DNA of 36,725 nt. Source: a virus. The stretch is from positions 1 to 36,725 of the IMG/VR virus record IMGVR_UViG_3300045999_001521. The stretch is one strand, 5' to 3'. A program made the position numbers and the translations under genes. Below the pieces are notes generated by a model. That model did no database searches and had not been told where the DNA came from. It was given only the letters and a program-made list of their open reading frames with translations. Positions 1-36,725 of the stretch are shown piece after piece; positions within the stretch are counted from its first letter, which is position 1, and every line of letters starts with the position of its first letter.

Positions 1-1151
1 AAAACAACCTTGTTCTTACACGTAACGTAAACCGTCAGTACGACGACAGCTTTGCTGTTGAAGGTGCTAAAATTGGTTCAACCCTGCGTATCCGTCTTCC
101 AGACCGCGCACTTGTAACTGATGGCGCAGCCCTTCAGGTACAGGACGACAACGAGCAGTTCACAACTCTGACCGTTGCCAACCAGAAGCACATCGGCGTC
201 AACTTCACGACCGCTGAATTGACCATGCAGTTGGACGACTTCGCAGAGCGTGTTCTCAAGCCACGTATCTCGCAGCTTGCTTCGAGCATCGACGCAGACG
301 TTGCCAACGCTTACCAAACCATTGGTAACTCGGTCGGCACGCCCGGCACTACGCCAGCTACTTCGGCTGTTCTTCTTGCTGCACAGCAGAAGCTGAACGA
401 AAACGCTGCCGTGATGTCGCCACGTTATGCCACTGTCAACCCAGCCGCAAACGCTGGCTTGGTCGAAGGCATGAAGGGCCTCTTCAACCCAACTGACACG
501 ATCAGCAAGCAGTTCAAGAACGGCATGATGGGTACAGGCGTACTTGGTTTCGACGAAATCAACATGTCGCAGTCCATCAAGCAGTTCACCACTGGTACGC
601 GTGACGCAACCGGCGGTTCGACTTCGGCTGCTGTAACGTCGGAAGGCGCAACAACCATCGCCATCACTGGCGCTGGCGCTAACGACACCGTCAAGGCTGG
701 TGACGTGTTCACTGTAAACGGTTGCTTTGCTGTCAACCCGCAGACCCGTGAAAGCACAGGTTCGTTGTTCCAGTTCGTTGCATTGGCTGATGTCTTGCTC
801 AACGGCTCTGGCGCAGGCAGCATCACTGTTGCACCGATCTACTCGGCTGGTCACGCGCTTGCTACCGTCAATGCACTGCCTGCCAACAGCCAAGCAGTTG
901 TGTTCGTTGGTGCATCCAACTCGCAATACGCGCAGAACCTCATCTACCACAAGGACGCCATCACCTTCGCAACCGCCGACCTTCTGCTCCCACAAGGCGT
1001 AGATATGGCTTCGCGTCAGGTACACAACGGCATCTCGCTTCGCGTTGTTCGTCAGTACGACATCAACAACGACCGTATGCCTTGCCGTATTGACGTTCTG
1101 TATGGTTACAGCACGATCCGCCCGCAAATGGCCGTCCGGATGTGGGGTTAA
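1..1151 (+). CDS. Major capsid (coat) protein, P22 gp5-like, 3' part
   Basis: This is the 3' portion of the coat gene, open from base 3 to the TAA at 1149-1151 (382 codons here). The missing 20 N-terminal codons lie at 36358-36417 at the other end of the window, giving a reconstructed protein of about 402 residues; P22 coat is 430. The protein builds the icosahedral shell around the scaffold. Recognition rests on overall P22-coat-like sequence, including a C-terminal stretch with GVDMASRQVHNGISLRVVRQ, and on position after a scaffold and before gp4- and gp10-like genes. The middle third (about residues 215-300) is Ala/Thr/Gly-rich with predicted beta strands, where P22 coat carries its inserted I-domain. 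The family assignment is confident; the I-domain comparison is inference. Confidence 0.88.
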   Translation, partial: NNLVLTRNVNRQYDDSFAVEGAKIGSTLRIRLPDRALVTDGAALQVQDDNEQFTTLTVANQKHIGVNFTTAELTMQLDDFAERVLKPRISQLASSIDADVANAYQTIGNSVGTPGTTPATSAVLLAAQQKLNENAAVMSPRYATVNPAANAGLVEGMKGLFNPTDTISKQFKNGMMGTGVLGFDEINMSQSIKQFTTGTRDATGGSTSAAVTSEGATTIAITGAGANDTVKAGDVFTVNGCFAVNPQTRESTGSLFQFVALADVLLNGSGAGSITVAPIYSAGHALATVNALPANSQAVVFVGASNSQYAQNLIYHKDAITFATADLLLPQGVDMASRQVHNGISLRVVRQYDINNDRMPCRIDVLYGYSTIRPQMAVRMWG

Positions 1152-1160
1152 TTTAAACAT

Positions 1161-1182
1161 GGCCCTCGGTTCGCCGAGGGCC
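1161..1182 (+). terminator. UUCG hairpin after the coat gene
   Basis: A perfect 9-bp GC-rich stem (1161-1169 with 1174-1182) is closed by a TTCG tetraloop and followed by AAACATTTT. It begins 10 bases after the coat stop and ends 23 bases before the next start. The T tract is short, so partial termination or protection of the coat mRNA 3' end is as likely as full termination. Confidence 0.65.
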
Positions 1183-1205
1183 AAACATTTTAAAGGATTT
1201 TTATC

Positions 1206-1604
1206 ATGGCTATTTTACCTAATGGCGCCGGCGGTTATCAAGTTGGCGACGGCAACCTCGGCGAAGTCACGCTGGGCGTATCCGCAATCCCTACTGCGTA
1301 CACCGCAGGCGCTACACTGACCACTGCCGATTTGGCTGGTGGCGCAGTTGTATACACGTCAAGCAGCACTGCTGACCTTGCGCTTCCTGCTGTTAGCGTT
1401 GTTAACGCTGATGTCAGCAGCGCAAAAGTAAACTCGTCGTTCGATTTTGCTTTGGTTGCTACCAGCACTGGCGTTCCTACGCTCACGGCTGGCACTGGCT
1501 GGACGTTGGTTGGTTCAGGCGCAGGCGTTGCATCGCGCAGCGTATTGTTCCGTGCTGTTAAAACCAGCGCGACAACGTACAACCTGTACCGTATCGCTGG
1601 CTAA
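1206..1604 (+). CDS. Coat-adjacent structural protein, 132 aa
   Basis: This small protein is rich in Ala, Thr, Ser, Val and Gly, with alternating hydrophobic/polar runs that predict an all-beta fold and no signal peptide. It starts with MAILPNGAGGYQVGDGNLGE and ends with a strand containing LFRAVKTSATTYNLYRI. AAAGGATTTTTATC gives a good ribosome site before the ATG. It sits directly after the coat gene and is flanked by hairpins on both sides, a place where many phages encode a capsid decoration or head-fibre protein. I infer an abundant virion surface protein. I do not recognise a named family, so decoration is a hypothesis. Confidence 0.7.
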   Translation: MAILPNGAGGYQVGDGNLGEVTLGVSAIPTAYTAGATLTTADLAGGAVVYTSSSTADLALPAVSVVNADVSSAKVNSSFDFALVATSTGVPTLTAGTGWTLVGSGAGVASRSVLFRAVKTSATTYNLYRIAG

Positions 1605-1610
1605 TAGGTT

Positions 1611-1632
1611 TGCCCCGGCTACGGTCGGGGCA
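1611..1632 (+). terminator. GC-rich intergenic hairpin
   Basis: A 7-bp stem, TGCCCCG (1611-1617) with CGGGGCA (1626-1632), has an 8-base loop and is followed by TCCTTTTC. It starts 6 bases after the stop of the upstream structural gene. This is the second of three similar hairpins in consecutive gaps; it probably tunes relative mRNA levels. Confidence 0.55.
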
Positions 1633-1652
1633 TCCTTTTCAGGAGAAAACTA

Positions 1653-2063
1653 ATGGCTAATACAAAATCTATCGGCGTCGCTTTCCTTGACCAAAACATC
1701 GACGGCGCCGATTTCGTTTATGTTGATAGCGAACTTGGCTACACCGCCGCAGCACAAGGTACGGTCACTCAGTTGACAGATAAGTCAACTGCCGTCACGC
1801 TGAACAGGTCTGCTGGTCAAATCACCATGAACAATGCACAGTTGAACGCAACAACCAACGTGACGTTCACACTGAACAACAGCACAATTGGCGCCAAAGA
1901 CGTTACCATTTTGAACGTTGCTGCGGGTGCCACTGCTGGTGCATATAACTGCTGGATTTCCAGCAAGGCTACTGGATCATGCACCATCACCGTTCGCAAC
2001 ATTACCGCTGGTAACTTGAGCGAAGCAGTAGTGATTAACTTTGCGGTTATTCACTGCGTATAA
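1653..2063 (+). CDS. Beta-rich virion protein of a tail-fibre/decoration type, 136 aa
   Basis: This 136-residue protein has no signal or membrane segment. From about residue 30 it follows a pattern I know from many phage fibre and head-surface proteins: a GTVTQLTDKSTAVTLN strand pair, then QITMNNAQL, then alternating strands ending LSEAVVINFAVI. That pattern suggests a small Ig- or jelly-roll-like beta domain. AGGAGAAAAC upstream of the ATG is a strong ribosome site. It lies between two hairpins, next to the coat and the 132-residue protein, so I infer a second capsid-surface protein. A tail role is possible because the same domain occurs in fibres. Confidence 0.72.
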   Translation: MANTKSIGVAFLDQNIDGADFVYVDSELGYTAAAQGTVTQLTDKSTAVTLNRSAGQITMNNAQLNATTNVTFTLNNSTIGAKDVTILNVAAGATAGAYNCWISSKATGSCTITVRNITAGNLSEAVVINFAVIHCV

Positions 2064-2070
2064 TTAATTT

Positions 2071-2090
2071 GGGCGGCTTTCGGGCCGTCC
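2071..2090 (+). terminator. Hairpin with T tract
   Basis: GGGCGGC (2071-2077) pairs with GCCGTCC (2084-2090) with one G-T wobble and a 6-base loop, followed directly by ATTTTT. This is the most terminator-like of the three hairpins around the coat-adjacent genes. Confidence 0.6.
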
Positions 2091-2107
2091 ATTTTTAAAG
2101 GTTTTTT

Positions 2108-2287
2108 ATGGCTGTTATCTATCTTGTTCACGAAGTCCACGGCGCAAAAGTCGCTATTTCAGAAGAAGAAGCGATTTCTGATGAATATTTTGGCTGGGAA
2201 CGCTATAATCCTGACGCGCCTGTAGAGGCGCCAGTAAACGAAATGCCGGCGCGCAACAGTCGCCGCCGCACAACGCAGGAAGACTAA
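2108..2287 (+). CDS. Small conserved-type phage protein, 59 aa
   Basis: An ATG at 2108, preceded by AAAGGTTTTTT, opens 59 codons ending TAA at 2285-2287. The product begins MAVIYLVHEVHGAKVAISEE, has a WERYNPDAPV turn near residue 30, and ends in a charged NSRRRTTQED tail. Short proteins with a 'hydrophobic strand, HPVHG-like turn, acidic helix, GWE.Y' pattern are frequent between capsid and tail genes of phages, but no function is known to me. The spacing of 3 bases to the gp4-like gene puts it in the same operon. Confidence 0.75.
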   Translation: MAVIYLVHEVHGAKVAISEEEAISDEYFGWERYNPDAPVEAPVNEMPARNSRRRTTQED

Positions 2288-2290
2288 CCA

Positions 2291-3001
2291 ATGGAAACGG
2301 CTGGGGACATCATTAACGGATCGCTTAGGCTTTTAGGCGTTCTGGCAGAAGGCGAAGTTCCATCGGCTGAGACATCGCAAGACGCTCTGCGCGCCATGAA
2401 CCAGATGATTGATAGCTGGAACACAGAGCGCCTGTCCGTCTTCTCGACGCAAGACCAAGTGTTCTTGTGGCCCGCAGGCCAGCTATTCCGCACGCTTGGC
2501 CCCAGCGGCGATTTCAGTGGCAACCGTCCAGTGTTGCTCGAAGACAGCACCTATTTCAAAGACCCCGGCACGGGCGTCAGCTACGGCATCAAATTCATCA
2601 ACCAGCAGCAGTATAACGGCATCGCGGTCAAGTCGGTCACATCGACATACCCGCAAGTCATTTTCGTCAACATGACGTACCCTGACGTTGAGATGTACAT
2701 CTATCCGCGCCCGACGCGCGAACTGGAATGGCATTTCATTTCGGTTGAAGAACTGACACAGCCTGCAACGCTGGCAACGCAACTGCATTTCCCGCCCGGC
2801 TATTTGCGTGCGTTCCGTTATAACTTGGCCTGCGAAATGGCGCCTGAGTTTGGTACGGAACCTTCCGCACAAGTCCGCCGTCTGGCGATGTCGTCGAAGC
2901 GTAACATCAAGCGCATCAACAACCCTGATGACATCATGTCGATGCCATACAGCCTTGTAGCGACACGCCAGCGGTTCAACGTCTACGCCGGGAACTACTA
3001 A
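2291..3001 (+). CDS. P22 gp4-like tail accessory factor (portal adaptor)
   Basis: This 236-residue protein matches the head-to-tail adaptor of P22-like phages, which binds under the portal after DNA packaging and lets gp10 and the needle attach. The N-terminal helices read METAGDIINGSLRLLGVLAE, followed by an ALRAMNQMIDSWNTERL helix, the hallmark of this family. A C-terminal helix (FRYNLACEMAPEFG) also resembles P22 gp4. It is longer than P22 gp4 (166 residues), with an extra beta-rich middle section (about 60-155), as in many P22-like phages outside enterobacteria. Its TAA overlaps the next ATG as TAATG, so translation of the gp10-like gene is probably coupled. Confidence 0.85.
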   Translation: METAGDIINGSLRLLGVLAEGEVPSAETSQDALRAMNQMIDSWNTERLSVFSTQDQVFLWPAGQLFRTLGPSGDFSGNRPVLLEDSTYFKDPGTGVSYGIKFINQQQYNGIAVKSVTSTYPQVIFVNMTYPDVEMYIYPRPTRELEWHFISVEELTQPATLATQLHFPPGYLRAFRYNLACEMAPEFGTEPSAQVRRLAMSSKRNIKRINNPDDIMSMPYSLVATRQRFNVYAGNY

Positions 3002-4431
3002 TGAAGACGCCGATCCTTGGGTCGGCGTATGTCGCTAGAAGCGTCAACGCCGCCGACAACCGCATGGTTAACCTGTTTCCTGAGATTGTCCCTGAAGGCG
3101 GCAAGGAACCAGCGTTCCTTCAGCGCGCGCCCGGCCTTACCCGTTTGGCGACTATCGGCATCGGTCCGATCCGCGGCATGTGGACTTATGGCGATTACGG
3201 CTATGTCGTCTCTGGCCCAACGCTGTTTCAGGTAGACAACAACTGGAACGCTGTCGCTAAAGGTACGGTGGGCGGCTCTGGCCCTGTCAGCATGGCTGAC
3301 AACGGCACGCAGCTATTCATCGCTGCTAACCCATTAGGTTATATCTACAACGCCAGCACCGACGTGTTTCAGCAGATCACTGACCCTGACTTCCCCGGCG
3401 CAGCTACGGTCGGCTACATCGACGGCTATTTCACGTTCAACGAACCCAACAGCCAAAAGATTTGGGTTACGTCGCTGCTTGACGGCACCAGCGTTGACCC
3501 GCTGGAGTTTGCCAGCGCCGAAGGCAACCCCGACAATGTGGTCGCTATATTTGTTGACCACCGCGAAGTGTGGGTGTTCGGCACCAACTCGACCGAAGTC
3601 TGGTACGACGCAGGGCTGCTCGACTTTCCGCTGACGCGTATCCAAGGTGCGTTCAACGAACTAGGCTGCGCGGCGCCGTACAGCATCGCCAAGATGGATA
3701 ACCAAGTCTATTGGCTAGGCAAGGATGCGCGCGGCCAAGGCATTGTCTACAGGGCCGCTGGCTACATCGGCCAGCGCGTGTCTACGCACGCTATCGAATG
3801 GCAGATGCAAGAGTATGCCGACATCTCAGACGCGACCGGCTACACGTATCAGCAGGACGGCCACAGCTTCTACGTCCTGAACTTCCCCACCGCCAATACC
3901 ACATGGGTGTATGATGTCGCTACAGGCGCATGGCATGAGCGGGCGTCGTTCGCTAACGGCGAGTTTAACCGTCACCGCGCCAGCAGCCAGATGTTCTTCA
4001 ACGCCACCACGGTTGTCGGCGACTATCAGAACGGCAAGATTTATTCGTTCGACCTAAACGTATACGCTGACGATGGCGCACCGCAGAAATGGCTGCGGTC
4101 ATGGCGCGCGCTGCCGACAGGCGCTAACAACCTTGCGCGTACTATCCAGCACTCCATGCAGCTTGACTGCGAGACAGGCGTGGGTCTGAACTTAGGCCAA
4201 GGCAGCAACCCGCAAGCCATGCTGCGCTGGTCGGACGATGGCGGCCACACATGGTCCAGCGAACACTGGAAGTCGATGGGCCGTATTGGCCGGTCTGGTT
4301 ATCGTACCATCTGGCGCCGCCTTGGCGCGACGATGAAAATACGTGACCGCGTCTACGAAGTGTCAGGCACCGACCCTGTACGGATTTACATCATGGGTGC
4401 TGAACTGCTCCTCAGCGGAACGCGTGCCTGA
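3001..4431 (+). CDS. P22 gp10-like packaged-DNA stabilisation / tail hub protein
   Basis: This 476-residue protein forms the tail tube segment that plugs the portal after packaging in P22-like phages. The start (MKTPILGSAYVARSVNAADN) followed by RMVNLFPE and a PGLTRLATIG segment is the typical N-terminus of this family. The body is a repeated beta-blade arrangement with Trp/Tyr-rich turns such as VWVFGTNSTEVWY and WVYDVATGAWHERASF, consistent with a propeller-like fold. It follows the gp4-like gene by a TAATG overlap and ends at 4431, sharing a base with the next start. Length is close to P22 gp10. Confidence 0.88.
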   Translation: MKTPILGSAYVARSVNAADNRMVNLFPEIVPEGGKEPAFLQRAPGLTRLATIGIGPIRGMWTYGDYGYVVSGPTLFQVDNNWNAVAKGTVGGSGPVSMADNGTQLFIAANPLGYIYNASTDVFQQITDPDFPGAATVGYIDGYFTFNEPNSQKIWVTSLLDGTSVDPLEFASAEGNPDNVVAIFVDHREVWVFGTNSTEVWYDAGLLDFPLTRIQGAFNELGCAAPYSIAKMDNQVYWLGKDARGQGIVYRAAGYIGQRVSTHAIEWQMQEYADISDATGYTYQQDGHSFYVLNFPTANTTWVYDVATGAWHERASFANGEFNRHRASSQMFFNATTVVGDYQNGKIYSFDLNVYADDGAPQKWLRSWRALPTGANNLARTIQHSMQLDCETGVGLNLGQGSNPQAMLRWSDDGGHTWSSEHWKSMGRIGRSGYRTIWRRLGATMKIRDRVYEVSGTDPVRIYIMGAELLLSGTRA

Positions 4432-5081
4432 TGGCGTATTCGCCGATCAACCCTACACAGCTAACGCCGCCGCGTGTGGCCCTGCTCGACCCACGGTCAG
4501 GCGCGATTAGCCGTGAATGGTATCGGTTCTTTCTGTCGCTGCTGACAGCTACGCAGACCAACCAAGAAGAAACTGAGTTGGCGCCGGACGCTACGTCGCT
4601 GATAGCGACCTATGACGCCATGTTGGAGTCGTTGGCGCAGACGACAGAAACGCAGCCTGACGGCGCGTCCGCATCTGACTTGGCCGTTGTGCAAAGCGAA
4701 ATACAGGCGCTGGCCCTGTCACCACCACCGCTAGATGAGATAGCTATACGGGCGCTGATACCCGCATTGACCGGCCCTGTCACTAAGACGGCTGACTTTA
4801 CGGTCGCGTACAACGAGACATGGATCATCAACAACAAGTCTGGATCGACTTGCGTTGTCACGCTGCCAGCCGCTGCGACCAACGTCGGACGCTATCTTAC
4901 GTTCCAGAACAACCAAGACCAGAACCTTGACTCTGCGTCCAGCAACGTCGTACCGCAGGGTGGTGGCGCAGCCGGAACGTCAATTTTGCTGAACGTGTCT
5001 GGAAATTGGGCTACCCTAGTGTCAAACGGCACAAATTGGGTTATTATGCAAGCCGCTTCGTTTAACAATTTGCTGTATTAA
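4431..5081 (+). CDS. Tail-associated structural protein, fibre-like C-terminus, 216 aa
   Basis: The N-terminal 40 residues carry a PPRVALLDPRSGAISREWYR motif followed by FFLSLL, a short anchor I associate with phage tail proteins that follow gp10-like genes. A helical, acidic linker (about 45-105) leads to a beta domain from about 120 (TADFTVAYNETWIINNKSGS, then TCVVTLP and ANWATLVSNGTNW-like strands) of the type repeated in tail fibres. The stop-start overlap with the gp10-like gene and 10-base gap to the next gene place it in the tail module. It could be a needle substitute or a short fibre; the sequence does not decide this. Confidence 0.75.
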   Translation: MAYSPINPTQLTPPRVALLDPRSGAISREWYRFFLSLLTATQTNQEETELAPDATSLIATYDAMLESLAQTTETQPDGASASDLAVVQSEIQALALSPPPLDEIAIRALIPALTGPVTKTADFTVAYNETWIINNKSGSTCVVTLPAAATNVGRYLTFQNNQDQNLDSASSNVVPQGGGAAGTSILLNVSGNWATLVSNGTNWVIMQAASFNNLLY

Positions 5082-5091
5082 GGAACCAGAT

Positions 5092-5427
5092 ATGGCCGTA
5101 ACCATTAGTAACATCATCCCCGCTAAGACGGCGGAGAACGCGCAAACGACACAGTATACGTCGAATGGCGTGCAGACGATTATCGACAAGTTTACCGCGA
5201 CTAACTACAGCATCGCGGCGGCGACGATCAGCGTCAACCTTGTGACGGCTGCGGGCAGCGCCAGCGACAGCAACTTGATTGTCAAGACCAAAACGCTCCA
5301 GCCATCAGAGACGTATACGTTCCCTGAACTGGTCGGCCATGTGCTGCCGAACAATGGCTTCATCAGCACCATCGCTGGCACGGCGTCGGCCATCAACATC
5401 CGCGCGTCAGGCCGTCTGGTTAGCTAA
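5092..5427 (+). CDS. Small beta-rich tail-module protein, 111 aa
   Basis: The product has no signal or membrane segment and consists mostly of Thr/Ser/Ala-rich strands (MAVTISNIIPAKTAENAQTT, then TISVNLVT, then LQPSETYTFPELVGHVL). AAGGAACCAGAT provides the ribosome site. The TAA overlaps the ATG of the fusion enzyme as TAATG, so the two are translationally coupled. Proteins of this size and pattern occur beside tail genes in other podoviruses, but I do not know a defined role. An accessory virion protein is most likely. Confidence 0.68.
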   Translation: MAVTISNIIPAKTAENAQTTQYTSNGVQTIIDKFTATNYSIAAATISVNLVTAAGSASDSNLIVKTKTLQPSETYTFPELVGHVLPNNGFISTIAGTASAINIRASGRLVS

Positions 5428-6494
5428 TGCCGCCTTTCGCCGTATTTTCATTACCCAGATCGCGGTCAGCTTGGCTGTCCCGCTTTCTGACTTATGGTGA
5501 ATGGATGTGCGGCCACGAAGAGTTACGGCATATGCGTAGCCTTGACGACGTGCAGGCATGGTTCTCGCAACCTAACATCGGCACTGCGGAGACAGCCGCC
5601 GCACCTTGGTGGCGACTGCTAAACAAGTTTGCCCCCGACGCCCGCGTTTTGGTTGTACGTCGCCCGCGTGACGAAGTTGCCGAAAGTCTAATGAACATAC
5701 CCGGCACGCAGTTTGACCGCGACAAACTTGACGCCATACTGCTCAAGCTGGACCGCAGCCTAGACCAGATTGAAGCACGGCTGCCCAACGTCTTGTCAGT
5801 GTCGTTTGACAGCCTGAACGAAGAAGACGTTTGCGCCGCCGTGTTTGAGCATTGCCTTCAGCAGCCGCATGACTCCGCGCATTGGGCGCAGATGGCGCCG
5901 GTCAATGTTCAGATTAATATGCCTGCGATGATGCGTCACTACGCCGCCTACGCCCCTGCTATGGAAAAGCTGGCGTCGATTGCCAAACACCAGACGATAG
6001 CGGCGCTGACGCCGAAAGTAGACGAGCCGCCCGAAGGTATCACTTTTCAGACAGAAGACTTTGATAGCTGGGTGCAGGATGCCGACAAGCTATTTGACGA
6101 ACATCTTGTGGAAGTTGGCGAAACACCGGGCAACTGGCAGAATAAAAACTTGCCGTTGATGCGCGCGCTGGACAATGTTGGCGCTATGCAGATAATGACT
6201 GCGCGGTGTAATGGCCGTATGTTTGGTTATTTGATGACGCTAATATCGCCGTCGCTGACTTCGCCGGACATTTTATCCGCTACGAACACCACATTCTTCG
6301 CGTCGCCAGAGTTCCCCGGTCTGGGATTGAAACTGCAACGCGAAGCAATTAAAGAACTAAAAAATAAAGGGGTTGACGAAGTGTTTTTTGAGGCAGGGAA
6401 AAGGGGTTCCGGCCCCCGTATTTCCATGCTATACAAGCGCCTTGGCGCGCAAGATCACGGTAGTGCGTACCGTTTGCAACTGAAGGAAGCGTAA
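5427..6494 (+). CDS. Putative sulfotransferase-like / GNAT acetyltransferase fusion
   Basis: This 355-residue protein appears to be two enzymes in one chain. Residues 4-21 (FAVFSLPRSRSAWLSRFL) look like the PAPS 5'-phosphosulfate loop of sulfotransferases, and 76-88 (VVRRPRDEVAESL) match the 3'-phosphate-binding Arg...Ser segment. From about residue 195 the chain changes to a GNAT-like pattern: a long N-terminal helix region, GRMFGYLMTLI, then GLGLKLQREAIKELKNKGVD and a final MLYKRLGA segment typical of acetyltransferase ends. GNAT genes are known at this tail-to-ejection position in P22-like phages; the attached sulfotransferase-like half is unusual. Substrate is unknown; virion protein, host surface glycan or a small molecule are options. 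The sulfotransferase half is short and may be inactive. Confidence 0.7.
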   Translation: MPPFAVFSLPRSRSAWLSRFLTYGEWMCGHEELRHMRSLDDVQAWFSQPNIGTAETAAAPWWRLLNKFAPDARVLVVRRPRDEVAESLMNIPGTQFDRDKLDAILLKLDRSLDQIEARLPNVLSVSFDSLNEEDVCAAVFEHCLQQPHDSAHWAQMAPVNVQINMPAMMRHYAAYAPAMEKLASIAKHQTIAALTPKVDEPPEGITFQTEDFDSWVQDADKLFDEHLVEVGETPGNWQNKNLPLMRALDNVGAMQIMTARCNGRMFGYLMTLISPSLTSPDILSATNTTFFASPEFPGLGLKLQREAIKELKNKGVDEVFFEAGKRGSGPRISMLYKRLGAQDHGSAYRLQLKEA

Positions 6495-6495
6495 A

Positions 6496-7257
6496 ATGGG
6501 TTTGGCAGCAGCAGCAGCTATAACAGCTACATCCGCGATTGCCGGCGGCGCAATCGCCAGCAAAGCGTCTAAAAAAGCATCTAGGGCACAAGTCCAAGCG
6601 TCTCAAGACGCTAACGCTGCACAGGAACGCATGTTTCAGAAGCAGATGGAATTGCAAGAGCCGTTTCGCCAAGGCGGCATGACGGCGCAAAATGAGATTA
6701 TGCAGTTGCTGGGTATCGGCGGTGACAAGACCGCACCCGGTTACGGCAGCATGGCGAGAGCCTTTGGTACAGATCAATTCCAGCAAGACCCCGGCTATGC
6801 TTTCCGCCAAGCGGAAGGCATGAAGGCGCTAGAGCGGTCGGCAGCCGCACGCGGCAGCCTGCTGTCCGGCTCCACTCTGAAGGGTGTGCAGCGTTTCGGC
6901 CAAGACTTAGCCAGCCAAGAATATCAGAACGCGTTTAACCGCTATCAGGTTGAACGCGCAGCACGCCTTAATCCGCTCCAATCGCTGATGGGTTCAGGTC
7001 AGTCAGCCACCAACGTAATGACAGGCGCTGCTGGACAGATGGGCCAGAACCAAGCGTCGAACATCTACAACGCAGGTCAAGCCCGCGCATCTGGTTACAT
7101 CGGCTCTGCTAACGCGCTGACAAACGCGTTGGGTCAGATAGGCGGATACGCATCTAACGCGCCTATGAACAAAGCTATAATGGGCTATTACAACCGCAAC
7201 GCACCGGGCGGCACGGGGCGCGGCGCACTATACAACCCTCTTTCAGACGACGGATAA
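6496..7257 (+). CDS. Ejection protein, P22 gp7-type DNA transfer protein
   Basis: This 253-residue protein starts with an Ala-rich helix (MGLAAAAAITATSAIAGGAI), then a Gln-rich helix, and a central DPGYAFRQAEGMKALERSAA segment followed by ARGSLLSGSTL. That central motif is the signature of internal virion proteins annotated as DNA transfer or ejection proteins in P22-like phages. The C-terminal third is Gly/Ala/Asn-rich and probably disordered. It is the first of three consecutive ejection genes, in the same order as gp7, gp20 and gp16 of P22. It would be packed in the head and released into the cell envelope on infection. Confidence 0.8.
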   Translation: MGLAAAAAITATSAIAGGAIASKASKKASRAQVQASQDANAAQERMFQKQMELQEPFRQGGMTAQNEIMQLLGIGGDKTAPGYGSMARAFGTDQFQQDPGYAFRQAEGMKALERSAAARGSLLSGSTLKGVQRFGQDLASQEYQNAFNRYQVERAARLNPLQSLMGSGQSATNVMTGAAGQMGQNQASNIYNAGQARASGYIGSANALTNALGQIGGYASNAPMNKAIMGYYNRNAPGGTGRGALYNPLSDDG

Positions 7258-7260
7258 AAC

Positions 7261-9054
7261 ATGGCTAACCAGATGATAGCACTTCAGGCGCGTAACCCAC
7301 AGCTTCCTGATCCTGCGCGTCAGACCGCGCAGTATGCAAACATGATGAACATGGCGCGCCAACAAGAAGCGGCGCAGCGTCAAGCCGCGCTGGCGCAGCA
7401 AACGATGGATATTAACCAAGCGCGGGAAAAACGCGACGTAGAAAAGTTTAGTATGGACCAATCAACAGCATTAGTGTCTGCGTTAGGCACCGGCTTGATA
7501 GGTATATTACGTGACCCAAGCGACGCAAGTTTAGGCCAAGCCGCCCAAACTTTTGCCTCGGTTGGTATGGACCCTGAAAAATTTGGTGGTGTGCTGTCAC
7601 AAATACAGGGTATATCCGACCCAAATGACCGCAAACTGTTCGCACTGCAATTTATCGCGCAGTCTGAACCGGCGCGCGCCGCGCTTAAGTTTGTTATGCC
7701 CGACGTAAAAGAAACACAGATAGGTGACGATACGGTATTTACCGATAACAACGCTAACTCACCTACTTTTGGTCAAGAACTGTTCAGGCTTAATGTGGCG
7801 CCAGAACGCGCTAAGTTTACTTCAGAAGTTGTTGATAACAGACTATTTAACGTAAATCCCTTTACGGGTGTCGCTGCTGAAGCAACTATCGGCGATCCAA
7901 ATCAAGACCTTACCCCGCCTCCGCGCACACCTACTCTTATCAGTTCTGGTGTTAGGTCGCCATACGCAGTTGGCGGCGGCGTAGGCGCAGGGCAACCGAC
8001 GATAACACCGCCGGTTGCGCCTCAAGGCATAACTCCGCCTGCACCGGCTGTCGGTGGGCCGCGCGGCGGCCCATCCGTAGGTACGGCGGGACGCGGCAAC
8101 ACTGCGGATGTTGTGTATGGTTTCGGCGAATATGGTTCGCCGTCAAAGCCTATTTCGCAGTCAACAATAGGTGAAGTCCAAAAATTCCAGCGCCAGCTTA
8201 TCAACAACACCCGCGGCGCTATTGGTAAAGGCCCCAATATAGGCACCGGCGCTGTCGGTACATATCAGTTTACCTACGGAACGCTCCAAGAATACGCACC
8301 AAAAGTTCTTGGCCCTAATTGGCGCAACAAGACCTTTACCCCAGACGTTCAAGAGCAGCTTGCAAAAGCACTTTACAACGACCGCAAGAGCGGAAATCTT
8401 AAAGACACTTGGGCTGGCCTACCTAATAACCGTCCGGGCCAGTATACAAACGTGCCTTGGGAGCAAGTCCGCGATAAAATTATTCAGGTTGAAAGCGCCG
8501 GCGGTCCTCGCCGCAACGTTGCTACACGTACAGGCGCGGGTACGCCCGCAGGCGCAGGCACAGGTACGCCAGTAACTGTCAGTGAAGCAGTTAAGCTGCC
8601 GGGTAAGAGGCGCGTTTCAAGCCTCGTAGCCGACATGCTTAAAGAATATGATAAACTTAACAGGGCCAAAGCCATCGGGTCTTCTGAGCGCGGCGTGGCG
8701 GAAAATATTTTTGATTATCTTAGCGTCAGCGCGCCGGGTCAAGAAATACAAAAAATGTTTGGCACTAAGGCCAACGACTCACTAGCAAACATTGCTTCTT
8801 CTCGTAAACTGTTAGCTTCCGCGATGGCGGCTGCAATGGGTCTATCGTCAAAACAAGCCGACTCAAACACAGAACTTCAACTTACATTGGCTTCTTTGTC
8901 AGACGCTACCCAAGGGTACCAAGCCGTTACAGACATATTAAAGCGCGTAGACCGCGAATATGGTATGGGTACTGCATCCAGTCGGACACCCACAACTGGC
9001 GGGGCGGGCGGCAAAGATAGACCTTCTCTCGACTCTTTCCGTAGGAAAAAGTAA
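7261..9054 (+). CDS. Ejection protein with embedded lysozyme-like domain
   Basis: This 597-residue internal protein has an N-terminal Gln-rich helical region, a Pro/Gly-rich linker (about 220-275), then a lysozyme-like segment from about 280 to 420. The key pattern is GAVGTYQFTYGTLQEYA, then FTPDVQEQLAKALY, then a WAGLPNNRPG turn. This resembles GH104/transglycosylase-like domains, where a G.YQF loop and a later helix of 'QD..A..L' type frame the active site. A peptidoglycan-cutting domain in the ejectosome would let DNA cross the cell wall, as in T7 gp16. The catalytic Glu is not obvious to me, so activity is inferred. The C-terminal part (440-597) is helical. Confidence 0.78.
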   Translation: MANQMIALQARNPQLPDPARQTAQYANMMNMARQQEAAQRQAALAQQTMDINQAREKRDVEKFSMDQSTALVSALGTGLIGILRDPSDASLGQAAQTFASVGMDPEKFGGVLSQIQGISDPNDRKLFALQFIAQSEPARAALKFVMPDVKETQIGDDTVFTDNNANSPTFGQELFRLNVAPERAKFTSEVVDNRLFNVNPFTGVAAEATIGDPNQDLTPPPRTPTLISSGVRSPYAVGGGVGAGQPTITPPVAPQGITPPAPAVGGPRGGPSVGTAGRGNTADVVYGFGEYGSPSKPISQSTIGEVQKFQRQLINNTRGAIGKGPNIGTGAVGTYQFTYGTLQEYAPKVLGPNWRNKTFTPDVQEQLAKALYNDRKSGNLKDTWAGLPNNRPGQYTNVPWEQVRDKIIQVESAGGPRRNVATRTGAGTPAGAGTGTPVTVSEAVKLPGKRRVSSLVADMLKEYDKLNRAKAIGSSERGVAENIFDYLSVSAPGQEIQKMFGTKANDSLANIASSRKLLASAMAAAMGLSSKQADSNTELQLTLASLSDATQGYQAVTDILKRVDREYGMGTASSRTPTTGGAGGKDRPSLDSFRRKK

Positions 9055-9056
9055 GC

Positions 9057-10895
9057 ATGGCTAAGTTTGATGTCGAAGGCGCGCGCGCTGCGGGTTACAC
9101 CGACGCAGAGATTGCTGACTACTTAGCCGCTGAGGAAGCGTTTGATGCCGCCGCCGCGCGCGAAGCTGGGTATACGGACGCGGAGATTATCGGTTATATT
9201 TCAGCCGCGCCCGCCAAGCCGGTCAAATCCGAACCCGAACCTGACCGTTCGGCTGCACAATACGCGGGTGTTATCTCCAGCGCACTGTTGCCTTACGCTA
9301 CGGCAGCGGGGCTAGGTGCTGCGGCGACCGGCATCCCTACCGGCGGTCTTGGCGCGCCTCTTGGCGCTGCTGCCGGTGTAACGTCGCTAGGTGTTGCTGA
9401 CCTTGGTACAGCCATATATAACTTAGGTGCGACGCTATTCGACGCTGATCGTATTCCGTTGCCGTCAGAGACAATACGTCGTGCTTATCTAAATGTCGGC
9501 ATCGGACGTAAGCCGCAGACGCCGGGGCAAGAAGTTTTGTTCCGTACTGTCGAAGGCGCTGGCGGGGGACTAAGCGGCGCAACAGCATTTAGAGAACTTG
9601 CGCGGACTACTACGCCCGGCGTAACTCGCAACGTCATGCAGGAACTTGGTCGCGGCCCCGGCGTAACTCGCAACGTCATGCAGGAACTTGGTCGCGGCCC
9701 CGGCGTGCAGACTGCGGCTGGCGCTGGCGCGGCTGCGGCTCCTACGATTGCCCGTGAGTATGCTGGCGTTGAAAATCCTCTTGCACAGTTTGGCTTGTCG
9801 GTGGCTGGCGGCATGGCTGGCGGTCGGCTGGCAACGCCGCGCGCTACACCTGTCACATCTGATGAATTAGAGCGGCTAACAAATGCGGCGTATTTGCGTG
9901 CAGAGGAAGCGGGCGTTCAGTTCGACCCCGCTGCTATTTCACAACTAACCCAGAACATTCGCACGTCGCTTTCCGACCCTAAAGTGCAGTTTGATGAGGT
10001 TCTCCACCCAAGGGTGAACCGCGTTTTACAGCGTATAGATGAGGTTATAGCTGACGCTCAAAAAAATAACACGCCGATTTCGTTTTCACAAATGGAAATT
10101 TTACGCCGCGTCGCGCGGACCGCTGGGAGTAGCCTTGATAAAGACGAGCGCCGCTTAACATCCAATATTATTCGGCAGATCGACGACTTTGTGGACGCGC
10201 CGCCCGCTAACGCTGTCATAGCTGGCGATGCCCCCGGTGCAGCGTCCGCTATAAAAGAAGCGCGGACGGCGTATCGCCGCAAAAGCCAAGCTGACAATAT
10301 CAAAAATATGATAGTAGAAAAAGCAACCGATACTGCGGAAGGGCTGTCCGCTAATACGATACGGGCGGCGGCGCGGTCGGTAAGTAAAAGCGAAAGTAAG
10401 AAGCGGGCTTTTGATCCTGTCATTCAAAAACAGATAAAAGATTTGGGCCGCGGCACCGGCGGTCTGTCAACGCTTCAAGGGCTTGGGGTGTTTGGCCCTA
10501 GAATACCCACAACAACACCTGAAATGCTCCGCGCAATCCCTTCTGCGGGCTTGTTGACCGGGTCCGGTACAGCGGCCTACAGCGGTTCGCCGTGGTTAGC
10601 GGGCTTGGGCCTCACAATGGCAGGCACTGGCATGGCATCTAACGCTGCCGCTAACCGGCTTGCCACTAACAGGGTGAACGCAATGATAGATCAGGCGCGG
10701 GGCACGCCTGCCCGCGAAATGTTTAGGCCTCAGATAGCCGCGCAAGTCGCACAGCAGTATAACTTTCCTGACGTAGACCCTGAATCCGGTGAACCACTGG
10801 TAGATGTAGATTTTTCTGAAGGGTATGCCGCGCCGATATACGGCAGGCTACCTAAAGAAAAGCAGTTCGTAAATCTTAATACTATGAGACGTTAA
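9057..10895 (+). CDS. Large ejection protein with tandem repeats, 612 aa
   Basis: This is the third ejection gene, in the P22 gp16 position. Two copies of an AR.AGYTDAEI..Y motif (about residues 9-22 and 34-47) open the protein; this motif recurs at the N-termini of many large phage internal proteins. A Gly/Ala-rich hydrophobic stretch (about 75-130) could insert into membrane. Residues around 187-214 contain a perfect duplicated 14-residue unit, PGVTRNVMQELGRG. The middle (270-440) is strongly helical and charged, and a second Gly/Ala-rich region lies at 505-545. The role is inferred from position and composition: forming or crossing the membrane channel for DNA entry. Confidence 0.75.
   Translation: MAKFDVEGARAAGYTDAEIADYLAAEEAFDAAAAREAGYTDAEIIGYISAAPAKPVKSEPEPDRSAAQYAGVISSALLPYATAAGLGAAATGIPTGGLGAPLGAAAGVTSLGVADLGTAIYNLGATLFDADRIPLPSETIRRAYLNVGIGRKPQTPGQEVLFRTVEGAGGGLSGATAFRELARTTTPGVTRNVMQELGRGPGVTRNVMQELGRGPGVQTAAGAGAAAAPTIAREYAGVENPLAQFGLSVAGGMAGGRLATPRATPVTSDELERLTNAAYLRAEEAGVQFDPAAISQLTQNIRTSLSDPKVQFDEVLHPRVNRVLQRIDEVIADAQKNNTPISFSQMEILRRVARTAGSSLDKDERRLTSNIIRQIDDFVDAPPANAVIAGDAPGAASAIKEARTAYRRKSQADNIKNMIVEKATDTAEGLSANTIRAAARSVSKSESKKRAFDPVIQKQIKDLGRGTGGLSTLQGLGVFGPRIPTTTPEMLRAIPSAGLLTGSGTAAYSGSPWLAGLGLTMAGTGMASNAAANRLATNRVNAMIDQARGTPAREMFRPQIAAQVAQQYNFPDVDPESGEPLVDVDFSEGYAAPIYGRLPKEKQFVNLNTMRR
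9615..9698 (+). repeat. Perfect tandem 42-bp duplication inside an ejection gene
   Basis: Bases 9615-9656 are repeated exactly at 9657-9698, with 8 bases of a third copy following. The unit is in frame and duplicates 14 residues. Perfect nucleotide identity means it is recent or kept identical by slippage. Confidence 0.95.
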
Positions 10896-10897
10896 CA

Positions 10898-11077
10898 ATG
10901 ACAACTATCGACCAGACCCAAGCACAACTCAACACGCACGAACAGGTCTGCGCGTTCCGGTACGAAAGTATCTGCGCGCGGATGAAGCGCATTGAAAAAG
11001 TCGGCATGACTTCCGCCGGCACAATCATTGTGTTGCTAATCGGCATATTAATGAACGTGCTGCAAAAAGGCGTCTAA
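10898..11077 (+). CDS. Small C-tail-anchored membrane protein, 59 aa
   Basis: An ATG at 10898, two bases after the ejection gene, opens 59 codons. The first 40 residues form a charged, amphipathic helix (MTTIDQTQAQLNTHEQVCAF, then RMKRIEKVG), followed by one membrane span near the C-terminus (TIIVLLIGILMNVL) and a basic end. This helix-plus-single-span design resembles XhlA-like lysis accessory proteins. It is the first gene of the lysis block. A holin-helper role is inferred. Confidence 0.72.
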   Translation: MTTIDQTQAQLNTHEQVCAFRYESICARMKRIEKVGMTSAGTIIVLLIGILMNVLQKGV

Positions 11078-11086
11078 GGGGGGCGT

Positions 11087-11275
11087 ATGCGTATAGTCAG
11101 TTTACTACTGGCGGCGCTGGTGCTTGTTGGCTGCGAAGATCGCTACCGCTACGATTGCCAAGACCCAGCGAATTGGGAAGACGAACTCTGCAAGAAGCCG
11201 CGATGCATCGCTATGGGCTACTGCACTGAGTGGCTGATAAATACGGGCGAAGAAGATGAAGATGAAGCCGACTAG
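11087..11275 (+). CDS. Small lipoprotein, spanin-like candidate, 62 aa
   Basis: A signal peptide MRIVSLLLAALVLVG is followed by Cys16 in a lipobox (LVGC), so the product should be lipidated and exported. The mature part is DRYRYDCQDPANWEDELCKK with several Cys, then a very acidic end. Proteins with this DRYRY.CQDP.NW pattern occur in lysis or accessory blocks of aquatic phages. An outer-membrane spanin subunit would fit the place and the lipidation, but I see no clear inner-membrane partner with a coiled coil. AAGGGGGG gives a very strong ribosome site. Confidence 0.78.
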   Translation: MRIVSLLLAALVLVGCEDRYRYDCQDPANWEDELCKKPRCIAMGYCTEWLINTGEEDEDEAD

Positions 11276-11543
11276 CGAATGGACGCCAGAAGAACTGCTG
11301 CGGTTCATCGTCGGCATCGTCCTGTCGCTGACGTTGACGTTCATCGTTGCGACTGTGCTATACTCGTTGGTGTTTGTATCGCAGCCAATGGAAGGGCAGT
11401 CCCCTAACGACGCTGAGTTTTTCAAGTTGATTAACCCGATAGCGACGTTCATTGTCGGGGCGTTGGCAGGACTTATGGCGGGGCAGGGCAGCGGCGCCAT
11501 GCAAAAGAAGAAAAAGGATGAAGAAAATGAGCTTCCTGAATAA
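11256..11543 (+). CDS. Two-span membrane protein, holin-like, 95 aa
   Basis: The gene overlaps the lipoprotein end by 20 bases; starts at 11256 or 11262 are both possible. Residues 14-40 (RFIVGIVLSLTLTFIVATVL) and about 60-78 (IATFIVGALAGLMAG) form two spans joined by a periplasmic or cytoplasmic loop with SQPMEGQSPNDAEFFKLINP. The C-terminus is lysine-rich. Size, two spans and a charged tail fit a class II holin. The next gene encodes a relative with the same INP..........GAL.GL.. second span. Confidence 0.75.
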   Translation: MKMKPTSEWTPEELLRFIVGIVLSLTLTFIVATVLYSLVFVSQPMEGQSPNDAEFFKLINPIATFIVGALAGLMAGQGSGAMQKKKKDEENELPE

Positions 11544-12024
11544 TTTTGAAAGCAAGCATGACGGCGTCAACGACACCGTTGAGTTTGTCGTGCGTGTGGC
11601 AATCGTCACGCTGTCGGCAGTTATCCTTGTCGTCGTGCTGGCGCTGGTCGTTGGCATGTTCGTACCTAATGACGTAGTGGACAGCACTGCCGTCCTTGAG
11701 ATGATTAACCCTGCGTTCCAGACCATCATCGGTGCGCTTGTCGGGCTGCTGGGCGGCTTGAGCCTCAACGCCAATGCGCGTGACGCCGACCCTGAGCCTG
11801 CGCCGGCACCAGAGCCAGAAGCGCCGCTTGAACTGACGCCAGCGATGGCGCCGAAGGTGTACGACGATCCGCAGGCCACAGTCTTTATTGACGAGCCTGA
11901 AGAAGACGATGATGATGACATGGCCCCATGGGAGAAGTACCGTAACGACTTGCGCTACGACGCCAATGGCGACGGCGTGGTTGACGAAAATGACTTTCCT
12001 GATTGGCGGAGTGCGGGTAAATGA
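11527..12024 (+). CDS. Two-span membrane protein with EF-hand-like tail, 165 aa
   Basis: I chose the ATG at 11527 because AAAGGATG lies just upstream; longer starts would run into the previous gene. The first 95 residues mirror the preceding holin-like protein: a span (VVRVAIVTLSAVILVVVLAL), a loop, then EMINPAFQTIIGALVGLLGG. A Pro/Glu/Ala-rich linker and an acidic patch (EEDDDDD) follow. Residues 145-157 read DANGDGVVDENDF, a canonical EF-hand calcium loop with acidic or Asn side chains at positions 1, 3, 5, 9 and 12. The gene overlaps the endolysin start as ATGA. A calcium-sensing holin partner or antiholin is a hypothesis. Confidence 0.75.
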   Translation: MSFLNNFESKHDGVNDTVEFVVRVAIVTLSAVILVVVLALVVGMFVPNDVVDSTAVLEMINPAFQTIIGALVGLLGGLSLNANARDADPEPAPAPEPEAPLELTPAMAPKVYDDPQATVFIDEPEEDDDDDMAPWEKYRNDLRYDANGDGVVDENDFPDWRSAGK

Positions 12025-12632
12025 GCCTTGTAAATCTACAGAAAAAGATAGGGGTGACGGCAGATGGTGCGTTCGGTCCGGGTACATTTAAGGCGGCTGC
12101 GGCTTTTTATAAATTATCACCTGATCGGGCTGCACATTTCTTTGCTCAAACGGCGCATGAGTCGGGCGGCTTCAAGGCGTTCAGCGAGAACCTAAACTAC
12201 AGCGCGAAGGGTCTGCGCGGCATCTTTGGTAAGTACTTCCCGACCGATGCACTGGCCCGCGCTTACGAACGCCAGCCGATGAAAATCGCCAACCGCGTCT
12301 ACGCCAACCGCATGGGCAACGGCCCTGAGAGCAGCGGCGACGGCTGGAAGTTCCGTGGCCGTGGTGCGCTTCAGCTTACCGGACATGACAACTATCAAGC
12401 CTTTGCCAACTACATCAACCGCCCTGAAGTCATGGACAACCCTGACCTTGTGGCTGGTGAACTGTGCTTCGAGAGCGCGTTGTGGTTCTTCGACCGGAAC
12501 AAGCTGTGGGGCATCTGCGACCAAGGCGTCGGCGACGCTGCAATCCTTGCGCTGACAAAGCGTATCAATGGTGGTACACATGGCCTCGACGACCGCAAAC
12601 TGAAAACCAAGAAATACGCTTCTTGGCTGTAA
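12021..12632 (+). CDS. Endolysin, GH19 chitinase-like muramidase
   Basis: This 203-residue protein is a GH19-type lysin that cuts the glycan strands of peptidoglycan. Landmarks are FAQTAHESGGF with the probable catalytic Glu47, the ENLNYSA segment with Glu56, the FRGRGALQLTGHDNY substrate-binding core near residues 113-125, and a TKRINGG segment near the end. The first 30 residues (LQKKIGVTADGAFGPGTFKA) resemble the start of a peptidoglycan-binding repeat but are too short for a full domain. No signal peptide is present, so export depends on the holin. The start overlaps the upstream stop as ATGA. Confidence 0.9.
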   Translation: MSLVNLQKKIGVTADGAFGPGTFKAAAAFYKLSPDRAAHFFAQTAHESGGFKAFSENLNYSAKGLRGIFGKYFPTDALARAYERQPMKIANRVYANRMGNGPESSGDGWKFRGRGALQLTGHDNYQAFANYINRPEVMDNPDLVAGELCFESALWFFDRNKLWGICDQGVGDAAILALTKRINGGTHGLDDRKLKTKKYASWL

Positions 12633-12642
12633 GGAGAGTAAC

Positions 12643-12810
12643 ATGAACTTAAAGAACCTCATCACGAAACTTGTCGTGAAAGAAGCCGCCGGTAAAATCT
12701 TGCCGATGGAAGAAGCGCCGAAGCCTGCCCTTGGTTGGAAAGCCAAGCTGGCCGGCATACTCGCCATCATCGGCGCAGCAGCTACGGCGCTGTCGCAATA
12801 TCTAGCTTAG
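12643..12810 (+). CDS. Small membrane protein after the endolysin, 55 aa
   Basis: An ATG at 12643 with AAGGAGAG upstream opens 55 codons ending TAG at 12808-12810. The first 30 residues are amphipathic and basic (MNLKNLITKLVVKEAAGKIL), and the end is one hydrophobic span (LAGILAIIGAAATALSQYLA). It is the last gene of the rightward virion block. A pinholin-like or antiholin role is plausible given the neighbours. The stop overlaps the stop of the convergent gene. Confidence 0.72.
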   Translation: MNLKNLITKLVVKEAAGKILPMEEAPKPALGWKAKLAGILAIIGAAATALSQYLA

Positions 12811-12938
12811 GTTCGCCTAGCCATCATACGCCCGATCAGTATAACCATCGGGCCTAAGTCTTCAGGTGATTGCCCTGCCTTTAGCATGGCAATCACCATT
12901 TCTAGTGCTTCAGCGGTTGCCGCTGCATGGTCTGTCAT
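12807..12938 (-). CDS. Very small protein, 43 aa, convergent with the lysis block
   Basis: An ATG at 12938-12936 opens 43 codons ending TAA at 12809-12807. Its start overlaps the TGA of the upstream gene as ATGA, which supports coupling. The product is one amphipathic helical segment (MTDHAAATAEALEMVIAMLK) and a basic end (GRMMARRT). A strong plus-strand hairpin lies inside this frame, so the stretch may serve mainly as a terminator and the ORF could be fortuitous. Confidence 0.5.
   Translation of the reverse strand: MTDHAAATAEALEMVIAMLKAGQSPEDLGPMVILIGRMMARRT
12865..12897 (+). terminator. Probable late-operon terminator inside an antisense gene
   Basis: GGTGATTGCC (12865-12874) is perfectly repeated in inverse at 12888-12897 around a 13-base loop, followed on the plus strand by ATTTCT. 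A smaller perfect 7-bp hairpin precedes it (12830-12836 with 12847-12853). Both lie just beyond the last gene of the virion block, where a terminator is expected. Confidence 0.55.
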
Positions 12939-13126
12939 TTCTTTAGCCTCATCATAATCTCGCCGCGTTCGCGCGCCGTCCGCATCGCAGAGTAACGCTG
13001 ATGCAACCGCCGGGCGATGGCCGGGCGCTTGTGCGTCTTCAGTTCCGCGTCCAGCGCATCCTTTAGTTCGCCTTCCGTAAGGTCGGACAGCACGGCAATC
13101 ATCGACCGCCAGTTCAGTTTACTCAT
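12935..13126 (-). CDS. Small basic protein, 63 aa
   Basis: The product is helical and basic: MSKLNWRSMIAVLSDLTEGE, then ALDAELKTHKRPAIARRLHQRY and a C-terminal arginine/lysine-rich helix. No membrane segment or recognised motif is visible. Both ends overlap neighbours as ATGA, so it belongs to the operon of VRR-NUC nuclease and helicase. A nucleic-acid-binding helper is possible from charge alone. Confidence 0.7.
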   Translation of the reverse strand: MSKLNWRSMIAVLSDLTEGELKDALDAELKTHKRPAIARRLHQRYSAMRTARERGEIMMRLKK

Positions 13127-13326
13127 TTGTCAAGTCCTACAATCTGCCTAGCCGTTGCGGGCTGCTCAAGATACGAGATGGAGATTTGGTCGCCTTCTTT
13201 AATTCCGGCGCCTTTGATCATCATCGCTGGCGGTCGGTCGGCGGCGTCCTTATCATAATAGCCAGCCAGCCACGCGCCTTCGTTATTAACATAACGGCAG
13301 ACGTAATGGAAAAACTTAGATCGCAT
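13123..13326 (-). CDS. Small beta-rich protein, 67 aa
   Basis: The product begins MRSKFFHYVCRYVNNEGAWL and contains alternating strands (DQISISYLEQ) with no membrane span. It overlaps the helicase end by 11 bases at its start and the next small gene by an ATGA at its end. I do not recognise the family. The tight operon position suggests a partner or regulator of the helicase unit. Confidence 0.68.
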   Translation of the reverse strand: MRSKFFHYVCRYVNNEGAWLAGYYDKDAADRPPAMMIKGAGIKEGDQISISYLEQPATARQIVGLDK

Positions 13327-14632
13327 CTTTCAACTCCTCTAATGCTATGTCGGACACCGCACGCTTGTCGTGCAGCGCCGCCCATATGCGTTCATCAATA
13401 CTTTTCTCGGTCAACATCACGTAGACCCAGACATCTTTGGTCTGGCCGCTGCGGTGCAGGCGCCCGACCGTTTGCTCGTACAGTTCCAACGACCACGGCA
13501 GCGACAGGAACACCATGTGGCAGCCGCCATGCTGTAGGTTCAGGCCATGTCCTGCCGACTTAGGGTGCGCCAGCAGCAACTCGACCTCACCGCGGTTCCA
13601 GCGTTCGATGACATTGTCGTCGTCCATCGTCTGCGCGTGCGGGAAGCGGCGCTTCAGTTCCGCCAACTCTTCCTGATAGGTGTAGGCGACGATGGTGTTG
13701 GCCCGCTGGTTCTCCGCCAGCAGTTCTTCCAGCCGGTCAAACTTGTGGCTGCTGAACCATATGGACGGCGTGCCTGCGTCGCGGTTGTACACGAAGCCTG
13801 ACGCCATTTGTTGCAGTTTGGTTGTCACCGACGCTGCGTTCTGCGCTACGATCTGGTCGTCGCCGAAACGTGTTACATATTGGCGCTTCATTTCATCATA
13901 TGGTTTACGATCTGTTAACGAAACGCGCACTTCGTTAACATGACACGGCGGCAGCTTGTCCTTATACTCGCCCGGCTCCAGCACGAACGTCGCCGGTTTG
14001 ATACGCGCCATCACCTGTTCGAGAGCGCCGGCTGCCGGAACCCACTGGCCGAAGTCGCGGTTGGTGCAGATGAAATACTGTTGCAGGAACGCACCCTTGG
14101 CGCGGCCCAGCAGCGTCTGGTCGATGATCTTGCACTGACCGAAGACATCCTCAAGGCCGTTCGCCGTGAACGATCCTGTCAAGCCCCAGCGTACCTTGAC
14201 GTTAGCCAGCAGCTTGTCCAGCGCCTTGAAGCGTTTGCCGCTGGGGTTCTTCAGCCGCGTCAGTTCGTCGAACACAATCCCGTCGAAGCCAGATAAATCC
14301 TCTAGCTTATCTAGGTTGTCATAGTTAATGACGACGACACTGGCGTCGCTCCGCAACGCATCCACCCTTTGCGCTGGCGTGCCGACAGCCAGCGCAGGAG
14401 CGACGCCAGACCATTTCGGTGCTTCGACAGGCCACACATCCGTACAGACGCGCTTCGGCGCTACCACCAGCCAGCGTTTGACATGGCCGTCGCGCAGCAT
14501 CTCGTCCATCGCCGTCAAGGTGATGGCGGTCTTGCCCGCGCCGACAGGCGCAAGGATCATGGCGCGGTCGCGTTCGTACAGGAACGTCGCCGCCTGCTCC
14601 TGATACGGCCTTAGCTGAAGCGTTTGAGCCAT
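13316..14632 (-). CDS. SNF2-type superfamily 2 DNA helicase
   Basis: I place the start at 14632 (MAQTLQLRPYQEQ) because AGAGGA stands 9 bases upstream; an in-frame start 24 bases earlier lacks such a site. The 438-residue protein has the Q-like RPYQEQ element (about 8-13), Walker A APVGAGKTAIT (28-38), a DEAH-type box in the form FDEL (121-124), motif III as GLTGSF, and a helicase C domain ending in the motif VI sequence YEQTVGRLHRSGQ. It is compact, as phage SNF2 helicases usually are, and lacks accessory domains. It overlaps the VRR-NUC gene by 22 bases, and the two probably act together on replication or recombination intermediates. Confidence 0.88.
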   Translation of the reverse strand: MAQTLQLRPYQEQAATFLYERDRAMILAPVGAGKTAITLTAMDEMLRDGHVKRWLVVAPKRVCTDVWPVEAPKWSGVAPALAVGTPAQRVDALRSDASVVVINYDNLDKLEDLSGFDGIVFDELTRLKNPSGKRFKALDKLLANVKVRWGLTGSFTANGLEDVFGQCKIIDQTLLGRAKGAFLQQYFICTNRDFGQWVPAAGALEQVMARIKPATFVLEPGEYKDKLPPCHVNEVRVSLTDRKPYDEMKRQYVTRFGDDQIVAQNAASVTTKLQQMASGFVYNRDAGTPSIWFSSHKFDRLEELLAENQRANTIVAYTYQEELAELKRRFPHAQTMDDDNVIERWNRGEVELLLAHPKSAGHGLNLQHGGCHMVFLSLPWSLELYEQTVGRLHRSGQTKDVWVYVMLTEKSIDERIWAALHDKRAVSDIALEELKDAI

Positions 14633-14886
14633 GCGTCCACATCCTCTACTGACCACAGGCAGGCGTAGTGCTGCTTGGTGTGCGCCATCTCATCAGAAAA
14701 GATACGCTGCAACGCAGACAGCCGACCGTTAGGCTGCTTCAGTTCCACGAACCAAGCCTCGCCGTTGGGCATACATGCTATGCGGTCGGCCACACCGATC
14801 TGCGTAACGCTGCGGAATTTGTAGGCGAAACCGCCGAGTGCCCGCACACGTTTACAGAAGTACCGCTCTATTTCTTTCTCAGTCAT
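14611..14886 (-). CDS. VRR-NUC domain nuclease, 91 aa
   Basis: The whole protein is a single VRR-NUC domain, the compact PD-(D/E)XK-like nuclease fold found as stand-alone proteins in phages. Active-site landmarks are an N-terminal Glu helix (MTEKEIERYF), GVADR at 31-35 with the metal-binding Asp34, and FVELK at 46-50 with Glu48 and Lys50. A Gln and helix (LSALQRIF) follow as in the family. It probably resolves branched DNA with the coupled helicase. It is the first gene of the leftward operon. No clear ribosome site precedes its ATG. Confidence 0.87.
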   Translation of the reverse strand: MTEKEIERYFCKRVRALGGFAYKFRSVTQIGVADRIACMPNGEAWFVELKQPNGRLSALQRIFSDEMAHTKQHYACLWSVEDVDAWLKRFS

Positions 14887-14924
14887 GCGGGTTAGCTACT
14901 ACAAAATTTTTTGCATTTCAAGGC

Positions 14925-14952
14925 TTGCATCAAATTTTGTTGTCTGTATGAT
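14925..14952 (+). promoter_or_regulatory. Sigma70-like promoter for the replication block
   Basis: TTGCAT (14925-14930) and TATGAT (14947-14952) are separated by 16 bases in the A/T-rich gap between two divergent operons. The predicted start is near 14959, about 24 bases before the ATG at 14983, which has AAAGGAAGG as ribosome site. A weaker leftward TTGAAA element lies at 14921-14916. Confidence 0.62.
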
Positions 14953-14982
14953 GCCCGTTCAAACAGTAAAGGAAGGTTCAGT

Positions 14983-16104
14983 ATGCAGCATAGTAAGATA
15001 GTCGGCGGCTCTACCGCCAAACGCGTCATCGCCTGCCCCGGCAGCGTGGCGCTGGTGGACACAGTACCGCCGAAGCCCAGCAGCAGCTACGCCGACGAAG
15101 GCACGCTCCTGCATGACACTATAGCCACCATATTAGAGCGTGACCTTGACCCGTATAGCTTGGTCGGCACCACCTATGAGAAGACCGTGCTGACTGAAGC
15201 ACTGGTCGATGACAAGCTGATACCGGCGCTGCGCGCGCTGGATGAAATAGACCCTAAGGGGGAGATGGAATATGCTGTTGAGAGCAGGGTTGGCTTTGGT
15301 GATTTTCTGCCTGACGTTTTTGGTTCTACCGATCTTCTTGGTCGCCTTGGTGATCGAGCGGTCGTTCTGGATTGGAAGTTTGGTGATGGCGTGGCTGTCG
15401 AAGTCGAAGAAAACAGCCAGCTACTCTTCTACGCTGCGGCAGCTAAACGCACGGCGGATACGGCTTGGGCTTTCGAGGGCGCAAAAGAAGTCGAACTGAT
15501 CATCGTGCAGCCGCCATACGTCAAGCGGTGGGTGACAGACATCGCACGCGTTGACGCGTTCGAGAAAGAACTTGCCGCTGCCGTCAAGATTGCCATGCGT
15601 CCAGACGCGCCGTTGGCGTCAGGCGACCATTGCAAGTGGTGCGCGGCCAAGCCGATCTGCCCTGTGATGACGGGCGCTGTAGACCGCGCACTGAAAGCCA
15701 AGATGGACGCGCTGCCGATTGACCAGATAGCGCATTATCTGGAACAGGCGCCGCTGATTGAAGGGTTCCTCAAGGATTTGCAGCAGATGGCGCACAACCT
15801 TCTGGAAGAAGGCCGCAAAGTCCCCGGCTGGAAGCTGGTCAACAAACGTGCCACAAGACAGTGGACAAATGAAGATAAGGCTGTAGCATTTATGACCCAA
15901 GCGGGTATAGAGGCATGGGGCGAACCCAAGCCGCTGTCACCAGCCCAAGCGGAAAAGGCTTTGAAGAAAGCCAAGATAGAATTGCCGGCGGACTTAGTTG
16001 TCGCCGTCTCAACAGGCTCTACCCTTGCGCCGGAGAATGATCCTCGGCCAGCGGTTTTGCAAATCGGACAGACGCTTACCAAAGCCATGTCTAAAATACA
16101 GTAA
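14983..16104 (+). CDS. DUF2800-type protein, Cas4/RecB-like nuclease fold
   Basis: I chose ATG 14983 (MQHSKIVGGSTAKR) because of its AAAGGAAGG site and family start; an upstream ATG at 14911 would lie inside the promoter. The 373-residue protein shows the DUF2800 pattern: GGSTAKRVIACPGS, a DEGTLLHD helix, a PD-(D/E)XK-like core with VLDWKFGDG (Asp130, Lys132) and VEENSQLLFYA, then a Cys cluster CKWCAAKPIC (217-226) reminiscent of the iron-sulfur Cys of Cas4/AddB nucleases. Such proteins accompany phage DNA polymerase A genes and probably process DNA ends in replication or recombination. Confidence 0.85.
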   Translation: MQHSKIVGGSTAKRVIACPGSVALVDTVPPKPSSSYADEGTLLHDTIATILERDLDPYSLVGTTYEKTVLTEALVDDKLIPALRALDEIDPKGEMEYAVESRVGFGDFLPDVFGSTDLLGRLGDRAVVLDWKFGDGVAVEVEENSQLLFYAAAAKRTADTAWAFEGAKEVELIIVQPPYVKRWVTDIARVDAFEKELAAAVKIAMRPDAPLASGDHCKWCAAKPICPVMTGAVDRALKAKMDALPIDQIAHYLEQAPLIEGFLKDLQQMAHNLLEEGRKVPGWKLVNKRATRQWTNEDKAVAFMTQAGIEAWGEPKPLSPAQAEKALKKAKIELPADLVVAVSTGSTLAPENDPRPAVLQIGQTLTKAMSKIQ

Positions 16105-16122
16105 ACAGAAAGGTACAATATA

Positions 16123-16785
16123 ATGTCGAATATCACTACTTTTGGCGGCGCTAACTTGCCGTCCGTTAAATCGCTCTCTGGCGCTTTGCGTTCCATCCAA
16201 TCGGAAGTTGCGCCGGGCGGCACAGTCATCCTCAAGATGGACAAGACAGGCCATTGGGTTTTCGGTGCAGACCAGACCGAAGTCGAAGACGGCAGCCTGT
16301 GGGCCGCTAATCCGTTTTCGTTCGTTCATGGCTACATCGCATGGGGTAACGGCGAAGTGCTGGCTGAAAAGCTGGTGCCGGTGTCAGAGCCGCTGCCAGA
16401 GTTGGAACCAGCGCCAGCAGGCGCACAGCGCGGTTGGGAAATGCAAGTCGGCATGATGCTGGTCTGCACCAACGGCGAAGACAAGGACATGCAGGCGCGC
16501 TTCACGGCTACATCAGTCGGCGGCAAGCGTGCTGTGCAGGCATTGGCTGTTGCCATCGCCGATCAGGTGGACAAGGACCAGACTAAGCCTGTGCCGTTGC
16601 TCTCGCTGTCGTCAGAGCATTATCAGCACAAGACCTATGGTCGCATCTATACACCTATCTTTGACATCACTGATTGGGTGTCGATGGACGCAAGTGCAGT
16701 TGAAGAGACAGAGGATGCGGAGTTGGAAGTCGCCGCTGAACCTGAAGCCGCTGAAGGTGCGCGTCGTCGTCGTCGCGTAGTTTAA
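16123..16785 (+). CDS. Conserved-type replication-block protein, candidate ssDNA-binding protein, 220 aa
   Basis: The 220-residue product opens MSNITTFGGANLPSVKSLSG and has a beta-rich core with a KMDKTGHWVFGADQTEVEDG turn and a FSFVHGYIAWG strand. After residue 195 it becomes very acidic (Glu/Ala-rich) and ends in five consecutive arginines. It sits between the DUF2800 gene and DNA polymerase, where related gene sets encode a single-stranded DNA-binding protein such as DUF2815 members. Beta core plus acidic C-terminal segment fits an SSB, but the terminal RRRRRVV is unlike classic SSB tips. I infer ssDNA binding without recognising an OB-fold motif. Confidence 0.75.
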   Translation: MSNITTFGGANLPSVKSLSGALRSIQSEVAPGGTVILKMDKTGHWVFGADQTEVEDGSLWAANPFSFVHGYIAWGNGEVLAEKLVPVSEPLPELEPAPAGAQRGWEMQVGMMLVCTNGEDKDMQARFTATSVGGKRAVQALAVAIADQVDKDQTKPVPLLSLSSEHYQHKTYGRIYTPIFDITDWVSMDASAVEETEDAELEVAAEPEAAEGARRRRRVV

Positions 16786-16796
16786 GGGGTGCGAAA

Positions 16797-16822
16797 GCCG
16801 GGGGGCGCCACCGCGTCCCGGC
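16797..16822 (+). other. GC-rich hairpin before the DNA polymerase gene
   Basis: An 11-bp arm (16797-16807) pairs with 16812-16822 across a 4-base loop, with one G-T wobble and one mismatch. It lies in the 62-base gap between the SSB-like stop and the polymerase ATG, 25 bases before that start. There is no T tract, so an attenuator, RNA processing site or protein-binding hairpin is more likely than a terminator. Confidence 0.55.
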
Positions 16823-16847
16823 GAGTAGCAGAAGAGTGAGAACTTCT

Positions 16848-18803
16848 ATGTCTATCTTATTTTGTGATTTTGAGACGCGCAGCCGTTGCGACCTTCGCAG
16901 CCGTGGCGTCTACAACTACGCGCAGGACGCCAGCACCGACGTGCTGTGCATGTCCTACGCATTTGATGACGAAGACGTGCGGACGTGGCTCCCCGGTGAG
17001 CCTTTCCCGCAAGCCGTCAAAGATCACAAAGGGCTTGTATACGCGCACAACGCAGCGTTCGAGCGCCTGATATTCTGGTATGTCCTTCAGGTCGATTTCA
17101 AGCTGGAGCAGTTCTACTGCACCGCAGCGCAAGCCCGCGCCAACTGTGCGCCGGGTAGCCTTGAGGATGTGGGCCGCTTCGCTGGTGCGACCATGAAGAA
17201 AGACCATCGCGGCAGTCAGCTAATCCGCCTGTTGTCCGTTCCGCAAGGCGACGGCACGTTCCGCGAGGACGCGGCGCTGATGCAGGAGATGGTTGACTAT
17301 TGCGAACAGGACGTGCGGGCCATGCGCGCTATCGCGCAGGCGCAGCGCCCACTGTCGGCTGAAGAGTTGGCCGACTATCACGTCAACGAGCGCATCAACG
17401 ACCGCGGCGTCCTGCTTGACAAGCCGCTGGCGCAGGCGGCGGTTGCGTATTCAAACGCAGAAACAGTTGAGATACAGGACTTGGTGTGCGAAATAACCAA
17501 GCGAGAGATTACAAGCGTTCGCAGCACGCGTATGAAGGACTGGGTTTGGGACCGCGTCGGCCCTGAGTCCCGTAAACTTATGACGCTTGTCAAGAACGAC
17601 CGCGAACATAGGTGCTTAGATAAGAACGTGCGCGCCAACCTGTTGGTGTTAGCAGAAGGGAACCCTGATGAAATACCGGCGGAAGTTGCTGATGTCATAC
17701 AGTGCGCGGACGATCTCTGGGCATCGTCCGTGGCGAAATTCGAGCGGGCCGCGGCGCTCGCTGATGAGGAAGATTTTCGTGTTAGAGGAGCGTTTGTATT
17801 CGCAGGAGGCAGTGCTACTGGCCGTGCTTCATCATTTGGGCTTCAAGTCCATAACTTCCCGCGAAAGTGTGCCGACGACCCTGCATTAGTGCGGCAGGCT
17901 ATGGTGCGCGGCCACAGAATAGTCCCTGACTATGGCCGCCGTGTGACGGACGTGCTGAAGGGGATGCTACGCCCTGCGCTGATGGCCGACAAAGGCAAGC
18001 GGCTTATCGTCGCCGATTGGGCCGCTATCGAAGCGCGGGTGACGCCGTGGGCATCCAACAGCACCTTCGGCGAACACAAGCTGGACATCTTTGCCAAGGG
18101 TGAGGACGTTTACAAACACAACGCCGCTGCAACATTCCATGTCAGCTATGATGACGTTGACAAAGACCAGCGCCAGATCGGGAAAGTTCAAGAGTTGGCG
18201 TGTGGTTTCGCCGGCGGCGTCGGTGCGTTTGCCAGCATGGGCCGCATCTACGGCTTGCTAATGTCGGAGAGCGACGCGAAGCGCATGGTGGACGCATGGC
18301 GCCGCGCTAACAAATGGGCCGTGCCTTACTGGTCTGGCCTTGAGGACACCTATATGCGTGCCATGCGGAACAAGGGCCGTGAGTTTACCATTGGCCGCGT
18401 CACATATTTATTTGATGGATTGCATCTTTGGTATGCGCTTCCGTCTGGACGTGTGTTATGTTATCCTTTCGCCCGTTTCGACGAGGAAGGCAATCTGACC
18501 TATGCTAAGGCTTCATGGAAGCCAGCCGCAGACGCTAAAGAGTGGCCTAGGGCGCGGCTGTGGCGCGGTCTGGCGTGTGAGAACATCACGCAGGCTGTCG
18601 CTAATGACTTGCTGCGCCACGCCTTGCGTCGATTGGATAACGTAGTGCTGCACATTCACGACGAAATTGTCTTGGAAGTGCCAGAGGATGAAGCCGAAGC
18701 CGCCGCAGCGCGGCTGGTGCAGATTATGTGTGAGCCGCCACCTTGGGCGTCGGGGTTGCCCCTGAACGCAGAAGTGGCAATAATGGAACGTTACGGCAAA
18801 TAG
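16848..18803 (+). CDS. Family A DNA polymerase with 3'-5' exonuclease domain
   Basis: I place the start at ATG 16848 (MSILFCDFETRS) because GAGTGAG stands 7 bases upstream; a GTG at 16836 is the alternative. The 651-residue enzyme starts with a DnaQ-like exonuclease (FCDFETRS with the DxE pair near residue 7, and a YCEQDVRAMR element near 150). Polymerase motif A is LIVADWAAIEAR near 387-398, motif B lies in the DQRQIGKVQELACGFAGG helix near 440, and motif C is HDEIVLEVPE near 604. There is no 5' nuclease domain, as is usual for phage enzymes of this type. It replicates the phage genome with the primase-helicase encoded 11 bases downstream. Confidence 0.93.
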   Translation: MSILFCDFETRSRCDLRSRGVYNYAQDASTDVLCMSYAFDDEDVRTWLPGEPFPQAVKDHKGLVYAHNAAFERLIFWYVLQVDFKLEQFYCTAAQARANCAPGSLEDVGRFAGATMKKDHRGSQLIRLLSVPQGDGTFREDAALMQEMVDYCEQDVRAMRAIAQAQRPLSAEELADYHVNERINDRGVLLDKPLAQAAVAYSNAETVEIQDLVCEITKREITSVRSTRMKDWVWDRVGPESRKLMTLVKNDREHRCLDKNVRANLLVLAEGNPDEIPAEVADVIQCADDLWASSVAKFERAAALADEEDFRVRGAFVFAGGSATGRASSFGLQVHNFPRKCADDPALVRQAMVRGHRIVPDYGRRVTDVLKGMLRPALMADKGKRLIVADWAAIEARVTPWASNSTFGEHKLDIFAKGEDVYKHNAAATFHVSYDDVDKDQRQIGKVQELACGFAGGVGAFASMGRIYGLLMSESDAKRMVDAWRRANKWAVPYWSGLEDTYMRAMRNKGREFTIGRVTYLFDGLHLWYALPSGRVLCYPFARFDEEGNLTYAKASWKPAADAKEWPRARLWRGLACENITQAVANDLLRHALRRLDNVVLHIHDEIVLEVPEDEAEAAAARLVQIMCEPPPWASGLPLNAEVAIMERYGK

Positions 18804-18814
18804 AGGAGCAAGCG

Positions 18815-21163
18815 ATGAGTGAGGATCGCACTAAGTTTATAGAGTATATAACCGGATTGGCGACAGACAATGTCGGCGAGACGGCTTTAGTCGTGCGTCA
18901 GAAGCCGCAGCATGACAGCGACGGCAATTTGATATTCCATGCAGACGGCGCGCCGAAGGCGACCTTCCCTGCGTTCCTGCCAGAAAAGACCCGCATGAAA
19001 GAAGGCGAGGCATGGTATGTCAACACAGGCTCGTTCATCGTTGACCGCTTCGTAGACGGCAAGCCGTCCGCCAAGTCCAGCAACGTCGAGTATGTGTTGT
19101 TTATGATGCTGGATGATGTCGGCACTAAGTCGAAACAGCCGCCGCTTGACCCGACATGGATATTGGAAACCAGCGAAGGTTCGTTCCAGTGGGGCTACGC
19201 GTTCAGCGAACAGCCACGCAAGGGTGACTTCTGCGCTGCCATCAAGGCCATCGCGGACGCGGGCTACACTGATCCCGGCGCGACTAACGCCGTTCGCAAC
19301 TGCCGTATTCCCGGGAGCGTCAACCTGAAGCGCGGGCGCAATAACTTTCCTGCGCGGCTGGTAGAGTTCCACCCTGAGCGGGAATACACGCTGGGCGAAA
19401 TCTGTGAGGCGCTGGGTGTCACGCCAGAGGAAGGCGACACAGCCGAATATAAAGCAGTGCAGTTGCGCGACACTGGCCTTGACAACGTCCTGACATGGCT
19501 TGCGGACAACAACCTAGTCCTTAGCAACCCTAACGCTGACGGCTGGTGCGGCATCGTCTGTCCTAACCATCAAGAGCATAGCGACGGCATGGTCGAGGCA
19601 CGCTACAAGCCGCTAGACCGTTCGTTCTGCTGCTATCACGGGCATTGCCAAGACTTAGACAGCCGCACGTTCCTTGATTGGGTTGCCAATGAAGGTGGTC
19701 CGAAGGTAACGCCGGGTTTGCGTGACGAGTTAATCGCTGAACGTCTGGCGTCGATGTATGAAAAGATAGCGCCGAATGACGCCTTTCCTGATGAAGCCGC
19801 AGCGCGTGTGCGTGAGGTCGAAAAGAAAGAAGCAGGACGGCTGGAGCAAAGCGAATGGTTCGTGCGTTTCGCTTACATCCAGTCCGATGACTGCTATTTT
19901 GACATGGTGACGCGTCAGGAGATAGCCCGCAACGTCTTTAACGCGTTGTTCCGGCACGTTGACTGCAAATCCATACATAAGAAAACCCGCAGCGTGCAGG
20001 CATCCGTCTATTATGACGAGCGCCGTCAGGATCGCGGCGCGCCTGCGCTGTCGGCTGTGACGTTCGCCGCTGGCGATGACGTTCTGGTGACGCGTGACGG
20101 CTTGGTCTACGGCAACAGGTGGACAAACGCACGCCCTGACGTATCGGGCAGCGACAAGATTGCAGACCATGATGTCGAGCCTTGGCTCCAGCATTGCCGC
20201 AATCTGGTCGCGGATGATGTCGAGTTAGACCACATCCTTGACGCTATGGCGTTCAAGATACAGCATCCAAACATCAAGATTAACCATGCGATCCTGATTG
20301 GCGGCGATGAAGGCGCTGGTAAGGACAGCATGTTTCAGCCGTTCCTGTGGGCACTTGGCGGCAAGCACTGGCGCAATCGGTCAGTCATTGAGGCTGGCGG
20401 CTTGGACAGCCAGTGGGGCTATTCGCTTGAGGCTGAGGTTGTCATCCTGAACGAGTTGAAGGAACCAGAGGCGCGTGAGCGCCGCGCTATGGCTAACAAG
20501 CTGAAGCCACTGATTGCTGCACCGCCTGAAACGCTGTCGGTCAACCGCAAGGGTATGCACCCTTATGAGTTGGTCAACCGCCTGATGGTGATTGCCTACA
20601 CGAACGATCCGCTACCTATTACGCTGCCGACACAGGACAGGCGTTGGTTCTGCGTGTGGACGCACGCGCCGCGTATGGCACCAGACGCAGCCAAAAAGCT
20701 GTGGGGCTGGTATGAAAGCGGCGGCTATGAGAAGTGCGCTGCTTGGCTGCATCAGCGCGACGTGTCGGCGTTCAACCCTGCGGCTGCGCCGCCAGTCACC
20801 GAATGGAAGCTGAACATGGTCGAGCATGGCATGAGCGTAGCGGAAAGCTATCTTGTGGACATGATGCGGCTTCGGTCGGGCGTGTTCTCCGATGGCGTCA
20901 TCGGTGGGCCGTTCCATCGTATCTGCGATGCACTGGCAGTCAACGTCCCTGCCGGCGTGAAGGTTCCACAGGCGGCGCTGCTACACGCTCTCAAAGAAGC
21001 TGGCTGGGTTGACGTGGGCCGCATCAACTCGAAAGAATATCAAAACAAGAAGCATATCTTTGCCGCGCCTGATGTGCTTGCGAAATACAATAAGGCAGAC
21101 TTGCGCCGCATGGCAGAGGAATTACCTAAGTCGAGCATCATGCCAAACTTAGGCAGGAATTGA
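18815..21163 (+). CDS. Primase-helicase, D5/VirE-like SF3-type ATPase
   Basis: The start is set at ATG 18815 (MSEDRTKFIEYITG), preceded by TAGAGGAG; an ATG at 18743 would overlap polymerase by 61 bases. In this 782-residue protein the first 240 residues resemble the archaeo-eukaryotic-type primase half of phage primase-helicases, including FAAIKAI-like helices and NCRIPGSVNLKRG. A Cys/His cluster follows at about 243-280 (WCGIVCPNHQEH, then CCYHGHC). The ATPase domain has Walker A GGDEGAGKDSM near 495-505, VVILNELKE as Walker B-like, and TNDPLPI with QDRRWF as the sensor region. It fits DUF5906-type phage helicases, which unwind and prime the fork for the upstream polymerase. Confidence 0.87.
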   Translation: MSEDRTKFIEYITGLATDNVGETALVVRQKPQHDSDGNLIFHADGAPKATFPAFLPEKTRMKEGEAWYVNTGSFIVDRFVDGKPSAKSSNVEYVLFMMLDDVGTKSKQPPLDPTWILETSEGSFQWGYAFSEQPRKGDFCAAIKAIADAGYTDPGATNAVRNCRIPGSVNLKRGRNNFPARLVEFHPEREYTLGEICEALGVTPEEGDTAEYKAVQLRDTGLDNVLTWLADNNLVLSNPNADGWCGIVCPNHQEHSDGMVEARYKPLDRSFCCYHGHCQDLDSRTFLDWVANEGGPKVTPGLRDELIAERLASMYEKIAPNDAFPDEAAARVREVEKKEAGRLEQSEWFVRFAYIQSDDCYFDMVTRQEIARNVFNALFRHVDCKSIHKKTRSVQASVYYDERRQDRGAPALSAVTFAAGDDVLVTRDGLVYGNRWTNARPDVSGSDKIADHDVEPWLQHCRNLVADDVELDHILDAMAFKIQHPNIKINHAILIGGDEGAGKDSMFQPFLWALGGKHWRNRSVIEAGGLDSQWGYSLEAEVVILNELKEPEARERRAMANKLKPLIAAPPETLSVNRKGMHPYELVNRLMVIAYTNDPLPITLPTQDRRWFCVWTHAPRMAPDAAKKLWGWYESGGYEKCAAWLHQRDVSAFNPAAAPPVTEWKLNMVEHGMSVAESYLVDMMRLRSGVFSDGVIGGPFHRICDALAVNVPAGVKVPQAALLHALKEAGWVDVGRINSKEYQNKKHIFAAPDVLAKYNKADLRRMAEELPKSSIMPNLGRN

Positions 21164-21221
21164 CAACCATTTGGTTGCAATGATATATGGATAGGGTTGG
21201 CAATGCTCCGCTGACCTTTTT

Positions 21222-21257
21222 AAGCCCCCTGCGTCCTCACTCCGCAGGGGGCTTTTT
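21222..21257 (+). terminator. Strong intrinsic terminator of the replication block
   Basis: A perfect 12-bp stem, AAGCCCCCTGCG (21222-21233) with its complement at 21243-21254, has a 9-base loop and runs into TTTTT. It lies 58 bases after the primase-helicase stop. Orientation is plus only; the other strand lacks a U tract. Confidence 0.9.
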
Positions 21258-21286
21258 AATTCTTCCACACCATCGCTGCGGCGGTG

Positions 21287-21313
21287 GTCCCCGCTGGTTT
21301 CGGCCAGCGGGAC
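21287..21313. other. Second hairpin at the convergent junction
   Basis: 21287-21297 pairs with 21304-21313 with a single bulged C and a 6-base loop. It begins 30 bases after the plus-strand terminator and one base beyond the stop of the last leftward gene. It may mark the 3' end of the leftward transcript, although no U tract follows on that strand. Confidence 0.5.
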
Positions 21314-21314
21314 T

Positions 21315-21392
21315 TTAAAACCTAATCTCGTCATCGGCCCATTCGTAAATGTCCCAACCGAAATTGTCGAACAGGAATTGGCGCAGGGTCAT
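21315..21392 (-). CDS. Microprotein, 25 aa, end of the leftward operon
   Basis: An ATG at 21392 opens 25 codons (MTLRQFLFDNFGWDIYEWAD, then DEIRF). It overlaps the stop of the next upstream frame as ATGA and has AGGAAC about 13 bases upstream. The peptide is aromatic and acidic. The overlap chain is the main support; composition alone would not be enough. Confidence 0.45.
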   Translation of the reverse strand: MTLRQFLFDNFGWDIYEWADDEIRF

Positions 21393-21505
21393 TTGCTTTG
21401 TTCCTGTATCGTGCGGGGCTTTGTCATCGGTATTTTTAACCGCTTCGCAATTCGGCGGGTGGATGCAGTAGTGCCTTTGCGGTGCTTAGGCGCAATTTTG
21501 GTCAC
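21389..21505 (-). CDS. Very basic microprotein, 38 aa, GTG start
   Basis: A GTG at 21505 overlaps the TGA of the upstream gene as GTGA and opens 38 codons ending in a TGA that overlaps the next ATG. The product (starting VTKIAPKHRKGTTASTRRIA, then KRLKIPMTKPRTIQEQSK) has about a dozen Lys/Arg and almost no acidic residues. It would bind nucleic acid or acidic proteins; function unknown. Confidence 0.5.
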   Translation of the reverse strand: MTKIAPKHRKGTTASTRRIAKRLKIPMTKPRTIQEQSK

Positions 21506-21849
21506 TGCCCCTTCTCCCTTATCTCCAGTCCAAAGTCGGCCAGTGTTACGCGAAGGTCAGCGGCATCGGTGTCTGCGTTATACCAGCCCAACCTTCTCAT
21601 CACCTCCACCAGCGGGTCAGCTTCGATATCGTTATTCCGATAACGATGAACCTGTGCATTTTTTGCACCAGTTGCCGCTGTGATAATGTGCCCTCTGGCC
21701 TCCTGCACTATGTCGAGTGCATCGCTTGCGCCGTCAATGTGGCAGGCATAAAGGCACAGCCATGTTTGAAGGTCGCCAAGGCGCTCCATCATTAACTGCG
21801 TTTCTTCTTCGGGTAGGGCGTTCAAAACGCTAATTGCTTCGTCTGTCAT
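21502..21849 (-). CDS. Unknown small protein, 115 aa
   Basis: The protein is mostly helical, with an acidic N-terminal half (MTDEAISVLNALPEEETQLM), a Cys-containing helix (WLCLYACHIDGASDALDIVQ) and a mixed C-terminal end (ADLRVTLADFGLEIREKGQ). I see no known motif, signal or span. Its ATG overlaps the upstream stop as ATGA and its TGA overlaps the GTG of the next gene. It belongs to the leftward accessory operon. Confidence 0.72.
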   Translation of the reverse strand: MTDEAISVLNALPEEETQLMMERLGDLQTWLCLYACHIDGASDALDIVQEARGHIITAATGAKNAQVHRYRNNDIEADPLVEVMRRLGWYNADTDAADLRVTLADFGLEIREKGQ

Positions 21850-22034
21850 GTCTCATCCTTTAATGCTTTTTCTGCGTCCTCGATCAATTCGATGGGTGGG
21901 TAGCGCAGATAGGACACATGGTCTTTGCCTATCACGCCTAGAAACTCCAGATATTCCATGAGGCGGTAGGCTAAGGTTTCCCCTGCGCGTTCGATATATC
22001 GTTCGGGCAGTGCGTATTCGTCATCGTCATCCAT
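21846..22034 (-). CDS. Unknown acidic small protein, 62 aa
   Basis: This acidic, soluble product begins MDDDDEYALPERYIERAGET and continues with a helical LAYRLMEYLEFLGVIG segment and a final IELIEDAEKALKDET helix. It follows the upstream gene by 4 bases and overlaps the next by ATGA. No family is recognised. Confidence 0.7.
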   Translation of the reverse strand: MDDDDEYALPERYIERAGETLAYRLMEYLEFLGVIGKDHVSYLRYPPIELIEDAEKALKDET

Positions 22035-22038
22035 TTGC

Positions 22039-22224
22039 TCACATCCATCTAGTTATGAAGGTTACGCCGCCCACAGTGCGGCACTTGAAGGCTTTGCCGT
22101 TGCGTATGCCGTATTGGCTCACGTTGCGGCTGGTGCGCTTGGCATCGCCCTTCTTGGTGGCTGGCATGGTAGCGCTCTCGCCGACTTCCAGCGTTCCTAT
22201 GGGGTATGTCATTGGTCTAGGCAT
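22039..22224 (-). CDS. Small basic beta-type protein, 61 aa
   Basis: The product is MPRPMTYPIGTLEVGESATM followed by a KKGDAKRTSRNVSQYGIRNG segment, then AFKCRTVGGVTFITRWM. The layout 'signal-like strand, GES, basic helix with R..V..Y, then a strand pair' recurs in small phage proteins of unknown function and looks like a compact DNA-binding module. The start overlaps the preceding stop as TAATG. Function remains open. Confidence 0.7.
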   Translation of the reverse strand: MPRPMTYPIGTLEVGESATMPATKKGDAKRTSRNVSQYGIRNGKAFKCRTVGGVTFITRWM

Positions 22225-22757
22225 TATTCACACCCCCATACTTGCGTTGATGTTTTAATGTCAGTCGGCCAGCCTGTGTCGATGGTGAAGCTGCGCTCCT
22301 CGAACAAGACCATGTTGGTCGGTCGGATCAGCAGACGGTCGCCCTCAGTTTTCATAAACATAAATTCCTTACTTTGTTCTGGTGCTGCGCTGAACCCGTC
22401 ACTGTGTGGGCAAGCGGTAAATAGACATGTTGCGCGGCTGTCAGTGCCATCGTAACGCGCCGTTAGGTCTGTTAGGTAGTCGTAGCGGATAACGTCAAAC
22501 TGCGTCCCGTAACAGTCCCATACTTGGGCCTGTTGTAACGTCCAGTAATAGTCAGGACTATCGCTAAACGCCAGCGCGTGCGGCGGTAGGTTGCGGTAGA
22601 CCGCGCCGCACTCCAGCATCACATGGCAGCCCCATGCGCGGTTTGGTGTCGAACGTAACGCAAACCACACAGCGGGTTCGTAGCGCGGCTTGCCTTTGCG
22701 TATAAATGCGCTGTCAACGTAGACATACAGATGGTGCGGCAGATTGCGGCTGCTCAC
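22224..22757 (-). CDS. Unknown protein, 177 aa, GTG start
   Basis: I start it at the GTG at 22757, which overlaps the upstream TGA as GTGA and has AGGAGC in front; longer frames would overlap the previous gene fully. The product has an N-terminal LYVYVDSAF strand, a WFALRSTPNRAWGCHVML segment, many Tyr/Trp and six Cys, and ends KTSTQVWGCE. It looks like a globular alpha/beta protein without membrane segments. It is the largest gene of the leftward accessory block and I cannot assign a family. Confidence 0.68.
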   Translation of the reverse strand: MSSRNLPHHLYVYVDSAFIRKGKPRYEPAVWFALRSTPNRAWGCHVMLECGAVYRNLPPHALAFSDSPDYYWTLQQAQVWDCYGTQFDVIRYDYLTDLTARYDGTDSRATCLFTACPHSDGFSAAPEQSKEFMFMKTEGDRLLIRPTNMVLFEERSFTIDTGWPTDIKTSTQVWGCE

Positions 22758-22894
22758 TTGCTTTGCTCCTTTTCGCGTTCTGCGCGGCGTTCCGCGAAGG
22801 TCTTGCCATCGAGGCCGCGTAGCGGCCATGCGCTGTCGGATGATATGCGATGCTTGCGCCCCATAGGTGCGGCTTGCTGTGGTGTCTTAATCAT
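22754..22894 (-). CDS. Basic small protein, 46 aa
   Basis: The start at ATG 22894 (MIKTPQQAAPMGRKHRISSD) has AAAGGAC upstream; a longer frame would run into the previous gene. The end is a charged helix (TFAERRAEREKEQSK). The product is highly basic and probably partly disordered. Its stop overlaps the next GTG. Confidence 0.65.
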   Translation of the reverse strand: MIKTPQQAAPMGRKHRISSDSAWPLRGLDGKTFAERRAEREKEQSK

Positions 22895-22905
22895 TGGTTT
22901 GTCCT

Positions 22906-23241
22906 TTACAGTTCGATTGTAGTTGTCGGCTTGGGCTTGCGGTCGTTCAGTCTGTCCAGCCAATAGACTTGCTCAGGGCCGAACGTCCGCGCTGCATGGT
23001 ATTTGAACAGCGCCAAGGCCAGCGGGTCGTAGCCTTTGCTTTTGTGCGTCACAATCAGCGGCGATGGTATCATGGCCTCAAGGTCTGTCCGCCGTGCGCG
23101 GTGGCGCGTGGTGGCGGCTTCGTCTATGTCGCGCATCGTCAGGCGTAGGTTGTGTTCCCTGTTGATGTGCTGCAACACGGCGCTTCTGTCGCTGATGTAG
23201 CTACACAGGTGCTTTATTTGCTTGCGTATGGCGTAATCCAT
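22906..23241 (-). CDS. Putative helix-turn-helix-like small protein, 111 aa
   Basis: The ATG at 23241 (MDYAIRKQIKHLCSYISDRS) overlaps the upstream stop as TAATG. Residues about 8-40 (LCSYISDRSAVLQHINREHN, then LTMRDIDEA) have the spacing of a helix-turn-helix: a helix, a short turn, then an INREHN recognition-like helix. The rest (YDPLALALFKYHAARTFGPE) is a mixed helical domain. A DNA-binding regulator of the phage or host is plausible; the match is pattern-level only. Confidence 0.65.
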   Translation of the reverse strand: MDYAIRKQIKHLCSYISDRSAVLQHINREHNLRLTMRDIDEAATTRHRARRTDLEAMIPSPLIVTHKSKGYDPLALALFKYHAARTFGPEQVYWLDRLNDRKPKPTTTIEL

Positions 23242-23441
23242 TAGCTTTTGTCCCGCTTGCGGTATTTGCCAGTGAGCGGGTCGCGCAGGATGCCGTTGCG
23301 CTTCCAGTAAAGCAATTCGGCTACATCGCGTGTCCACATATCGCGCCATTTGTCGCCGCGCTTGACAGCTTCCCATAGCAGAAAGGAGGTGAACAGTTGC
23401 GCGGCTAACATCGCAACGATTGCAATTTGATATTTGTTCAT
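23241..23441 (-). CDS. Small inner-membrane protein, 66 aa
   Basis: A single N-terminal span (IAIVAMLAAQLFTSFLLW) follows MNKYQ, and the remaining 45 residues are strongly basic and cytoplasmic or periplasmic, ending DPLTGKYRKRDKS. AGAGGATTGACCAA precedes the ATG. The stop overlaps the next start as TAATG. A host-envelope modifier or superinfection-exclusion protein is possible for such an early membrane protein; this is inference. Confidence 0.68.
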   Translation of the reverse strand: MNKYQIAIVAMLAAQLFTSFLLWEAVKRGDKWRDMWTRDVAELLYWKRNGILRDPLTGKYRKRDKS

Positions 23442-23445
23442 TTGG

Positions 23446-23505
23446 TCAATCCTCTAATAATAGGGTCAATAGGAATAGAGCGGCTCCAGCGATTACCGCA
23501 ATCAT
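23446..23505 (-). CDS. Hydrophobic micropeptide, 19 aa
   Basis: An ATG at 23505 overlaps the upstream TGA as ATGA and opens only 19 codons: MIAVIAGAALFLLTLLLED. It is one membrane span with an acidic end and its gene carries the ribosome site of the following membrane protein. Either a true membrane micropeptide or a coupling leader for the next gene. Confidence 0.4.
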   Translation of the reverse strand: MIAVIAGAALFLLTLLLED

Positions 23506-23732
23506 TGGGCCTCAAGTTGCGCTTGCAGCATATCGGCTTCTGCTTGCCAGTGGTCGCGGCTTGCGGTCAATTCGCGTATCTCGTCTTGCGCGGCCTCTAG
23601 TTGGTCTTCAACGTCCAACAGTTCGGCTAGGCGCTCTGCCAGCACAACAGCCAGTTCGTGATTGCGGTCTAATGCCGTGCGGACTAATTCGCTGTCCGAT
23701 AGCATCCGTAGATAGTTGCGGTCTTCTGTCAT
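23502..23732 (-). CDS. Coiled-coil small protein, 76 aa
   Basis: After a short head (MTEDRNYLRMLSDSELVRTA) the rest forms a continuous heptad-patterned helix rich in Leu, Glu, Ala and Gln (LAVVLAERLAELLDVEDQLE, then ELTASRDHWQAEADML). It should dimerise as a coiled coil and act in the cytoplasm. Its start overlaps the upstream TAA as TAATG, after GAGGAGC. No family assigned. Confidence 0.7.
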   Translation of the reverse strand: MTEDRNYLRMLSDSELVRTALDRNHELAVVLAERLAELLDVEDQLEAAQDEIRELTASRDHWQAEADMLQAQLEAQ

Positions 23733-23872
23733 TAATCTTGCTCCTCATCTGCAAAGAATGCTTCCCACGACTCGCGGTCTATCGAAACCCAAATATTGTC
23801 ATCATATTCCCGCATCACATCGGCGCTCACTAGTATGTCAAACGCCAACGACATTTTTTCTTTATCGCTCAT
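23732..23872 (-). CDS. Acidic small protein, 46 aa
   Basis: The start ATG 23872 (MSDKEKMSLAFDILVSADVM) has AGAGGAGC in front; a longer frame would overlap the previous gene. The product is acidic and ends SWEAFFADEEQD. No motif is visible. It is linked to the next gene by a TAATG overlap. Confidence 0.65.
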   Translation of the reverse strand: MSDKEKMSLAFDILVSADVMREYDDNIWVSIDRESWEAFFADEEQD

Positions 23873-23873
23873 G

Positions 23874-24071
23874 TTATGCTCCTCTTGCTTTAGTGATTGC
23901 GGTTTCGATGGTGTCGCGGACATCCATCCATTCGGCGCGGTCAGTGTAGCCGCTCTTGCGAATGTATGCGGATGCCGCTTCTAGCGCCAACAACAAGTCA
24001 GGCGCGGCATCGTGCATCAGTTTGCGGCGGCGGTTGCGCTCTTGCGCGGCGGCGTAGTAATCAAAAGCCAT
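23874..24071 (-). CDS. Small helical protein with APDLL motif, 65 aa
   Basis: The product is helical and begins MAFDYYAAAQERNRRRKLMH, followed by DAAPDLLLALEAASAYIRK. The 'AAPDLL.ALE' helix is frequent in small phage proteins of accessory operons, but its function is unknown. GAGGGAAG provides the ribosome site and the gap to the next gene is one base. Confidence 0.7.
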   Translation of the reverse strand: MAFDYYAAAQERNRRRKLMHDAAPDLLLALEAASAYIRKSGYTDRAEWMDVRDTIETAITKARGA

Positions 24072-24072
24072 G

Positions 24073-24162
24073 TTATGCTTCCCTCACTGTTTTAATGATT
24101 GCGTAGATTGATAGGGCTAAGACACCCCAGAAAAATGCGTTGATTGCTATATGCGCGGTCAT
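24073..24162 (-). CDS. Single-span membrane micropeptide, 29 aa
   Basis: An ATG at 24162 overlaps the upstream TGA as ATGA and opens 29 codons: MTAHIAINAFFWGVLALSIY, then AIIKTVREA. It is one membrane span with a basic C-terminal end, matching a positive-inside type. It ends one base before the next ATG region. The overlap supports it as a real gene. Confidence 0.5.
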   Translation of the reverse strand: MTAHIAINAFFWGVLALSIYAIIKTVREA

Positions 24163-24386
24163 GCTGTCAGTTCCTCTTCCCATTCAGTCCAATATATTTG
24201 GATATCGCCAATGTCGGCATCGTCATCGTCATCGTCGATATTGCCTATGTAGAAATCTGAAAATTCATCAGGCGTGACGTTTTTGTGCAAGCACTCGTCG
24301 CTGCAATAATACTCGTTTGCACCTTCGATGACGTAGCCCTCGTTCATGCCAGCGCCGCAAGCGGTGCATTGTCGTGCGTGTGTCAT
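24159..24386 (-). CDS. Small zinc-ribbon protein, 75 aa
   Basis: Two Cys pairs, CTACG at residues 7-11 and CSDEC at about 28-32, with a YCSDECLHK context form a treble-clef or ribbon-like zinc site. This 'CxxCG.GMNEGY ... YYCSDECLHK' pattern is common in phage accessory proteins. The rest is extremely acidic (DDDDDDADIGD) and ends WTEWEEELTA. The acidic tail could mimic DNA or bind a host basic protein; this is inference. Ends overlap both neighbours as ATGA. Confidence 0.78.
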   Translation of the reverse strand: MTHARQCTACGAGMNEGYVIEGANEYYCSDECLHKNVTPDEFSDFYIGNIDDDDDDADIGDIQIYWTEWEEELTA

Positions 24387-24712
24387 GCTGCATCCACTTC
24401 TGCATCAGTGTCTTTATCGTTTAAAGTGTCTGCCCATGCTTCGAGGTCGTGCAGCGTCATCGCGTCAGCATCAATCAATTCCTCATGGTCGGTGTATAGG
24501 CTCGACCAACAAGCATGGATTGCGTCATCGCCGCCTAGCGGGATGTAAAGCGTAAAGGGGTAATCCTCTAACCACAGATAGACGTTGCCGTTGCTGTTGT
24601 TTTCGGCAGCATGGCCGTAGCCTGACAGGTTCATGCCAAGGTCGCTGGCCTTAGTGATTAGAAGTGCAATCTTGCGGATTGCGTTTGCACATAGGTTTTC
24701 TTGAATTTCCAT
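24383..24712 (-). CDS. Unknown protein, 109 aa
   Basis: The protein starts MEIQENLCANAIRKIALLIT, has a beta-type middle (NVYLWLEDYPFTLYIPLGGD) and an acidic helical C-terminus (ADTLNDKDTDAEVDAA). ATAGGAGTGGG lies before the ATG. It is the second gene of the leftward block. No family is recognised and no membrane segment is present. Confidence 0.72.
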   Translation of the reverse strand: MEIQENLCANAIRKIALLITKASDLGMNLSGYGHAAENNSNGNVYLWLEDYPFTLYIPLGGDDAIHACWSSLYTDHEELIDADAMTLHDLEAWADTLNDKDTDAEVDAA

Positions 24713-24751
24713 AGTTTCCCACTCCTATAATTGGCACTAGCGCCATCCTCG

Positions 24752-24769
24752 GCGCGGATTGCTCCGCGC
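24752..24769. other. Hairpin between the first two leftward genes
   Basis: A perfect 7-bp stem, GCGCGGA (24752-24758) with TCCGCGC (24763-24769), has a TTGC loop. It lies in the 67-base gap after the first gene of the leftward operon and lacks a U tract on either strand. It may stabilise or attenuate the transcript. Confidence 0.45.
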
Positions 24770-24779
24770 TCCGGTGGTG

Positions 24780-24974
24780 TTAGGCAAACTTGCCTGTGCG
24801 AGCGTAAATCATTGGGTTCTTTTCCACGCACAAGCACTCGCCTTCGGTGTGGCCGTATTTGATTGCCTTAGCGCGCATCTTGGCCTTGTTCTCCGGCGAT
24901 ACGCCGATGTTGCCGATGCAAGCGATTGCGTATGTGTAAAGGTGCGTTTCCCACCAAGGTGTTTTGCGTGTCAT
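24780..24974 (-). CDS. First gene of the leftward accessory block, 64 aa
   Basis: The 64-residue protein reads MTRKTPWWETHLYTYAIACI, then GNIGVSPENKAKMRAKAIKY and a Cys-containing GECLCVEKNP segment. It is basic with no span. It has AAGGAG 10 bases before its ATG and stands about 26 bases from the predicted start of the leftward promoter, so it is probably the first and strongest early product. Function unknown. Confidence 0.72.
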   Translation of the reverse strand: MTRKTPWWETHLYTYAIACIGNIGVSPENKAKMRAKAIKYGHTEGECLCVEKNPMIYARTGKFA

Positions 24975-25005
24975 ATTGTATTGCTCCTTGTTGTCTTGAT
25001 ACCCT

Positions 25006-25034
25006 CTTATCTACCCTCAAACTAACATAGTCAA
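25006..25034 (-). promoter_or_regulatory. Sigma70-like promoter for the leftward accessory block
   Basis: Reading leftward, TTGACT (25034-25029) and GATAAG (25011-25006) are separated by exactly 17 bases. The predicted start near 25000 gives a leader of about 25 bases before the ATG at 24974. The -35 is near consensus and the -10 is moderate. Confidence 0.6.
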
Positions 25035-25082
25035 CAACAAAATGTGTTGCGCTAAAAAAAAGTTTCCTGATGAAAATAAATC

Positions 25083-25091
25083 TGTGGATAA
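25083..25091 (-). promoter_or_regulatory. Perfect DnaA-box match
   Basis: TGTGGATAA on the plus strand is the exact complement of the strong DnaA box TTATCCACA. It sits in the A/T-rich gap just upstream of the leftward promoter. Only one perfect copy was noticed. Confidence 0.6.
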
Positions 25092-25244
25092 CTTTATGTC
25101 GTGAAAGGGTGAAAAGTTGTTGTTTGGGTGGTTGTTTTGCGAGGCGAAATGACAACCGGAAAAATGGCAGAAGCCAGCGGGTTTGGGATGTGAGGGAAGT
25201 TAAATTGTCATTGATATGATATTTGTTTATGGATGAAAAAAAGA

Positions 25245-25258
25245 GGTATTATAATACC
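25245..25258. repeat. Perfect 14-bp palindrome containing TATAAT
   Basis: GGTATTATAATACC equals its own reverse complement. It includes a -10 consensus (25250-25255) on the plus strand and a mirrored one on the minus strand. It could be an operator over a promoter or a local melting site; no good -35 at the right spacing was found. Confidence 0.6.
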
Positions 25259-25376
25259 CGTGTATTTTTACGGCGACTTGAAACGTCATGGCAACTTGAC
25301 GTTTTTGACGTGATGCAAAAATGTCACACTTCCCAAACACCCACGCAAAACGCCCACGCAAACCAACTTGAATTGT

Positions 25377-25394
25377 CATGACGTCCATGACGTC
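25377..25394 (+). repeat. Tandem 9-bp iteron CATGACGTC x2
   Basis: The nonamer CATGACGTC occurs at 25377-25385 and exactly again at 25386-25394. Three further TGACG/CGTCA copies lie at 25284-25288, 25297-25301 and 25306-25310. Initiator or repressor binding is the natural reading. Confidence 0.65.
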
Positions 25395-25403
25395 CCATGC
25401 AAA

Positions 25404-25420
25404 ATGTTGCACCGCAACAT
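25404..25420. repeat. Inverted repeat ATGTTGC-3-GCAACAT
   Basis: Perfect 7-bp arms surround a 3-base centre. It follows the tandem iteron by 9 bases and has the size of a dimeric repressor operator. Confidence 0.6.
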
Positions 25421-25444
25421 AGCCAGCCAGCAATATGTTTTTTA

Positions 25445-25460
25445 CTGACACTGTTGTCAG
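25445..25460. repeat. Inverted repeat CTGACA-4-TGTCAG
   Basis: Perfect 6-bp arms with a CTGT centre. Each arm contains the TGACA/TGTCA pentamer that recurs through the control region. Confidence 0.6.
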
Positions 25461-25521
25461 CCAAAAGGAAAAGGCCAACCCAGAATCTGCGCTATAGAAC
25501 AAAACCAGAACGCTTCGAGCA

Positions 25522-25541
25522 GGGAGGGGAGGGTAGGAGGG
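25522..25541 (+). other. Canonical G-quadruplex motif
   Basis: GGGAGGGGAGGGTAGGAGGG contains four runs of at least three G with loops of 1, 1 and 5 bases. It lies about 94 bases before the HNH start on the plus strand. The fold is predicted from pattern only. Confidence 0.6.
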
Positions 25542-25552
25542 CCGAGCGCCGC

Positions 25553-25563
25553 GTGACTGTCAC
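25553..25563. repeat. Inverted repeat GTGAC-T-GTCAC
   Basis: Perfect 5-bp arms around one base, 12 bases after the G-rich motif. It overlaps the last TGTCA copy of the region (25558-25562). Confidence 0.5.
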
Positions 25564-25600
25564 GGGCATGGTCCGCAAACAAAATAATTTTTTTTATTAT

Positions 25601-25628
25601 TTGTTTTTTAAAAAAATCAGAGTATAGT
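25601..25628 (+). promoter_or_regulatory. Promoter giving a possibly leaderless HNH/terminase transcript
   Basis: TTGTTT (25601-25606) and TATAGT (25623-25628) are 16 bases apart. The predicted start, 6-8 bases after the -10, falls at 25634-25636, on the GTG of the HNH gene. No ribosome site precedes that GTG, which fits a leaderless mRNA. Confidence 0.5.
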
Positions 25629-25634
25629 TTGCTT

Positions 25635-26105
25635 GTGACCGATCTCGACAAACTTAAAGCCAAATACACTTATGACCCAGCTACGGGCGCGTTTACGCGC
25701 AACACTCCTTGGGGTAAGCAAAAGGTCGGGGATGTTGCAGGGTGCATATCGCCCCAAGGCTATCGGTATTTATCTTTTGATGGCAAAGCTACGCCGGCGC
25801 ACAGGCTTGCTTGGTTTTGGGTACATGGCGAATGGCCGGCTGCCGACGTAGACCACATAAACCGTGACCGCTTAGACAACCGCATTGACAATTTGCGCTG
25901 CGTCACGCGATCTGTTAATTGTCATAACGTTGCTGGCCGCGCATCCTCTGGAGAAAAAGGTGTGAGCGTTACATCTAAGGGTAAAAGCTGGGAAGCTAGG
26001 ATAAGCGTAAACCGCAAACATATCTATTTAGGTTCGTATGCTTCAGTGGAAGAAGCCGCCGCAGCTAGAAAAGGTGCTGAGATTGCGTTAGGGTTGCAAG
26101 CATGA
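25635..26105 (+). CDS. HNH endonuclease with AP2-type DNA-binding domain
   Basis: This 156-residue protein from GTG 25635 (TTG 25629 is the alternative) has the layout of AP2-HNH enzymes. An N-terminal beta part (YTYDPATGAFTRNTPWG, then GYRYLSFDGK) leads to AHRLAWFWVHGEWPA and the HNH core DHINRDRLDNRIDNLR at about 73-88, with a CVTRSVNCHN element. The C-terminal AP2-like part reads GVSVTSKGKSWEARISVNRK, then IYLGSYASVEEAAAARKGAE. Most relatives are free-standing homing endonucleases, but HNH proteins beside terminase genes also assist packaging in some phages. It overlaps the small terminase start as ATGA, so expression is tied to packaging genes. Confidence 0.88.
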   Translation: MTDLDKLKAKYTYDPATGAFTRNTPWGKQKVGDVAGCISPQGYRYLSFDGKATPAHRLAWFWVHGEWPAADVDHINRDRLDNRIDNLRCVTRSVNCHNVAGRASSGEKGVSVTSKGKSWEARISVNRKHIYLGSYASVEEAAAARKGAEIALGLQA

Positions 26106-26599
26106 CTTTCTACTCACTGCCATTTACACCTGAGCGCACGCAAGCCACCGAAGCGCGGCTAGAGGCGATCTATGAAGCAGCCCGCTACGGCTTGAAGGGT
26201 GACAGTCTCGCTATGGCCGCTGGATTGACCCCGCGGCAGTACCGCGTACTGGCCGACGCTGACCCGCTGGTCGAGATGGCAGAAATCAAAGGCCGCGCTG
26301 ATGGTGAGTACACCGCAGCCAAAACCATGTACGAAGCGGCACGCGATGGCGACAGCAAAGCTGCGCTGGAGATACTCAAGCATCAGCACGGCTGGGTAGC
26401 CAAGCAGCAGATCGACGTGAACATCGACCAACAGATAAGCATTACAGGCGCGCTGGAAAAAGCACAGTCGCGCGTCATTGAGGGGCTGTACACTGAACTG
26501 CCCCAGCTAGAGGATAACACACATGCAGCAGCCGATATATTCAGCGCAAGACGAGATGGAGTTGATGGCGCGGCTGTGGTCGCCCACACTGAAAGATGA
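26102..26599 (+). CDS. Terminase small subunit
   Basis: This 165-residue protein precedes the large terminase and has the expected build: an N-terminal helix-turn-helix region (ARYGLKGDSLAMAAGLTPRQ, then YRVLADADPLVEMAEIKGRA), a helical oligomerisation middle (AAKTMYEAARDGDSKAALEI, then LKHQHGWVAKQ) and a C-terminal tail. It should recognise the packaging site and recruit the large subunit. The start overlaps HNH as ATGA, and the last 77 bases overlap the large subunit in another frame, which is long for this genome. Family assignment rests on position and HTH pattern. Confidence 0.82.
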   Translation: MTFYSLPFTPERTQATEARLEAIYEAARYGLKGDSLAMAAGLTPRQYRVLADADPLVEMAEIKGRADGEYTAAKTMYEAARDGDSKAALEILKHQHGWVAKQQIDVNIDQQISITGALEKAQSRVIEGLYTELPQLEDNTHAAADIFSARRDGVDGAAVVAHTER

Positions 26600-28058
26600 C
26601 CCCCTAGCATTTGTGCTGTACACATTCCCGTGGGGCCAAGCAGGCACACCGCTGGAGCATTTCCCCGGCCCGCGCAAATGGCAGCGGCAGATACTTGGTG
26701 ATCTGCGCGACCACATCAAAGAGAATAACGGCAAGGTTGACTACGACACATTCAGAGAATCTGTGGCGTCAGGCCGCGGTATTGGTAAGTCGGCCCTCGT
26801 CAGTTGGCTGGTGATATGGATGCTATCGTCACGCATCGGCTCGACCACCATCGTGTCGGCGAACTCCGAAGCGCAGTTGCGCTCCGTAACATGGGCAGAA
26901 ATTACCAAGTGGCTGGCGATGTCGCTCAACAGTCACTGGTTCGAGATAGCCGCCACACGCATCATGCCAGCCAAGTGGCTGACGGAACTGGTCGAGCGTG
27001 ACCTCAAGAAAGGTACGCGCTACTGGTCAGTCGAGGGCCGGCTGTGGTCTGAAGAGAACCCTGACGCATACGCGGGTGTTCACAACTTCGACGGTGTGAT
27101 GCTGATCTTCGACGAAGCCAGCGGTATTCCCGACTCGATTTGGTCGGTGTCTGATGGTTTTTTCACGGAGAATACGCCGCACCGCTTCCATCTGGCCTTC
27201 TCCAACCCGCGGCGGAACACAGGCTATTTCTACGAAACATTCCACAGCAAGCGGGCGTTCTGGCGCACGCGCACCATCGACGCCCGCGATGTCGAGGGTA
27301 CAGACAAAAACCTGTACCAGCGCATCATCGACGAGTACGGGCCAGACAGCTACCAAGCCAGCGTCGAAGTCTACGGTAACTTCCCGTCAGAAGGCGACGA
27401 TCAGTTCATCGGCAGCAATCTGGTCGATGACGCCATGAAGCGGCCACCCATCAAGGATGACAGCGCGCCCATCGTGATAGGGGTGGACCCTGCACGCTTT
27501 GGGGCGGACGCCACCGTCATCGCCGTGCGGCAGGGCCGTGATATCTTGGAACTGCGGAGACACCGCGGCGCGGACACTATGGAAGTGGCCGGCTACGTCA
27601 TCGACGCCATAGAGCAGTTCAAGCCGGCGCTGGTGTGCATCGACGAAGGCGGGCTAGGCGCAGGCGTCGTAGACCGGCTGAAAGAGCAGCGGTACAAGAT
27701 ACGCGGCGTGAACTTCGGCAACAAGGCCAAGAACCAGATCATGTGGGGCAACAAGCGCGCAGAGATGTGGGGTTCCATGCGTGAGTGGCTCAAAACGGCG
27801 CACATCCCCTCAGATCGCTTCCTGAAGACTGACCTCATCAGCCCGCGCACCAAGCCGGATAGCAAGGGTACGCTGTTCCTTGAAAGCAAAAAGGACATGA
27901 AGTCACGCGGGCTGGCGTCACCTGACGCAGCGGACGCCATAGCGGTGACATTTGCCTTTCCTGTGGCATCTAAAGACCCACGACAAGGACGCGTTGACAG
28001 ACGCGCGTCAAACGGGTATTCTCCATCTGGATATTCTACAAGTTGGATGGGCAGCTAG
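26523..28058 (+). CDS. Terminase large subunit
   Basis: This 511-residue packaging motor has an ATPase half with Walker A SGRGIGKSALVS near residues 83-94 and Walker B VMLIFDEASG near 190-199, and a RNase H-like nuclease half with acidic landmarks VIGVDPARFGAD near 318-329, CIDEGGLGAG near 372, and a final SPDAADAIAV element near 465. AGAGGATAAC precedes the ATG. It cuts concatemers and drives DNA into the procapsid through the portal. Overall sequence type is that found with P22-like portals; headful packaging is expected and agrees with the circular map. Confidence 0.94.
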   Translation: MQQPIYSAQDEMELMARLWSPTLKDDPLAFVLYTFPWGQAGTPLEHFPGPRKWQRQILGDLRDHIKENNGKVDYDTFRESVASGRGIGKSALVSWLVIWMLSSRIGSTTIVSANSEAQLRSVTWAEITKWLAMSLNSHWFEIAATRIMPAKWLTELVERDLKKGTRYWSVEGRLWSEENPDAYAGVHNFDGVMLIFDEASGIPDSIWSVSDGFFTENTPHRFHLAFSNPRRNTGYFYETFHSKRAFWRTRTIDARDVEGTDKNLYQRIIDEYGPDSYQASVEVYGNFPSEGDDQFIGSNLVDDAMKRPPIKDDSAPIVIGVDPARFGADATVIAVRQGRDILELRRHRGADTMEVAGYVIDAIEQFKPALVCIDEGGLGAGVVDRLKEQRYKIRGVNFGNKAKNQIMWGNKRAEMWGSMREWLKTAHIPSDRFLKTDLISPRTKPDSKGTLFLESKKDMKSRGLASPDAADAIAVTFAFPVASKDPRQGRVDRRASNGYSPSGYSTSWMGS

Positions 28059-28324
28059 TGGCGGGCAAGAAAAAATCAGTATCGTTGTCCGTAGGCCGTG
28101 GCGAGAAATTGCCTGTGTCGAAGGGTGCGGGCCTGACTGCCGCTGGTAGAGCGAAATATAACGCTGCAACAGGCAGCAAATTGAAGGCGCCAGCACCTAA
28201 CCCGAAGACAAAGGCTGACGCAGGACGCAAAGCGTCGTTCTGCGCCCGCATGGGGGCTGTTGCAGCCAAGGCAAAGAACGGCGAACGCGCCAAAGCTAGT
28301 TTGAAAAGGTGGAAATGCCCATGA
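28058..28324 (+). CDS. Small basic DUF6321-like protein, 88 aa
   Basis: I take the GTG at 28058, which overlaps the terminase TAG; an in-frame ATG at 28043 is possible. The product shows the DUF6321-type layout: basic start, KGAGLTAAGRAKYNAATGSK, then a Pro/Lys linker, RKASFCARMGAVAAKAK, and a final LKRWKCP. It is lysine-rich with two conserved Cys. Such proteins are widespread in phages beside terminase and portal genes, with unknown function. It overlaps the next gene as ATGA. Confidence 0.8.
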   Translation: MAGKKKSVSLSVGRGEKLPVSKGAGLTAAGRAKYNAATGSKLKAPAPNPKTKADAGRKASFCARMGAVAAKAKNGERAKASLKRWKCP

Positions 28325-28482
28325 AACCCGGATTATACGCCAACATCCACGCTAAAAAAGCCCGCATTGCCGCCGGATCAGGCGAAAAAATGCGTAAGCC
28401 GGGTACCAAAGGTGCCCCCACAGCCAAGGCTTTCAGAGAAAGCGCCAAAACCGCTAAAAAACCAGCTAAGAAGGGTAAGTAA
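28321..28482 (+). CDS. Lysine-rich phage protein, GLYANIH type, 53 aa
   Basis: ATG 28321 overlaps the previous TGA as ATGA. The product starts MKPGLYANIHAKKARIAAGS, then GEKMRKPGTKGAPTAKAF, and ends in a Lys/Ala tail. This motif is very common among small phage proteins near packaging genes. It is strongly basic and probably binds DNA or RNA; function has not been established to my knowledge. Confidence 0.82.
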   Translation: MKPGLYANIHAKKARIAAGSGEKMRKPGTKGAPTAKAFRESAKTAKKPAKKGK

Positions 28483-28731
28483 ATGCCATCAGGTAAGAAA
28501 GATATTTACGGCAATAAGAGCAAAGCACTCTATAAAGCTGGCACAATAGCCTCTGAACGGGCTGCAATCGCTAACCGTGACCCAGCCCGCGCACGCCGCG
28601 CAATGGAAGCGGTAGCGCGTGAAGGCACGACAAGCGCAGCCGGCGGACGCGCACCGATGAAAATGCAAAAGCCAGTGCAAGTCATCCGCACGACCGTGTC
28701 GATGAAGCCAACGCCTGCAAAGAAGAAATAA
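28483..28731 (+). CDS. Small basic protein, 82 aa
   Basis: The product begins MPSGKKDIYGNKSKALYKAG, continues with an Ala/Arg-rich helical part (RDPARARRAMEAVAREG) and ends in a Lys/Pro tail. It has no span or Cys. The start follows the previous stop without gap. It is the third of five basic microproteins in a row; I do not recognise a named family. Confidence 0.75.
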   Translation: MPSGKKDIYGNKSKALYKAGTIASERAAIANRDPARARRAMEAVAREGTTSAAGGRAPMKMQKPVQVIRTTVSMKPTPAKKK

Positions 28732-28732
28732 A

Positions 28733-28873
28733 GTGCCTCTGGTCAAGTCGCCCAGCAAAGCCGCGTTCCGCAAGAACATCAAGGCCGAGGTAAAAGCCGG
28801 AAAACCTGTCAAACAGGCGGTCGCAATCGCGTACAGCGTGAAGCGTGAAGCCGCTAAAAAAGGTAAAAAATAA
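28733..28873 (+). CDS. DUF6496-like small basic protein, 46 aa, GTG start
   Basis: GTG 28733 opens 46 codons: VPLVKSPSKAAFRKNIKAEV, then KAGKPVKQAVAIAYSVKREA. The 'F..NI..E...GKP.KQAVAIAYS.KR' core is a widespread phage motif (DUF6496 type). It is a short helical, lysine-rich protein. The TAA overlaps the next ATG as TAATG. Confidence 0.82.
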   Translation: MPLVKSPSKAAFRKNIKAEVKAGKPVKQAVAIAYSVKREAAKKGKK

Positions 28874-29088
28874 TGGCAAAGCTACCGACCAAGACCCGCA
28901 ACAAGCTACCTAAGAGCGATTTTGGGTTGCCGGGGTCGCGTAAATACCCAATGCCTGATAAATCTCATGCTGCGAACGCTAAAGCGCGCGCTACACAAAT
29001 GGAAAAAGCAGGCAAGTTGAGTCCATCGGCTAAGGCCAAGATTGACGCTAAGGCTAACAAAATCCTTGGCAAAAAAGGTAAAAAGTAA
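28873..29088 (+). CDS. DUF6582-like small basic protein, 71 aa
   Basis: The product begins MAKLPTKTRNKLPKSDFGLP, followed by GSRKYPMPDKSHAANAKARA, the pattern of DUF6582-type proteins ('LP...RN.LP...F.LPG.RKYP.PDK.HA.NA..R'). The end is a Lys-rich helix. It is basic and without spans. It is the last of the basic row and stands 5 bases before the portal gene. Confidence 0.82.
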   Translation: MAKLPTKTRNKLPKSDFGLPGSRKYPMPDKSHAANAKARATQMEKAGKLSPSAKAKIDAKANKILGKKGKK

Positions 29089-29093
29089 CCACA

Positions 29094-31328
29094 ATGGCTG
29101 ATCCGACAGGTATTAACAAGGTAGGCGATGTAGCTGACATCGGTAGCGATCCAGCGAACACCCGCGGTGACCCTGATACAATGGCAACCATGCGCCATCG
29201 GCTACAGATGTCTATGGCAGCCTATTCGGACAGCCGTGAAGACGAACTGGACGACCTTCGGTTTATGGCGGGCAGCCCAGACAACCAGTGGCAGTGGCCT
29301 GCTGACGTGTTGGCGACCCGCGGCGCGGTGCAAGGCCAGACAATTAACGCACGACCCTGCTTGACAATTAACAAATTGCCGCAGCACGTCCGTCAGGTGA
29401 CGAACGAACAGCGTCAAAACCGGCCTGCCGGTAAGGTAATCCCTGTCGATGACAATGCTGACATTGAAGTGGCAGCGATCTTCGACGGTGTCGTGCGGCA
29501 CATTGAGTATATGTCCGATGCGGACGTAGCCTACGACACAGCCTGCGACAACCAAGTCACCTACGGCGAAGGCTATATTCGTCTGATTACGGAATATTGC
29601 AACGAAGAGACTTTCGACCAAGACGTGCGGATTATGCGCGTCCGCAACGCTTTCAGCGTCTACATGGACCCTACGATCCAAGACCCATGCGGTGCAGACG
29701 CTGAATGGTGCTTTGTCACACAGGATATGACCAAAGACGAGTATGAGCGCGAGTTTCCAGACGCGACACCCATTTCGTCGATCCTGTCAACCGCTGTTGG
29801 CGATGAAAGCATGTCGGCATGGCTGGACGAAGACACTATCCGCGTCGCGGAGTATTTCTACTATAAGCGCAAGCGCGAGACGCTGAATCTGTACCCAGAT
29901 AACGTCACGGCGTTCAAAGATACGCCGATGGATAAGCAACTGCGCGCTATGTACGGCAAGCCTGTCCGCACACGCGAAGTAGACCGCAAAAAAGTCATGT
30001 GGATGAAGACCAATGGCTATGACGTGCTGGACGAACGCGAGTGGCCGGGCAAGTATATCCCTGTCGTGCGCGTCGTAGGTAACGAATTTGAGGTTCAGGG
30101 CCAGATTTACGTGTCCGGTCTGGTGCGTAACGCCAAAGACGCACAGCGCATGTACAACTACTGGACCAGCCAAGAGGCAGAAATGCTGGCGCTGGCGCCA
30201 AAAGCACCGTTTATCGCCTATGGCGGTCAGTTCGAAGGTTATGAGAACCAGTGGAAGACTGCCAACACGACCAACTGGCCGTATTTGGAAGTCAACCCAG
30301 ACGTTACAGACGGCGCTGGGAACGTATTGCCGCTCCCGCAGCGTGCAGCCCCACCGCTGCCGCAAACAGGGCTGATACAGGCTAAAATGGGTGCTGGTGA
30401 GGACATCAAGTCCACCACCGGCCAGTATGACGCCTCATTGGGCCAACAAGGCAACGAACGGTCTGCAAAAGCCATCGTCGCACGCGAAAAGCAGGGCGAT
30501 GTTGGCACGTACCATTATGTTGACAACCTTGCTCGTGCGATCCGTCACATCACCCGCCAGCTTGTCGATATTATCCCTAAGATTTACGACACACAGCGCA
30601 TCGCGCGTATCATCGGTGTTGATGGCGAAGTCAGCATGGTCAAAATCGACCCTACGCAGCCAGAGCCTGTCAGGGAAATTCGTGACCAAAATGGCGGTTT
30701 GATTGAGAAAATCTACAACCCGTCAGTCGGCACATACGACGTTATGGTCACAACTGGCCCCGGCTACATGACCAAGCGCCAAGAAGCACTTGATGCTATG
30801 TCGATGATCCTGCAATCCAACCCGCAGCTTTGGACTGTGGCGGGCGATCTGTTCATCAAGAACATGGATTGGCCCGGAGCGCAGGAAATGGCGAAGCGGT
30901 TTAAGAAAATCCTTGATCCGAAAGTCTTGGAAGAAGGCGACCAATCGCCTGAAGTCATGGCCGCCAAGCAGCAGATTGAGGCTCTGTCGCAAGAACTCAA
31001 CCGCGTTTCTGACATCATGGAGAACATCCAAGATAGCGCAGAACAGCAGAAAATTGCCATCGACAGGTACAAGGCTGAAGTGCAGGCTTACGAAGCCGAA
31101 ACCAAGCGTATCTCTGCTGTACAAAACAGCATGACACCTGAGCAAATTCAGGATATTGTCATGGGTACGATTGCAGGCGCGCTGGATACAGGCGACTTGA
31201 TCGGCGGTTCTCCTGAAATGCGCGAAGTGCCGCAGATGGAAGAACAGATGCCAGAAGCCCCAGAGATGGGTGAGCAGCCTGAGATGCCAATGGAAATGCC
31301 TGAACAAGCCCCTGAAGGAATGATGTAA
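29094..31328 (+). CDS. Portal protein, P22 gp1-like
   Basis: This 744-residue protein forms the dodecameric vertex through which DNA is packaged and leaves. Family landmarks are the early DELDDLRFMAGSPDNQW segment, PCLTINKLPQHVRQVTNEQR near residues 85-104, VTYGEGYIRLITEY near 155, and a KATGQYDASLG-like patch in the form STTGQYDASLGQQGNERS near 440-458. The C-terminal 130 residues are helical and end in a Met/Glu/Pro-rich tail, similar to the barrel of P22 portal but shorter and disordered at the end. Its TAA overlaps the next ATG as TAATG. Confidence 0.93.
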   Translation: MADPTGINKVGDVADIGSDPANTRGDPDTMATMRHRLQMSMAAYSDSREDELDDLRFMAGSPDNQWQWPADVLATRGAVQGQTINARPCLTINKLPQHVRQVTNEQRQNRPAGKVIPVDDNADIEVAAIFDGVVRHIEYMSDADVAYDTACDNQVTYGEGYIRLITEYCNEETFDQDVRIMRVRNAFSVYMDPTIQDPCGADAEWCFVTQDMTKDEYEREFPDATPISSILSTAVGDESMSAWLDEDTIRVAEYFYYKRKRETLNLYPDNVTAFKDTPMDKQLRAMYGKPVRTREVDRKKVMWMKTNGYDVLDEREWPGKYIPVVRVVGNEFEVQGQIYVSGLVRNAKDAQRMYNYWTSQEAEMLALAPKAPFIAYGGQFEGYENQWKTANTTNWPYLEVNPDVTDGAGNVLPLPQRAAPPLPQTGLIQAKMGAGEDIKSTTGQYDASLGQQGNERSAKAIVAREKQGDVGTYHYVDNLARAIRHITRQLVDIIPKIYDTQRIARIIGVDGEVSMVKIDPTQPEPVREIRDQNGGLIEKIYNPSVGTYDVMVTTGPGYMTKRQEALDAMSMILQSNPQLWTVAGDLFIKNMDWPGAQEMAKRFKKILDPKVLEEGDQSPEVMAAKQQIEALSQELNRVSDIMENIQDSAEQQKIAIDRYKAEVQAYEAETKRISAVQNSMTPEQIQDIVMGTIAGALDTGDLIGGSPEMREVPQMEEQMPEAPEMGEQPEMPMEMPEQAPEGMM

Positions 31329-31690
31329 TGAGTTGCGCTGATTTTATAGGTACACTGTTTCTTGCGCGCGATGTGGCTCACTCGACGCACCTGAACACGC
31401 GCAGCTACGCAAAACATAAAGCCTTGCAGAAATTCTACACAGGTATCATTGACTTAGCAGATGATTTTGCAGAGGCTTATCAAGGCAAATATGGCCTCAT
31501 CGGACCTATTTCGCTGATGTCGGCTAAGAAAACCAACAACATTGTCGAGTTTCTTGAAGGTCAGGTAGACGAACTTGAGGAAATGCGGTATAAAGTCGTC
31601 GATAAGGAGTGTACCCCACTTCAAAACATTATCGACGAGATTTTTGGCCTGTATTACAGCACGCTGTATAAACTGAAATTTCTCGCATAA
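31328..31690 (+). CDS. DUF5856-like helical protein, 120 aa
   Basis: The protein is all-helical: CADFIGTLFLARDVAHSTHL, then NTRSYAKHKALQKFYTGIID and LADDFAEAYQGKYG. The 'H..H..T.SYA.H.AL..FY..I.D..D..AEAY.G.YG' pattern resembles Dps/ferritin-like four-helix proteins of the DUF5856 type found in other phages. Two His and several acidic residues could bind metal. It is coupled to the portal gene by TAATG. Whether it is a virion or an infected-cell protein is unclear. Confidence 0.75.
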   Translation: MSCADFIGTLFLARDVAHSTHLNTRSYAKHKALQKFYTGIIDLADDFAEAYQGKYGLIGPISLMSAKKTNNIVEFLEGQVDELEEMRYKVVDKECTPLQNIIDEIFGLYYSTLYKLKFLA

Positions 31691-31699
31691 GGACGCGCT

Positions 31700-32005
31700 A
31701 TGGAACTCTTAAACCCACTAAGCAAAGCTGATTATCCTGCATACAGCGTGGCGTATACCGGCACTGCTGGTAACACGTCCACATGGCCTCCCGGCGCGCA
31801 AGGCGTTGTGGTCTGGTCCGATCAGGCTTGCTACGTCGAAGTAGGCGTCGGCGCTGTAGCTACGACCGCCAGCACGCCAATCCCGCCATTTACGCCAATT
31901 CCTTTTGTGCTGACTGTCAACACGAACGGCGCACCTTGGCGCGTGAGCGCCATTCAGGTGTCCACAGGTGGTACGGTGTACGCCAAGCCGATCAACCGGA
32001 ATTAA
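31700..32005 (+). CDS. Small beta-rich virion-type protein, 101 aa
   Basis: The product starts MELLNPLSKADYPAYSVAYT and has strands around STWPPGAQGVVVWSDQACYV, PIPPFTPIPFVLTV and GAPWRVSAIQVSTGGTVYAK. No signal or span. Similar short beta proteins stand before fibre genes in other phages. I infer a virion surface component. AAGGACGCGCT is the ribosome site. Confidence 0.7.
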   Translation: MELLNPLSKADYPAYSVAYTGTAGNTSTWPPGAQGVVVWSDQACYVEVGVGAVATTASTPIPPFTPIPFVLTVNTNGAPWRVSAIQVSTGGTVYAKPINRN

Positions 32006-32008
32006 TAT

Positions 32009-32170
32009 ATGGGGTTTGGTGGCGCCCTTCGTAACGGTATTGCGCTCGGTCTGGGCAGCATTATCTCGTTTTTTTCGGGCTATGGTCCGGATCAAGCGCA
32101 GGGCAACCTCGAAACTGAAAATGGTGACAACCTCGTCCAAGAGGACGGCGGTTTGTTGCTACTGGAGTAA
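32009..32170 (+). CDS. Small protein with fibre-cassette C-terminal tag, 53 aa
   Basis: ATG 32009 opens 53 codons. A Gly-rich hydrophobic start (MGFGGALRNGIALGLGSIIS) could cross or touch a membrane; the end is acidic and reads ENGDNLVQEDGGLLLLE. That last part is repeated at the end of the 30-residue protein at 32918. The next gene begins a fibre 4 bases later. Function unknown. Confidence 0.68.
   Translation: MGFGGALRNGIALGLGSIISFFSGYGPDQAQGNLETENGDNLVQEDGGLLLLE
32126..32170 (+). repeat. Fibre-cassette tag repeat, copy 1
   Basis: These 45 bases recur at 32966-33010 with three substitutions. Both copies end a small gene at its TAA and directly precede a fibre or spike gene (32174 and 33015). 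They encode DNLVQ(E/K)DGGLLLLE. Confidence 0.9.
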
Positions 32171-32173
32171 AAA

Positions 32174-32734
32174 ATGGCAGACTTAAAAATTTCTCAACTT
32201 ACGGGCGCATCAACGCCTCTTACAGGTACTGAGGTTGTCCCTCTTGTTCAAAGCAACGTAACTAAAAAAGTTGCTGTTGCGGATTTGGTGAGCGGGTTTG
32301 CGGCAAGTAAAAACCCTACGTTTAGCGCGTTTGGCGACGTGGCTCAAACTCTGACTGCTGGTGTTTATACCAAAGCCACTCTGGGGTCTGAGGAATACGA
32401 CACGAACAACAATTTTGCATCCAGCACTTTCACCCCCACTGTCGCCGGATATTATCAACTGAATTTGAAACTATCAGTTGCCGGCACAAGTGTGACTCGC
32501 TTAATTGCCGATTTCCGTAAAAATGGTAGCGGCGCAAACAATGGCCGCACATTAGATTACGGTTTTACGCTTGGTTCTTTTGGGATTTTTACCGCTAGCA
32601 ATATCATGTATTTTAATGGGTCAACTGACTATTGCGAAATATGGGTATATTTGGATGGGGTCGGCACTTTGACCATCAGTAGCAATGATAAAAATACTAC
32701 TTTCTTTCAAGGCACTTTAGTGAGGGCGGCATGA
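32174..32734 (+). CDS. Short tail fibre with C1q-like head domain, 186 aa
   Basis: The N-terminus MADLKISQLTGASTPLTGTE, then VVPLVQSNVTKKVAVADL, is the standard virion-anchor segment of many phage fibres. From about residue 55 the chain has the jelly-roll pattern of C1q/TNF-like trimeric domains (FTPTVAGYYQLNLKLSVAG, then RLIADFRKNGSG and a final FFQGTLV strand). It probably forms a short trimeric receptor-binding fibre. The stop overlaps the start of a putative fibre chaperone as ATGA. Confidence 0.8.
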   Translation: MADLKISQLTGASTPLTGTEVVPLVQSNVTKKVAVADLVSGFAASKNPTFSAFGDVAQTLTAGVYTKATLGSEEYDTNNNFASSTFTPTVAGYYQLNLKLSVAGTSVTRLIADFRKNGSGANNGRTLDYGFTLGSFGIFTASNIMYFNGSTDYCEIWVYLDGVGTLTISSNDKNTTFFQGTLVRAA

Positions 32735-32907
32735 TGACACTCCCCGAAAAAATAAAAACTATCTACCCCGAACTGCAAAATTTTGATTTTGCTTCAGGCG
32801 TAATTACTTTGCAAAACGATTCTGATGGCAAAGGTGATTACATCGCTGAATGGAACCATTCAAGTTTACCCAAACCTACTGCCGCTGCACTGGATGCAGT
32901 GGGATAA
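32731..32907 (+). CDS. Putative fibre assembly / XkdW-like protein, 58 aa
   Basis: ATG 32731 overlaps the fibre stop. The product is MMTLPEKIKTIYPELQNFDF, then ASGVITLQNDSDGKGDYIAE and WNHSSLPKPTAAALDAVG. The 'F.F..G.I.LQ...DG...YI..WNH...PKPT...LDA' layout is that of small proteins encoded right after fibres, often called XkdW-like or fibre assembly proteins. Coupling to the C1q-like fibre supports a chaperone or cap role. Confidence 0.78.
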   Translation: MMTLPEKIKTIYPELQNFDFASGVITLQNDSDGKGDYIAEWNHSSLPKPTAAALDAVG

Positions 32908-32917
32908 GGAATCTTGA

Positions 32918-33010
32918 ATGGCTGTAAGTCTTTCTTGTTTTGCTGGCGTAAGCTGGCAGTTTCTTGACAACCTCGTCCAAAAGGACGGCGGATTGTTGCT
33001 GCTGGAGTAA
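32918..33010 (+). CDS. Micro-gene with duplicated fibre-cassette tag, 30 aa
   Basis: AAGGAATCTTGA leads to ATG 32918 and 30 codons, MAVSLSCFAGVSWQFL followed by DNLVQKDGGLLLLE. The last 14 residues nearly equal the end of the 53-residue protein at 32009. The tailspike starts 4 bases after its stop. It may be a recombination product carrying the tag, or a genuine micropeptide. Confidence 0.45.
   Translation: MAVSLSCFAGVSWQFLDNLVQKDGGLLLLE
32966..33010 (+). repeat. Fibre-cassette tag repeat, copy 2
   Basis: Second copy of the 45-base segment at 32126-32170, differing at three positions. It ends at the TAA immediately before the tailspike gene. Confidence 0.9.
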
Positions 33011-33014
33011 TTAG

Positions 33015-35126
33015 ATGTCAGTAACCCCTTCACCCATCGGCGGCTTTGCAGCGCAGTTCTTCGACAATAACGGCGTTATTTTGTCGGGCGGCAAGATTTA
33101 TACCTATGCAGCCGGCACGACTACGCCGCAGGCGACGTACACCAGCGCGTCAGGCACTACGCCGCACGCAAACCCTATCATATTGGATAGCGCAGGACGC
33201 GTACCGGGCGGTGAGATTTGGTTGACTGACGGTCTGGTCTATAAGTTTGTCATCGAAACAGCCACAGGCATCCTGCTTGGTACTTATGACAACATCACTG
33301 GCGTTAACTCGAACTTCGTCAACTACACGGTGCAGGAAGAAGTCATCACGGCTACCGCCGGCCAAACTGTGTTCAACCTCTCGACGATCAACTACACGCC
33401 CGGCACAAACTCGCTGTCGGTCTACATCGACGGCGTGAACCAGTATGTTGGGGACAGCTATCTGGAAACGGACAGCGACACTGTGACGTTTACGTCTGGC
33501 GTACACGTCGGCGGCGAAGTGAAGTTTACGACCGCAGTGCAGACGACCACAGGCGCTGTAGACGCGTCGATTGTCAGCTATGATCCGCCGTTTGCTGGTA
33601 GCGTGGCTACCAACGTCGAAGCTAAGCTGGCGCAAACCGTTTCGGTCATGGATTTCGGCGCTACTGGCGACGGTGTGACAGATGATACGGCGGCTATTCA
33701 GGCTGCTCTTGATATAGTTGGACCTAAAACGGTTGTAATACCAGCAGGCGAATATCTTATTACCTCGCTTGAGGTAACAGAGCAGTTTACAACCATTCAA
33801 TCTGATACGGCCACGTTACTTCTTAGTCCAACTGGCGCACAGACGCACGCGCTGAAACTTTCAACAAACTTTTTAACGATCACTGGAAGTTTGATTTTTG
33901 ATGGCGGTTTGAACAGCAATTACGACAGCACGCTTTGGATTAAAGGCGGCTATGGCCGTTACGATAACATTACCTTCCGGCGCTGTAAGCTGGCTATTCG
34001 CATCGGCGAAAATGGTGTCAATCAGGTAAGTCTGTCGGAAATGTTCTTCAACAAGTGCGTCACCAATCAGTGCCGCAACGGTTTGGAAATGTACGGCCTA
34101 TTTACCGTTGGCTCTTTTACCGACTGCGTCTTGGTAGGCGGCGAAGACGCTGCATGGAACGGTCAAGATGTAACCACAGTCAAAAACTTTGGCGGTCGCA
34201 TATACGCTGAAAACAGTTATTTCTACGGCGCAGAAACCGACGATTACCCTATTTTTGAACTTAATCAGGTTTTGTATGATGGCTTGTATTACACTGGATA
34301 TATTAGCCTAAGCCAGTGTGAGTCTGAAGTTTACGGCAAGCCCTTTATATGGGTCAACAATCTTTCTGCGGTAAATAACGCTGTAGACTCAGGTGGCGTA
34401 ACGCTGACAAATTGCCGATTGGATTTCTACAACTATGCGGCTCTTTCGCCGCAACCTGATTTTTTCCGGTTCAATAACTATTTTACTGGACGGTTTGTCA
34501 CTAAAAATAACCAGTTCAGATTTACACAGCCGTTAAATAAACGTCCATTTGCGCTTGGCGCTAACACGCAAGCACAGATCAATTTTGAGGATATGTACCG
34601 CGAAGGTGCTTATTACGGCACTAACGCAGCTTCATATCCGGGCTTGCCACCGCAAGTTCCGTTCCAGACGGTTTTAAGCGTGACTCGAAATGCAGCGTTT
34701 ACAGCAGGGCTTGGAACAGCCGCATTGCCTCTTCTGTTTGATACTGTTCGCACTGGGATCAACGGCAATCGCATTGTATTGGCGGATTATTACAACACCG
34801 CAACGGGTGTATTTACGGTTCCGCCGGGCGGTTTGAGCAGCATTATGGTTGTTGCAAACTATATCGTTTCGGGTGCTTTAGGTGCTGCCCCAGCGGTTTG
34901 GGTTAACTACACAAGCACAGACCAAGGCTTTAGCAATCGTCGGCTTGCACAAAGTAAGATGATTGCTGGAGGTGGACAAGCGATAGCTATCATTCCTGAA
35001 GCATCCCCCGGCGATGAAATTTCGTTTGTTATGTATACAGACAACGCTGGGGCTGCTCTAGATGTGACCTCACCTTTCTATAACGAAATGACAATTTCTG
35101 CGTACATTACTACACCAAATGCTTAA
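33015..35126 (+). CDS. Tailspike with pectate-lyase-like beta-helix, 703 aa
   Basis: The N-terminal head-binding region (about 1-115) has the known fibre pattern FAAQFFDNNGVILSGGKIYT, then YAAGTTTPQATYTSASGT and NPIILDSAGRVPGGEIWLTD. A second beta module (ATAGQTVFNLSTINYTPGTN, then SLSVYIDGVNQ) follows at 115-180. At about 208 the sequence VSVMDFGATGDGVTDDTAAI marks the start of a right-handed parallel beta-helix of pectate-lyase type, as in many depolymerase spikes. The final 150 residues form a separate beta domain, probably trimerising. It likely binds and cuts host surface polysaccharide; catalytic residues are not identified. Confidence 0.88.
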   Translation: MSVTPSPIGGFAAQFFDNNGVILSGGKIYTYAAGTTTPQATYTSASGTTPHANPIILDSAGRVPGGEIWLTDGLVYKFVIETATGILLGTYDNITGVNSNFVNYTVQEEVITATAGQTVFNLSTINYTPGTNSLSVYIDGVNQYVGDSYLETDSDTVTFTSGVHVGGEVKFTTAVQTTTGAVDASIVSYDPPFAGSVATNVEAKLAQTVSVMDFGATGDGVTDDTAAIQAALDIVGPKTVVIPAGEYLITSLEVTEQFTTIQSDTATLLLSPTGAQTHALKLSTNFLTITGSLIFDGGLNSNYDSTLWIKGGYGRYDNITFRRCKLAIRIGENGVNQVSLSEMFFNKCVTNQCRNGLEMYGLFTVGSFTDCVLVGGEDAAWNGQDVTTVKNFGGRIYAENSYFYGAETDDYPIFELNQVLYDGLYYTGYISLSQCESEVYGKPFIWVNNLSAVNNAVDSGGVTLTNCRLDFYNYAALSPQPDFFRFNNYFTGRFVTKNNQFRFTQPLNKRPFALGANTQAQINFEDMYREGAYYGTNAASYPGLPPQVPFQTVLSVTRNAAFTAGLGTAALPLLFDTVRTGINGNRIVLADYYNTATGVFTVPPGGLSSIMVVANYIVSGALGAAPAVWVNYTSTDQGFSNRRLAQSKMIAGGGQAIAIIPEASPGDEISFVMYTDNAGAALDVTSPFYNEMTISAYITTPNA

Positions 35127-35136
35127 AGGTTGAGAT

Positions 35137-35239
35137 ATGGCTGACAAAAAAAATATCTGCTTTAACTGGTGCTTCAACGCCTTTAGCGGGCGCGGAATTT
35201 TCGCCGATTGTGCGGAACGAAAATATAACCCTAACATAA
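35137..35239 (+). pseudogene. Broken tail-fibre N-terminal anchor remnant
   Basis: From ATG 35137 the sequence reads MADKK and then, after an A8 run (35145-35152), continues as a fibre anchor only if one A is skipped: ISALTGASTPLAGAEFSPIV, ending TAA at 35237-35239. This matches the anchor of the fibre at 32174 (MADLKISQLTGASTPLTGTE). In the written frame it becomes an unrelated 41-codon ORF to 35262. It is a shifted, truncated copy; slippage on the A run or a sequence error are alternatives. Confidence 0.7.
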
Positions 35240-35252
35240 AAAAGGTGTTTTC

Positions 35253-35468
35253 ATGGCGTTAACACAAGTATCTTGGTCGCTTATAGACACACCAAGTGTT
35301 TCTGCCACCAACATCTCAAACAAAGCATCAACCGTTAATACGGCAGGAAAATATGAAGGTCTTATGGTTTGGGATACTACTAACCGTCGCATGATGCGCG
35401 CGCGGGGCGCGACTGATGTATCTCCGTGGGATTGCGTGGATGGGTCCGTTAGCGTAACCCCTGCTTAA
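35253..35468 (+). CDS. Small beta-type protein, 71 aa
   Basis: The product is MALTQVSWSLIDTPSVSATN, then a KYEGLMVWDTTNRRMMRARG segment, and an end SPWDCVDGSVSVTPA. 'G.MV.DTTN..M..A.G....PW..V' is a pattern of small domains at fibre ends and of stand-alone fibre-linked proteins. AAAAAAGGTGTTTTC leads to its ATG. It closes the fibre cassette. Exact role is unknown. Confidence 0.72.
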   Translation: MALTQVSWSLIDTPSVSATNISNKASTVNTAGKYEGLMVWDTTNRRMMRARGATDVSPWDCVDGSVSVTPA

Positions 35469-35479
35469 CAAGATTGCCA

Positions 35480-35533
35480 GACTGCATCAAATGATGTAGT
35501 CTAGCCACCAACCGTACTGATGCGGCTCATCAG
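35480..35533 (+). other. Two hairpins before the scaffold gene
   Basis: GACTGCATC (35480-35488) pairs with GATGTAGTC (35493-35501) with one wobble and an AAAT loop. CTGATG (35517-35522) pairs with CATCAG (35528-35533) over 5 bases. They fill most of the 85-base gap between fibre and scaffold genes. Without T tracts, processing or regulation is more likely than termination. Confidence 0.5.
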
Positions 35534-35553
35534 GAACTCTCTAAGGGTTAAAC

Positions 35554-36342
35554 ATGGACGATAATGTCTTTACCGAAGCGGATGCCTCCGCGCCAGAACT
35601 CGAAGCCACGGCAGCAATCGAGCCTGTAGAAAACACGACGCCGGAAGAGCAGTCTGCTGAGCAGGAAGCACCCAAGACCTTCACACAAGAAGACTTGGAC
35701 GCCATTGTAGGCAAACGACTCGCAAGAGAGCAGCGTAAATGGGAACGCGAACAGGCTCAAAGAGCAGAGGAAATGCAGGCACGGCAGCAGCCGATCCACG
35801 ACATTACCCCTGATCAATTTGAGACTTATGAGGATTACGCAGAGGTTTTGGCCGAACGTAAAGCCGAAGAACTGCTGGCACGCCGTGAAAAGGACAGCCA
35901 GCAACGTGCAATGCTAGAGTCTTATCACGAACGTGAAGAGGCGGCGCGGGACAAATATGACGACTTTGAACAAGTCGCCTATAACCCCAGCCTTCCAATC
36001 ACCGACGCGATGGCACTAGCAATACAAGCGTCAGATATTGGTCCCGACGTGATTTATCACTTAGGGCTTAACCAAAAAGACGCCCAGCGTATCTCGCGTA
36101 TGGACCCCATTTTGCAAGCTAGGGAAATTGGTATAATCGAGGCGCGGCTTACAGCCGAACCTACGTTTAAAAAAACCTCTAACGCCCCGGCACCGATTGC
36201 ACCTGTCACTGCCCGCACCGCTGGTGCGCCGACATTTGATACGACAGACCCACGGGCGGTAAAGTCCATGAGTACGTCAGATTGGATCGAGGCAGAACGG
36301 CTACGGCAGATCAAGAAGTACGAGGCACAACGCAACCGATAA
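35554..36342 (+). CDS. Scaffolding protein, P22 gp8-like
   Basis: This 262-residue, highly charged, mainly helical protein stands between fibre cassette and coat, in the same relative order as gp8 and gp5 in P22. The first 45 residues are acidic (EATAAIEPVENTTPEEQSAE), then QEDLDAIVGKRLAREQRKWE and long Glu/Arg/Gln helices, and a basic C-terminal end (SDWIEAERLRQIKKYEAQRN). The basic C-terminal helix is the part that binds coat in P22. It guides procapsid assembly and is expelled on packaging. Length is somewhat below P22 gp8 (303). Confidence 0.85.
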   Translation: MDDNVFTEADASAPELEATAAIEPVENTTPEEQSAEQEAPKTFTQEDLDAIVGKRLAREQRKWEREQAQRAEEMQARQQPIHDITPDQFETYEDYAEVLAERKAEELLARREKDSQQRAMLESYHEREEAARDKYDDFEQVAYNPSLPITDAMALAIQASDIGPDVIYHLGLNQKDAQRISRMDPILQAREIGIIEARLTAEPTFKKTSNAPAPIAPVTARTAGAPTFDTTDPRAVKSMSTSDWIEAERLRQIKKYEAQRNR

Positions 36343-36357
36343 TTTAGGATTATTTCC

Positions 36358-36725
36358 ATGAGTAACTCGATTTTAACCATCGACATGATCACGCGCAAGG
36401 CGCTTGAGATTCTCGAAAACAACTTGGTTCTTACACGTAACGTAAACCGTCAGTACGACGACAGCTTCGCTGTTGAAGGTGCTAAAATTGGTTCAACCCT
36501 GCGTATCCGTCTTCCAGACCGCGCACTTGTAACTGATGGCGCAGCCCTTCAGGTACAGGACGACAACGAGCAGTTCACAACTCTGACCGTTGCCAACCAG
36601 AAGCACATCGGCGTCAACTTCACGACCGCTGAATTGACCATGCAGTTGGACGACTTCGCAGAGCGTGTTCTCAAGCCACGTATCTCGCAGCTTGCTTCGA
36701 GCATCGACGCAGACGTTGCCACATC
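36358..36725 (+). CDS. Major capsid (coat) protein, 5' part
   Basis: ATG 36358, with TTTAGGATTATTTCC upstream, begins the coat gene: MSNSILTIDMITRKALEILE, then NNLVLTRNVNRQYDDSFAVE. From 36418 onward it repeats the codons that start at base 3 of the window, and it runs off the window end. Together with 1-1151 it gives the full coat protein of about 402 residues. It follows the scaffold by 15 bases. The last four bases of the window no longer match the start copy except the final one. Confidence 0.9.
   Translation, partial: MSNSILTIDMITRKALEILENNLVLTRNVNRQYDDSFAVEGAKIGSTLRIRLPDRALVTDGAALQVQDDNEQFTTLTVANQKHIGVNFTTAELTMQLDDFAERVLKPRISQLASSIDADVAT
36416..36725 (+). repeat. Terminal overlap with window start (circular map)
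   Basis: 36416-36721 corresponds to 1-306 with three substitutions (positions 9, 11 and in the GCTTT/GCTTC codon near 53), and the match ends at 36721. This shows a circular or circularly permuted genome of about 36,415 bp. Confidence 0.93.

Follow-up and report, generated by a model that had tools for sequence, protein, structure and literature searches.

Several replication initiators that carry their own helicase are known to bind short repeats at their origins. SaPI Rep and SCCmec Cch2 bind iteron origins through their C-terminal domains (PMC7581432). In the SaPI Rep-ori systems, including that of SaPI5 PriRep1, a self-loading initiator helicase places this domain on short iterons, and in SaPI5 a primase is fused to the helicase (PMC7581432). 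Cch2 is an initiator helicase whose C-terminal dsDNA-binding domain acts on three short AAGTG iterons within 23 bp (PMC7581432). The P4 alpha protein, a primase-helicase, uses a winged helix to bind repeats at its origin, according to the section of PMC4234260 that cites Yeo 2002. Replication proteins of the pRN1/BIP-1 type have the domain order AEP, SF3 and winged helix, and such proteins have been suggested to recognise a large stem-loop (PMC4234260). In the RepA-ori modules of Vibrio cholerae PLE, the DNA-binding domain of the initiator covaries with the iterons of the origin and has undergone repeated swaps, with attack by the origin-directed nuclease Odn as the proposed driver (PMC8263062).

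The window analysed here, a virus record of 36,725 bp, contains a gene-free control region. We read it, with a probability of about 0.88, as a replication origin like those of P4 alpha and SaPI Rep, joined to two divergent promoters and with iterons that the phage's own primase-helicase would bind. Whereas the SaPI origin lies immediately downstream of rep, the region is 3.8 kb away from the initiator gene and next to those for terminase; the phage is a podovirus in which no integrase was recognised, and its clade has many iteron specificities. Cch2 differs in having no fused primase and a single site, in place of two opposed arrays on either side of an AT-rich centre; P4 alpha has a TOPRIM primase where the present protein has an AEP/RepB'-like one. 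The three-domain order is identical to that of the pRN1/BIP-1 type, but iterons and a small central palindrome take the place of the suggested stem-loop. In PLE, whole domains of a RepA_N initiator are swapped between two types, in contrast to the wing-loop point changes and many types seen here.

A gene-free region between divergent gene units

The ends of the window repeat over 310 bp, which leaves about 36.4 kb of unique sequence. The two copies (1-310 and 36416-36725) are inexact, matching at 304 of 310 positions, and may stem from a mixture of strains or from the points at which assembly of a circularly permuted genome stopped. Judged by its relationship to MW202483, the virus is a podovirus with a P22-like portal. 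The MAG bins in which terminase relatives occur bear various labels, Rhodoferax/Burkholderiales among them, which is a lead only as to the host.

A rightward replication block comprising DUF2800, DNA polymerase A and the primase-helicase ends at 21,163, leftward small genes start from 24,974, and the rightward terminase-portal-scaffold genes start at 25,635 with an HNH gene. The latter two units diverge from a gap (24,975-25,634) that is, at 660 bp, the longest stretch of the genome without a plausible gene. The initial annotation had described it as the only long gene-free stretch among otherwise overlapping genes; its rank holds, but there are five further gaps of 338, 280, 227, 218 and 191 bp. 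The same annotation placed the region far from the polymerase genes. It begins 3.8 kb beyond the stop of the initiator gene (21,163 to 24,975), with leftward genes in between, and not directly downstream as in the SaPIs. Genes within the gap were considered and rejected: most relatives have in-frame stops in the stretch aligning to 25,397-25,627, and the ORFs are not kept as proteins. The two longest gap ORFs had no PHROG match, and an Rfam search gave merely one sub-threshold miRNA match.

Two repeats were observed elsewhere in the window. An exact 42-bp (14-codon) tandem duplication lies within the gene of a large structural/ejection protein (9615-9698), and a 46-bp direct repeat (93%) is found just 5' of two consecutive structural genes (32125-32170 and 32965-33010; ATG at 32174 and 33015), which suggests a duplicated leader.

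A terminase search provided 80 related loci, in most of which the gap adjoins TerS directly and the HNH gene is missing. In the window this gene is an insert that sits precisely at the junction of the late promoter with TerS. MW202483 has a related insertion upstream of TerS, and one further locus (L028) has an HNH match between TerS and TerL. Alignment of the gaps revealed conserved islands, namely the leftward leader, the DnaA-box block, the central palindrome, the G-rich block and the late promoter, interspersed with short repeats whose sequence varies from phage to phage. The features of the window are as follows.

18815-21163, + strand: PrimPol/VapE-type primase-helicase, the proposed initiator (DUF5906, RepB_primase and NrS-1 matches)
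21026-21049, + strand: codons 738-745, wing loop that tracks the iterons (N738, K740, Q743, N744; covariation and structure model)
24975-25634: whole control region, putative replication origin with divergent promoters (longest gap; homologous non-coding region upstream of TerS in relatives)
24999-25060, - strand: leftward promoter and leader, with TTGACT (25034-25029), a weak -10 TAGATA 15 nt on, the Shine-Dalgarno motif AAGGAG and ATG at 24974
25070-25094, + strand: conserved block with an exact DnaA box TGTGGATAA at 25083-25091 (identity in relatives)
25149-25157, + strand: iteron ATGACAACC of the left array (iteron type of the AACC subclass)
25197-25272: AT-rich centre, putative unwinding element (75% AT versus 46% in the genome; between the arrays, as in relatives)
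25245-25258: central palindrome GGTATTATAATACC, unique in the window; the same or an equivalent (TAACCTATATGGTT, GGTATATAGATACC) is central in about 50 relatives
25281-25314: degenerate iterons from a PWM, ATGACGTTT (25281, -), TTGACGTTT (25296, +) and ATCACGTCA/TTGACGTGA (25305/25306)
25335-25360: 13-bp tandem pair, from the sequence
25378-25395, + strand: two perfect tandem iterons ATGACGTCC of the right array, 9-bp spacing (predicted from N738/K740)
25404-25420: inverted repeat ATGTTGCACCGCAACAT, putative binding element, from the sequence; a related TGTTGC...GC(A/T)GCAT block occurs in many relatives
25522-25541, + strand: G-quadruplex-type motif GGGAGGGGAGGGTAGGAGGG (enrichment in relatives)
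25553-25563: palindrome GTGACTGTCAC after the G-run (kept in most relatives in the alignment)
25601-25634, + strand: rightward late promoter TTGTTT-17-TATAGT (25,601-25,628), 6 nt 5' of GTG at 25635
25635-26105, + strand: HNH endonuclease gene (HNH_3 and AP2-like domain matches), a local insert between promoter and TerS by comparison with relatives

Iterons and the wing of the primase-helicase

The gaps of the relatives contain a median of 9 short repeats (iterons), mostly 9 bp apart, in two opposed arrays that flank an AT-rich centre bearing a conserved palindrome. Among same-strand pairs, the 9-bp spacing accounts for 144 and the runner-up spacing for 22. With the TAACCTATATGGTT or GGTATTATAATACC palindrome taken as the centre, 143 iterons to its right are on the + strand and 9 on the - strand, and to its left 163 are on the - strand and 99 on the + strand. 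This layout is constant while the iteron itself switches between ATGACGTCC, ATGACAACC, NNGCCTAG/A, ATGACCCAG, ATGACCCAA, TTGTCCAC and others; phage-specific iterons at 9-bp spacing further include ATAGCCTAG/ATCGCCTAG, ATGACCTACC, ATTGTCCAC, ATGACCCAC, ATGACTCAC and GTTTACAT. Conservation of the repeats, proposed earlier as a check, thus takes a particular form: relatives keep the layout but change the repeat sequence in concert with the initiator. Genome-wide counts placed the densest 700-bp bin of a single core at or beside the gap in 14 of 14 records, three of which (G007, G010 and G012) have a small core excess over the rest of the genome. In the pooled relatives of the window's iteron class, ATGACGTC occurs 88 times versus 0.4 expected. 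A GGCGACTTG-like motif, at 25272-25280 in the window, precedes the right-array iterons and was counted 58 times on the + strand and 5 times on the - strand of the 80 gaps (0.22 expected per strand and gap); it is possibly a second binding element.

In the window, the clustered direct repeats are weaker than in the relatives yet above chance, and an AT-rich region adjoins them, as in iteron origins. ATGACGTCC occurs exactly twice in the genome, both times in the 25,378-25,395 tandem (0.19 expected). A PWM trained on the relatives, with the window excluded, gave 6 matches above 9 bits versus 0.47 expected, some of them overlapping on opposite strands. As a set, the window's iterons rank with the weakest; they received no valid label from the automatic caller, and the iteron-class statistics exclude the window. 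The "iteron" of the initial annotation corresponds to the 13-bp tandem pair at 25,335-25,360, which exists and is loosely echoed in relatives, but the functionally important repeats are probably the 9-bp ATGACGTCC/ATGACAACC elements. Other phage-specific repeats (CACGCA, CACCGTGACGCGAT) are expanded between the iteron arrays in the gaps of some relatives (L014, L007), comparable to 25335-25360. The inverted repeats noted earlier were recovered in a sequence scan of the gap.

The proposed initiator combines an SF3/D5-type helicase with a primase, as is expected of an initiator of the P4-alpha/SaPI-Rep type. DUF5906 matched above and RepB_primase slightly below the cut-off, and the helicase part of the NrS-1 primase (6k9c) was found with E 2e-10. 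A Foldseek search with the whole protein returned NrS-1 CTR, RepB', D5/E5 and, weakly, PriRep1 (7pds). The full-length AlphaFold model was poor and of low confidence. A model of the C-terminal 123 residues predicts a winged helix (helices 675-685, 700-707 and 719-729; strands 695-697, 732-737 and 746-750) with a core pLDDT of 87-92, in which residues 738-745 form the wing. Foldseek matches of this domain in the PDB were nearly all winged-helix proteins (MarR, PadR, RTP), none individually significant (E 0.04 or worse), and NrS-1-type helicase-primases were its best matches in a viral library; a sequence search of the PDB with this domain alone gave nothing meaningful.

Only DNA was used to call the iteron classes, for which the core list had been fixed from the regions; the classes were then compared with every alignment column in 54 close phages. 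The adjusted mutual information (AMI) with iteron class was 0.76 for primase-helicase residue 738, 0.63 for 740, 0.56 for 744 and 0.45 for 743 (numbered from 18,815; residues 762, 764, 768 and 767 in the 806-aa frame), against a mean of 0.021 over 791 columns. Residues 738 and 740 were the top two among thousands of columns over the scanned phage proteins; the best column outside the primase-helicase, in the SNF2 helicase, reached 0.31 (n=21). As iteron readers, TerS and TerL (best columns 0.126, rounded 0.13, and 0.06 in close phages) were rejected, as were the portal, polymerase, SNF2 helicase, nuclease and small leftward proteins, which had no associated column.

The resulting rule links N738 and K740 to (GT/AA)CC, G738 with T/S/V740 to CTA(A/G), G738 with K740 to CTAC, A/H738 with V/I740 to CCAG, A738 with G/S740 to CCAA, and K/A/H738 with R740 to (C/T)CAC. 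A basic residue 740 accompanies a terminal C of the iteron (G on the opposite strand), which would fit ordinary Lys/Arg-guanine contacts. The covariation spans well over 100 relatives, and a quick tree of the protein, built without its C-terminus, requires at least 18 changes of iteron class. In phylogenetically independent pairs, GTCC/AACC went with N738 in 8 of 8 and the terminal C with K740 in 8 of 8 (p 0.008 each). Phylogeny is common to all columns, yet the wing columns alone stand out. Three close phages with an A-C-V wing count against the rule, with mixed CTAG/CCAG iterons; they may be intermediates.

The rule was fixed before 63 phages, the gaps of which were absent from the first set, were newly fetched. 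The dominant repeat was predicted in 59 of them, the other 4 had the predicted core second and none was wrong outright, although many belong to two classes (A-G and K-R), so that the effective number of independent tests is below 63. Shuffled predictions scored 23.3 on average and 35 at most (2000 shuffles). Beyond the 63, six phages had too few repeats for scoring and three had residues outside the rule. Because the repeats change in step with two to three primase-helicase residues, the iteron sequence can be predicted from the protein. The window encodes N738/K740, for which ATGAC(GT/AA)C is expected, and the ATGACGTCC tandem was found in its gap. The suggestion of the initial annotation that the region may be the replication origin is thereby supported at the level of sequence, held-out phages included.

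In the proposed mechanism, the primase-helicase, with its AEP/PrimPol-type primase, SF3 helicase and C-terminal winged helix, would bind the 9-bp iterons through the winged helix, and wing residues 738 and 740 would read their variable 3' half. The AT-rich centre would then melt. Opposed iteron arrays flank this centre, which suggests that two helicase rings pointing apart are loaded and that initiation is bidirectional or takes two steps; binding, melting and loading of this kind have been proposed for SaPI Rep and P4 alpha. DNA synthesis would start at the gap, possibly assisted by host DnaA through the conserved DnaA box. The iteron arrays, their layout and the specific wing covariation are the parts that the sequences support; physical binding, melting, hexamer loading and the start of synthesis are inferred.

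Promoters, G-rich block and DnaA box

A promoter/terminator scan alone yielded 8 promoter-like sites versus 6.3 expected, which is chance level, so that conservation is the real test of the promoters. The block containing the leftward promoter (24996-25060) is kept at about 77-89% in relatives. Its TTGACT is present, but the promoter is weaker than the initial annotation implied, with TAGATA at a poor spacing of only 15 nt. Close relatives share the rightward promoter throughout: 48 of 66 distinct upstream sequences have the pattern TTG..-17-TA...T followed after 6 to 8 nt by the TerS ATG, which places the expected transcription start within 0-2 bases of the start codon, and a Shine-Dalgarno motif is found in 3 of the 66. 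Because the promoter abuts the start codon and Shine-Dalgarno motifs are so rare, the late operon most likely starts with a leaderless mRNA. In the window, the HNH insert occupies the position of TerS after the promoter (TATAGT-6-GTG). The conserved rightward promoter agrees with the earlier proposal that transcription diverges at the gap. The accompanying "early/late switch" has its divergent promoters but is unproven, because no repressor or operator was identified.

The promoters lie at both ends of the iteron arrays, and this gives rise to the main rival explanation, that the iterons are operators through which the winged helix of the primase-helicase represses or activates the divergent promoters while replication starts elsewhere. 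Autoregulation is common among DNA-binding initiators, and a replication start at the gap would have to be accepted in spite of a missing skew signal: the skew inflection that the initial annotation had proposed as a check did not appear, and GC skew in the window and four relatives, raw or gene-strand-corrected, had no consistent extreme there. The arrays, however, are centred on the AT-rich palindrome and on neither promoter, binding by a helicase-primase is an origin hallmark in SaPI, SCCmec and P4, and the genome-wide core counts revealed no second dense iteron cluster that could be the origin. A purely regulatory role is therefore improbable, and dual use of the iterons as origin and operator is possible.

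The G-rich motif reported initially is present as a quadruplex-type run on the + strand (25,522-25,541). Such motifs occur on the + strand in 28 of 80 regions and on the - strand in 1, compared with 0.0009 per 250 bp elsewhere. With the palindrome that follows it (25522-25563), just upstream of the late promoter, the run could form a packaging or fork-stalling element. This strand-specific block and palindrome near TerS, and the fact that the gap abuts TerS in relatives, would also suit a gap that serves chiefly in packaging, as a pac/cos signal for the small terminase. In close phages the iteron type followed none of the TerS columns (best AMI 0.126), and we consider this reading very unlikely. 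The G-rich block, being separate, is unaffected by the TerS result and may still be a packaging element.

The exact DnaA box TGTGGATAA at 25,083 is, as initially annotated, present, and it is the only copy in the genome. The surrounding block is 100% identical over 25 bp in one relative (L008) and near-exact in three others (L032, L028 and L048). Exact boxes are enriched in the homologous control regions (26 of 80, versus 0.003 per 800 bp elsewhere); about half of the relatives' gaps have none even with one mismatch tolerated, and the window has one exact box instead of the cluster that marks a DnaA-dependent origin. A phage DnaA-like HTH protein was rejected as reader of the box, since it was above cut-off in two distant relatives only and is absent from the window. 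In one of these, MW202483 (L002:3847-4143, -), the DnaA domain-IV HTH forms a protein of its own (Pfam E 1e-17), and the match in G005 was also above cut-off. An origin driven by host DnaA, with incidental phage repeats, would account for the strong enrichment of the box in these gaps and for its place in a conserved 25-bp block, but so many gaps lack the box, and so nearly all have iterons that track the phage initiator, that it is the least probable of the explanations.

Meaning for the phage clade

Set against the known systems, two things appear to be new: a phage initiator of the AEP type whose iteron origin lies 3.8 kb off, and a fine-grained wing code with many switches in one clade. 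For a large group of uncultivated freshwater phages, the analysis proposes where replication starts, which protein initiates it and a testable rule for iteron recognition by two residues; the origins of these phages could be predicted from protein sequence alone. It speaks against stem-loop recognition by AEP-SF3-winged-helix initiators as a type (PMC4234260). The clade also represents a natural mutagenesis experiment, in which the DNA specificity of the initiator changes and the helicase does not.

It is conceivable, and put forward tentatively, that these freshwater podoviruses possess a rapidly switching lock and key of initiator and origin, in which one to two wing residues set a 4-base iteron specificity and the at least 18 switches suggest positive selection. 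If so, a switch might, for example, let a phage evade nucleases aimed at its origin, satellites or, in co-infection, competing relatives, and the phages would fall into origin compatibility groups comparable to immunity groups. If the origin type governs co-replication or attack, it would add a new dimension to the conflicts of phages with one another and with satellites.
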